Below, one piece after another: positions 1 through 46,185 of a DNA stretch of 46,185 bases (positions are counted from its first letter, which is position 1; the number at the start of each line of letters is the position of its first letter). A program made the translations under genes and the position numbers. The notes beneath the pieces were generated by a model, which worked only from the letters and a program-made list of their open reading frames with translations, made no database searches and was not told the DNA's origin. Origin of the DNA: Candidatus Kuenenia stuttgartensis (GTDB lineage: Bacteria > Planctomycetota > Planctomycetia > Planctomycetales > Planctomycetaceae); contig CAMAVB010000028.1 of NCBI GenBank assembly GCA_945861465.1, positions 1 to 46,185 of the forward strand, read 5' to 3'.

Positions 1-384
1 AATTCCGCTGTGGTGTGTGCCCAATTCCGATCCAGCGATAAACTCTCATCACTCCCTGGCAATTTTCAAAAATTCTCGACTCGGTCCATTCGGAAAAACT
101 GCCCTATCTCGACAGCCTGCGAGCCAGGGTGGAAAGCCACAATATGCAAAGCCGATGCATTATAGAAACCCCGCTGATAACACGGGCCGCTCAAATCCTG
201 CATTTTGAAAACCGGGCAACAACCCCAGATTTTTAACAGCCCAGGCCTGCGCTGCCGCCAGTCCCACTACGGAATTTGTGCGTTCCGTCTGCGAAGTTGC
301 CGTGCGCGGCGTTTCTTGTGCAATGTGAATTCAATCAGGAATGAAAACAGAATAGACTTCGTCCAGACTGGAGGTACACACCTT
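1..384. other. Gene-less leader upstream of the sulfatase
   Basis: No supported gene. The frame stays open from about position 205 into the sulfatase, but the translated part before 385 is arginine- and cysteine-rich with no recognisable domain and no signal peptide. I therefore treat it as 5' untranslated or promoter DNA. I see no convincing promoter hexamers. Confidence 0.6.
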
Positions 385-1773
385 ATGCAACAGCTTATCC
401 TGATCCTGGCCGCGCTGATACTGACTGGGGGATCGATTTCCGCGTCGGAGCGGATTGCGGACAAACCGAACATTTTGATCATCGTGGGCGATGACATGGG
501 TTATGCCGATGTCGGCTTCCACGGCGTCAGGGACATTCCCACGCCGAACCTGGATGCGCTTGCCGCAGATGGTGTGCGATTTACAAACGGTTATGTGAGC
601 GGACCATATTGCTCACCCACGCGAGCCGGATTGCTCACCGGTCGTTACCAGAATCGTTTCGGGCACGAATTCAATCCCGGCGGCGCGCACGGTCTGCCTC
701 TCAGCGAGCAGACGCTGGCCGACCGCCTAAGGGCCGCAGGGTACAGAACTGGCCTCGTCGGCAAGTGGCACCTCGGCAATCTTGCTCAGATGCACCCGCA
801 ACAACGAGGCTTCGATGAGTTTTTTGGATTCCTCGGGGGCGCACACAGTTACTTTGAAGCGAAGGGGATCCTGCGCGGTACTGAACCCGTGAACGAACTC
901 GACTACACCACGGACGCCTTCGGAAGAGAGGCCAGTACGTTCATCGAGCAACACGATGAAAAGCCGTGGTTCCTCTACCTGTCGTTTAACGCCGTCCACA
1001 CGCCGATGCAGGCCACGGACGATCGGTTGTCGCAGTTTTCGAACATCGCCGACAAGCAGCGCCGAACCTACAATGCCATGATGTTGGCGATGGACGATGC
1101 GATCGGCAACGTGCGCAAAAAGCTTGTCGAGACCGGTCAGGCGGACAACACGCTGATCGCATTCATCAGCGACAACGGCGGCCCGGCGATGCCCGGCGTG
1201 ACTGTCAATGGTTCGAACAATGCCCCGTTGCGAGGCAGCAAACGTACAACACTCGAAGGTGGCATCCGAGTACCGTACGTCTTGACATGGCCGGGACTGA
1301 TCAAGCCCGGGATTTTCGAGCAGCCAGCCATCCAGTTGGACCTGCATGCGACCGCACTGGCGGCAGCAGGCGTGGATGCACAGCCGGAATGGAAACTCGA
1401 CGGAGTGAATCTCCTGCCATTCCTGTCAGGCGAACGGACCGATGCACCACACGACGCGCTCTATTGGCGTTTCGGCAAGCAAATGGCCATTCGCCGCGGT
1501 GACTGGAAACTGGTCCGCTACGACAGCACTGCCGACACTCAATCCGCTCAGACTGAGCCCGTCACCGCCGCGAGACTCTACAATCTTGCCATGGACATCC
1601 ACGAAGACCAGGATCTCTCGGCCGCAAATCCCGACAAAGTTAAGGAACTCCAGGCCAGTTGGGACGCATGGAATCAGGCCAACGTCGCTCCGCTCTGGGG
1701 AGGCAGAAACGCAGACGGCCAGAAACAGGCCACTTCCAAATCCGGAAAGAAGAAGCGAAAGAACGCTCGATGA
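385..1773 (+). CDS. Secreted arylsulfatase (type I, formylglycine-dependent)
   Basis: A 462-residue sulfatase that would hydrolyse sulfate esters outside the cytoplasm, probably on sulfated polysaccharides; the substrate cannot be read from sequence. The start at 385 is chosen because a GGAGG sits 10 nt upstream and the protein then begins with a clean signal peptide (residues 1-20, ending in SISA). Metal-binding aspartates fall in GDDMGY (D36, D37). The nucleophile motif CSPTR (C76) is followed by AGLLTGR, the site where cysteine becomes formylglycine. Later family motifs include GKWHLG and SDNGG. The C-terminus is a lysine/arginine-rich tail. The next gene overlaps its stop codon, so the two are translationally coupled. 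A maturase fragment exists near 41.3 kb, but it is truncated and cannot be assumed to serve this enzyme. Confidence 0.93.
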   Translation: MQQLILILAALILTGGSISASERIADKPNILIIVGDDMGYADVGFHGVRDIPTPNLDALAADGVRFTNGYVSGPYCSPTRAGLLTGRYQNRFGHEFNPGGAHGLPLSEQTLADRLRAAGYRTGLVGKWHLGNLAQMHPQQRGFDEFFGFLGGAHSYFEAKGILRGTEPVNELDYTTDAFGREASTFIEQHDEKPWFLYLSFNAVHTPMQATDDRLSQFSNIADKQRRTYNAMMLAMDDAIGNVRKKLVETGQADNTLIAFISDNGGPAMPGVTVNGSNNAPLRGSKRTTLEGGIRVPYVLTWPGLIKPGIFEQPAIQLDLHATALAAAGVDAQPEWKLDGVNLLPFLSGERTDAPHDALYWRFGKQMAIRRGDWKLVRYDSTADTQSAQTEPVTAARLYNLAMDIHEDQDLSAANPDKVKELQASWDAWNQANVAPLWGGRNADGQKQATSKSGKKKRKNAR

Positions 1774-2174
1774 ATGATCCCGTGCTGGAATCGCCGTCCA
1801 CGCTTGAGATGGGGTGGCTGCAGGTGCGAATGGCTTGGCAGTCCGTCAAGAACACTCGCCTCGATCAGGAAAAAAAAGACGTGATTGCGTCCCTGATCCG
1901 GCACTATCGTGAAACCGGCCATCCGGACCGCCTGCGTTTTGAATTTGAGCAGGTCTTGCTCCGTCTGGAGGAAGAACACGAACTGCGCGTGAAAGAACTT
2001 GGGCGCGAAGGAAGGCGGGTTGCGAAACAAGTGAACAACATTATCCAGGTGATTCGCGACACCAACGAGGCCAGAATGCAGCACTGCCGCGACAAAGTTG
2101 CAGAGACGCCGCAGATCATTGCCGAATGGAAGGAGATCATGGACCTGCTGTACAGTCGAGCTGATTCACGCTGA
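1770..2174 (+). CDS. Small charged coiled-coil protein, unknown function
   Basis: A 134-residue hypothetical protein whose ATG overlaps the sulfatase stop (ATGA), which implies translational coupling. The open frame extends upstream to 1659, but that part lies inside the sulfatase gene. The protein is mostly helical and highly charged. Residues about 60-105 (LRLEEEHELRVKEL and onward) look like a coiled coil with many E, R and K. There is no signal peptide or membrane segment, so it is probably cytosolic, unlike its exported neighbour. I recognise no domain. The coupling suggests co-expression but not a specific function. Confidence 0.7.
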   Translation: MNDPVLESPSTLEMGWLQVRMAWQSVKNTRLDQEKKDVIASLIRHYRETGHPDRLRFEFEQVLLRLEEEHELRVKELGREGRRVAKQVNNIIQVIRDTNEARMQHCRDKVAETPQIIAEWKEIMDLLYSRADSR

Positions 2175-2642
2175 CGATCACAGATCCGGCGAGTTTTCAC
2201 GCGCATCATTCGCAGACGCAGGGAAAGTCCGGGCCAGGCATTTGCGTGGCACTTGGAGTGCATGCTGAGCCGATCGGCGGAACGCAGATCCGGCGAGCGG
2301 CTGGGCGTCAGCCCTCCGTGTAAACTTGATTGCTCTTCCCGGAATGAGCCGTCACAATCGCATTTGTTCATCCTGCAACGATCGAAGACCAACAGCCGCG
2401 TGACACGGAGGGCTGACGCCCAGCCGCTCGCCTGTTCGACCAGGAGAACTCGACGCCTGCAGCAAGCCTGAGTTGACTTGTGGCGTTGCTGCAATATTCA
2501 GATCTCGCACAAGTGCTCATTTGCCGTGGAATTCGAGTTTTGATAAATTTTCATTCGACCATTGATGATCCTGATTCTGAAACGGAGGCTACCGCAAATT
2601 GAGTTTGGATGACTGGAATGTTAGACGGCAGACCGCAGACCA
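2175..2642. other. Intergenic stretch holding a perfect 30-bp inverted repeat
   Basis: No supported gene between the coiled-coil protein and the HEPN-like gene. Its main content is the inverted repeat at 2292-2432, described separately. The part from 2500 to 2640 is AT-richer and probably contains the promoter of the following gene, but no clear hexamers can be assigned. Confidence 0.6.
2292..2432. repeat. Perfect 30-bp inverted repeat (palindromic element)
   Basis: Left arm 2292-2321 and right arm 2403-2432 are exact reverse complements over 30 bases, separated by 81 bases. The arm begins GGCGAGCGGCTGGGCGTCAG. A related core (GAGCGG, then GGCGTGAGCCCTCCG) occurs near 19231-19256, so this is a dispersed family and not a single terminator. 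It lies downstream of a plus-strand gene and could also act as a transcript 3' hairpin. Confidence 0.85.
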
Positions 2643-3359
2643 ATGCACACGTACCATTACGTCGCTGAAATTCACGGTATAGAGCTCGGGGTGCCTGTCG
2701 CATTCTCGAATCTCGCGCCAATGCTCCGAAATACGTCTATGGAGCAGCACTCATCGAGTGAAGTTCTCATCCGCGTTACCAAGTCGCGTACATGGCCAGA
2801 AGACATTGCAATGAATGAGGCCAGAATCGCGGTCGAGGATCTACTCGACCGATTATCGTTGATTGACAATCATCGAATTATCAGTATCAAGTACATTGGG
2901 TATCAGAACGAGACGGGAGAATTTCAAGAATCAGGAACATCTGTTGGCTCTTGCGCAACTGGGATTGCTGGCTTACCTGACCCGCTGGCTTATTACGAAC
3001 ACGAACGACAGAAGCGTCTGCTTGTCGGCAAATTGAATCCCGGGCTTACGAGGCTACATCGCACGGCTCAGGGTATGCCAAACGGGATTGGAAAATATTT
3101 GCTTCTCTACGGTGCCCTTCAAGTACTTTTTGGCGAGACGCAGGCGAAAGTAGACGCCGCGCTGCTAAATAGTCGTCCCGATACTTTGTTGGTCCAGGGC
3201 AAACGCAGAAGCGAAACCATCCTGAGCCACCTGCGGAACATGATTGCGCATCCAGAGAATGACATTGATGTGCAGACTCTCACCCAACAGGCGGATAAAT
3301 ATTGCCCAATGCTGAGCGAAATTGTGCGAGATGAACTTATCAAGCAGGTTCAGCCATAA
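2643..3359 (+). CDS. HEPN-like domain protein, possible RNase
   Basis: A 238-residue protein with no close name. The C-terminal half (about residues 145-235) is all-helical and contains RNMIAHP, in which R198 and H203 form the Rx4H motif typical of HEPN ribonucleases. The preceding helix (IGKYLLLYGALQVLFGETQ, residues 149-167) resembles the first helix of ApeA/MauJ-like HEPN domains. The N-terminal half (1-140) is mixed alpha/beta and unrecognised. There is no signal peptide, so it is cytosolic. It stands alone between a palindromic element and a toxin-antitoxin pair, and its codon use appears AT-richer than the housekeeping genes, which fits horizontal acquisition. HEPN proteins are often effectors in defence or toxin-antitoxin systems. 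The catalytic assignment here rests on one short motif. A non-catalytic HEPN or an unrelated helical protein remains possible. Confidence 0.6.
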   Translation: MHTYHYVAEIHGIELGVPVAFSNLAPMLRNTSMEQHSSSEVLIRVTKSRTWPEDIAMNEARIAVEDLLDRLSLIDNHRIISIKYIGYQNETGEFQESGTSVGSCATGIAGLPDPLAYYEHERQKRLLVGKLNPGLTRLHRTAQGMPNGIGKYLLLYGALQVLFGETQAKVDAALLNSRPDTLLVQGKRRSETILSHLRNMIAHPENDIDVQTLTQQADKYCPMLSEIVRDELIKQVQP

Positions 3360-3532
3360 GTGCGGTCAAACCCTTCATTCGAGGCGAGAGCCTACAGGCT
3401 GCCACGCTCCATTGCATTTTCATTATCCATTCCGCGCGGTCGTCTGTAGAGTCCGCCTCAACTCGAACGTTATGGGGCGAGCAGCAAATCTTGCGATCTT
3501 GATGTTTTTGAAACTTTCCGTAGAATCTTGCG

Positions 3533-3769
3533 ATGACCACACTTGAAGAAATCCTGGCCGCTGTTCGAACGCTGCCATCCGAGGCTCGCGGACGCTTGAT
3601 TCCCCTTCTCTGGGATGAAGTTGCCCCGGAAGACTGGGCTGCGCCATCTCCCTCGTGGGTTTCTGAGGCGAAACGGCGCAGCGATCTGTTGGACAACGGT
3701 GGAATGGCAATCGATGATTGGGAAAGTGTGCGTAGTCGTGCTCGACGTGCGGCTGGTCTGTCGGAATGA
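3533..3769 (+). CDS. Antitoxin, addiction-module component family (ParE partner)
   Basis: A 78-residue protein matching the addiction-module component family (TIGR02574-like). It has an N-terminal helix with LPSEARGRLIPLLWDEV, a tryptophan-rich linker (EDWAAPSPSWVSEAKRR) and a C-terminal segment that would wrap the toxin. Its stop overlaps the start of the ParE-like gene (ATGA at 3766), the usual antitoxin-first arrangement. These antitoxins neutralise the toxin and commonly repress their own promoter. No operator was identified here. Confidence 0.85.
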   Translation: MTTLEEILAAVRTLPSEARGRLIPLLWDEVAPEDWAAPSPSWVSEAKRRSDLLDNGGMAIDDWESVRSRARRAAGLSE

Positions 3770-4056
3770 ATCGCATTCAAATTTGCTCAGCGGCAGCGAC
3801 TGATTTTACTCAAGCTCTGTGTTGGTACGCCGATCGAAACCCCGAATTGGCGTTGGAATTTGAATCAGAATTCGATGGTGCACTCCGTCGGATTGCTGAT
3901 TCACCAGATCGTTTTCCTGCATTTGATGATCGCCATCGGTATTTACAGATGCGTAAGTTTCCATATCTGATCATCTATCGCCAGCCTGGTGACGCGCTCA
4001 CGATTATTGCGGTTGCACACACGTCTCGCGCTCCGGGATTCTGGCAGGGTCGATGA
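3766..4056 (+). CDS. RelE/ParE-family toxin
   Basis: A 96-residue RelE/ParE-superfamily toxin. It contains the family's long alpha hairpin (residues about 8-45, with YADRNPELALEFESEFDGALRRI), then SPDRFPAF and the beta-strand core ending in FPYLIIYRQPGDALTIIAVAHTSRAPGFW. The conserved R62 region and the C-terminal HTSR segment are typical of this group. It is cytosolic. Targets in the family are DNA gyrase (ParE) or ribosome-bound mRNA (RelE), and sequence alone does not decide between them. It is translationally coupled to the upstream antitoxin. Together with the HEPN-like gene it forms a small accessory patch. Confidence 0.87.
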   Translation: MNRIQICSAAATDFTQALCWYADRNPELALEFESEFDGALRRIADSPDRFPAFDDRHRYLQMRKFPYLIIYRQPGDALTIIAVAHTSRAPGFWQGR

Positions 4057-4190
4057 TGCGGAACCGGTCAACGCGCCCGCCGTTCATCACTCCTGTATGT
4101 CCGTGCTGTGTTTTATTTCCACGTTTTGGTTGTATGTTGGTTTGCCGAATTCACACTTTCTGATACCGGCCAGCATCGGAGAATCATGCC

Positions 4191-5186
4191 ATGAAAATCG
4201 TGCTTTTCACTCTTTTCACTGTGATGAGTGTCGCCGCTCACGCACAGGATCCGGCACCTGACTGGATACTCGAAGGCAATGCTCCGTGGCAAGCACGGGA
4301 TTCGCAGGCGGAATATGTCTTTCGCGACCGGCTCTGGATCATGGGCGGCTGGTTCCAGTCGTTTGAGGCACCGCCACGCGATGTGTGGGCTTCAGCGGAT
4401 GGCAAGGAGTGGAAACAAGTCGCCGGCAACGCGCCGTGGCTGCACAGCGATCTGCCGATGAACATCACGTTTCAGGACAAGATGTGGATCATGGGTGGAT
4501 GGTACAACGGGCGGTTGCCGGGACACTCGGCGAGTAATCAAGTGTGGTCATCGACCGATGGCGTGACATGGGAGCAAGTTACCGCCGCCGCAGGATGGAC
4601 GCCACGACTTGCTGCTGGTCTTGTTGAATTTCGCGGGCGTTTATGGATGCTTGGCGGCACGGAGAATTATTACTTCGGCGACGACAAAAGCCTGAAGAAT
4701 GATGTGTGGTCCTCCGCCGACGGTAAAGAATGGAAGCTCGAAACCGCGAACGCCGCCTGGTCACCGCGCGCCTATCATCAGGCAGTTGTGCTGAACGACA
4801 GGATTTACCTCTTCGGCGGCGGCAATTACGTGCCTGACTACCACGCGAAGAACGATGTGTGGTCGTCGAACGATGGTGTACACTGGACTCTTGAAACCGA
4901 GGCCGCACCATGGTCGCCGCGTTTGTGGTTCTCAGCGGCGGCGTACCGGGATCGGATGTGGGTACTCGGTGGCTGGTCGAACAACCCGTCAACGAACTGG
5001 GGTGATGTGTGGCACTCGCAGGACGGAAAGACCTGGGAACAATTGCAGACGAAGACGACCTGGAAGGAACGCCATGAGCATTCGGTCTTTGTTTTCAAGG
5101 ACAAACTCTGGATTGGGGGAGGCCATGCGCAGCCGTTGTCGAACGAAGTGTGGTCTCTGCACCTGCCTGCTGGCTGGAAGCCCTGA
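4191..5186 (+). CDS. Exported Kelch-repeat beta-propeller protein
   Basis: A 331-residue secreted protein. Residues 1-19 are a signal peptide (hydrophobic core, AHA before QDPAP). The rest consists of about six Kelch-like blades with the recurring pattern of a W-G-G or F-G-G turn (WIMGGW, WMLGGT, YLFGGG, WVLGGW, WIGGGH) followed by DVWSSADGKEWK-type strands. The VWSS(x)DG(x)xW element also resembles bacterial neuraminidase-like repeats. It is probably a beta-propeller that binds a ligand or surface. No catalytic residues are recognisable. It appears to be a single-gene unit with smpB 144 bp downstream. Confidence 0.85.
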   Translation: MKIVLFTLFTVMSVAAHAQDPAPDWILEGNAPWQARDSQAEYVFRDRLWIMGGWFQSFEAPPRDVWASADGKEWKQVAGNAPWLHSDLPMNITFQDKMWIMGGWYNGRLPGHSASNQVWSSTDGVTWEQVTAAAGWTPRLAAGLVEFRGRLWMLGGTENYYFGDDKSLKNDVWSSADGKEWKLETANAAWSPRAYHQAVVLNDRIYLFGGGNYVPDYHAKNDVWSSNDGVHWTLETEAAPWSPRLWFSAAAYRDRMWVLGGWSNNPSTNWGDVWHSQDGKTWEQLQTKTTWKERHEHSVFVFKDKLWIGGGHAQPLSNEVWSLHLPAGWKP

Positions 5187-5330
5187 CCTCGCACTTGGAT
5201 TGTCGTTGAAAAGCCCCCTCACCCTGCCCTCTCCTGCGAATCGCAGTCATGGTTGAGTATTCCAGCGTGCCTGCACGAGTTATACTGACCACACAGTCAA
5301 ATTCATTCTCGCAGGCACTGTCACTCCACG

Positions 5331-5825
5331 ATGGCAAAGAATAAGAACAAAGCGTCGCAAAAGAAATCCGACGGCGATGAAGATCGGAAAATCGTCTGCA
5401 CGAACCGCCGCGCGCGGCATGAGTACGATGTGCTGGACGAAATCGACTGCGGAATTGTGCTTTCGGGCAGCGAAGTCAAGAGCATCCGAAACAACAAGAT
5501 TTCCATCGAAGAAGCCTACGCTCGCGTCGATAATCACGAGGTGTGGCTGGTCGATTGCGATATCGCTGAGTACGCTCAGGCATCGATTTACAACCACGCG
5601 CGGCAGCGAAAGCGGAAACTGCTGTTGAGGCGGCGCGAAATCCGCAAGTTCATTGAAAGCGCAGACAATGATGGCCTGACGCTTATTCCGCTGAATGTGT
5701 TCTTTCAGCGCGGGTTGGTCAAGATCAGGCTGGGTTTGTGCAAAGGCCGCAAGCTGCACGACAAGCGTCAGAAACTAAAAGAACAGGACGCGCGCCGCGA
5801 GATGCGTGAAGCGAAAACACCGTAA
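5331..5825 (+). CDS. smpB: SsrA-binding protein SmpB
   Basis: A 164-residue SmpB, the partner of tmRNA in rescuing ribosomes stalled on broken messages. The OB-fold core is clear: NRRARHEYDVLDEIDCGIVLSGSEVKSIR, then ISIEEAYARVDNHEVWLVDCDIAEY, LLLRRREIRKF, and IPLNVFFQRGLVKIRLGLCKGRKLHDKR. The basic C-terminal tail (KLHDKRQKLKEQDARREM) enters the ribosomal mRNA channel. The lysine-rich N-terminal extension (residues 1-20) is common. No tmRNA gene was found in this window. Confidence 0.96.
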   Translation: MAKNKNKASQKKSDGDEDRKIVCTNRRARHEYDVLDEIDCGIVLSGSEVKSIRNNKISIEEAYARVDNHEVWLVDCDIAEYAQASIYNHARQRKRKLLLRRREIRKFIESADNDGLTLIPLNVFFQRGLVKIRLGLCKGRKLHDKRQKLKEQDARREMREAKTP

Positions 5826-5871
5826 ATGACTGCGCAATTGATGTCGATGTCAAAGATGCAGCTCAGTAGGA

Positions 5872-5985
5872 TGGACATTCATGTCCGTCGCATTGGCAAC
5901 TCACATCGCCGGCGACGAAGATTCTTGTGGCGAGTTGACATACGTCACGTGAATGTCGCTTGGTAGCGTCGGACATGAATGTCCA
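5872..5985. repeat. Inverted repeat between convergent smpB and zinc-ribbon gene
   Basis: Arms at 5872-5891 and 5966-5985 match as reverse complements at 19 of 20 positions (left arm TGGACATTCATGTCCGTCGC). Each arm is itself partly palindromic (GGACATTCATGTCC). Its place between two converging genes suits a bidirectional transcription-stop or mRNA-stabilising hairpin, although no U-tract follows either arm. Confidence 0.8.
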
Positions 5986-6003
5986 AGCCACTGGAATCGC
6001 AAA

Positions 6004-6327
6004 TCAATCGCCGGATTCTTTCTTTGGCGTCGGGGTGGGTTTGGATTCCGACTTGCCTGAGTCCGTCCTGGCCGCATCGGACGTTGTTGCCGTCGAGGTA
6101 TCACTGGCTTTCTTCGCCGCTTCCGCGCCCTTCTTGTACGACTCGCTGCGGTAATCCGTCTGATAGAATCCGGAGCCTTTGAAGATGATCCCGCCGCCGG
6201 CGCTGATGATCCGTTCGGCCTTTGCCTTTTTACACTTTGGGCATTTTTTCGTCGGCTCAACTTTGATCGACTGAAATTCTTCCCACTTGTGATCACAAGC
6301 GTTGCATCGATATTCGTAGGTTGGCAT
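6004..6327 (-). CDS. FmdB-type zinc-ribbon protein
   Basis: A 107-residue protein starting MPTYEYRC, the hallmark of the FmdB/CxxC_CxxC_SSSS putative regulatory family. The start at 6327 is preferred over an upstream one because the family begins exactly here. Two CxxC knuckles (CNAC and CPKC, residues about 8-11 and 29-32) would hold one zinc. The GSGFYQTDYR segment follows, and then a low-complexity K/S/T/P-rich tail. The family's function is not established; it may act as a small nucleic-acid-binding or assembly factor. It is the last gene of the minus-strand chaperone cluster, about 90 bp after grpE. Confidence 0.9.
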   Translation of the reverse strand: MPTYEYRCNACDHKWEEFQSIKVEPTKKCPKCKKAKAERIISAGGGIIFKGSGFYQTDYRSESYKKGAEAAKKASDTSTATTSDAARTDSGKSESKPTPTPKKESGD

Positions 6328-6416
6328 AAAGTCACATCTAGAAACAAAGCAGGAAACACTGGAAACACAGGGAAAACTGGCGGCTGGCGGCATTCCGCTT
6401 ACACGACAACACTTGA

Positions 6417-6989
6417 CTACGCATTTGGCGGGGCACAGGACACAATCACTCGGGCCGGCCTGACGACTCGATCATGCAGACGGTAACCCATTTCCACGAC
6501 CTGAAGGACAGTCATCGGTTCGTGTTCGGCTGAAGGAATCTGAGTCAGTGCTTCGTGGAGATTCGGGTCAAACGGTTTTCCGAGCGCGTCAATCGGTTCT
6601 GCGGCGTAAGCTTTCAGAGTATCCCGAAACTGCTGCGATACCATTTTGATGCCGTTCAGCAAGGTAGGCATGTCCCCCGTTTGTTCCGCACTGCTGACTG
6701 CGCGATTGAGTCCGTCGAGTCCGGGAAGCATATCTCGCAACAGTCGCAACGATTCGAATTTGCGGGAGTCGTCCTGCTCCCGCTGAATTCGTCGCCTGAA
6801 ATTGTCCGTGTCGGCCTGCATGCGGATCATTCGGTTCTGCAGGTCATCAATCTGTGACTGCATCTCAGCTTTGACGATCGAAGACCCCGAATCCTGCGCC
6901 AATGCGTCCGCGAATGCATCGACGACCGACTCGTTGCCAGCCGCAGCGGATTGTTCAGAGTTGTTGGCGTTTGGTTCTGCTTGTGTCAT
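6417..6989 (-). CDS. grpE: GrpE nucleotide-exchange factor
   Basis: A 190-residue GrpE that releases ADP from DnaK. It has an acidic, disordered N-terminus (1-35), a long coiled coil (about 38-90, with NRMIRMQADTDNFRRRIQRE), then the four-helix region and the C-terminal beta domain with PFDPNLHEALTQ and VVEMGYRLHDRVVRPARVIV. It lies 9 bp after dnaJ in one transcription unit. No dnaK is in the window, so DnaK must be encoded elsewhere. Confidence 0.95.
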   Translation of the reverse strand: MTQAEPNANNSEQSAAAGNESVVDAFADALAQDSGSSIVKAEMQSQIDDLQNRMIRMQADTDNFRRRIQREQDDSRKFESLRLLRDMLPGLDGLNRAVSSAEQTGDMPTLLNGIKMVSQQFRDTLKAYAAEPIDALGKPFDPNLHEALTQIPSAEHEPMTVLQVVEMGYRLHDRVVRPARVIVSCAPPNA

Positions 6990-6998
6990 GCATAATCC

Positions 6999-8165
6999 CT
7001 ATTCTTCTGTCTCTTCCTGCCCCGAAAAGAACTGTTTCACTTTTTCGAAGAAAGATTTGCTTTGCGGCATCACGTCTTTGTGATCCAGCTCGGAGAGTTT
7101 TCGCAGCAGTTCTTCCTGTTCCGTGGACAATTTTCGCGGTACCTCGATCTGAATCTCGACCAATAGATCACCCGTTCGTCCATTTCCGCCGCGCGGGTCC
7201 GGCATCCCCAGGCCGCGGAGCCGATTGATTTCGCCCGGTTGCGTCCCGGGCTTTATCTTCAGTGATTCCGGCCCCTTCAACGTCGGGATCTCAATTTCCG
7301 CGCCCAGTGCTGCCTGACCGAACGTGATCGGCAGCCGGTACATAAGATCCTGTCCTTCACGCTGAAAGAGTGGATGTTTTTTAACATCGACATCAACGAA
7401 CAGATCGCCACGTGGGCCGCCGTTGAGTCCGGCTTCACCCTCGCCACGCAGACACATCTGCATTCCCGCATCGATTCCTGCGGGAATTGAAATCTCCCGT
7501 GTGACTTCCTTCAGCAACCGGCCCTGGCCGTTACATGATGAGCAGGAATTTTTCACGACCGTCCCGCGTCCACGGCACGCAGGGCACGTTGTCTGAAACT
7601 TGAAAAATCCCTGAGACTGAATCACCTGACCCTGGCCGCCGCAGGTGGCACACTTCACAGGTGAAGTCCCCGGTTTGCAGCCGGAACCCTGGCAGGTGTC
7701 GCAGGCTTCATGCCGCGAGATACGAAGTTCGCGTTTGCAGCCATTAAATGCTTCGGTCAGGTCAATGCGAATTTTCGTCTGCAACGATTCGCCTCGCGTC
7801 GCCCCGGAACGGCGACCACCACGTGAGCCACCGCCGCCACCGCCGCCGAATTGAAATCCAAAGCCTTCGAACAGATCTCCAAATGCACCAAAAATATCAT
7901 TGACGTCCTGGAACCCCGCACCGCCGCCTGCTGCACCGCGTACGCCAGCATGACCCAAACGGTCGTACCGCGCGCGTTTGTCGGAATCACTGAGAACCTC
8001 GAACGCTTCGGCCGCTTCCTTAAACGAATTGATGGCATCTTCGTTGTCGGGATTGCGATCCGGATGAAACTTGAGCGCCAGTTTCTTGTAGGCTTTCTTG
8101 AGGTCGTCCGTCGATGAAGTGCGGACCACGCCGAGCACTTCGTAGTAGCATCGCTGAGTCGTCAT
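6999..8165 (-). CDS. dnaJ: Chaperone DnaJ (type I Hsp40)
   Basis: A 388-residue DnaJ. The frame is open for 84 codons further upstream, but homology starts at [13 protein letters not shown], so 8165 is the start. The J-domain has the HPD motif (KFHPDRNPD), followed by a glycine-rich linker with an FGGGGGGG run. Four zinc-finger repeats CxxCxGxG are present ([32 protein letters not shown]), then the substrate-binding domains. It delivers clients to DnaK and stimulates its ATPase. It sits between the second groEL and grpE. Confidence 0.96.
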
Positions 8166-8270
8166 CAGAAGAAACCAGAGAGAGAAGTATCGATCGCCAG
8201 CCGGAAGTGGGAAGTCATGTCTTTCGAACCAGGTGATTTGTCTGTCGGGTGTTATCGCTACAAACGAACG

Positions 8271-8294
8271 CGGGACACCATCGCTGGTGCCCCG
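8271..8294 (-). terminator. Possible terminator hairpin after the GroES-linked groEL
   Basis: Arms 8271-8280 and 8285-8294 pair at 9 of 10 positions around a 4-base loop. On the minus strand the stem is followed by CGTTCGTTTG, a weak T-rich stretch. It falls about 70 bp after groEL and 105 bp before dnaJ, so it may separate the chaperonin and DnaJ units or cause partial read-through. Confidence 0.4.
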
Positions 8295-8364
8295 CAGATT
8301 CAAGATCAGGACCTCAGGCATCACGCAATCCCAGCGGACCCGCCATGAGCCTTGTCCTGCATCA

Positions 8365-9981
8365 CTAACGCACAACGCCTTCGGAAGCTGACTTCTTACC
8401 GCCGTCTGCGTCTGCAATCTTTGTGACGAGAACCTGAGTCGTCAGCATCAGTCCGGCAATTGACGCTGCATTGGAAAGCGCGTTTCGCACGACCTTTGTC
8501 GGGTCCAGAATTCCGGCTGCTAACATATCGACATATTCATCTTTCGCAGCATCGTAACCCATGGCACCCTTGAGCTGCCGGACTTCGTCTACGATCACAG
8601 CGCCGTCTTTGCCGCAATTGCTGGCGATCGTGCGAGCCGGGGCTTCGAGAGCGCGGATGATAATGTTCACGCCGATCGCTTCGTCACCAGAGACTTCGAC
8701 CTTCTTCACAGCATCAATAGCTCGCAGCAATGCTACGCCGCCGCCAGGCAAAATGCCTTCTTCGACGGCTGCCCGAGTTGCGTGCAGTGCGTCTTCCATG
8801 CGGGCCTTGGTTTGCTTCATTTCCGTTTCGGTGGATGCACCGACTGAAATCACGGCAACACCACCGGTCAGCTTGGCGAGACGCTCCTGAAACTTTTCGC
8901 GGTCGTAATCGCTGTCGGTCTTTTCGATATGATCACGAATCTGCTGCACACGAGTCTTGATGACAGCTGGCTTGCCGGCACCTTCAATGATCGTGCAGTC
9001 GTCCTTGGTGACTTCGACGCGACGAGCACTGCCCATTTGAGCCAGTTCGACGGACTCCAGTTTGATCCCCAGATCTTCGGAAATCAGCGTGCCGCCTGTC
9101 AGAACTGCCATATCACCCAGCATGGACTTGCGACGATCGCCGAAGCCCGGAGCCTTCACAGCACAGATCTTCAGGATGCCCCGCAGCTTGTTGACCACAA
9201 GTGCTGTCAATGCTTCGCCATCAATGTCTTCAGCGATGATGAGCAATTGCTTGCCGGATCGAGCCACTTTTTCCAGCAACGGAACGAACTCACGCAAGCT
9301 GCTGATCTTCTTTTCGAACAGAAGAATCAGGCAGTCTTCCAGCACGCACTTCATATCTTCAGCCTGAGTCACGAAATAAGGGCTGATGTAGCCCTTATCG
9401 AACTGCATGCCTTCCGCGAATTCCAGGGTCGTGCTGTTACCCTTGCCTTCTTCAACAGTGATCACGCCGTCACGACCGACGCGTTCCATCGCGTCCGCGA
9501 TCATGTTACCAATGGCACTGTCGTTGTTCGCAGATATTGCACCGACCTGTGCGATCTGTTTTTTGGATTCAACCGGCTTCGCCTGCTTTTCAAGGCTCTT
9601 CAGAGCAGCTTCCACAGCGAGTTCGATGCCCTTCCGCACAACAGTCGGGTTGGCTCCGAGTGAAATACTGCGGAGACCTTCGCCGTAAATTGCACGAGTC
9701 AGCACGGTGGCTGTGGTCGTACCGTCGCCAGCAGTGTCGCTGGTTTTGCTGGCCACTTCGTTGACCAACTTGGCACCCATGTGCTCGTATGGGTCTTCGA
9801 GTTCGACTTCTTTGCTGACCGTCACACCGTCTTTAGTAACGACCGGGTTGCCGAAGCTTTTGTCGATAATCACATTGCGACCAGTTGGCCCCATCGTGAC
9901 AGCGACTGCTTTCGCCAGTGTCTCCACACCGCGCTGCAGCTTAAGTCGGGCTCGATCGTCAAATAACAGTTGTTTTGCCAC
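8365..9981 (-). CDS. groEL: Chaperonin GroEL, copy without GGM tail
   Basis: A 538-residue 60-kDa chaperonin. The start is a GTG at 9981: AAGGAG (9990-9995) sits 8 nt upstream and the protein then begins [14 protein letters not shown] as the family does. It has [21 protein letters not shown] (ATP site), the apical domain and the conserved [11 protein letters not shown]. The C-terminus ([15 protein letters not shown]) lacks the Gly-Gly-Met repeats that normally line the folding cavity, and this distinguishes it from the other copy in the window. It is downstream of groES on the same strand. Divergent tails usually indicate paralogues with different client sets; that is inference here. Confidence 0.96.
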
Positions 9982-10060
9982 TTCTAAGGCTCCTTCAGCG
10001 TCTAAGTCGCTGCAATGATTTTGGGTATTTTCAAGTGAACTAATGGACAAAGTCAGCGAA

Positions 10061-10092
10061 CGACACGACACCCGAATACGAGTGTCCTGTCG
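10061..10092 (-). other. Stem-loop between groES and groEL
   Basis: Arms 10061-10071 and 10082-10092 (CGACACGACAC against GTGTCCTGTCG) pair at 10 of 11 positions with a 10-base loop. There is no U-tract. It may be an mRNA processing or stability element setting the groES to groEL ratio, or chance. Confidence 0.5.
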
Positions 10093-10108
10093 TTGTCTTC
10101 AGGCACGA

Positions 10109-10396
10109 CTAAACCAGCTTTGCCAGAATATCGCTCTCGCGCAGAATCTTGACTTCTTCGCCATCGATTTCGATTTCTGTTCCGCCGTACTTGCCAAACA
10201 GTACCTGGTCTCCAACCTTAACGCTGATCGGTGATCGCTCACCGCTATCCAGCATGCGACCCGGGCCGACAGCGATCACAGTGCCACGCTGCTGCTTTTC
10301 TTTCGCAGCGTCCGGCAGCACAATTCCGCCAGCCGTGGTTTCTTCAGCTTCGTTTGGACGAACAACCACACGGTCATCAAGAGGATTGATTTTCAT
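10109..10396 (-). CDS. groES: Co-chaperonin GroES
   Basis: A 95-residue GroES, the heptameric lid of GroEL. It starts [29 protein letters not shown], which contains the mobile loop ([10 protein letters not shown], residues 19-28) that binds GroEL, and it ends with [26 protein letters not shown] lies upstream of the ATG. It is flanked by groEL genes on both sides, all on the minus strand, so one co-chaperonin probably serves both. Confidence 0.97.
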
Positions 10397-10509
10397 TCGA
10401 GTTAGCTCCGTAAATTCCGAGCTCAGCCCGGAGTGTTATGTAAATTGAATTCAGACAAGAAAATATTTGATATCAGCACGTGAATAAGAGACCGAGGACA
10501 GGCCACGGG

Positions 10510-13216
<2,707 letters not shown>

Positions 13217-13414
13217 ATGCTTGTTCTCAGTCGAAAAATCGGGGAATCAATACAGATCGAAGGAGGCATTCGCGTGACGGTAACGGAAGTCCGTGGCGGT
13301 CGTGTTCGTCTTTCAATTGAAGCACCGTCAGATGTGCGAGTCCTTCGCAAAGAAATCGCAGATAACGTGACGAAACCGCCCTCGATTGAGATATCGTCGG
13401 ACGTGGACGATTAG
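13217..13414 (+). CDS. csrA: Carbon storage/translational regulator CsrA
   Basis: A 65-residue CsrA starting MLVLSRKIGESIQI. This is the RNA-binding homodimer that blocks or stabilises target mRNAs at GGA-containing sites. The conserved R44-type RNA-contact residue lies in APSDVRVLRKEI. It is a single-gene unit with a strong intrinsic terminator directly after it. CsrA often controls motility and carbon metabolism, and in flagellated bacteria FliW antagonises it; no fliW is in the window. Confidence 0.96.
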   Translation: MLVLSRKIGESIQIEGGIRVTVTEVRGGRVRLSIEAPSDVRVLRKEIADNVTKPPSIEISSDVDD

Positions 13415-13435
13415 TTTCAGTTGGCCTCCGGAACG

Positions 13436-13488
13436 AGCCAGAGGCGCAAGTGATGCCGCGATTGCTTCACTTGCGCGTCTGGCTTTTT
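13436..13488 (+). terminator. Intrinsic terminator of csrA
   Basis: Stem arms 13436-13453 and 13467-13484 pair at 17 of 18 positions around a 13-base loop and are followed by a T-run (TTTTT). It begins 22 bp after the csrA stop. Confidence 0.9.
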
Positions 13489-13608
13489 CATGCGCCAGGA
13501 AACCTGATGAGGATCTCGCGATTGACTTGCCGTCGCTGACTTAAACTCAGAAGATGACTCCGGCAGGCACGATTTCAACCGTTAGCGTCGCGACTTTGAG
13601 GCCACTTT

Positions 13609-14163
13609 ATGGTGATGCGGAATCTCGTCGAGTTTGCCATTATCGCGGGAGTATGGATTGCATCGCTGGAGTTGCTGAAGTCCGATGTGTCGGTCGTGAT
13701 GGCGCTCACAGTTTTGATCGTGATCAGTCTCGCGAAAACAGCGTTCTTTGGTGCCGAGAACATTCGTCAGCTCGCTGAGGCGACTCGGTCCAATATGGCC
13801 TATCATCGCTTCATGTTGCTAATGCTGGTCAACATGGTGCAGATTATTCTGTCGTTTGGGCTGGATTATCATTGCCTACAAACACTGAGTCCGGAGAGCT
13901 TCAGCGTTGTACTCAAATCGCCGACGCAATTCGAACTGGTCTTTGAATTTCTGTACGTCAGCACGCTGAACTTTACATTCTTCGGATATGGTGACGTCAC
14001 GCCTCAGACAGTTCCTGCCAAGTTTATTACGATGACTGAGATCGTGCTGGCATTTGTGACTGTGATTTTTCTGCTTTCCGATTTTATCAGCCTGAAAGAA
14101 TCGCTGACGAAAGACGGCGGAAAAATTTCCGTCGATAACTCAGGCAACACGGCAAAGACCTGA
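13609..14163 (+). CDS. Two-pore-helix type ion channel (Ion_trans_2), K+-selective-like filter
   Basis: A 184-residue membrane protein with hydrophobic segments at about 8-24, 29-46, 68-86 and 140-160. Between the last two lies a pore helix followed by FFGYGDVTP (filter GYGD), matching the potassium-channel selectivity filter except that the usual T-x before GYGD is F-F. The short acidic/polar C-terminal tail has no regulator domain. It would sit in the inner membrane and pass K+ or other cations. The start ATG-GTG-ATG is weakly supported by its leader; a second ATG two codons on is equally possible. Bcp begins 65 bp downstream. Confidence 0.8.
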   Translation: MVMRNLVEFAIIAGVWIASLELLKSDVSVVMALTVLIVISLAKTAFFGAENIRQLAEATRSNMAYHRFMLLMLVNMVQIILSFGLDYHCLQTLSPESFSVVLKSPTQFELVFEFLYVSTLNFTFFGYGDVTPQTVPAKFITMTEIVLAFVTVIFLLSDFISLKESLTKDGGKISVDNSGNTAKT

Positions 14164-14228
14164 TGCCTGAGAGTACTGGACATGTTTTTTAGCCTTAACA
14201 TCCATTTATTTCGAAAGAACAACCCTCA

Positions 14229-14708
14229 ATGGCAGACTGGATTGAACCACCGGCAAAAGCCCCTGCATTTTCACTTAAAGCGACAGACGGCTCGACCATA
14301 AAGTTGTCGCAACTTAAAGGACAGCCGGTTGTGCTTTACTTCTATCCCAAAGACGACACCCCCGGCTGCACAAAAGAGGCGTGTGCTTTTCGCGATCGAT
14401 TGGCGGAAATCCAGGAGCTTGGTGCAGTTGTGCTGGGCGTCAGTGCTGATGACGTGACGAGTCACAAAAAGTTTTCCGAGAAGTTCAGTCTGAATTTTCC
14501 TTTGCTGGCCGACACTGACCACACGATGGCAGAGCAATACGGTGCCTGGCGCGAAAAAAACATGTACGGCAAGATCTCAATGGGGATTCAACGATCGACG
14601 TTTCTCATTGATGCCAAGGGTGTCGTGGCAAAGGTTTGGAAAAAAGTGTCGGTCGATGGCCACGACCAGCAGGTGATCGATGCACTGACGGCCCTGGCGG
14701 AACCTTGA
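14229..14708 (+). CDS. bcp: Thioredoxin-dependent peroxiredoxin (Bcp/PrxQ)
   Basis: A 159-residue PrxQ/BCP-type peroxiredoxin that reduces peroxides using thioredoxin. The peroxidatic cysteine is C47 in [14 protein letters not shown] and the likely resolving cysteine is C52, the five-residue spacing of the BCP subfamily. The catalytic T and R partners are also visible (T44; [10 protein letters not shown]). It is cytosolic. The downstream glycosylase follows after 29 bp, so the two may be co-transcribed as an oxidative/alkylation damage pair. Confidence 0.95.
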
Positions 14709-14737
14709 ACCTGCATTTTACAGATTGAGAACTCCCA

Positions 14738-15355
14738 ATGGAGTTTGATTCCACTGAAGTCCGCAAGGGTCTGCGAGTTCTCTGCAGGAATGATCTTTCG
14801 CTTGCGCGCGTCGTGCGAAATGTCGGGCCATTTACATTGAAGCCTGATCCGGGGGGATACGAGATTCTGGTGCGATCAATCCTCTCACAGCAGATCTCTG
14901 TGGCTGCCGCTCGGACGATTCGCGGACGATTACAGGCGTTGCTGCCTGCAGGAAAACTGACGGCGAAGAATCTTGATGCATTGTCAGATGACCAATTGCA
15001 GGCGGTTGGCGTATCGCGTCAGAAGCAAACCTATCTGCGGCATCTGACGTCCTGCACTCTTGATGGCACCATTAATTTTCGTCGGATTGCCAAGGGATCC
15101 GATGACGACGCCGTTGAAGAGCTCATTCAGATCAAGGGTATCGGGCGCTGGACAGCTCAAATGTTTCTGATGTTCTCGCTTGGTCGGATTGACGTGTTCG
15201 CCCCGGACGATCTTGGACTAAGAAATGCGGTTCAGAAATTGTACGAATTGCCGGAAAAACCGACTCGGTCCGAACTGGAACAACATGCCGACAAGTGGCG
15301 ACCCTATCGCACGATAGCATCATGGTATTTGTGGCGATCACTGGAACAAAAGTAA
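14738..15355 (+). CDS. DNA-3-methyladenine glycosylase II (AlkA-type HhH-GPD)
   Basis: A 205-residue HhH-GPD base-excision glycosylase that removes alkylated bases. The helix-hairpin-helix is LIQIKGIGRWTAQMF (about 129-143), followed by the catalytic aspartate in DVFAPDDLGL (D158 is the best candidate). The region ILVRSILSQQIS is the usual N-terminal helical signature. It is shorter than E. coli AlkA because it lacks the N-terminal beta domain, as many bacterial homologues do. It lies directly after bcp on the same strand. Confidence 0.92.
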   Translation: MEFDSTEVRKGLRVLCRNDLSLARVVRNVGPFTLKPDPGGYEILVRSILSQQISVAAARTIRGRLQALLPAGKLTAKNLDALSDDQLQAVGVSRQKQTYLRHLTSCTLDGTINFRRIAKGSDDDAVEELIQIKGIGRWTAQMFLMFSLGRIDVFAPDDLGLRNAVQKLYELPEKPTRSELEQHADKWRPYRTIASWYLWRSLEQK

Positions 15356-15507
15356 TCGCCAATGTATACCAATGTGAGACACACGTGGTGCCAATTTGAC
15401 ACACATTGTGCGAATGAGAGAATCTGAAGCGCGCCCCTGCGACACAGTTTTCGAATCGTTGGTGGCAGACATATGAAGTATTCCGCGCGGTTGAGGACCC
15501 ATTTTTG

Positions 15508-15537
15508 TTTAACCGCGTGGGCAACGCCCCGCGCTTT
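15508..15537 (+). repeat. Dispersed repeat, AACCGCGTG...GCGCT family, copy 1
   Basis: The sequence TTTAACCGCGTGGGCAACGC followed by CCCGCGCTTTG resembles copies at 15611-15636 (opposite strand) and 18891-18918 (same strand), which share TTTAACCGCGTGCCCA and GGGCCGCGCT. It is a short dispersed element with no coding role visible. Confidence 0.7.
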
Positions 15538-15540
15538 GTA

Positions 15541-15604
15541 TTTCAAATTTCAAATTTCAAATTTCAAATCTCAAATACGAAATCTCAAATACGAAATCTC
15601 AAAC
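15541..15604. repeat. AT-rich tandem repeats (7-mer x4, 14-mer x2)
   Basis: TTTCAAA is repeated four times exactly at 15541-15568. It is followed by two exact copies of TCTCAAATACGAAA at 15569-15596 and a partial third. It is non-coding, and its length may vary between strains by slippage. Confidence 0.92.
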
Positions 15605-15635
15605 AGAACAAGCGCGGCCCGCTGGGCACGCGGTT

Positions 15636-15877
15636 AGGACCGTTCGAGAAATAATTGACCGCATCCTCCTCTCCCTTGGAAGGGGAGAGGGCAGGGTGAG
15701 GGGCAACGCCGTTAAGTATTTGATAGTGTCAGATCCAGCGAATAACCCCCTCATCCGGCCTCCGGCCACCTTCTCCCCCTTCCAGGGGGAGAAGGGACTT
15801 CGAGAAACCGTGTGAAAACACGACGATAAATCCTTAACGGCGTTGTAAAAAGAGACAGTTATTTCTCGAGAGGTTCT
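15636..15877. repeat. 242-bp palindromic MITE-like element
   Basis: Terminal arms 15636-15657 and 15856-15877 pair at about 18 of 22 positions (core TCGAGAAATAA). Nested inside are a perfect 12-bp pair (AACGCCGTTAAG at 15705-15716 with 15833-15844) and two self-complementary segments (CTCTCCCTTGGAAGGGGAGAG near 15670; CTTCTCCCCCTTCCAGG near 15771). A partial copy of the CCCTCACCCTGCCCTCTCC segment lies at about 5216. The whole would fold into one long hairpin. No coding capacity. Confidence 0.75.
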
Positions 15878-15985
15878 TCGACGAGTCTGGCACACTTATT
15901 GCCACGGAACGAACCGTGCAGACGATCGTGCGAGCGAATCGCCGATTGCTGCGCGTACGCCACAAAACTCAAGAGGAAATTACGC

Positions 15986-16405
15986 ATGCGCAAGAACGAT
16001 TCGGTGTCTCATGTGATGACGAAAGACGTCGTCAAACTCGACTACAATGATCCGGTCTCCACGGCTCGCAGGCTGTTTGAGTATTCCGGAATTCATCATT
16101 TGCCAGTCGTCCGGGGCAACGAAATTGTCGGCATCCTGACATGGACGGATTTTCTGCGCATCAGCTTTGGCGAATTCGGCAATCAGGACGTCCGCAGTCT
16201 CGACGCGATGCTCGACCACACGTACCAGCTCAAAGACGTCATGAAAGCTGATCCGGTAACGATGCCACTTTCTGGCACAGTGCGCGATGCCGCCCAGTTG
16301 CTCAGCAGCAGCGGGTTTCATTCCGTGCCCGTTGTCGATGGGAAAAAGCTCGCGGGGATTGTCACATCGACGGACTTGATTCGATATCTTGTGGATCAGT
16401 ATTGA
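15986..16405 (+). CDS. Two-CBS-domain protein
   Basis: A 139-residue protein made only of a pair of CBS domains (Bateman module): residues about 8-62 (VMTKDVVKLDYNDPVSTARRLFEYSGIHHLPVVRGNEIVGILTWTDFL) and 83-135 (VMKADPVTMPLSGTVRDAAQLLSSSGFHSVPVVDGKKLAGIVTSTDLI). The start at 15986 is chosen for AGAGGAAA about 7 nt upstream and family length. Such proteins usually sense adenine nucleotides and regulate a partner; none is evident next to it. Cytosolic. Confidence 0.9.
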   Translation: MRKNDSVSHVMTKDVVKLDYNDPVSTARRLFEYSGIHHLPVVRGNEIVGILTWTDFLRISFGEFGNQDVRSLDAMLDHTYQLKDVMKADPVTMPLSGTVRDAAQLLSSSGFHSVPVVDGKKLAGIVTSTDLIRYLVDQY

Positions 16406-17036
16406 TGTGAATGCAAAGCCCGACTCGTCCAGCGGACAGTGCGACGACACTTGTGGCGGGCTATGCCAGCAACACTCAGTCAAGGTGAACACAAAAACTG
16501 TGTTTTCATTCGCGAACGAGCACCTGCGGCGGAAAAATGAATCTCAGGAAGGCGACATTTTCAACGCTTGCTAAACAGTGAGCGAATTCGCTGTCCATTC
16601 TCTGCGATTCGGCTCCGCCGCATTTTCGTCCCAAAATGTCATATTTCCCGCGAAACTTTCCTACTGCTGCGGTGTTCAGGGCTCCAAAGGGCGCAGAAAT
16701 CTCCCGACAGTGCCGCGTTGCGCGGCCATGACTGCCGGTAAGTTTCGTGATTCTGCCAAGGGAACGGGGCCGACTGATTCTGAACTTCCGTGTTTGCAGG
16801 CTTCGGTTGAGCAGACCCAGTCGACCCCATTCCCTTGGCACAATGACACAATCGATGTCGGACAGGGTATCCGATCCGGCATGTCGATTTCCAGCCAGTC
16901 GATGCGGAATCGATGAGCCCGATACTTCTTTGCGAAGTAGTGTGATACAATGATGGGCGTCGTGCGTAGCGGATCTGAATGCGCGACAAACTCCAACGCC
17001 TGCCACGAGCCCATCCCCCCTGTTTGTTGATCCGTT
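16406..17036. other. Gene-less region before the DUF1501 gene
   Basis: Open frames exist on the minus strand (up to 198 codons at 16506-17102) but they are arginine/serine-rich, run into the start of the DUF1501 gene and match nothing recognisable. I see no strong palindrome here. The last 100 bases probably carry the promoter of the DUF1501 gene. Confidence 0.55.
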
Positions 17037-18491
17037 ATGCATAGCACGCACTGCCAACGTTTTCGTCCTGCGGCTCAGACTCGCCGGGAACTGCTTCAGC
17101 ACCTTGCCGGTGGATTTGGTTCAGTCGCGATGACACATCTGCTGGCGTCGGGGAATTCGCGAGCGGAAGAGGTAAACTCACGACCACCAATATCCAATGA
17201 GGGTCTCACACCGAAGCCTACTCATTTCGATCCAAAAGCGCACAGCGTCATTTTCCTTTACATGGATGGAGGCGTATCGCAGGTCGATTCATTCGATCCG
17301 AAGCCGCATCTGGACAAATGGAATGGGAAGCCGTTTCCGACAAAGATTGAGCCGACGCAATTCAATAACATCGGAAATACACTCGCCAGTCCGTGGAAGT
17401 TCCAGCAGTATGGTGCCAGCGGAATCCCGGTAAGTGACCTGTTTCCGCATACGGCAAAGCACGTCGATGACCTTGCGGTGATCCGGTCGATGACATCGAA
17501 TTTTCCGGAACACACGAATGCAAATTACTTTTTGCATACCGGGTCCGGTCTTCAGGGACGCCCGTCGATGGGGGCCTGGTTTGGTTATGGTCTGGGAACC
17601 GAATGCCAGGATCTTCCGCACTTCGTGGTCCTCAATGGCGGACTCATTCCGCCGGGTGGGCTCGACAATTTCGGCAGCGGATTTCTTCCGGCAAGTTATC
17701 AGGCGTCTGTGTTTCGCATCAGCGATCCTCCCGTGGCGGACATCAATCGCCGCGAATCGAGCGACGAACTTCAAAAGCGAAAGCTGGCCCTCATTCGACA
17801 ACTGGATCAGCAGGCTGCGGAACGATTTGGGCATGACGATCAGGTGGAATCGGCCATTCGAAATTATGAACTCGCCGCGCGGATGCAACTGGCCGTTCCC
17901 GATCTGATGAATCTGAATGAAGAGACGAGGGAGACTCAGGAGATGTACGGCATCCTGGATGAGTTTCCTAACACCACGACGTTTGGAAAGCAGTGCCTGC
18001 TGGCACGGCGACTTGTGGAACGAGGCGTGCGTTTTATCGAGCTGACGTGCCCCGGCGGCAACGGTGATCGGTGGGATCAGCATGCCAACCTTGTGGACGG
18101 GCACACGAAGAACGCCAAGTCGGTCGATAAGCCGATCGCCGGCCTGCTGTCCGATCTCAAACAGCGGGGCCTGCTGGAACGGACGCTTGTCGTTTGGTCT
18201 GGTGAATTCGGACGGACGCCGTTCGCTCAGGGAAATGACGGTCGCGACCACAATCAGTATGGGTTTTCCATGTGGATGGCCGGTGGAGGAATTCGGGGCG
18301 GCACGATTTACGGTGCCACAGATGAATTTGGATACAAGGCTGTTGAGAACAAGGCGGAGATGCACGACCTGCACGCCACGATGCTCCACCTGCTGGGAAT
18401 CAACCACGAACAACTCACCTACCGCTTCAGTGGCCGCGACATGAGATTGACCGATGTGCACGGTGTGGTGCTGAAAGATGTGCTATCGTAA
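17037..18491 (+). CDS. DUF1501 exported protein (sulfatase-fold)
   Basis: A 484-residue DUF1501 family protein of the alkaline-phosphatase/sulfatase fold, strongly expanded in planctomycetes. The N-terminus has a Tat-like signal (TRRELLQHLAGGFGSVAM, from residue 15). Family motifs include VIFLYMDGGVSQVDSFDPKP, LAVIRSMTSNFPEHTNANYFLHTG, WDQHANL and VVWSGEFGRTPFAQGNDGRDHNQYGFSMWMAGGGIRGG, with the D/H residues expected for metal binding. The usual partner, a DUF1549/DUF1553 cytochrome-like protein, is not adjacent, so this is an orphan copy. The substrate is unknown. Confidence 0.94.
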   Translation: MHSTHCQRFRPAAQTRRELLQHLAGGFGSVAMTHLLASGNSRAEEVNSRPPISNEGLTPKPTHFDPKAHSVIFLYMDGGVSQVDSFDPKPHLDKWNGKPFPTKIEPTQFNNIGNTLASPWKFQQYGASGIPVSDLFPHTAKHVDDLAVIRSMTSNFPEHTNANYFLHTGSGLQGRPSMGAWFGYGLGTECQDLPHFVVLNGGLIPPGGLDNFGSGFLPASYQASVFRISDPPVADINRRESSDELQKRKLALIRQLDQQAAERFGHDDQVESAIRNYELAARMQLAVPDLMNLNEETRETQEMYGILDEFPNTTTFGKQCLLARRLVERGVRFIELTCPGGNGDRWDQHANLVDGHTKNAKSVDKPIAGLLSDLKQRGLLERTLVVWSGEFGRTPFAQGNDGRDHNQYGFSMWMAGGGIRGGTIYGATDEFGYKAVENKAEMHDLHATMLHLLGINHEQLTYRFSGRDMRLTDVHGVVLKDVLS

Positions 18492-18543
18492 CGTTCCGTG
18501 CGTAGGCTGAGTTCTGACAAGAGTCAATGTTGTCAACGGCACC

Positions 18544-18882
18544 GTGATCTGGACGGTGATCTTTGAAGCGGTCACCTGCCTGCTGGAATTTGGGCTGCCG
18601 CTGGAATCGACTCGTGACACGGCCTCGACGATCGGCATATTAACGTTTGGACTGCGGATTCATCACAGTGACATCGGCGTCGCGCTGATTCCGATCGCGG
18701 TGTTGTTTGAAAGACGCTGGCCTCAGATCGCGCGGCAAGTACTGATGATCGGCATGGGGCTTGTGCTGAGCGACCTCATTCACCACCTTATCGTGCTCTG
18801 GTACTTCGTGGGAAGTCCGCAGTTCGATCTGTTTTACGTGCGTCTTGGAATGCAATCTTTCTCAACGGTGGAATCTCTGTAG
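18544..18882 (+). CDS. Small hydrophobic membrane protein, unknown
   Basis: A 112-residue frame starting at GTG, 52 bp after the DUF1501 gene. It contains three or four hydrophobic segments (about 2-18, 43-53, 66-90) with histidine pairs (LRIHHSDIG; LSDLIHHLIVLWYF) that look like conserved positions of a membrane protein. I do not recognise a family. Support comes from the ordered hydrophobic pattern and sensible composition. The start is uncertain. Confidence 0.55.
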   Translation: MIWTVIFEAVTCLLEFGLPLESTRDTASTIGILTFGLRIHHSDIGVALIPIAVLFERRWPQIARQVLMIGMGLVLSDLIHHLIVLWYFVGSPQFDLFYVRLGMQSFSTVESL

Positions 18883-19508
18883 GGGAATCCTTTAACCGCG
18901 TGCCCACCGGGCCGCGCTCGTCCGCACGTGGCCCCAGAACGCGGTCCGCTGATTCCATTGTACCTCTAGTAAATCTTGTAACTTCTTGTGGCCTGCAAAC
19001 CGCAGACGCGCGAAAAACAAATGAACGAATAATGCTGGCCACAAAAACTCACAAGAGTCACAAGAGTATGAACAGGTCCGAGGGCTGAATCACGCTACTT
19101 TTGATTTGAGACTGCCATCTCTTCGACTTGGGTTGTCAGCGAAGCCCGCGCCAAGTTCTTCGAACACGGAAAAGTCATTGTGCGGGCTGGACACGATGTT
19201 CGGCTTCGCGTGGCCAGAAACGAGTGCGTCGAGCGGAGCGGCGTGAGCCCTCCGGCACAAAGTTTTTGTACCAGCAACCTGACGCATTCCGCTCGCCAAT
19301 TCTCTCAATCATGACCGCCAGAAGAATCCGTTCGAACAGAACGAAAGGGAATACGAACAACTCTCCGCTGCCGAACGACAGATCGACGTCTGTTCGTTCA
19401 CATCCACAGAGCCTCCAAGAAATGGACAAACATAACGTAGTTTGGTAAGGTTTGGATCGTTTTGGGAGTCACACCAAGGGTAGTGCAGGGATTTTGAGGT
19501 AATTTGAG
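18883..19508. other. Intergenic region with dispersed repeats
   Basis: No supported gene. At 18891-18918 is a third copy of the TTTAACCGCGTGCCCA repeat. At about 19231-19256 is a copy of the GAGCGG...GGCGTGAGCCCTCCG motif seen at 2293. The end (19430-19508) has GAGGT upstream of the HTH gene start. Confidence 0.6.
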
Positions 19509-19709
19509 ATGGATAACCTACGGGACTTCCTGCGAATCTCGGAAGCTGCTGAGTATCTCGGCGTTTCACCGAACACTCTCCGCAACTGGGAGAACGCTGG
19601 CAAGATCGCTGCCCATCGCCATCCGGTGAACGGTTATCGGCTCTTTACGAAATTGGAGCTTGATGCATTATTGAGTCAATTGCAGGAGCCTCCTCCGGCC
19701 CGAACTTAA
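19509..19709 (+). CDS. MerR/excisionase-type helix-turn-helix protein
   Basis: A 66-residue stand-alone DNA-binding protein. Residues 8-46 (RISEAAEYLGVSPNTLRNWENAGKI, then GYRLF) are a winged helix-turn-helix of the MerR/excisionase family. There is no dimerisation coiled coil or effector domain, so it resembles phage excisionases, IS607-type resolvase N-termini or small regulators. It precedes the ATPase/DUF4276 pair by 170 bp on the same strand and could regulate that module; this is inference. Confidence 0.82.
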   Translation: MDNLRDFLRISEAAEYLGVSPNTLRNWENAGKIAAHRHPVNGYRLFTKLELDALLSQLQEPPPART

Positions 19710-19878
19710 AGTTGCAACGGGCAAGGAGCATTTAACTCGCTCGAAATTCGGCTACATAGCAGCCACTATTCACGCCAAATGCTTTGTTCAAGAACGTTCC
19801 AGTCAACAGAGGGCGGGAGTTGGGAACGCCAAGTTCTCATACGACTGGCTGACCATCAGGAAGAAAAAGAAAAACAAG

Positions 19879-20985
19879 ATGTCAAAACTTCGTAAATTAA
19901 GAATTGAAGGCTTCCGATCGATTAAGGCCACGACGCTGGAGATGCGCAACCTCAACGTCCTGATCGGCGCAAACGGGGCAGGCAAAAGCAATTTGATCTC
20001 GTTCTTCAAGCTGATGAATGAACTTATGGCCGGGCGATTGCAACAGCATATTGGAGAAACAGGCCGAGCGACAGCAAATCTCCATTTTGGGCCTAAGGTA
20101 ACGCCCCAGATGGAAGCTGAGCTTGAATTTGAGGTTGAGCGTGGCACGGACACGTACCAGATGCGGTTGTTTCACGCTACTGGGGACTCACTGGTCTTTG
20201 CAGAAGAGAATCTTCGCTTCCATCAACATTCTTACCAATCACCTCTTGTCGTACCCCTCGGAGCAGGCCATCAAGAATCGAAGATTGGCGACAAAGCTGC
20301 CGAAGGTGAGCCAACAGCAAAAGCTCTTCGGCATCTGCTGAGTCACTGTCGGGTTTACCATTTTCATGATACGTCACCAACTGCCAGAGTCCGGAACTAC
20401 TGTTATGTCGGCGACAATCGTTGGCTTATGCCGGATGCAGCAAATTTGGCGGCGATTCTATGTAAACTCAAGTCACAGAAAGAGACGGTCTACCGGAGAA
20501 TTGTCACCACAATCCGGCAAGTGGCTCCATACTTTGATGACTTTGACTTGGAACCAACCGGTCCCAACGGCAGAGACATTATCTTGAACTGGCGACATCG
20601 AAAGTCAGATCTTGTGTTCGGTCCGCACCAACTTTCAGACGGCACGTTGCGTGCGATCTGTTTGATTTCCCTGCTGTTGCAACCGGACGATGACCTTCCC
20701 TGCCTAATTGTCGTTGACGAGCCTGAATTGGGACTCCATCCGTTCGCTTTAAACGTGGTTGCCTCACTCTTTCAAGCAGTAAGTCATCACACTCAAGTAC
20801 TTGTCAGCACACAGTCCAGCACTTTTCTGGACAGCTTCGATGCAGACGACATCGTTGTAGTTGAGCGCGATGGCGAAGCATCCAGATTTGAGCGGCCGAA
20901 CGCGGAAAAGCTCAACGATTGGTTGGAGGACTACTCGCTGGGGGAAGTCTGGGAGAAGAATATCGTTGGCGGAGGTCCGCACTGA
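19879..20985 (+). CDS. ABC/AAA_21 ATPase, probable defence-system sensor
   Basis: A 368-residue RecF/SMC-like ATPase. The N-terminus LRKLRIEGFRSIKATTLEM is typical of overcoming-lysogenization-defect and AAA_15/AAA_21 proteins. Walker A is GANGAGKS (30-37), the ABC signature LSDGTLRA is at 252-259, Walker B is CLIVVDEPELGLHP (275-288) with catalytic E281, and a switch region LVSTQSSTFLDSF follows. No coiled-coil arm or nuclease domain is fused to it. The downstream gene starts on its stop codon (TGATG), so the two products are made together and probably form a complex. In related two-gene immunity systems such as PARIS, an ATPase of this class senses a phage trigger and releases a TOPRIM-type effector. 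Assignment to defence is by analogy. Confidence 0.9.
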   Translation: MSKLRKLRIEGFRSIKATTLEMRNLNVLIGANGAGKSNLISFFKLMNELMAGRLQQHIGETGRATANLHFGPKVTPQMEAELEFEVERGTDTYQMRLFHATGDSLVFAEENLRFHQHSYQSPLVVPLGAGHQESKIGDKAAEGEPTAKALRHLLSHCRVYHFHDTSPTARVRNYCYVGDNRWLMPDAANLAAILCKLKSQKETVYRRIVTTIRQVAPYFDDFDLEPTGPNGRDIILNWRHRKSDLVFGPHQLSDGTLRAICLISLLLQPDDDLPCLIVVDEPELGLHPFALNVVASLFQAVSHHTQVLVSTQSSTFLDSFDADDIVVVERDGEASRFERPNAEKLNDWLEDYSLGEVWEKNIVGGGPH

Positions 20986-21683
20986 TGGCTCGTCTTTACC
21001 TGTTCGCTGAGGGTCAAACCGAACAGACGTTTGCAGATTCGGTGCTGAAACCGCATTTGGCGAAGTTTGGTGTTTACATGCATAACCCCGTGCTGATCGC
21101 CCATGGTCGAAAAAAGGGTAAAGTGCATCGTGGTGGGGGCAGGCACTTTCATGCAATGCAGAACGATATTGTTCGCTTTCTTTCGCAGGAATCAGCAAGT
21201 GATGTGTTCTTCACGACAATGATCGACTTATACGCCTTGCACAACGACTTTCCAGGTGCTCATGAAGCTCAGCGGTTACGAAATAACCCGTACAAATGGG
21301 TCGAAGCTCTTGAATCGTCCTGGGAAGGCACAACAAACGACCATCGATTTATACCATTCATCCAGTTACACGAGTACGAGACATACCTGTTTGTCGATGT
21401 GTCCCAATTTGAGCTCTTCTTTGAAAATGCAACATCACAGATTTCGGCCCTGCAGAAGATTGCTGACAGCGTTGCGAATCCAGAATGGATCAACGATGGA
21501 CAGCACACAGCGCCGTCAAAGCGGATTACCAGCGAGTTTCCAGAATACGAAGGCTCGAAGCCAACGTTCGGTCCGCAAGTCGCGGAACTAATTGGGTTGG
21601 AAAAAATTCGCGCTCAATGCCCACATTTCGAAGCGTGGCTTAAGCGATTGGAATCTTTGGGGACAGAGGCCACAAATGACTGA
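20985..21683 (+). CDS. DUF4276 protein, putative TOPRIM-like effector
   Basis: A 232-residue DUF4276 protein. The start at 20985 overlaps the ATPase stop. Family hallmarks are LYLFAEGQTEQTF (E9), FFTTMIDLYALHNDFPG (D81) and FIPFIQLHEYETYLFVD (E130, E132). The early E-G and later acidic residues resemble a TOPRIM metal site, which would make it a nuclease-like effector. I infer this from motif layout; the biochemical activity of the family is not established to my knowledge. Cytosolic, paired with the AAA_21 ATPase. Confidence 0.85.
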   Translation: MARLYLFAEGQTEQTFADSVLKPHLAKFGVYMHNPVLIAHGRKKGKVHRGGGRHFHAMQNDIVRFLSQESASDVFFTTMIDLYALHNDFPGAHEAQRLRNNPYKWVEALESSWEGTTNDHRFIPFIQLHEYETYLFVDVSQFELFFENATSQISALQKIADSVANPEWINDGQHTAPSKRITSEFPEYEGSKPTFGPQVAELIGLEKIRAQCPHFEAWLKRLESLGTEATND

Positions 21684-21713
21684 GCTGCGTTGTCATCAAC
21701 GCAGGAATACATC

Positions 21714-21782
21714 GGCAGAAAAATGAATCGCTGAATGACCTCCGGTTGTGGTCTGTCTTTTTTCGCCGATCATTTTTCTGCC
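21714..21782. repeat. 13-bp inverted repeat between convergent genes
   Basis: GGCAGAAAAATGA at 21714-21726 and its exact complement TCATTTTTCTGCC at 21770-21782. It sits between the converging DUF4276 and helicase genes, where a shared hairpin terminator would be expected. T-rich bases occur inside the loop side. Confidence 0.65.
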
Positions 21783-21876
21783 AGACCAGACCTGACTTCT
21801 ACAAACCGACGTCTGAAAAACTTCGCGGGAGAACAGGAAATCGACTGTCATCAGCACGGACGAATGAGTCGCGGAC

Positions 21877-23979
21877 TCAAAACGGCGGGGCTTCGAGTTC
21901 GTTGGGTGCGGCGGCGGGCTGTTGGCGGATGGGACGCAGCGCCGGGCGAGGGACAAACGGAGATTGTTCGCCGACCGGCAGAATGGGCGTGCCGGGGCCT
22001 TCCTCCTCGCGGCTGATATGTTCCTCCGGCAGCGCCTCGCCAGGTTCCAACTGCATCTCGAACAGGAATCGCGACGGGAGGGTTTCGCGACGTTTGCCCC
22101 ATTTCATGCGTGACTTGGCGCGCGTCAGAGTCAGATGATCCATCGCGCGAGTGACACCTACGTAGGCGAGACGCCGTTCTTCGGCGATGTCCTTTTCTGA
22201 GTCGGCATCAATGCTGCGTTTATGCGGCAGGAAGCCTTCTTCCATGCCGACCAGATAGACACGAGGAAACTCCAGGCCCTTGGCAGAATGCAGCGTCATC
22301 AGACGCACGGCATCCTTGTCCTGTTTCTCATCACGATCCGCTTCGTCTTCGCGGTCCATCAGGGCTGTCGTTTCCAGGAAGCCTGAGAGTGACGGATCTT
22401 CTGCTCGTTCTACGTATTGACCGATGGAATTAATAAATTCTTCGAGCACCGTTTTGCGGGTTTCCTGCTGAGCTTCTTCTTTGTATTGCTTGACGATTTC
22501 GGCTTCGTAATTAATTTCTGACACAAGACGACGACAGATCTCCGCGAGTTGCTGCGGATTTTCGTGCATCGCAGCAGCATAGCGTTGGAGCAGACTGCGG
22601 AATTCCGTCATCGCCTTGAGGGCCTTGGCTGGGATCGCGCCCGCTGCGCTGGCTTCAGGCAGGATATCCCAGAAAGCAGTGCCTTTCTTGACGGCCATCT
22701 GGATCACTTTTTCCGTCGTCGTCGCCCCGATGCCGCGTGTCGGCGTATTGATGATTCGCAGCAGACTCACTTCATCACGCGGCTGGTCAATGGTCTTCAG
22801 GTATGCCAGCAGGTCGCGAATTTCGCGGCGGTCATAAAAGGACTGGCCACCGACCAGTAAGTACGGAACCTGCTGCCGACGAAATTCCTGTTCAAAGACT
22901 CGGGGCTGTTCGTTCGTGCGAAACAGGATCGCCACATGCTTTGCCTTGACGCCCAGTTCCTTGATTAGATAGGCGATTTCACTGACCACGTTTTCCGCTT
23001 CCGCCGTTTCGTCGTCGAACACCTGGATCCGAATCGGGGACCCCGCCTTCTTATTCGGGATCAGTGTCTTGTCATGCCGCTGCCGATTATGTTTCACCAG
23101 CCGATTCGCGCATTCCAGAATTTTGTCGGTGCAGCGATAGTTGTTTTCCAGTCGCACAATCCGAGCCCCTGGAAAATGGCCGGCGAAATTGATGATGTGT
23201 TCGATATTCGCACCGCGCCAGCCGTAAATCGACTGATCATCGTCGCCCACCACACAGAGATTCCGATGGGGCTTCACGAGTGCTTCGATCAATTGAAACT
23301 GGACTCCATTGGTGTCCTGATACTCGTCAATCTGGACGTGATCAAATCTGGACTGGTGTCGTTGCAGAACGTCTGGAAATTCCTGAAACAGCTTGACTGT
23401 CAGGAGCAGCAAATCGTCAAAATCCACGGCTCCGCAAGCGCGAAGCTGCTTTTGATAGCGTTTGTAGCCCATCGCGGCAATCAGATCAAAATCCGTTTCC
23501 GTGTGGCCGCTGGCTTCGTGATCCTGGATTCCGTGCATTTTCCAGCGACCGATGCGGTTAATCAGATCACTTGGTTTCATGGCACCGTCGCCGAGGCGGA
23601 TGTCTCGCAGAGCCGTGCGTGCGGCCGATTCCTGATCGTTGCGGTCGTAGATCGCGAATTTCTTCGGATAGCCCAGACAATCAATGTCTTCCCGCAAGAC
23701 CCGCACGCAGTAGGCATGAAACGTCGAGACTACTGGACGCAGCTTAAACTGACGCCCGATCAGATGAATGGCCCGCTCCTTCATCTCTTTGGCGGCTTTA
23801 TTCGTAAAGGTCACGGACAGGATTCGATCCGGGCGAATTCCGTGCGCGATCAGATTGGCCATGCGGTACGTAATGACACGAGTTTTCCCGGTGCCTGCTC
23901 CAGCAAGGACCAGCAACGGCCCCGACAGAATTGACGCGGCTTCACGTTGTGGAGGATTGAGTCCGGACAGATTCACCAT
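21877..23979 (-). CDS. pcrA: UvrD/PcrA-family DNA helicase
   Basis: A 700-residue superfamily 1A 3'-5' helicase for repair and replication restart. It has Q-motif LNPPQREA, Walker A AGAGTGKT (26-33), TFTNKAAKEMKERA, DEYQDTN, VGDDDQSIYGWRGAN, LENNYRCTDKILECAN, LMTLHSAKGLEFPRVYLVGMEEG and EERRLAYVGVTRA. Length fits PcrA/UvrD/Rep. The proline/alanine-rich tail is not conserved. Whether it is the UvrD or PcrA orthologue cannot be settled without a tree. Single-gene unit. Confidence 0.95.
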   Translation of the reverse strand: MVNLSGLNPPQREAASILSGPLLVLAGAGTGKTRVITYRMANLIAHGIRPDRILSVTFTNKAAKEMKERAIHLIGRQFKLRPVVSTFHAYCVRVLREDIDCLGYPKKFAIYDRNDQESAARTALRDIRLGDGAMKPSDLINRIGRWKMHGIQDHEASGHTETDFDLIAAMGYKRYQKQLRACGAVDFDDLLLLTVKLFQEFPDVLQRHQSRFDHVQIDEYQDTNGVQFQLIEALVKPHRNLCVVGDDDQSIYGWRGANIEHIINFAGHFPGARIVRLENNYRCTDKILECANRLVKHNRQRHDKTLIPNKKAGSPIRIQVFDDETAEAENVVSEIAYLIKELGVKAKHVAILFRTNEQPRVFEQEFRRQQVPYLLVGGQSFYDRREIRDLLAYLKTIDQPRDEVSLLRIINTPTRGIGATTTEKVIQMAVKKGTAFWDILPEASAAGAIPAKALKAMTEFRSLLQRYAAAMHENPQQLAEICRRLVSEINYEAEIVKQYKEEAQQETRKTVLEEFINSIGQYVERAEDPSLSGFLETTALMDREDEADRDEKQDKDAVRLMTLHSAKGLEFPRVYLVGMEEGFLPHKRSIDADSEKDIAEERRLAYVGVTRAMDHLTLTRAKSRMKWGKRRETLPSRFLFEMQLEPGEALPEEHISREEEGPGTPILPVGEQSPFVPRPALRPIRQQPAAAPNELEAPPF

Positions 23980-24620
23980 AATTCAACACAGATCCGTGCC
24001 ATAAAATGCCGCAATTCTCTGCAGAACACTCGCAGGTACCGACGCGGGGCGAGGCAGGCTACTCACAAGTGTAGCCAAACGCAATTCAGCGTGCGTCCAA
24101 CGTCCATTTCTGCAGATTCTGCATTTCAGCTGCGGTTCAGACGTTCGTGAATCCTGGTTTGCGATCCTTTCTGCCGACCCGGCGGCATGTGTCCGGTTGA
24201 AAATGCCGAACACAGGACATTTTCATCGAAAGCGCAGAAATCATGCTTCCATCTGTCTGGACAGCACAATCCGGCCTGCGTTATCAACCCGCCCGCCACG
24301 TCAGACCGGCACACGAATCACTTGAGACGTGAAGTCGGTCTGGCCGGGTCAGAACAGAATTACAAGTAATAACACACAGATCGAACAACGCTGCGGAGTG
24401 CCGTTCGAAGCTCAGGAAATCAACACAACGCCGATTGACAGGAAGAATGACGCCGGATTTATGAATCTGTTTTTCGGATTCGTAACATCGGTCACCATGA
24501 TTTCTGTCGAATAACCCAGTTGTAGCGATTCTGCTGAACTTCGATACCAGTCGGACCGATACTCAACGATACGTAATTGTGTTGAGTTTCGGGCACTTGC
24601 TGTTCGTCACGGAGGATTGA
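23980..24620. other. Gene-less divergent promoter region
   Basis: Lies between the minus-strand helicase and the plus-strand sigma factor and should hold both promoters. Short frames on both strands show no domain. I see no strong inverted repeat. GGAGGA at 24611-24616 is the ribosome-binding site of the sigma factor. Confidence 0.6.
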
Positions 24621-25397
24621 ATGGCTACCAGGGTCAATGAAGACGTTACTGATGTCTGGGTTGCATACAAGCAGGATCAGAGCAATCAGGATCTGCGGAA
24701 CCGTTTGATGGAGCGGTATCTGTCGCTCGTCAGATACAACGCCGAACGAGTCTGGGCGAAGCTCCCCGATGGCGTGGACCTGAATGACTTAATGTCTGCC
24801 GGAGTCTTTGGCCTGATGGATGCCATCGAAGCCTTTGACATGGACCGAGGTGTCAAATTCGAAACTTACTGCGTACCTCGTATTCGAGGCGCAATGCTGG
24901 ACGAGCTGCGTACGATGGACTGGGTTCCACGACTGGTCCGCAGCAAAGCCAGCAAGGTGGAAGCCGCACGCAAGCTTGTTGAAGCTCGTGTAGGTCGTCC
25001 GCCGACAGAAGTTGAAATCGCTGAACAGATGGGCTTGCCGATTCAGGAATTTGAACGGATGAAGTCCGACGCCAGCGCGGTCAATCTGGTGAGTCTTGAA
25101 AAGAAATGGTACGAGACTGACAGCTACAAAGATGTTCGCGAAGTCGATGTCGTCGAAGACATTAAGTGCGAAGACCCGACGGTCGGCATCCAGAAAATGG
25201 ATGTGATGCGACTGGTCACCAAAGGACTCAATCGCAACGAACGCCTGATCATAATTCTGTATTACTACGAAGAACTCACGATGAAGGATATCGGCAACAC
25301 ACTGGGATTGTCCGAGTCCCGCGTCAGCCAGATGCACTCCAGCATTGTCGCTCGCCTGAAAGAACAACTCGAACGCCGACGCCCGGAATTCGGCTGA
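24621..25397 (+). CDS. RNA polymerase sigma factor, FliA/WhiG family
   Basis: A 258-residue sigma-28-type factor. Region 2 contains DLRNRLMERYLSLVRYNAERVWAKLPDGVDLNDLMSAGVFGLMDAIEAFD and VKFETYCVPRIRGAMLDELRTMDWVPR, the hallmark of FliA/WhiG. Region 3 is RPPTEVEIAEQMGLPI, and region 4 is GLNRNERLIIILYYYEELTMKDIGNTLGLSESRVSQMHSSIVARLK. It directs RNA polymerase to motility or stress promoters; no flagellar gene is near. A strong terminator follows. It directly precedes the giant-protein operon but is separated from it by that terminator and a palindromic element. Confidence 0.94.
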   Translation: MATRVNEDVTDVWVAYKQDQSNQDLRNRLMERYLSLVRYNAERVWAKLPDGVDLNDLMSAGVFGLMDAIEAFDMDRGVKFETYCVPRIRGAMLDELRTMDWVPRLVRSKASKVEAARKLVEARVGRPPTEVEIAEQMGLPIQEFERMKSDASAVNLVSLEKKWYETDSYKDVREVDVVEDIKCEDPTVGIQKMDVMRLVTKGLNRNERLIIILYYYEELTMKDIGNTLGLSESRVSQMHSSIVARLKEQLERRRPEFG

Positions 25398-25430
25398 TTG
25401 TGAATTCGCGGCAGATCATAAAACACGCAC

Positions 25431-25467
25431 ACGCCCGGCACATGCTTTTGTGCCGGGCGTTTTTTTT
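25431..25467 (+). terminator. Intrinsic terminator of the sigma-factor gene
   Basis: Perfect 12-bp stem (ACGCCCGGCACA at 25431-25442, TGTGCCGGGCGT at 25449-25460), 6-base loop, then eight T. It lies 34 bp after the stop codon. Confidence 0.95.
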
Positions 25468-25480
25468 GCCCTGGAACGTC

Positions 25481-25502
25481 TGTCGATTCCGGCCAGAAAG
25501 TG
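25481..25502 (+). repeat. IS-end-like motif, copy 1
   Basis: TGTCGATTCCGGCCAGAAAG plus TG. It is identical over 22 bases to 39247-39268 and near-identical to 39460-39481 and to 40049-40070 (minus). The following 60 bases also resemble those after 39481. Probably the end of a decayed transposable element. Confidence 0.7.
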
Positions 25503-25697
25503 AGCCGAGATTGCCCCGAATCTCTGCTTGACGGTCGATGTGCGGTTCCGTTGCGTTGTGGACGACGCCCGCGGCCAGCTTCACTCCACGACGAAAAGCT
25601 CGCGCACGAGCTTTCATGTCGGACAGAGATTTGGTACGCTGAGTTTGCGTGATCGGGTGGCTCGCTGGAAGCACGAAGTGCTGCGCTCCGAGCATGG

Positions 25698-25819
25698 CTA
25701 GTGCTCTGTCAGTGATGGATTGATGGGGCGTCTGCGACTGGCTCTGCCAGTGTTTCATGCCGATGGAGAACACTGACAGAGCCAGTGACACGCATCAATA
25801 CACTTTGACAATGCACTAG
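25698..25819. repeat. 122-bp palindromic MITE-like element (CTAGTGC ends)
   Basis: Perfect terminal CTAGTGC (25698-25704) and GCACTAG (25813-25819). The interior continues as an imperfect hairpin: TGTCA with TGACA, ATTGATG with CATCAAT, and ACTGGCTCTG(C/T)CAGTGTT near the centre. It lies immediately upstream of the giant-protein operon, inside its likely 5' untranslated or promoter region, and could influence its expression. Confidence 0.8.
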
Positions 25820-25844
25820 GGTATCTCGAGGCAAGGGGCGCGAA

Positions 25845-28800
25845 GTGTCCAGCGATCGAGGGCGCTCATGGCGTCCGGAAAAGAAAATTAACAAACGGGA
25901 TTCAAGGCGGTACCGCATCTTCTTTGTTAGTGCAATGCTGAGTTTGCTGGTCGGGGCCGTCGCCGTACTGGTATTCGGAACTGCGGCTCCACGATTACGG
26001 TTCATCGTCGTGACGGAGCACGGGTTTCGTGTGGACGAGACCTCACTCACACCGCTGCCCAGCGGAGCCACTGCACTGAACGCCAGTCGGCTTATTGAAC
26101 TGGCCAAAAGACTTCACGAAGCGGATTCAGAACGATTCAGTGAAACAGAGACATACACATCAGTTGCCGATTTTGTCGCGGAAACTTCACCCGCGAGCGG
26201 TGAGAAGCTCGTAATTTATTGTGCCGTGGACGCCTTGTGTGTTGCCGGTAAAGAGAGTGTTGAAAAGATTGAACTGGAATTGCTCCCCGCGAAGCTGTCG
26301 GACGAACGAATTCGTTTTTCCGCGTTTCTGGGAGGCATCAAACAACGCACGCCGTCTCAAACTGTGCTGCTGCTGGAGTTAACTGGACGCTCTCCGGGAT
26401 TGGCATCCGGTTCCGTGGCGGACGAAATCCGAAAACAGGTAGAACAGGAAATTGACGCGGCTGGCATTTCCGGGCTGACGGTAATCTGTGCCAATGACAA
26501 GGGAGAGCGAAGTTGGGAGTATGTGGCCGCTGCGGCTGCCGGAGCAGGCACAGAGTTCGCTGACAAGGCGTCGTTCCCCGAAGGATTTCGCGGAACCGCG
26601 TTTGGCCATTTCATCGAGCAGGCATTTGTCGAGGGAAAAGCGACAACGGCGGCGCAACTGTATGCGACTCTTGAGGCAGACGTCAGTCAATGGGTCAGTG
26701 GACATTTTGGTGAAACCCAGACGGTTTGGATGAAATCGCCCGATCCGCAGGACGCGACGAAGGAGCTTCTTCCGAGTACGAAACTTGCAGAGGCAAAAAA
26801 AACGGACGATCAGCCCCCAGCTCAGGATGTACCGGATTCCAAAGTTCCGGCTGACGCAGATTCAAAGTCAGCAGACGAGAAGACGCAGACGGCCCAGTCG
26901 GTTGATTCCGCAGCTGAAGATGATCCTGTTTCACGGCTAAAGAAACTTCAGGCTCGACGAGATGCCATTGCGAATCAATCCGTCATTGCAGTGTTGTATC
27001 CGGTTGAATGGCTTCAACTGCACATCAGCCTGCTGGCAGCGGAACGCTTCGCGATGACCGGCAACCGTGAAGAATTTGATGCAATGCACGATGATGTTCT
27101 TCGCTCAGCGCTGAAAGAATTGGAACGGGACGCGGCGGAGCGATCGCCGACACCTGGACAACAGGCGGCAGACGACTGGATTGCTGTCGAATCTTCTGCG
27201 GAAGTCAGCGCCGAGGGAGCGAAGCTGTTGCAACAGACTCAACGCGATTTCCGTGTCGAACCGGCCAAAGCTCCAAGGGAGCTCCGCGACGAAATCCTTG
27301 AAAACCGGGTACTGCGACGGGCACTGGTGGCTTCGGTCACAAAGGATCTGAAGGGGCTTTCGAAGTCGATTACGCTTGAGACTAATTTAGAGCGAAGGGC
27401 CAGCGAGATTCAGGAACGGATCTTCCTGATAGAGAATCTTGCCTCCCGCTGGCCGAAAGAAGATCAGGATGTCTTTCCGGAACAATTGGCGACAATCAAA
27501 GAAGTTCTGAGCGGTCAGGATATCGAATGGCTGGCAGCGGCAACAACGCCTCTCGATCAGTTGTTGGATTTAAGGCATCAAACACTGCAATTGGCTGCCG
27601 GAAAGGATCCCGATGTTAAAAGGCTGCGACACGATCAATGGCAGAAAATTGCGCCGGAGTTGGATGAAGTTCTCCGGACGCTGCACGCAGCCGAACGTTG
27701 GCTTTGTGTTGGACCCGAGGGAAAAAATCTGGCGGAAGATCGACTGGCCAAAGCACGCCAGACGTTTGACAAGTTGAAGCAACAGCTGGCAGCCAGTAGC
27801 CGACTGACGAAGATCCGGGACGCGCAGCGGTTCGAAATACCTTTTCTGATCCAGTACCTTGCGATGCGCCTTGAAGAGACGTCACTTCCGCAAGCTGAAC
27901 TGTCTGCTGCTGGCAACATGGCCGCAAACGCCGTCGAGGGGTCCCTGACGGCAGGCGACTTTCCTGTCGGCCAGCTGGAGCCTGTGGGATTCAATCGCGA
28001 TCATATCGAAGCCATGTTTCAGCTCACAAGGGACTTTTCGAAGCCCGATTCAGCAGTCACGGAATCCGACGAGAGGCATTACCGAAAACTTCATGAGTAT
28101 GTTGCTGGACGGCTGGGCGATCCAAAGTCCGTTTCGGCTTCGGAAGTGCTGCAGCTGCTTACGATTCCACACCCGGACCGTGAAAAACACCTCCAGCTGC
28201 TGACGCGGCAGCATGTCGGCGTTGCCAGTCGTCCATCGCAGCCTTCGGGCAGGTCCGGGATCTGGATCAGCTTTTGGTCCTTGCGGCTGGTGCATGCCAT
28301 CGAACCGACATCATCGACTGAATCGACAGCTGACTGGCAGTGCTGGAGGGATCTGGTCACAGCGATTTCCGAAAGTAAAACCGACGTCCCGGCACGCCGC
28401 GTTGCGATGGCCAGCCTGCTGCGAAGTCGCTGGATCGGGGCAATGAAGAAGTTGAAATCGTTCCATGATTCTGAAGAGTTTGTCCCGGAGAATGAGATTC
28501 TGACGATCTTATCCAAAGATGTAAGCCGCCGTGTTCGAGCCACGTCGCTTGAGAATCGCATGTTGTATTCCAGGATTCAGCAGGCTCTTCCGGAGGAAAA
28601 AGCGAGTCAGGACGGGGTGTCGATCGCAGTATTGAATCCGGACGACGAGGTTTCTTCTGACGACTTCAGGGTCACAATCCGCGTACGGGTCAGCGACGTG
28701 GCTGAACTCTTTGTGACGAATCAAAACGACGCCATCGACTTGACAAATGCGAAGGCAGGAAAGGACGGAAACTGGTTCAGAGTGCCGGTTGATGCCAGCA

Positions 28801-30785
28801 GCGAAACCGACGTGTCGCTCGATTTGATGCTGCGAAAAGCACCTCTGGCTCCGACGCCACTGACGATCGTGGCCGTTGATAAACACGGAGCGGCCGTCAG
28901 GAAGGTCACGACAAGACTCATGCCGCCAGCTGATAACGCGTGGGAAATTGAAGTCTGGCAGGTCAAGGAAGGGCAACCCGAACGGCAAATCACGCTTCAG
29001 CAAATGCAGAGTGAGAATAGTCTCCGCCTGCGATTGCTGCCATCGACATGGGATCCCATGACGGAGATGGATGTGCCGTCTCAACTGAAGCTGCGATTGC
29101 GGCGAACAAAGGGCATTTCAAACAGCGTTCGCATCAGGGCCGTTCATGCAGGCAGCACCGCAGTTGCGTGGTCACGTCCGGAACCACTGGTCTTTCCTGA
29201 CGGCGAGACAGTGGTCGATATCCCGTATCAGAGCCCCGCCGCGCCGCCTGCGGAAGGTGCGGCACCGATTACGATACAGTCTGCGCCTGAGATTTCACGC
29301 GGATTACTTTTTGAAATTACGCCGGACGGTCTGCCAGAAGATCTGTCGAGGAGAGTGACGTCTCAGATTTCAATCACTCCACGGCTGCTTGGTCCTGAAG
29401 ACGTGCTCCTCCGACCGGAACCGAAATACGATCCTGCAGAAGATGTGCTGGTGATTCCGCTGGTGCGCGCTCCGTACGATGATGCCGCAGGGCTGTGGCC
29501 GACGAAACTGCCTGCTGATGTGGAACTGAGTCCAAAGCTACAGCAATGTCTCATGCTGCCGGAAGCCAGGTTCACGACCCCGACCCTGAATGCAGACGGC
29601 TATACGTTCAGAATTCCGTTCCGTTCATCTGAGATCCGGAAGATCCTGAGTAAAGACGGGTTGGAATTCGGCGTTTCTGTCGCGGGTGTTCCGCATGGAT
29701 GGTGGTGGACATTGGTTGATGGCGTTCCGCGACTTCTGGAAGGCGATCGTGCTCAGGTTCGCACGTTTCTTTCGGTTGATAATGCGGCCGAAGTCAAGCT
29801 CGCTGCCACAGCGCCGAATCTGCTGCTGGGCGAAAACTGGGACAAGGCAAAACTGACGGCTAGAGTGTTTATACACGGCGGTCAGTTTGACGAAGGCTGG
29901 AAACTGCAACTCTACTTCCTGCGGCAGGGAACAGAGGATCGGCTTCTCGTCCGCGACACACCATTTGAAGTCAGAAACCGCCGAGTTGAGACGGTCAGAA
30001 TCACGGCAGGTGCGAACGGTGTGTGGCAGTTCTCCACAGCCACTGAGCCGTATGTCGTTTCTGCTTTCACTCTAGGCCAGAAACCCGTGCAGGACGGCAC
30101 TTACGACCTTAACGCGGAACTGGCACGTTCAGGCGCACCCGAGGCACCGATTACTTCGGGCGTGCGCTTTACGCTCGACAAAACCGGACCGACACTCAGC
30201 GCCGAAAACGTGAAGCTCAGTCAGTCCCCGACAGACATTGATGGCGAGCTGAAGGGTACGATTCAGGTAATCGATCAGGAGTCCGAAGTAATCGCAGTCC
30301 AGGTTTGGTTGAATCCTGAAATGAAAGTGCCGCTGTTGATAACGCCAGGCAAGCAGGTCAAGGCGGAGTTCACATTGGACTCTTCACATGGCTTCCCAAT
30401 GCTGCCACCAGACACGGGTAAAGATGAGAAGAAGACGGCGATGCTTTCGATCGAAGCAAAGAATCAAGCGGGTGGAACGACACTGATCCTCAAATCTGTC
30501 ACGTTTTTCCGGCCCGGCAAGCCAGCGCCAATGGTTATGGTGCCGGGAACGATTGTTGTGAATTTGAAAGCTGGTGACAAATACGACGTCTCCGTCACCG
30601 GCAAAGATGACAGCGGCAAAGCTGTCATGCGACAGGCTCCTGGCAGCGAAGGAGTTGCGATGTTCGAACTGCCGCCGGGAAACTATACCGTCAAATGGAA
30701 GCCGAAGATCGGATCCGTGTCCGGGAAGCAGGAAGTGAGACTCAAAAGCAACGAGACAGTGACCACCGACCCTGACAAAAAATAG
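25845..30785 (+). CDS. Giant membrane-anchored protein A with caspase-like N-terminus
   Basis: A 1646-residue protein, first gene of a three-gene operon, starting at GTG with AAGGGG upstream. After a basic N-terminus comes one transmembrane helix (about 24-46). The remainder is probably extracytoplasmic. Residues about 52-298 follow the strand order of a caspase-like (C14) fold (KLVIYCAVDALCV, TVLLLELTGRSPG, LTVICANDKGERSWEY, GTAFGHFIEQAF, LYATLEADVSQWVSGHFGETQ), but the His-Gly and Cys of the catalytic dyad are absent. A low-complexity D/K/S/Q linker (about 315-365) leads to a long, mostly helical middle (about 365-930). The last part (about 940-1646) is beta-rich, with Ig-like strands and a C-terminal segment like carboxypeptidase-regulatory domains (LPPGNYTVKWKP). 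The fold calls are my pattern reading and need structure prediction. Confidence 0.85.
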   Translation: MSSDRGRSWRPEKKINKRDSRRYRIFFVSAMLSLLVGAVAVLVFGTAAPRLRFIVVTEHGFRVDETSLTPLPSGATALNASRLIELAKRLHEADSERFSETETYTSVADFVAETSPASGEKLVIYCAVDALCVAGKESVEKIELELLPAKLSDERIRFSAFLGGIKQRTPSQTVLLLELTGRSPGLASGSVADEIRKQVEQEIDAAGISGLTVICANDKGERSWEYVAAAAAGAGTEFADKASFPEGFRGTAFGHFIEQAFVEGKATTAAQLYATLEADVSQWVSGHFGETQTVWMKSPDPQDATKELLPSTKLAEAKKTDDQPPAQDVPDSKVPADADSKSADEKTQTAQSVDSAAEDDPVSRLKKLQARRDAIANQSVIAVLYPVEWLQLHISLLAAERFAMTGNREEFDAMHDDVLRSALKELERDAAERSPTPGQQAADDWIAVESSAEVSAEGAKLLQQTQRDFRVEPAKAPRELRDEILENRVLRRALVASVTKDLKGLSKSITLETNLERRASEIQERIFLIENLASRWPKEDQDVFPEQLATIKEVLSGQDIEWLAAATTPLDQLLDLRHQTLQLAAGKDPDVKRLRHDQWQKIAPELDEVLRTLHAAERWLCVGPEGKNLAEDRLAKARQTFDKLKQQLAASSRLTKIRDAQRFEIPFLIQYLAMRLEETSLPQAELSAAGNMAANAVEGSLTAGDFPVGQLEPVGFNRDHIEAMFQLTRDFSKPDSAVTESDERHYRKLHEYVAGRLGDPKSVSASEVLQLLTIPHPDREKHLQLLTRQHVGVASRPSQPSGRSGIWISFWSLRLVHAIEPTSSTESTADWQCWRDLVTAISESKTDVPARRVAMASLLRSRWIGAMKKLKSFHDSEEFVPENEILTILSKDVSRRVRATSLENRMLYSRIQQALPEEKASQDGVSIAVLNPDDEVSSDDFRVTIRVRVSDVAELFVTNQNDAIDLTNAKAGKDGNWFRVPVDASSETDVSLDLMLRKAPLAPTPLTIVAVDKHGAAVRKVTTRLMPPADNAWEIEVWQVKEGQPERQITLQQMQSENSLRLRLLPSTWDPMTEMDVPSQLKLRLRRTKGISNSVRIRAVHAGSTAVAWSRPEPLVFPDGETVVDIPYQSPAAPPAEGAAPITIQSAPEISRGLLFEITPDGLPEDLSRRVTSQISITPRLLGPEDVLLRPEPKYDPAEDVLVIPLVRAPYDDAAGLWPTKLPADVELSPKLQQCLMLPEARFTTPTLNADGYTFRIPFRSSEIRKILSKDGLEFGVSVAGVPHGWWWTLVDGVPRLLEGDRAQVRTFLSVDNAAEVKLAATAPNLLLGENWDKAKLTARVFIHGGQFDEGWKLQLYFLRQGTEDRLLVRDTPFEVRNRRVETVRITAGANGVWQFSTATEPYVVSAFTLGQKPVQDGTYDLNAELARSGAPEAPITSGVRFTLDKTGPTLSAENVKLSQSPTDIDGELKGTIQVIDQESEVIAVQVWLNPEMKVPLLITPGKQVKAEFTLDSSHGFPMLPPDTGKDEKKTAMLSIEAKNQAGGTTLILKSVTFFRPGKPAPMVMVPGTIVVNLKAGDKYDVSVTGKDDSGKAVMRQAPGSEGVAMFELPPGNYTVKWKPKIGSVSGKQEVRLKSNETVTTDPDKK

Positions 30786-30925
30786 TACCGTGTGCAAGGT
30801 AGCGTGAAAAATCCGAAGGAAGACAATAGACTCCTGACAGTGAGCATTCTGGTGCGACTTCAGTGCAACTTCAGTGCAGATGACAGCACTCCTGCTCGCG
30901 GATGATAGAAGGAAACGGACGGACG

Positions 30926-32566
30926 ATGTCAATCCTGTCGAAAATGATGGAATGGGTGTGTTGGATGTTCGGTGTGGTACCGCGATCCGCAGTTGGGTCA
31001 TCACGCCTGTTCCTGATTGTGCATTACAGCTTCATGGCATTTCTGGCCATTCTGTTTGCGGTGTTCAGCGCGGAAATTCGGTCTTTCGTTGGTTTTCCAC
31101 GTGACATGCAGCGTCTGCAGGGTCCGCTGGATCGGTATCTGTGCGGCATTCTGTTCGTTTTGTGTTACGCGATTGTGCGAGTCGTGTTGTTCCTGTTGAA
31201 ATTGCTGGGGATCGAGGACGAATCGGACTTCCCGGATATCGAAGCTGACTGGAAAGAGATCCTGACTGCCTTCAGTCGTGACCGCGTCTTTCTTGAAGAT
31301 CTTCCGTTGTTTCTGGTCAATGGATTTACGCCACAACAGGAACAGAGCGCGTTTGAGGCGGCATCCAACATTGAGTGGCGCGTCATTGTTCCGCCACTGT
31401 CACGGACGTCCGCCGTCGTGCGCGCGTTTGCTCGAGAGGATGCGATATTCGTTTGCTGCACAGGGATTGGAGCGACGAACTGTCAGCAGGGCAAGGTGGT
31501 GGATGTCGCCGACAGCATTTCTGGTGATTCCGGATTTCCGCGTGCCGGGGCCGGCGTCACGGGAACTCGCAGAGCAGGGGAAATTGCGGAAGTGATCGCC
31601 AATGCTCGATCGGCAACCGGAACAAATCGCGCACTGCCTGCGGCGGCCCCGGAGCCAATCGCTGCAGCACCACGAGGCATGGGAGCCTTCTTTGGAACGA
31701 TGGCACCGGGGGGACTCAAACGGGCAATGGAATCGTTCTCTGCGATCAATCGAGAGAGTCAGAAGGGATACGGCAAGAAGCGTGTCATGCCACTTTCGGA
31801 AGTTGAGACGCTGGTGGGAATTCGACGTATGCAGTTCCTGTGCGGGCTCATCGCCAAGGCTCGCGCCCCATTCTGTCAGATTAATGGCATGCTGCAGGCG
31901 ATTCCGTTTTCCTGGGCATCGGAAGTCGAGTATGCCAGAAAACTTGCACCCGCGATCAAAGATGATCTGATTGCTGTCCATGAAACTTTTCAGTTGCAGT
32001 TTCCTGTTGTCGCCGTCGTGACAGAAGTGGATTCCATCGCGGGAATGAAAGACTTTCTGTTGCGCGCGGAACGCATGCAGCCGGGGCTGAGACTGTCTCG
32101 TTCTGGCTCAAGTTTTGCCCCGGGAGCCGAAGTCAACGACATGAATGCCGCATGGATTGTCGATCGAGGGTTGCAGTGGTTTCGAGGCTGGGTTTATACG
32201 GCATTTTCTGCGGATATCGACAGCCGCGATAATCAGAAGCTCTTTCAGATGCTGTGTGAGATAAGTCAGCGGCGGCAAGGATTGGTCATTTTGCTCAGAG
32301 ACTCTTTGTATCGAATTGTGCAGCCGAGCCCACGACTTCATGGAGTGTATTTTTCCGCCACCGGGCGTGCGTCAACCGAGCAGGGGTTTATGCGAGGCGT
32401 CCTGGACAAACTGCCTGAATCGCAGGGAATGGTCGCCTGGACTCCGCAACTTGTGAAATCGCAGCAGAGATCAAAGCTGGTCTCGATTTGTCTGTTCACC
32501 GGTGCGGTGCTGGTCTCAGGCATAGCGGTCGCGGTGTACCTCACCAGAATCGCAGGTGCAACATGA
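30926..32566 (+). CDS. TssM/IcmF-like membrane protein with degenerate P-loop
   Basis: A 546-residue protein, second gene of the operon. ATG at 30926 is preferred over 30902 because AAGGA precedes it. Two N-terminal transmembrane helices (about 27-48, 72-95) are followed by a cytoplasmic domain and a third transmembrane helix at the extreme C-terminus (about 517-538), the layout of the membrane-plus-NTPase half of TssM/IcmF. Matching segments are WKEILTAFSRDRVFLEDLPLFLVNG (TssM: LPWYLVIG before the P-loop), FQLQFPVVAVVTEVDSIAGMKDFL (TssM: FPVYVLVTKLDLVPGF) and LHGVYFSATG (TssM: LRGVYFTSG). The P-loop is degenerate (NGFTPQQEQS, no GKS/T) and the lysine of the TK(L)D motif is glutamate. The large periplasmic TssM part is missing. 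The stop overlaps the next start (ATGA). Confidence 0.82.
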   Translation: MSILSKMMEWVCWMFGVVPRSAVGSSRLFLIVHYSFMAFLAILFAVFSAEIRSFVGFPRDMQRLQGPLDRYLCGILFVLCYAIVRVVLFLLKLLGIEDESDFPDIEADWKEILTAFSRDRVFLEDLPLFLVNGFTPQQEQSAFEAASNIEWRVIVPPLSRTSAVVRAFAREDAIFVCCTGIGATNCQQGKVVDVADSISGDSGFPRAGAGVTGTRRAGEIAEVIANARSATGTNRALPAAAPEPIAAAPRGMGAFFGTMAPGGLKRAMESFSAINRESQKGYGKKRVMPLSEVETLVGIRRMQFLCGLIAKARAPFCQINGMLQAIPFSWASEVEYARKLAPAIKDDLIAVHETFQLQFPVVAVVTEVDSIAGMKDFLLRAERMQPGLRLSRSGSSFAPGAEVNDMNAAWIVDRGLQWFRGWVYTAFSADIDSRDNQKLFQMLCEISQRRQGLVILLRDSLYRIVQPSPRLHGVYFSATGRASTEQGFMRGVLDKLPESQGMVAWTPQLVKSQQRSKLVSICLFTGAVLVSGIAVAVYLTRIAGAT

Positions 32567-35500
32567 CGTCAAGTGGTGGTCAGGACTGGCGCGGAGGTCG
32601 GGTGCCACGCAATTCGGGACGGTCGGAAGAAGCTGCTCCTAGTTGGAAACAGTCGCCGCACTCACCTGCCGCGCGTGTGCGAACCAAAGGTCTCGGGCCA
32701 AAGTTGCGGATTGCTGCAGCAATCGTGTTCCTGATTGCACTGGTTGCGGCGGTGATTGCAACCTGGGATCCTGCGAAAGAGCATCGCACGCACTTTGTCA
32801 TGCTGAATCTGATGGACGGAGCCGGACCATTTGACACTGCGGCGGCCCTCACTTTGCCTGAAGGAATTGAAACAGCCACAAGTACTCGCATCGTCACTCT
32901 CTGTCACCTTCCGATACTCGCCCTCAATTCGAAATCCCCCGCTGATCAGAGCAATCTTGATGCGGCACATACTGTCGTGATCAATCTGCAGACAACGTTT
33001 GTTCCCGGACCGAACGGTGAATTTCGGTGCCTGATTAGCAACAGCACTCCGAATCTGGATAAGGCAGATCAATTCGCGGAACTGGCGACACTGAAGTCAG
33101 AGCTGGACGCACTCTGGAAGAAAGACCCTTCAAAGCATGTGCTGCTGTTGGTGGATTCCCCTCAGACGAGCTGGGAGTGGCGGACCGGCTGTCTGCATTC
33201 CAGCCTGGTTGATGAATTTGAAAAGTGGACAACGGCATCAAAGAACCTGGTTGTTCTGCTGAGTTCCCCGTCGAACGGTTTGAGCGAACCGGGAACTACC
33301 GGCACGAATGGAAAGTCGATCTTCGGACACTTCGCATCGATTGGATTCAGTAATCTCGCCGACCAGAATCTCGATCAGAAGTTGACGGTTGCTGAATTCT
33401 GCAAATATGTGACTGACCAAACGGACGGCTGGGTTCGGGACCATCGCAATGTTGACGGCCAGGCGGTTACCGTTCTTCCGCTGGACTCGTTGTCAAACGG
33501 CGATCGTGATTTCACCGTCTTTACAGATCTCGTCCAATTGCCGGACACTGCGGAGCAGATTGGCGGCAAATCCAGCACAGACTTTACGGCGGCAGACCTT
33601 ACGGCGATTCAAGAGCAGTGGATGCTTCGTCAGTCCCTGCAGTTACGCGGTGGCCCGCGCTGGAATCCGCTGCTCTGGAAATCCGCGACCGATGATCTCG
33701 TACGAGCTGAAAAAGCATTTCTGTCTGGCCAGGGCAAGAAGGCTCGCCTGGCGTTGACCCAGTCCACGGGCACATTGCGGGAACTTGAAACTCTGACGAA
33801 TGAGATTTGCCCGCCGCCGGAGTCGATCGATCCCGATCGCGGACTTCCGTTCAGCGATTTCAGAGAATTCCCCTCGCTGGATCGTGTTAAGCCGCTGTTT
33901 CCTGCCGCTGCCGGAGAGGCCGGTGTGGCTACCGGATTCACTTCCGCCGAGGTTGTCCTTGTTGCAAATATCGAGGGATTTCCGTTCAGCAGTTTCGGGC
34001 TGACAAAGCCTGCCGATGTAAATGTCATTAGCGCGCGACGAGCCACCGCAGAAGCAGCCGTTGCCAGGATGCTGGGATGTGCAGACCAACTGGCAAGCAC
34101 AGTGAAGCGTCTGGAGTCTACGTTGTTGTTGTCTGAAGACCGCCATTTCACCAGACCTGTTGCGGGCGAATCCGCTGCAACGGAAGATTCGAATCCTGAT
34201 TTATTGATCACCGCCGTTGGGGAGTTCACCGATGCCCAAAACCGCGCAGAGACCACTCTCTTTGAACTGCTGGACAATGCTTCCTCGCTGGCTTTTTGGG
34301 CTGCGAATCCGGCTTGGGAAGTTTCGGATTCTGACCGAAAATTCTGGCTGAAAGTGCTGGTCCGAAACGAGCCGACGGTCACCGTGACAGGCGACATTCC
34401 GAGTACCATGTTCGATCCGCTCAAAGGAATCAGTGATGAGGGAGTCAGCGGCACCCCAGATCATGAACTCTCAGCACAAAAATTGCAAAAAGAGATCTAT
34501 CGGCTTCTCGTTTATGGCCGCGCTCTTCAGCGTAACCTGTTGTTCATTGAACCGATTCAGGGATTCACAGCGAATGAACTGCAAACTGTCACTGAGGCAC
34601 TGAAATCCGCACAGAAAGATGCGTCAAGCTCACAGCAGGAGATTCAGGATCTGCTGGAGAAAATGTGCAAGGAGGCGCTTGGGGAGAAGCCGGCAAAACG
34701 AGCCGGACAGGTTCGTGCCTACAAGTTCCTGCGGTCCACTCTCAGTCTGACGTCGATCCGGCCTGAGACACGGATGTCGGTACTAAGTTCGCTTCAGGAA
34801 TGGGATGCAGCGTTCGCTACCACAAAAGTGCCTGCCCCGGAGGCGGATGTCCAGCATGATGCCAGTTTGGTTCAGCCGGGGATTGCCGCAGAGGCATTGT
34901 GGATGCTGCAGGTGTTGAATTTTTTGCCGGAACATGAGCAGCAGTCGGTGTTGCTCGGGCAGGCTTGGAATGCCGCAAAATCACTCGCGGAGGATGACTC
35001 TGCGGATGAGCACGACGCGGCATTCCGGTTGGGAGAACCGGTTCGAAAAGTCTGGAAGCAAAATCGGGAGCTTGTGGTTGTGGCAGTGCGGGATACAACT
35101 GCAGATGCTCACAGTCTGCTGCGAACAGCGGACCAGCGGGCTCGACTGTTTTCCGGTTTTGACGCTGGCCCAAAATCACTTCGTTCGCCAACGGAACGCC
35201 TGCGTCAACTCAATCGAATTCAATATTGCCTGATGCACGCCGACCGACTTCTGTTCGGCCTCTGGATCGAACCAGGGGATTCTCCTCCACTCGAGCAGAA
35301 AGGCTGGTATGCCAAAGCCACAGACGTATGGTTGACCGCCGCGCGCAAGTGCGAGCAGCGTTTATCGACTGATGGCATGGGAACACCAGCGCCCATTGTC
35401 GAATCGCTTCGGAAGCTGGAGTCCCGACTGTCGGACTCAAAGAATTTAGTACTGACATTTGGAACGGACCAGCGTGATCTCGATCTCCGCGAACAGTCCA

Positions 35501-37536
35501 ATCGCAGCGGGACCATCAAAGGCACGATCCAGATGACTGGCTGCGCCGGCATTTCGGGTGAGGCGGCAGTGCTCGTTCGCCTCGAACCCAATGCCCCCTT
35601 TGTCGTCGAAAACAACGGGCAGGCACTGCGGGTTGGTGATGGGGCAATGGACTCGGTGCTGGCGTTTCGTCGCCTGCGAGATCCAGGAACTGTCGATTGC
35701 CTGTCCGTCCCGATCTCTCCGGAGACCTTTTTCCGCGGGCGATTCAGAAAAGCCGAACCGGCGGTCATCGTCGATCCGTGTGCGCCGGCAGAATTCGTTG
35801 TTGACAAAAAAGCTCGGTCACAGACCGCGAGCGTCAAGGTTTCGGGGGCAGATCCCAGGCCGATTGTGGTGATCCTCGATTTTTCCGGCAGCATGAATGA
35901 GCCGTTGTCAACAAAGCCCGAGACGTTGCGTTACCAGGAGGCACTGACAACCCTGGAGTCACTCGTCAGAAACGGCGCATTGAATGGTTCACGGGTGATC
36001 CTGAACGTCTATGGTCACCGCGTGAAATATGACCCTGTCGCAAAGATCGTTGTCCCAAATCCGTTGTATGCCAAATGCTTCGGAAAACCAATCCCGGGTG
36101 GGTTGGTCGAAATGGACGACATCGAAAACGAATTTGACGGAAAGATAGGCACACCGGAAGCGCTGGCGGACTTCAATCGAGTTATTGACAGTTTGCGGTG
36201 TTCGAAACCGTTTGGCTTCACGCCGCTGGCAAAGGCGATCACAGATGCGCTCAGTGCAGACCTGCAGAAAAAAGCTGGCATCGTCATCGCCATCAGCGAT
36301 GGCGAGGCCAAAGACCTGACCTCTCGAAGAGAGATTGATTTGCGGGATGCTCAGAAACAAAATGGGGTCAGTTCCGTGACGATCGTTGCTTTTGATGTTG
36401 CGGCCAACCCTGTCGCTCGACAGGAGCTGGAGAAGACATTTCGACCGTTTAATATCGGCATTATTGATGCGGCGCAGCAAGCGCAACTTGAAGCTAAAAT
36501 TCTTGGGCTGCTTGATCCCAGGGTTTATACGATCACCTGGGACGACGGTGCGAAGTCCAAAATCGCTCCACTCGGTACCGCCATTACGGACCTTGCCCCT
36601 GCGACAGAACGGAAGTTCAGCATTCAGTTTTCTGAGATCAACACCTTACAGCCCATTGTTCTGCAGCCAGCTGATATTGTGGATCTGGACATTGATCATT
36701 CTCGGAAACTCCTGCTGTTCAAACGCGAAAAGAGTGCGGTCAGCAGGAAGGCCTCCGGCGGTCAGTTTGCCGCTGATTCGCCGACCAGTCTGAAATCCCT
36801 CGCGCCGCCTCGATCGTCGGACCCTTTAGCGGGGCAGAATCCCCAAATGGGAAAGGCAGAACTCCGTCTGATGCTTGATCACGAACGCGATGACCTGCCT
36901 GTGCGGCAACCTGCGGAAATCGAATTTGCCGTCCGCCCGGTCAGTTCTGAGTCCACTTTCCGACCTGCCCTGATCCAGCAGGTCTTTACGTCAGAGGCCG
37001 GGGCACCAGGCTGGAATCTGACGATTGGCGAATGGCCAAAACAGCAATTGTTCCTGGTGGATGCCGTTTGGAAAATGGACCGTACTCCGGCTGAGCAAGT
37101 AATTCCCTGGAAGGATCTGAAAGCAGCCGACTCCATTGACAAGGCAGTGCCGGTGAGAGAAGTCGGTTTGCCGGAGTTCGGCGTATGGGTGACGCTGCTC
37201 GACAACGAGCTTCAGGTTCGTCTCGACCCGGTGACCGTTGTCCGAAAGTCCGAAGCTCCGCGTCCATTGAAGGCATTGGGAGAAGAATTGGCATTGAATC
37301 GAGTTGAAGACGTCCGAATCGAGATCGGCATGAAGGACACGGCAAGTCTGAACGCCGCGTTTCTGCCGTGGGAAGTGGAGACTCGAGTCATCCGGCTGGA
37401 GACGGGGGCGGTCCGCTATGTATTCTCGGGAGACCAGATTACGCGGGCCACGGTCGCTGATGCTGCGATTGCATTCACGTCAGCCGCTGCACGAAAAGCA
37501 GGTGCGATCGAAGTCAGCGATTTTAGAATTGAATAA
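32563..37536 (+). CDS. Giant membrane-anchored protein C: caspase-like N-terminus plus VWA domain
   Basis: A 1657-residue protein, third gene of the operon. The start at 32563 overlaps the upstream stop; the open frame continues upstream only inside the previous gene. One transmembrane helix lies at about 47-67 after a basic N-terminus. Residues about 75-310 repeat the caspase-like pattern of protein A (HTVVINLQTTFV, HVLLLVDSPQTSWEW, LVVLLSSPSNGLSEP, SIFGHFASIGFSNLADQNLDQKLTVAEFCKYV), again without the His/Cys dyad. A long helical middle follows (about 370-1020). A VWA domain (about 1098-1310) has a complete MIDAS: DFSGS (D1106, S1108, S1110), T1220 in GFTPLAKAI and D1246 in AISDGEA. The C-terminal 340 residues are beta-rich. 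Proteins A and C are probably distant paralogues in their first 300 residues. Confidence 0.85.
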   Translation: MTSSGGQDWRGGRVPRNSGRSEEAAPSWKQSPHSPAARVRTKGLGPKLRIAAAIVFLIALVAAVIATWDPAKEHRTHFVMLNLMDGAGPFDTAAALTLPEGIETATSTRIVTLCHLPILALNSKSPADQSNLDAAHTVVINLQTTFVPGPNGEFRCLISNSTPNLDKADQFAELATLKSELDALWKKDPSKHVLLLVDSPQTSWEWRTGCLHSSLVDEFEKWTTASKNLVVLLSSPSNGLSEPGTTGTNGKSIFGHFASIGFSNLADQNLDQKLTVAEFCKYVTDQTDGWVRDHRNVDGQAVTVLPLDSLSNGDRDFTVFTDLVQLPDTAEQIGGKSSTDFTAADLTAIQEQWMLRQSLQLRGGPRWNPLLWKSATDDLVRAEKAFLSGQGKKARLALTQSTGTLRELETLTNEICPPPESIDPDRGLPFSDFREFPSLDRVKPLFPAAAGEAGVATGFTSAEVVLVANIEGFPFSSFGLTKPADVNVISARRATAEAAVARMLGCADQLASTVKRLESTLLLSEDRHFTRPVAGESAATEDSNPDLLITAVGEFTDAQNRAETTLFELLDNASSLAFWAANPAWEVSDSDRKFWLKVLVRNEPTVTVTGDIPSTMFDPLKGISDEGVSGTPDHELSAQKLQKEIYRLLVYGRALQRNLLFIEPIQGFTANELQTVTEALKSAQKDASSSQQEIQDLLEKMCKEALGEKPAKRAGQVRAYKFLRSTLSLTSIRPETRMSVLSSLQEWDAAFATTKVPAPEADVQHDASLVQPGIAAEALWMLQVLNFLPEHEQQSVLLGQAWNAAKSLAEDDSADEHDAAFRLGEPVRKVWKQNRELVVVAVRDTTADAHSLLRTADQRARLFSGFDAGPKSLRSPTERLRQLNRIQYCLMHADRLLFGLWIEPGDSPPLEQKGWYAKATDVWLTAARKCEQRLSTDGMGTPAPIVESLRKLESRLSDSKNLVLTFGTDQRDLDLREQSNRSGTIKGTIQMTGCAGISGEAAVLVRLEPNAPFVVENNGQALRVGDGAMDSVLAFRRLRDPGTVDCLSVPISPETFFRGRFRKAEPAVIVDPCAPAEFVVDKKARSQTASVKVSGADPRPIVVILDFSGSMNEPLSTKPETLRYQEALTTLESLVRNGALNGSRVILNVYGHRVKYDPVAKIVVPNPLYAKCFGKPIPGGLVEMDDIENEFDGKIGTPEALADFNRVIDSLRCSKPFGFTPLAKAITDALSADLQKKAGIVIAISDGEAKDLTSRREIDLRDAQKQNGVSSVTIVAFDVAANPVARQELEKTFRPFNIGIIDAAQQAQLEAKILGLLDPRVYTITWDDGAKSKIAPLGTAITDLAPATERKFSIQFSEINTLQPIVLQPADIVDLDIDHSRKLLLFKREKSAVSRKASGGQFAADSPTSLKSLAPPRSSDPLAGQNPQMGKAELRLMLDHERDDLPVRQPAEIEFAVRPVSSESTFRPALIQQVFTSEAGAPGWNLTIGEWPKQQLFLVDAVWKMDRTPAEQVIPWKDLKAADSIDKAVPVREVGLPEFGVWVTLLDNELQVRLDPVTVVRKSEAPRPLKALGEELALNRVEDVRIEIGMKDTASLNAAFLPWEVETRVIRLETGAVRYVFSGDQITRATVADAAIAFTSAAARKAGAIEVSDFRIE

Positions 37537-37610
37537 GAACCCCTAAAAAAAACTCCGTGGCCGCGTTGTGTCGAGAGTGGCTGAGATGCAAGGAAGAACG
37601 ACGAGACGAC

Positions 37611-37701
37611 AAATGTCGTCGAGGAGTGATGACGCAGCAGATCGGCCGCTATCCCCGCAAATGCAGTTTGAACTGGAATCGATCATTCCTCGACGACAAT
37701 G
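37611..37701. repeat. Inverted repeat after the giant-protein operon
   Basis: Perfect 12-bp arms TGTCGTCGAGGA (37614-37625) and TCCTCGACGACA (37687-37698), extending imperfectly to about 20 bp. It lies 78 bp after the operon's last stop and before the convergent flavodoxin-like gene. Possible terminator or palindromic element. Confidence 0.7.
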
Positions 37702-37757
37702 TGGTCGTGTTTTTTCTGAAGATACTTCACGCGGGTTGGACTGAGACACTTTTTGTT

Positions 37758-38282
37758 TTAGTCTTCAAGCTCGGCATTTTCGTTTAACGGCGAGCCGCAG
37801 GTGTCGGCAAATCCTGACACCGAAGCTTGAAGTTGGCGTGCGAACTGGATCGCGCGGTTCAAATCTTTCGGATTCGGATGTTTTCGATTGATGCCACCCA
37901 TCAGCCACAATGGGCCAACGGTATCCCATCCTCGGCAGCAGAACTCGGAGACAACGTCGCAGCCTTGTTTGACAAGCCGCCTTCGCAGTGAGGCATGCTG
38001 AAACCACCGCAAAAATGGTAGCCCGGCTGTTGAAAAAATGAAGACCCGTCGTGGCCGCTGTTGCCACGAATCCACGAGTCTGCACAGAGACGCATCATGT
38101 CGCCCAAAATAGATTCCGGAACCCAGTCCCACAAGTTCGTAGTGATCCAGGTCAACGGCAGCCGCTTCAACAACAGAGAACAGATCCGCCGAAAGTTCTG
38201 CGGACAGCGATTCGGCGAGCTTACGGGTATTGCCATGAGGCACGGAAGCATACACAATTGCGACGGTAGGTTGAGAGGTCAT
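37758..38282 (-). CDS. Flavodoxin-like protein
   Basis: A 174-residue flavodoxin-family protein. The N-terminus TVAIVYASVPHGNTRKLAESLSAEL carries the phosphate-binding loop for FMN (T/S-x-x-G-N-T type). Then come DHYELVGLGSGIYFGRHDASL and RVFIFSTAGLPFLRWF, the flavin-flanking loops of the flavodoxin fold. A CxC-type CC pair (EFCCRGWDTVGP) follows. Such proteins transfer electrons or act as flavin-dependent reductases. The last 14 or so codons overlap a dispersed repeat at 37782-37822, so the C-terminus (DTCGSPLNENAELED) is partly repeat-encoded. Confidence 0.85.
   Translation of the reverse strand: MTSQPTVAIVYASVPHGNTRKLAESLSAELSADLFSVVEAAAVDLDHYELVGLGSGIYFGRHDASLCRLVDSWQQRPRRVFIFSTAGLPFLRWFQHASLRRRLVKQGCDVVSEFCCRGWDTVGPLWLMGGINRKHPNPKDLNRAIQFARQLQASVSGFADTCGSPLNENAELED
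37782..37822. repeat. GTTTAACGGCGAGCCG repeat overlapping a gene 3' end
   Basis: GTTTAACGGCGAGCCGCAGG starts at 37782 and is followed by a small hairpin (GGTGTC ... GACACC). The first 16 bases match both arms of the palindrome at 39733-39803. Here it lies within the end of the flavodoxin-like coding sequence. Confidence 0.75.
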
Positions 38283-38522
38283 TAAGATGTCCCTGCAATG
38301 CCGGATTCGATGTGGGCACCGGATTTTTGACTCCGTCTGAATATACGGGAGGACGAAACTCCCGCCAAGCCGAGTTTAAGAATTGTGGCTCGGCAAACGC
38401 CTCGCACACCTCGGATTCCAGCCCGAACTTGAACCGCCATTTAAATGAAGATCCGCAGCCGAACCCCGTGTTTTTCAATGAAAAGTTGTCATGAATCCTT
38501 GAAAACAAAATGCGATCTCTGG

Positions 38523-39242
38523 CTACGCATGGGTCGCATTGAGTAGTTCTTCACGCTTGCGAGCACGTTCGTCGGCCAGCAGCAGCGTGCGACACACGAT
38601 CAATCTTTCACCGGGAAAGTGTTCTTCGTCAGTGACCTCCGCCAGATCCTTTTCGTCGAACAGCGTCCGGTTGATCTTGCCCGCAGTCACCAGCGATCGG
38701 ATGCCTTCCGATGGCAGTTCCGAAATTCATTCGGGCCCGTCCACTTCGCGAGCTTGTTTTCAATGCGCGTCTGTCGCTCCAGCAGCCAGTCCATCGCGTC
38801 GTAAAGTTCATGCACATCGACTTCGCCACGCTGCAGTTCCTCGCCCAATGTATTCTGTGCCGTGTCCGAATGCATGCCGCCGGAACAACTCAGTTTCGAC
38901 CCCGGCGAAATAATCCGATCAGCGCTCATGGCCATCACCAGGCTTCGCTCACGACACGCACGTGCGCCGACGAACTGGTCAAGCCCGATATTCCGCATCG
39001 TGCCGAGCACCGCAGCGACATTCCCATGCGGCAGGCTTCGATGAATTGTCATCGTGCCGCCATCACCGACGAGCGGTTGTGATGTGGCCCTCCGATTCTT
39101 GATGACGGCGATCAGATCGTCCGGCAGGTCCGAGATATTGGCCACCGTCTCGTGCTTGACCTTGCCATCCTCGCGAAACGTCCGACGGAGGTACGTCGAA
39201 ACGTGGACCTTGCCTTTGTATGTCTTTTTGATTTCCGCAACA
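38523..39242 (-). pseudogene. IS1634-type transposase with internal deletion
   Basis: Remnant of an IS1634-family (DDE) transposase. The N-terminal region is intact and clear (IKKTYKGKVHVSTYLRRTFREDGKVKHETVANISDLPD, then TLGEELQRGEVDVHELYDAMDWLLERQTRIENKLAKW). At about 38735-38700 the sequence jumps, in another frame, to the family's later segment INRTLFDEKDLAEVTDEEHFPGERLIVCRTLLLADERARKREELLNATHA, ending with TAG at 38523. The catalytic block starting at the usual LYDLTSSYFEG is missing, and so is the C-terminus. No start codon fits the N-terminus. Not functional as a transposase. Confidence 0.8.
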
Positions 39243-39246
39243 TGAG

Positions 39247-39268
39247 TGTCGATTCCGGCCAGAAAGTG
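39247..39268 (+). repeat. IS-end-like motif, copy 2
   Basis: Identical over 22 bases to 25481-25502 (core TTCCGGCCAGAAAGTG), with a degenerate second unit ATTCCGGTCAGAATTG just after (39276-39291). It abuts the 5' side of the transposase remnant. Confidence 0.75.
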
Positions 39269-39459
39269 GCGCACTATTCCGGTCAGAATTGTAGCAGTCG
39301 GGTGGTTGCGGAGTGGAATTTTGGCGGGGCCAAAGTGAGGCTGACGCGAGTTCTGAGAGCGGCTCTGCTGATTTGATCCACGCGAAGGGGAGACCAGTTG
39401 TCCGGCACACGAGTTTTGTCGCGGCGTACCGTCGCTTGTGAATGGCCAGCGGCCATAGG

Positions 39460-39481
39460 TGTCAATTCCGGTCAGGGAGTG
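39460..39481 (+). repeat. IS-end-like motif, copy 3
   Basis: TGTCAATTCCGGTCAGGGAG plus TG, differing from copies 1 and 2 at four positions. Following bases resemble those after copy 1 (shared GTTTGACG/GCTTGACG and TCGATG). Confidence 0.7.
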
Positions 39482-39732
39482 AGTCAGGAATGCGCCGATG
39501 CTCTGTTTGACGCTCGATGTTGGTGATTCCATGGATGACGTCTGAATTTGGATGACTGGAAAACCAGGACCGTGCCCGCGTTCGCCCTCCACACTCGCCG
39601 CAGGTTGCCAATGGAAGTGCCCGCGAAACCTCTTCGCTCGGCGCCCCCGTACGTTCCAGTCAGGCCCAGACACGCCAATGGCGCATCGGAGACCGAAGTA
39701 AGCACTGGTGCATAAGTAAGTTGGCACAAATC

Positions 39733-39803
39733 GTTTAACGGCGAGCCGTAGGCGTAGGCGAATCCAGCGTGCTTCCGCCTTCGCCTACGGCTCGCCGTTA
39801 AAC
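39733..39803. repeat. 71-bp palindrome with 28-bp arms
   Basis: Arms 39733-39760 and 39776-39803 pair at 27 of 28 positions (arm begins GTTTAACGGCGAGCCGTAGG) around a 15-base loop. Same family as the half-element at 37782. Would form a very stable hairpin. No U-tract. Confidence 0.9.
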
Positions 39804-40048
39804 TGAAAAACTTCTGCACCAATGCTTCTCCCTTGGCAGGTTGCTTCCCAGCAGAGCCTGGCTCCGTTTCCTCCGGCAACGTCATTTCAACCCAGGACAG
39901 CCGTGAATGCAACCATTGGACATCGGAGTATGCCTAAAAAAATCCATCGTTGCGTTGGTGTCGATCGGCCATTTGTGTCCGGCGAACATGGTCACCAACC
40001 GGAATCGCCACATTCCCGAATGGCTCACCAGGCTCCGGAATACTGGCC

Positions 40049-40070
40049 CACTTTCTGGCCGGAACTGACA
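40049..40070 (-). repeat. IS-end-like motif, copy 4 (inverted)
   Basis: On the minus strand it reads TGTCAGTTCCGGCCAGAAAG plus TG, facing copy 3. The two ends begin with TGTCA and enclose 611 bp. Confidence 0.7.
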
Positions 40071-40201
40071 CACTGGCCCACCCGCGATGACAGAAATTGA
40101 AAGTGAGTGCGTCGGGACGGAGTTGAAGCGCCAAAGCCCGGAGGCGGGTGGGTTACAGCCACTTGAGCTCGCCAGTGCTCAGTCAACGCAATTGAAGACA
40201 G

Positions 40202-40276
40202 TGACGCGAGTGGGAGTCGAACCCACAGACCACGAAGGTTTGAGCTTCGCCGCTTTGCCGGATTGCGTACCGCGGC
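40202..40276 (-). tRNA. tRNA with CAA anticodon, short variable loop
   Basis: 75 nt on the minus strand. Acceptor arms GCCGCGG and TCGCGTC pair at 6 of 7 positions, the D arm has a 3-bp stem, the anticodon stem is CGAAG/CTTCG with loop CTCAAAC (anticodon CAA, Leu codon UUG), and the T arm GTGGG-TTCGACT-CCCAC is perfect. The discriminator is A. A leucine tRNA should have a long variable arm; here the variable region is only about 6 nt, so identity is uncertain. No CCA is encoded. Confidence 0.6.
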
Positions 40277-40289
40277 GTGTTTTGAAATG

Positions 40290-40364
40290 CGTCCCCGAGG
40301 GGATTTGAACGCCTGATCTCCACCTTGACAGGGTGGCGAGCACTCCGGGCTGCTCCGCGAGGAC
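40290..40364 (-). tRNA. tRNA-Asp(GTC)
   Basis: 75 nt on the minus strand. The acceptor stem (GTCCTCG with CGGGGAC) pairs at all 7 positions, D stem GAGC/GCTC, anticodon stem CCACC/GGTGG with loop CTGTCAA (anticodon GTC), T loop TTCAAAT with one mismatch in the T stem (AGGCG/CCCCT). Discriminator G as expected for Asp. It lies 13 nt from the CAA tRNA. Confidence 0.8.
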
Positions 40365-40375
40365 ATGTTGATGAA

Positions 40376-40479
40376 TAGCTCGAGTGGGATTCGAACCGGG
40401 CACCGATCAGCCGTAGACGGCTGGATTGGTCGAATCGCTGTGTCTGAAACAACGTGGTCTGCCAGTTGCCTACCGAGCC
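40376..40479 (-). tRNA. tRNA-Leu(CAG), class II
   Basis: About 104 nt on the minus strand. The acceptor GGCTCGG pairs with TCGAGCT (with G-U ends), anticodon stem GTTGT/ACAGC with loop TTCAGAC (anticodon CAG), and a long variable arm with stem CAGCCG/CGGCTG. The T loop is TTCGAAT but its stem (CCCGG/CCCAC) pairs poorly, so the gene may be degenerate. Discriminator A fits Leu. Confidence 0.65.
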
Positions 40480-40577
40480 GAGTAATTTGCGATTGTTGAA
40501 TGCCGATTTGCGATTGAATCTGCGCCCTGCCGACTAAGTGCATTCGAAAATCCAGAATCGAAAATCAGCCATCCCAA

Positions 40578-40650
40578 TAATCCCGGATGGACTCGAACCA
40601 TCGTCTTCTGGGTGTAAGCCCGGAGTCGTCGCCGCTGGACCACCGGATCT
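40578..40650 (-). tRNA. tRNA-Val(TAC), degenerate
   Basis: 73 nt on the minus strand. Acceptor AGATCCG with CGGGATT has one mismatch and two wobble pairs; the anticodon loop CTTACAC gives TAC (Val); the T arm GATGG-TTCGAGT-CCATC is perfect. The anticodon stem CCGGG/CCAGA has two mismatches, suggesting decay or post-transcriptional repair. Discriminator A fits Val. Confidence 0.6.
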
Positions 40651-41015
40651 GTTGCGAAATGCCTTTGCAATTGCATTTGGAAGTCTGACAAATAGAGATG
40701 TGCTGTCGTTCAAGATTGGAGTAAACCTGCGGCAACGCATGCAAACTGAAAAAGGACTGGCGGAGTAGTCGCAGCAATTGCGGTCGCGGTTTACGCCACC
40801 ACCTATGTCCGTCTCAGAAATCGTGGGATATCCGAGATGGCTCTCACTCATTCAACGGCGATGCTTTATGACTCGGTTGAGAATGTGGAAAAGTTCCACA
40901 ATCTCAGCACCCACCATTTTAGGTCACGAATCTTTCCTCCGCTCAATGCCGTTGACCGTTTAATGTTTGGCGGTGAAGCTCCAATTCGGGGAATCATGTT
41001 TGACCTTCAGTAAAG
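40651..41015. other. Spacer inside the tRNA array
   Basis: No further tRNA and no supported coding sequence. A small perfect hairpin GTGGAAAAGTTCCAC occurs at about 40888-40902. Nothing else stands out. Confidence 0.5.
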
Positions 41016-41109
41016 CGGAAGCCGTGGGACTCGAACCCACAACGGACATTTCGCCCGCACCTGCTTTCGAGGCAGGCTCCTCAACCAGACGCTGAACTCG
41101 CGGCCATCC
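41016..41109 (-). tRNA. tRNA-Ser(CGA), class II, imperfect
   Basis: About 94 nt on the minus strand. The anticodon stem CCTGC/GCAGG is perfect with loop CTCGAAA (anticodon CGA, Ser), followed by a long variable region (GCGGGCG...TGTCCG) and a perfect T arm GTGGG-TTCGAGT-CCCAC. The acceptor stem GGATGGC with GGCTTCC has two mismatches and the D arm is irregular. Discriminator G fits Ser. Confidence 0.65.
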
Positions 41110-41231
41110 GTAGGAGCGTCAATCGCGGCTCGCCGTTTGGAGATGAAACATGGGCGACCAAAGCGACCCAAAAACTCGGCCTCGAAATCACGACTCGCCC
41201 ACAAGGACGGCCAAAACTCAAATAAACGGTT

Positions 41232-41265
41232 CCTGCCACCGTTGGTCCCCTGCCACCGTTGGTCC
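41232..41265 (+). repeat. 17-bp tandem duplication
   Basis: CCTGCCACCGTTGGTCC occurs twice in direct succession (41232-41248, 41249-41265), followed by degenerate CCGTTTGTCC units. It lies between the tRNA array and the truncated maturase-like fragment. Confidence 0.85.
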
Positions 41266-41329
41266 CCCGTTTGTCCCTACCGTTTGTCCATTCCTTGCTG
41301 AGCAATTGCCCGAGCAGTGTCGCTGTGCG

Positions 41330-41797
41330 TCGTTACCCACCGAGGCCCACTGGGAATATGCCTGCCGAGGCGAAACGCACACCGAGTATTACACGGGCGA
41401 CGGGAACGCCGCACTGCATGGGGCCGGGTGGTATGACCAAAACTCCGGCATCACAACCCACTCCGTGAACGACGACAGCAAACGACGCAACAAAATCGAC
41501 CTGTCCGACATGCATGGCAACGTGTGGGAATGGTGTCTGGACCTCTGGGACGACGCTGCGTATCGCCGCCGCTGGGATGGAATCACGGTCGCGGAAACAT
41601 ACGAACTGGACGAGCAGCATGGCGACCGCTCCGAGTATCCGTCCCGGGTGTTGCGTGGCGGGCCGTCCGGGCTATCGGCCTACTGGTGCCGCTCGGCGTG
41701 TCGCACCAGGTTCAGGGCCAGTGATCGCTACTGGATCGGCGGCTTTCGTGTCTGTCTGGTTCGCAGCCCGCTTTCCAGCTCAGACAGCCCAGACTGA
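41330..41797 (+). pseudogene. 5'-truncated formylglycine-generating-enzyme-like (SUMF1) fragment
   Basis: The frame is open from 41150, but family similarity begins abruptly at about codon 41333 with LPTEAHWEYACRGETHTEYYTGD. It continues through DMHGNVWEWCLDLW, YPSRVLRGGPSGLSAYWCRSACRTRFRASDRYWIGGFRVCLV, the C-terminal core of the FGE/SUMF1 fold. The N-terminal half, including the first part of the metal and substrate site, is missing, and no start codon precedes the homology. The canonical RGGSW is RGGPS. This is a remnant or a mobile 3' fragment. An expressed fusion from an upstream start at 41150 is possible but unlikely. Confidence 0.75.
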
Positions 41798-42203
41798 GCC
41801 AGAACGGACGGCCTTGGAGCGGAGGGACGAAGCGATGGGGCCGGGAGTGACGGCGAAGCCAAAATTTTGAACCCCTCGTCCCTCGTCCTCGGGCTCTGCC
41901 CGGGGACGCACTGCCCCCGAGGCTCAGCCTCCTCTGACTTGAACCGTCCATTGACAAATGGCCTTCCCCCGGAACCACCCCGATGCCACGTTCCCGCTAC
42001 CGAAACCCCGTGCGACGCGGGTACGTGGATGAACCGGTTCACTGGAGGTAATCTAGTGCCAGAGTTTATGCGGGACAGGCGGGGTGTTGGAGATTTGTAG
42101 GGATTGGCGGTACGTGGTGGGGGAAAAGCGGTAGAGAGGAGGCGGGGCCTCAGGGGCAGTGCGTCCCCGGGCAGAGCCCGGGGACGAGAGTCGAAAGAGA
42201 CGA
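41798..42203. other. Intergenic region dominated by an inverted-repeat element
   Basis: Between the maturase fragment and the convergent epmB gene. It holds the 310-bp element at 41881-42190. The interior (41940-42136) has no coding signal. Confidence 0.7.
41881..42190. repeat. 310-bp element with about 53-bp inverted repeats
   Basis: Left arm 41881-41933 and right arm about 42137-42190 pair over about 47 of 53 positions, including a perfect 27-base run containing GGGCTCTGCCCGGGGACGCA. The arms contain a further palindrome CTCTGCCCGGGCAGAG-like core. No transposase. MITE-like. Confidence 0.85.
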
Positions 42204-43280
42204 TCACAGCGCCGTCTTATTGGGTTGTCCGGGGATTTCCTGGACAAATCGCGGTATTGCGTAGCCGGGCAGGCGAGCGGCGAGTTGTTGGATCAGGTGC
42301 AGCCCGAGTTCGCGATTAGCTTCGAAGTGGGCGGTCCCGGAGACGCGGTCCAACTGGTGCAGGTAATAAGGCATCACGCCCAGATTGATCAGTCGGCGAC
42401 ACAATGTTTCGAGGGCGTCGAGATTGTCGTTCACGCCCGCCAGCAGCACGGCCTGATTGAGTACGGGAATTCCGGATTGAACGAGTGTCCGCAGGGCGTG
42501 AAGGCAATCGCCCGCGAGTTCGTTCCCGTGATTCGCATGGACGACCATGATGGCCTGCGCTCGAATTCCGGTCAGCAACGCAATAAGTTCGGCAGTGACG
42601 CGCGATGGCAGGACGATCGGCAGTCGAGTATGGAATCGAATGCGTTCCACATGCGGAATCTGATCGATCGCGGAACACAGGGTCTGTAGTCGAGCGTCGT
42701 TCAGCATGAGCGGATCACCGCCGCTGAAGATGACTTCCGTGACCGACGAGTCCGCCGCAATCTCATCCAGCGCCGGTTGCCAGTCCTGCAGCCGTCGCGG
42801 TTCTTCGGCATATGGATAATCGCGTCGAAAACAGTAACGACAGTGAATCGCGCAGGCACTGGTCGCGATCAGCAGCACCCGTCCGGCATACTTCTGCAGC
42901 ATACCAGGCGTTCGTCGAGCGTCCAGATCGCCAACGGCATCGGGAACGAATCCCTCGACGACAAGGCTCTCCTGAGCCAGCGGCAGTACCTGACGCAGCA
43001 ACGGATCGTGGAGGTCTCCTGGCGTGATGCGGGAAAGAAAATTCTCCGGCACGAGAACCGGAAATCGTCGCAGCGTGTCCTGATCGGCGAGCTGAATCCC
43101 TGCGATTTGCAGCATTTGCTGAGTCTGTGGATCGTCAGGATTCAGCCCCAGCCGTCGCAGTAATTCCTCACCGCTGCGGACCGCTTGAGCCAATTCTCGC
43201 TGCCAGCCGGCGCGTTGGGACAGGTCGCAGACGCTGGAAACATCGCTATTTGCGAGGAAGGCGTCAGGAACAGACGACAT
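42204..43280 (-). CDS. epmB: EF-P (R)-beta-lysylation aminomutase EpmB (KamA family)
   Basis: A 358-residue radical-SAM, PLP-dependent lysine 2,3-aminomutase of the short EpmB type. It would convert L-alpha-lysine to beta-lysine for modification of elongation factor P. The 4Fe-4S motif CxxxCxxC is CAIHCRYC (C143, C147, C150). Other signatures are FSGGDPLML, RIRFHTRLPIVLP and YYLHQLDRVSGTAHF. The PLP lysine is probably K355 in the C-terminal PGQPNK. It is divergently transcribed from efp with about 145 bp between starts, a functional pairing. EpmA, the ligase, is not in the window. Confidence 0.94.
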   Translation of the reverse strand: MSSVPDAFLANSDVSSVCDLSQRAGWQRELAQAVRSGEELLRRLGLNPDDPQTQQMLQIAGIQLADQDTLRRFPVLVPENFLSRITPGDLHDPLLRQVLPLAQESLVVEGFVPDAVGDLDARRTPGMLQKYAGRVLLIATSACAIHCRYCFRRDYPYAEEPRRLQDWQPALDEIAADSSVTEVIFSGGDPLMLNDARLQTLCSAIDQIPHVERIRFHTRLPIVLPSRVTAELIALLTGIRAQAIMVVHANHGNELAGDCLHALRTLVQSGIPVLNQAVLLAGVNDNLDALETLCRRLINLGVMPYYLHQLDRVSGTAHFEANRELGLHLIQQLAARLPGYAIPRFVQEIPGQPNKTAL

Positions 43281-43424
43281 CTGGATTCACTCTGATTGGG
43301 GGATTTGCTACGTTTTGCCCGGTTTTGGCGTTCTCACGTGCCGCAGTATGTGGCGGATCGCCTTCGGTTGGCATTCGACCGAGTGATTTCCAGACAAGAT
43401 AACAGACTTCGAGAAGCAACTTCA

Positions 43425-43994
43425 ATGGGCAGCATTCAGGCCGGGGATTTCAAAAAGGGAATTAAAGTACAGATTGATAACGAGCCCTACGAAATGCTCG
43501 AATGCTTTTTCGTAAAGCCGGGCAAGGGGCAGGCTCTTTATCGCACCAAACTGCGAAATCTGTTGAGAGGATCGATGTACGAAAAAACCTACCGAAATGG
43601 TGATTCGCTGGAATCTGCCGACGTACATCGCAACGAAGGCGTGTATTCGTACCGCGACGGCGACAGCTATGTCTTTATGGACAACGCGACATTCGAACAG
43701 CACAGTCTGCCAGCGGCCATCGTCGCCGAAGACATGCGGTGGCTGATGGAAGGAGCCACAGTGGGCTTATTGTTCTGGAACGAGAAGCTGATCTCGATGA
43801 CCCCTCCGCAACACGTCGTTCTGACAGTGACGTACACGGAACCGGCCGCTCGCGGAAACACGGCAAACAACGTCACCAAGCCGGCAACCGTCGAAACCGG
43901 AGCCGAAATCCAGGTACCTGCGTTTATTAAAGAAGGCGACAAAGTGAAGATTGATACCGCATCCGGGCAATACCACGAACGGGTGCAGGGATGA
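43425..43994 (+). CDS. efp: Translation elongation factor P
   Basis: A 189-residue EF-P that binds between the P and E sites and relieves stalling at proline stretches. The start at 43425 (MGSIQAGDFKKG) is chosen by family alignment; the frame is open 43 codons further upstream. The modification site is K34 in KPGKGQA, the lysine recognised by EpmA/EpmB-type enzymes. Three OB-like domains are complete, ending with IKEGDKVKIDTASGQYHERV. The adjacent divergent epmB supports beta-lysylation in this organism. Confidence 0.97.
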   Translation: MGSIQAGDFKKGIKVQIDNEPYEMLECFFVKPGKGQALYRTKLRNLLRGSMYEKTYRNGDSLESADVHRNEGVYSYRDGDSYVFMDNATFEQHSLPAAIVAEDMRWLMEGATVGLLFWNEKLISMTPPQHVVLTVTYTEPAARGNTANNVTKPATVETGAEIQVPAFIKEGDKVKIDTASGQYHERVQG

Positions 43995-44425
43995 CTGGGC
44001 CAATGAGCCCTTTTTGGTCAGTGGAACTCAGATTTGAATACAATTCTGTTGTTCGTACTACGCCCTCACGAGGACTCGGCTGCGAGGACGGGCAAATGTG
44101 GCCGTCACGCTCCGCCGTGACGAGCCTTGAACAGGGCCACATGAATAGAGCCCCAACATTGATTGTCCTTCACCCCATGCTACGTTGCTGATAATGGTAC
44201 ACTGTCTCGGTTGATGAATATCGTTTGACAAATGCTCATCACGGCGGAGCGTGCCGCCTACTTTGGGATGCGGGCAAAGCCCGCGCTGCGAATTTGACGT
44301 CGGTTATAGAAAAATCTAAAAACACTACCCGCGAATGACGCAAATGAACACGGATATTTTGCTGAGTTCATTCGCGCTCTTCGCGGGCAAACACGCCTGG
44401 TCACTTTGAGAACAATCTGCAACTC
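43995..44425. other. Intergenic region with two inverted repeats
   Basis: No supported gene between efp and miaB. One inverted repeat has arms at about 44099-44125 and 44232-44258 (core CACGCTCCGCCGTGA, each arm also a hairpin). A second has arms at about 44328-44348 and 44368-44390 (CGCGAATGA with TTCATTCGCG). Both are consistent with palindromic dispersed elements. Confidence 0.65.
44099..44258. repeat. Inverted repeat, CACGCTCCGCCGTGA core
   Basis: Arms 44099-44125 and 44232-44258 pair over roughly 22 of 27 positions, with 15 consecutive matching bases. It lies 105 bp after the efp stop. Confidence 0.75.
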
Positions 44426-46000
44426 ATGAATTCAGCACCATCGCACAACGGTCGCCTGTATATCGAAACCGTCGGCTGCCAGATGAATATGCTGGACAGC
44501 GAACTGGTCGTGGCTGCGTTGCGCCAGGATGGATATGAACTGACGGACGATCCCAAAGATGCCGACACAGTTCTGTTCAACACGTGCAGCGTGCGGGAAC
44601 ATGCCGAGCATAAGATCTACAGCGCCCTCGGACGGCTGAAGTTCAGCAAACGCAATCGCCCGCAAAAAGTCATCGGTGTGCTGGGCTGCATGGCTCAGAA
44701 GGATCAGGATCTGATCTTTCAAAAAGCGCCGTATGTGGACATTGTGGTCGGCACAGGGCAACTCGCGGAAATCCCACGCATGATTCGTGAGACTCGCGAA
44801 TCTGCAGTTCGCGTTCAGACGAAAGCCGTAAGTCTCGGACGTCGCGACGGATCGCGATCCGAAGTTTCCGACAGTTTTCAGAGCTACGATCCGCTGCGTG
44901 ATCCGGAAATGCGTCCCACGCCGTTCCAGGCCTTCGTGCGCATTATGATCGGCTGCGACAAATTCTGCACCTACTGTGTTGTGCCAGTCACACGGGGTCC
45001 GGAACAAAGTCGCCCGCCGGCGCATATCCTGAAGGAAACGCGAGTCCTTGCGGATCAGGGTGTGAAGGAAATCACACTGCTCGGCCAGACGGTCAACAGT
45101 TACAAATACACGGAAGATGGACGCCTCGTTCGGATGTCTGAATTGCTTGAGCAACTGCACGAAGTGGATGGGATCGAGCGCATTCGGTTCATCACGAACT
45201 TTCCGCGCGATATGACTGACGACCTGCTGCAGGCTGTCCGGGACCTGCCGAAAGTCATGAAATATCTGCACGTTCCGCTGCAGTCGGGCTGCGATGACGT
45301 GCTCAAACGGATGAAGCGCGGCTACACGGTGGGCGAGTACCGTGAAATGATGTATCGCATCCGTGAACAGATTCCGGGGTGTGCGATCTCCAGCGACTTT
45401 ATCGTGGGATTCTGTGGCGAGACTGAGGAAGCGTTTCAGAAGAGCATGGCGACTGTTCAGGAATTTCGTTTCAAGAACAGCTTCATCTTCAAGTACAGCA
45501 AGCGCGAAGGTACGAAAGCGTTTGAGATGTATGAAGATGACATTCCGGATGACGTCAAGCGCCGTCGCAATCACGAAATGCTCGACCTTCAGAACCGGAT
45601 CAGCGAAGAAGACAACGCCGAGTTTATCGGTCGTCGTGTATCTGTCCTGGTGGAAGGTCCCAGCAAATCGTCGGCGAAACGAGCAGTGCGGGAAGGTCAG
45701 CCGATGGATCACGCCGGGTTACTGCCGATCGCCCTGGAGCATCATCATGGGCATGATCATCATCATGACGAAGAACCGCGGTCGCTGCAGCATGCGTCAC
45801 CGGACGCCGTGAGATTGGCACTGCAGTTGACCGGACGTTCGGAATGTGACCGCATTGTAGTGTTTGATGGCAATCCTCGTCTGATCGGTGCCACGGCGGA
45901 AATTGAGATCCACGATTGCACATGCACCACGCTGATGGGCTCGATTGTCACCCGCGAACTCCAGCACGGCACCGGTTTGCTGCTGCCGATTCTGTCGTAG
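44426..46000 (+). CDS. miaB: tRNA methylthiotransferase MiaB with histidine-rich insert
   Basis: A 524-residue radical-SAM methylthiotransferase that converts i6A37 to ms2i6A37 in tRNAs reading U-starting codons. The N-terminal MTTase domain holds the auxiliary cluster (C18 in VGCQMN, C54 in NTCSVRE, C88 in GCMAQ). The radical-SAM CxxxCxxC is CDKFCTYC (C177, C181, C184). A TRAM domain occupies the C-terminus. The protein is longer than typical MiaB (about 440-475) because the TRAM region contains an insert with HHHGHDHHHD (439-448) and surrounding acidic residues. The insert may bind metal or be a flexible loop. Single-gene unit. Confidence 0.95.
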   Translation: MNSAPSHNGRLYIETVGCQMNMLDSELVVAALRQDGYELTDDPKDADTVLFNTCSVREHAEHKIYSALGRLKFSKRNRPQKVIGVLGCMAQKDQDLIFQKAPYVDIVVGTGQLAEIPRMIRETRESAVRVQTKAVSLGRRDGSRSEVSDSFQSYDPLRDPEMRPTPFQAFVRIMIGCDKFCTYCVVPVTRGPEQSRPPAHILKETRVLADQGVKEITLLGQTVNSYKYTEDGRLVRMSELLEQLHEVDGIERIRFITNFPRDMTDDLLQAVRDLPKVMKYLHVPLQSGCDDVLKRMKRGYTVGEYREMMYRIREQIPGCAISSDFIVGFCGETEEAFQKSMATVQEFRFKNSFIFKYSKREGTKAFEMYEDDIPDDVKRRRNHEMLDLQNRISEEDNAEFIGRRVSVLVEGPSKSSAKRAVREGQPMDHAGLLPIALEHHHGHDHHHDEEPRSLQHASPDAVRLALQLTGRSECDRIVVFDGNPRLIGATAEIEIHDCTCTTLMGSIVTRELQHGTGLLLPILS

Positions 46001-46043
46001 TAGACGCCACGCGGTCAGATTTGAGGTTCTGTGAGCGGCAAGG

Positions 46044-46185
46044 CGCTAGCCCAATGCCACTCACTTTAGAAAGTAGCAGGCACTTTCCAAGTGCCGTAGC
46101 CCTCGAGAAACGGGCGAAAAAGCGAACGGCACACGGAGTGTGCCTGCTACTGTTGAGGCAAAGTGACTGCCATTGGGCGCTAGCC
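46044..46185. repeat. Palindromic element at the window end
   Basis: Imperfect inverted repeat reaching the last base. The left part includes GCTAGCCCAATGCCACTCAC and AGTAGCAGGCACTTTCCAAG; the right part is complementary (GTGTGCCTGCTACT, then GTGACTGCCATTGGGC). Internal hairpins are present. It may continue past the window. Confidence 0.8.

Follow-up and report, generated by a model that had tools for sequence, protein, structure and literature searches.

A decaying piece of a conserved planctomycete tRNA array, and a candidate attenuator for the parent arrays

The window analysed here is the whole 46,185-nucleotide stretch of contig CAMAVB010000028.1 from Candidatus Kuenenia stuttgartensis (assembly GCA_945861465.1), and alignment with related genomes identifies positions 40071–41086 of its minus strand as a piece, about 1 kb long, from the middle of a planctomycete tRNA array, cut inside tRNA-Met at one end and inside tRNA-Ser at the other, and decaying. 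The account that we favour, and hold to be reasonably likely, is that this decaying piece comes from a normally silent reserve tRNA operon that is released by ribosome-mediated attenuation. More tentatively, and at something short of an even chance, we propose that Planctomycetota carry a chromosomal reserve translation kit: an almost full second set of elongator tRNAs, joined in many species by an array of Y RNAs and a dedicated Ro60, would be attenuated from a leader whose antiterminator is covered by a finishing ribosome.

The first-pass annotation of this DNA had reported five minus-strand tRNA genes, for Asp, Leu(CAG), Val and Ser(CGA) and one with a CAA anticodon. All five are real, Leu(CAG) through homology and the others through ARAGORN, and the array segment is wider, with seven members, a tRNA-Tyr and the start of a tRNA-Met having been overlooked. 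Its low edge is the first 17 nt of tRNA-Met (40071–40087), recognised by alignment with locus L054 of genome G003, where the complete counterpart lies at L054:2769, and with locus L149 of Fuerstiella Bin_49_1, the nearest relative found. There follow, on the same minus strand, a degraded tRNA-Tyr(GTA) (40107–40189), reported by ARAGORN at a lowered threshold and 90–92% identical to its relatives; tRNA-Leu(CAA), with a short variable arm (40201–40276); tRNA-Asp(GTC) (40289–40364); tRNA-Leu(CAG) (40376–40479); and tRNA-Val(TAC), with stem mismatches (40578–40649). ARAGORN and Rfam agree on Leu(CAA), Asp and Val, which reach the Rfam tRNA cut-off at 40.7–41.5 bits. tRNA-Leu(CAG) is not reported by ARAGORN even with the threshold lowered, and by its homology to L054:2478–2553 and others it is a genuine array member; with its ends read from the sequence it measures about 104 nt; its counterpart in G003 has 76 nt, and an insert of about 28 nt in the variable region accounts for the excess. 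The high edge is a tRNA-Ser(CGA) that lacks its 5' 15 nt (41015–41086, minus strand) and falls below the Rfam tRNA cut-off. ARAGORN gives it as 41015–41101; the match to G003 (97% over 41011–41086) ends at 41086, and from about 41087 an interspersed repeat takes over the 5' end.

Collinearity with two relatives defines the segment. Positions 8455–7670 of L149 match it at 92% identity over 40071–40228 and at 75% over 40580–41071, L054 is likewise collinear, and both matches end exactly at 40071. The Fuerstiella counterpart sits inside a tRNA array of the same order, 1.5–2.3 kb upstream of a Ro60 (TROVE) gene; its tRNA-Asp appears to have been lost through fusion of two leucine tRNAs. The neighbours of the window piece are much as first described, with a repeat that recurs in the genome (41079–41254, no strand assigned; copies of 78–86% identity on contigs C381 and C117 and in genomes G012 and G003) and a truncated FGE-sulfatase (SUMF1-like) fragment on the plus strand (41150–41797; PF03781 positions 111–253 of 255), which is a neighbour only. 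Beside the low edge is another repeat with an inverted second copy (39733–39803), similar copies of which occur on contig C330, and further away (25845–37536) lie three long genes, possibly secretion-related, one of which has an IcmF-related domain (PF14331).

The stem mismatches noted in several of these tRNAs are confirmed by counts of the stem positions that ARAGORN marks as unpaired, at 4.0 per tRNA in the window (n=4) compared with 0.40 for the tRNAs of contigs C351 and C363 of the same genome (n=20) and 0.44 for its other tRNA genes (n=36); ARAGORN favours paired stems, a bias common to all three groups. The window copies are decaying, and the array tRNAs on C351 and C363 are well paired. 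It was also correct that none of the window genes encodes CCA, but this is not a mark of oddity, because none of the 36 other tRNA genes of the genome does so either. These 36 distinct genes outside the window, C351 and C363 include other copies of Asp-GTC, Leu-CAA, Leu-CAG, Val-TAC and Ser-CGA, as the isoacceptor search called for at the outset revealed, and the possibility that the window tRNAs are the sole genes for their codons was rejected. Taken by itself, the window segment is a decaying fragment of an ordinary kind.

The remainder of the array is found elsewhere in the genome, which is a draft of 8.22 Mb in 474 contigs. C351 carries a low-scoring array with a leader and 12 detected tRNAs that extends to the contig end, and C363 carries another, with 8 tRNAs beginning at the contig start, after which come Y RNA-like genes and then Ro60. 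The anticodons of the intact genes are non-redundant across the window, C351 and C363, which suggests that these were one array, now split; C351 has in addition a disrupted Ser(CGA). We infer that C351 and C363 adjoin, and an array in two parts is also seen in genome G016. The view of the five genes as a remnant of an array of the long, atypical kind has stood, with the amendment that the remnant comes from the middle of a conserved planctomycete array, continued on C351 and C363, and not from an arbitrary island. One could suppose instead that the window junction is a misassembly and that the segment belongs in the C351–C363 gap, given the draft state of the assembly and the interspersed repeat at one edge, but we find this barely plausible, as the other copies of that repeat that were found are similar rather than identical and the window tRNAs are far more mismatched than those of C351 and C363. 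Two further tRNA genes, Gln-TTG and Arg-TCG, are adjacent at C330:2713–2884 (L027, L148), look array-like, and may be another stray piece; they are included in the 36 genes counted as the core set, in which this Arg-TCG is the sole gene of its anticodon. Upstream of the leader of the genome's own array is a gene for an AbiEi-type regulator (L031:4520–5137; PF13338), and a tyrosine-recombinase gene of the phage integrase family (L032:3873–5615) adjoins Ro60 on C363.

With the Ro60 of this genome as query, a search of 397 genomes of the class found relatives in 93, which represent 54 of 185 genera; the Pfam TROVE model was less sensitive than the protein query (3 of 21 genomes). Forty Ro60 regions were examined, of which 34 fall in a clade A (63–93% identity) and six in a clade B (38–42%). 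At least two tRNAs lie upstream on the strand of Ro60 in 24 of the 34 clade A loci, the other ten having one tRNA or none (for one of these, 420 nt upstream only were available), and the full arrays keep a near-constant order from tRNA-Phe to tRNA-Cys. All six clade B loci have RtcB and none has a tRNA. A collection of named contigs, which overlaps with the 40-region set in genomes, holds 107 stretches that encode a Ro60 relative, and among the best 80 of these 107, which were analysed, 79 have record titles that name planctomycetes and one is named just 'bacterium'. Within these best 80 of 107, 55 loci offer 3 kb or more of sequence upstream of Ro60; of these, 39 have at least one tRNA there on its strand, 33 at least two and 14 at least 20, the largest number being 43, and 22 have fewer than two. 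Upstream tRNAs on the opposite strand occur at none of the 80.

Leader-bearing arrays are also located far from Ro60, in genome G241 and, by position only, in G360, as well as in genomes with no clade A match (G009 and G065, with a place matching the leader pattern in G049 whose sequence was not read). Together with the split array of G016 these indicate that the head of the array, with the leader, and its tail, with Ro60, are separable, perhaps here too. Of the genes neighbouring the array, those that we take to encode EpmB, EF-P and MiaB (the putative EpmB has a radical-SAM domain) were found in G003 and G004; those from the other side of the array were not found in these two genomes, which therefore offer no demonstration of an empty site.

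In the Ro60 tree, clade A, with 13 planctomycete rows and IMG/VR contig L229, is separated from 11 viral rows by a branch with support of 93/96, just under the threshold for a firm branch, and clade A was not found to nest among phage Ro60. L229, filed as viral, is the one IMG/VR contig inside the clade; its Ro60 is 71% identical, with no tRNAs upstream in the examined stretch. The phage connection proposed at first is sound in that phage arrays combining Ro60 and tRNAs exist, as in Myxococcus phage Mx1 and IMG/VR contigs where Ro60 lies amid many tRNA genes and some tRNA-Leu are short-armed. These differ from the planctomycete arrays in tRNA order and in a Ro60 that is 38–43% identical and separate in the tree, and in Mx1 other phage genes are interspersed among the tRNAs. 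A recent phage origin is thus not supported, because the clade A proteins group apart from those of phages. A plain phage or plasmid island was rejected on that same separation and because every Ro60 match in the collections of 360 phage and 78 plasmid records is below 60% identity, the best listed being 44.0% and 43.4%, respectively.

Three candidates for a constant partner of the arrays were rejected. RtcB is beside Ro60 in two of 36 clade A loci (L056 and L121), many loci having short flanks, and has no match on the genome's own C363 contig; an RNA ligase is present in three of 36. The ligase genes are positioned between the array and Ro60 (L056:5994–6776, PF09414; L103:12091–12861; L121:7284–8060), and two of the three loci have RtcB on the far side of Ro60. 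An EF-Tu paralogue was found solely in the array of G003 among 48 loci, where it lies inside the tRNA array (L054:3138–4313) and shares 65% identity with the other EF-Tu of G003; a second EF-Tu, located elsewhere, is present in G016 too.

A more regular association is with Y RNA-like genes. On C363 the interval from the last tRNA to Ro60 contains six copies of a 27-nt motif and partial matches to the Rfam YrlA family, below its cut-off. A covariance model built from ten RNAs, two others (L154 and L208) having been dropped from the alignment beforehand, gives five matches upstream of Ro60 on this contig (L032:796–1805), two of them weak (E 0.0003 and 0.03). The model has at least one match in 55 of 57 clade A loci and at least two in 49, with a maximum of nine (L109); these counts omit L151, a repeat of L096, and five of the 57 loci (L032, L109, L157, L200 and L218) hold a sequence used in building the model. 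As expected, it also matches the interval between Ro60 and RtcB in five of six clade B loci and one of two plasmid loci (Rhizobium), and it has no match within the window. It supersedes an earlier strict motif with copies in 20 of 68 loci (23 upstream, none downstream). One of the Y RNA-like genes on C363 (L032:1186–1327) has a tRNA-like module in permuted order, with the T-arm before the D-arm.

We examined the array tRNAs as tRNAs in a set of 824 distinct sequences from array loci, with duplicates removed and a few isolated tRNAs included (nine of 449 isolated tRNAs were excluded from one isolated-tRNA tally). Of the 816 tRNAs that allow the comparison, 680 have the discriminator base of their own isotype, compared with a mean of 330 and a maximum of 363 in 1000 label shuffles, and the G3:U70 pair is present in 35 of 41 tRNA-Ala and in five of the 783 others; presumably neither feature is scored by ARAGORN. 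By these measures the array tRNAs retain elements of charging identity. Every stem cell is paired in the 22 distinct Trp-CCA tRNAs (440/440), and 14 of the 20 pairs show double changes; the corresponding figures for paired cells are 205/210 for Asn, 395/460 for Cys and just 94/132 for Arg-GCG. The arrays are long, with up to 43 tRNAs, and supernumerary, as the 36 other tRNA genes of this genome illustrate, and one of them (L111) covers all 20 amino acids with 37 tRNAs. No initiator tRNA was recognised among the array tRNAs, and most of the listed Met(CAT) genes have a very short D-arm. Anticodons of the stop type occur in G003 (TTA, L054:2031–2102) and at L096:5794 and L116:7703 (both TCA). 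The variable region of array tRNA-Leu is at most 10 nt in 75 of 90 cases, compared with 13–17 nt in the five other tRNA-Leu of the genome. The idea that this short arm is restricted to planctomycetes was rejected, as it is also found in Nostoc, Nonomuraea, Mx1, Phendrix and L239; it is absent from arrays of Variovorax, Methylibium and Acidiphilium.

These short-armed tRNA-Leu, the low Rfam scores of some array tRNAs and the tRNA-like modules in the adjacent Y RNAs might all be explained if the array tRNAs served mainly as ligands of Ro60, as decoys or as regulatory RNAs of tRNA-like form, and not as adaptors in translation. We regard this as very unlikely, because a nearly complete anticodon set (20 amino acids in L111) with its discriminator and Ala identity kept corresponds to the needs of decoding, and several arrays are located away from Ro60.

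Evidence for regulation comes from the region ahead of arrays that begin with tRNA-Phe. Sixteen of 17 distinct upstream regions contain a terminator-like hairpin with a T-run 11–61 nt before tRNA-Phe (14 of 340 random positions do), the seventeenth (L187) being cut by the edge of the examined stretch. In all 16, an open frame ends 59–66 nt before the T-run (TGA in 14, TAA in two), and its stop codon lies inside a motif, GT(G/A)AC(A/G)(C/T), that is complementary to the 5' arm of the terminator; where L201 has TAA, the terminator arm carries a matching change. Folding the leaders without the 3' arm yields an alternative, antiterminator pairing in each of the 16, and with the 3' arm included the terminator wins in 15, the exception being L055. 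The predicted folds thus contain both a terminator and a competing antiterminator, as in an attenuator. In the terminator helix 97.4% of cells are paired, with 12 double-change cells, a number equalled in none of 500 shuffles; the antiterminator is 94.6% paired and varies too little for its covariation to be significant.

Used alone as a query against the 397 genomes, the terminator pattern turned up at 34 places in 32 of them, and the reversed pattern at none. Thirty of the 34 were read. At least two same-strand tRNAs follow 28 of them and a single tRNA follows one; for the last only 182 nt were examined, and at each of the 29 with a longer downstream stretch tRNAs are present. The stop motif is present at 24 of the 30 places and missing at six; seven of the 30 duplicate arrays already among the first 16, and of the 23 others 17 have the motif and six do not. 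A second motif, GAAC(C/T)-N13-18-CGTC, further upstream in eight of 16 leaders (control 65 of 960), resembles ECF-sigma promoters. The stop-motif and promoter counts are descriptive, because their expressions were written after the alignment had been viewed, and the pattern search is the more independent test of the leader, which by these comparisons is conserved across families. The frame in the leader of the genome's own array (L031:5406–5522, 38 codons) is probably translated; over the leader frames pN/pS is 0.63–0.81, and in two of three groups a shifted frame gives a value no higher.

Both that pN/pS result and the antiterminator statistic, which 60 of 500 shuffles match, leave room for the view that the hairpin is merely the terminator of the upstream gene or a fixed insulator, and that the array is regulated otherwise, for example by a repressor such as the one that, in the part of the Anabaena work consulted, controls the operon there (PMC10272220). 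This is rather unlikely in our judgement, in view of the stop codon and the complementary strand keeping their place in 16 of 16 leaders, including the compensated TAA of L201, and of the tRNAs that follow the terminator pattern at every read place with enough sequence downstream.

A different interpretation of the arrays as a whole is that they are horizontally acquired, degenerating leftovers of phages or plasmids without function, the window piece being another scrap. Planctomycete tRNA clusters were described in 2016 as partially degraded, or degenerate, and perhaps dispensable, in the sections consulted of Kim et al. (PMC4807772), and these are very probably the same arrays in the same bacterial group; neither 'Ro60' nor 'TROVE' appears in the main text of that article. 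The decay of the window piece, the few or absent tRNAs at many loci and the known tRNA arrays of phages and plasmids all agree with such an interpretation. In contrast to that account, however, we find identity elements kept and a leader, Y RNAs and Ro60 linked to the arrays. The kept identity elements, the paired, covarying stems of the Trp, Asn and Cys sets, a near-constant tRNA order and a leader conserved across families speak against this interpretation, which we consider unlikely.

Returning to the reserve-operon reading, we infer from the anatomy, conservation and identity elements of the arrays a model for their silence, switching, charging and association with Ro60 and Y RNAs. The operon would be a nearly complete second set of elongator tRNAs, silent in normal growth, and would add to the core tRNAs upon damage to these or impairment of translation. 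In unstressed cells a ribosome would complete the leader peptide and rest on its stop codon inside the antiterminator strand (GTGACAC), such that the terminator forms and the array is off. A ribosome stalled earlier would leave the antiterminator free to form, and polymerase would continue into the array and, at linked loci, probably through to the Y RNAs and Ro60, which may handle RNA alongside the reserve tRNAs. If this is true, any general failure of translation would switch on the whole set, in a pan-tRNA version of amino-acid attenuation. The attenuators of amino-acid operons likewise combine a leader ORF with mutually exclusive antiterminator and terminator structures; the planctomycete leader differs in that its predicted peptides are of mixed composition and in that it precedes a tRNA array instead of biosynthesis genes. 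The window piece, with neither leader nor Ro60, probably has no function, or at most a partial one should it be transcribed from outside.

Long tRNA arrays were reportedly treated most fully by Santamaria-Gomez in 2021. By analogy, the nearest tested system is the trn operon of Anabaena PCC 7120, which the portion of the source consulted describes as normally silent and induced by translation inhibitors, with a repressor, TrcR, that also controls rtcB (PMC10272220); the operon reading is supported because this system is analogous. Like the planctomycete array it is long, supernumerary and separate from the housekeeping tRNAs, whereas it is carried on a megaplasmid and controlled by a repressor, and the planctomycete arrays are chromosomal in the complete genomes seen, have a leader terminator and are often followed by Y RNAs and Ro60. 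Ro60 was not found within 5–8 kb of nine other plasmid or phage tRNA arrays, one of them from Nostoc PCC 7524. The second comparison is with RNA repair: according to the part of the report consulted (PMC7790460), damaged tRNAs elicit a response from the RNA repair operon of Salmonella, of which Ro60 and Y RNAs form part. This rsr–Y RNA–rtcB organisation, also present on proteobacterial plasmids (L241–L243), shares Ro60 and Y RNA-like genes with the planctomycete loci, and a few clade A loci also have RtcB or an RNA ligase close by; L241–L243 have rtcR and rtcB in place of the tRNA array and a Ro60 from another part of the tree.

Planctomycete tRNA clusters and an inducible operon in Anabaena were thus already known, and the linkage of the arrays to Ro60 and Y RNAs and the candidate attenuator are apparently new, no report of either having been found in the open-licence literature searched. 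Among the open-licence literature searched, the upkeep and switching of long tRNA arrays have been worked out just for Anabaena. The combination of Ro60/Y RNA linkage, retained identity and a putatively ribosome-sensing leader provides a model testable in cultured planctomycetes and questions the label of degenerate clusters, and it suggests the loss of tRNAs as a possible physiological context for bacterial Ro60.
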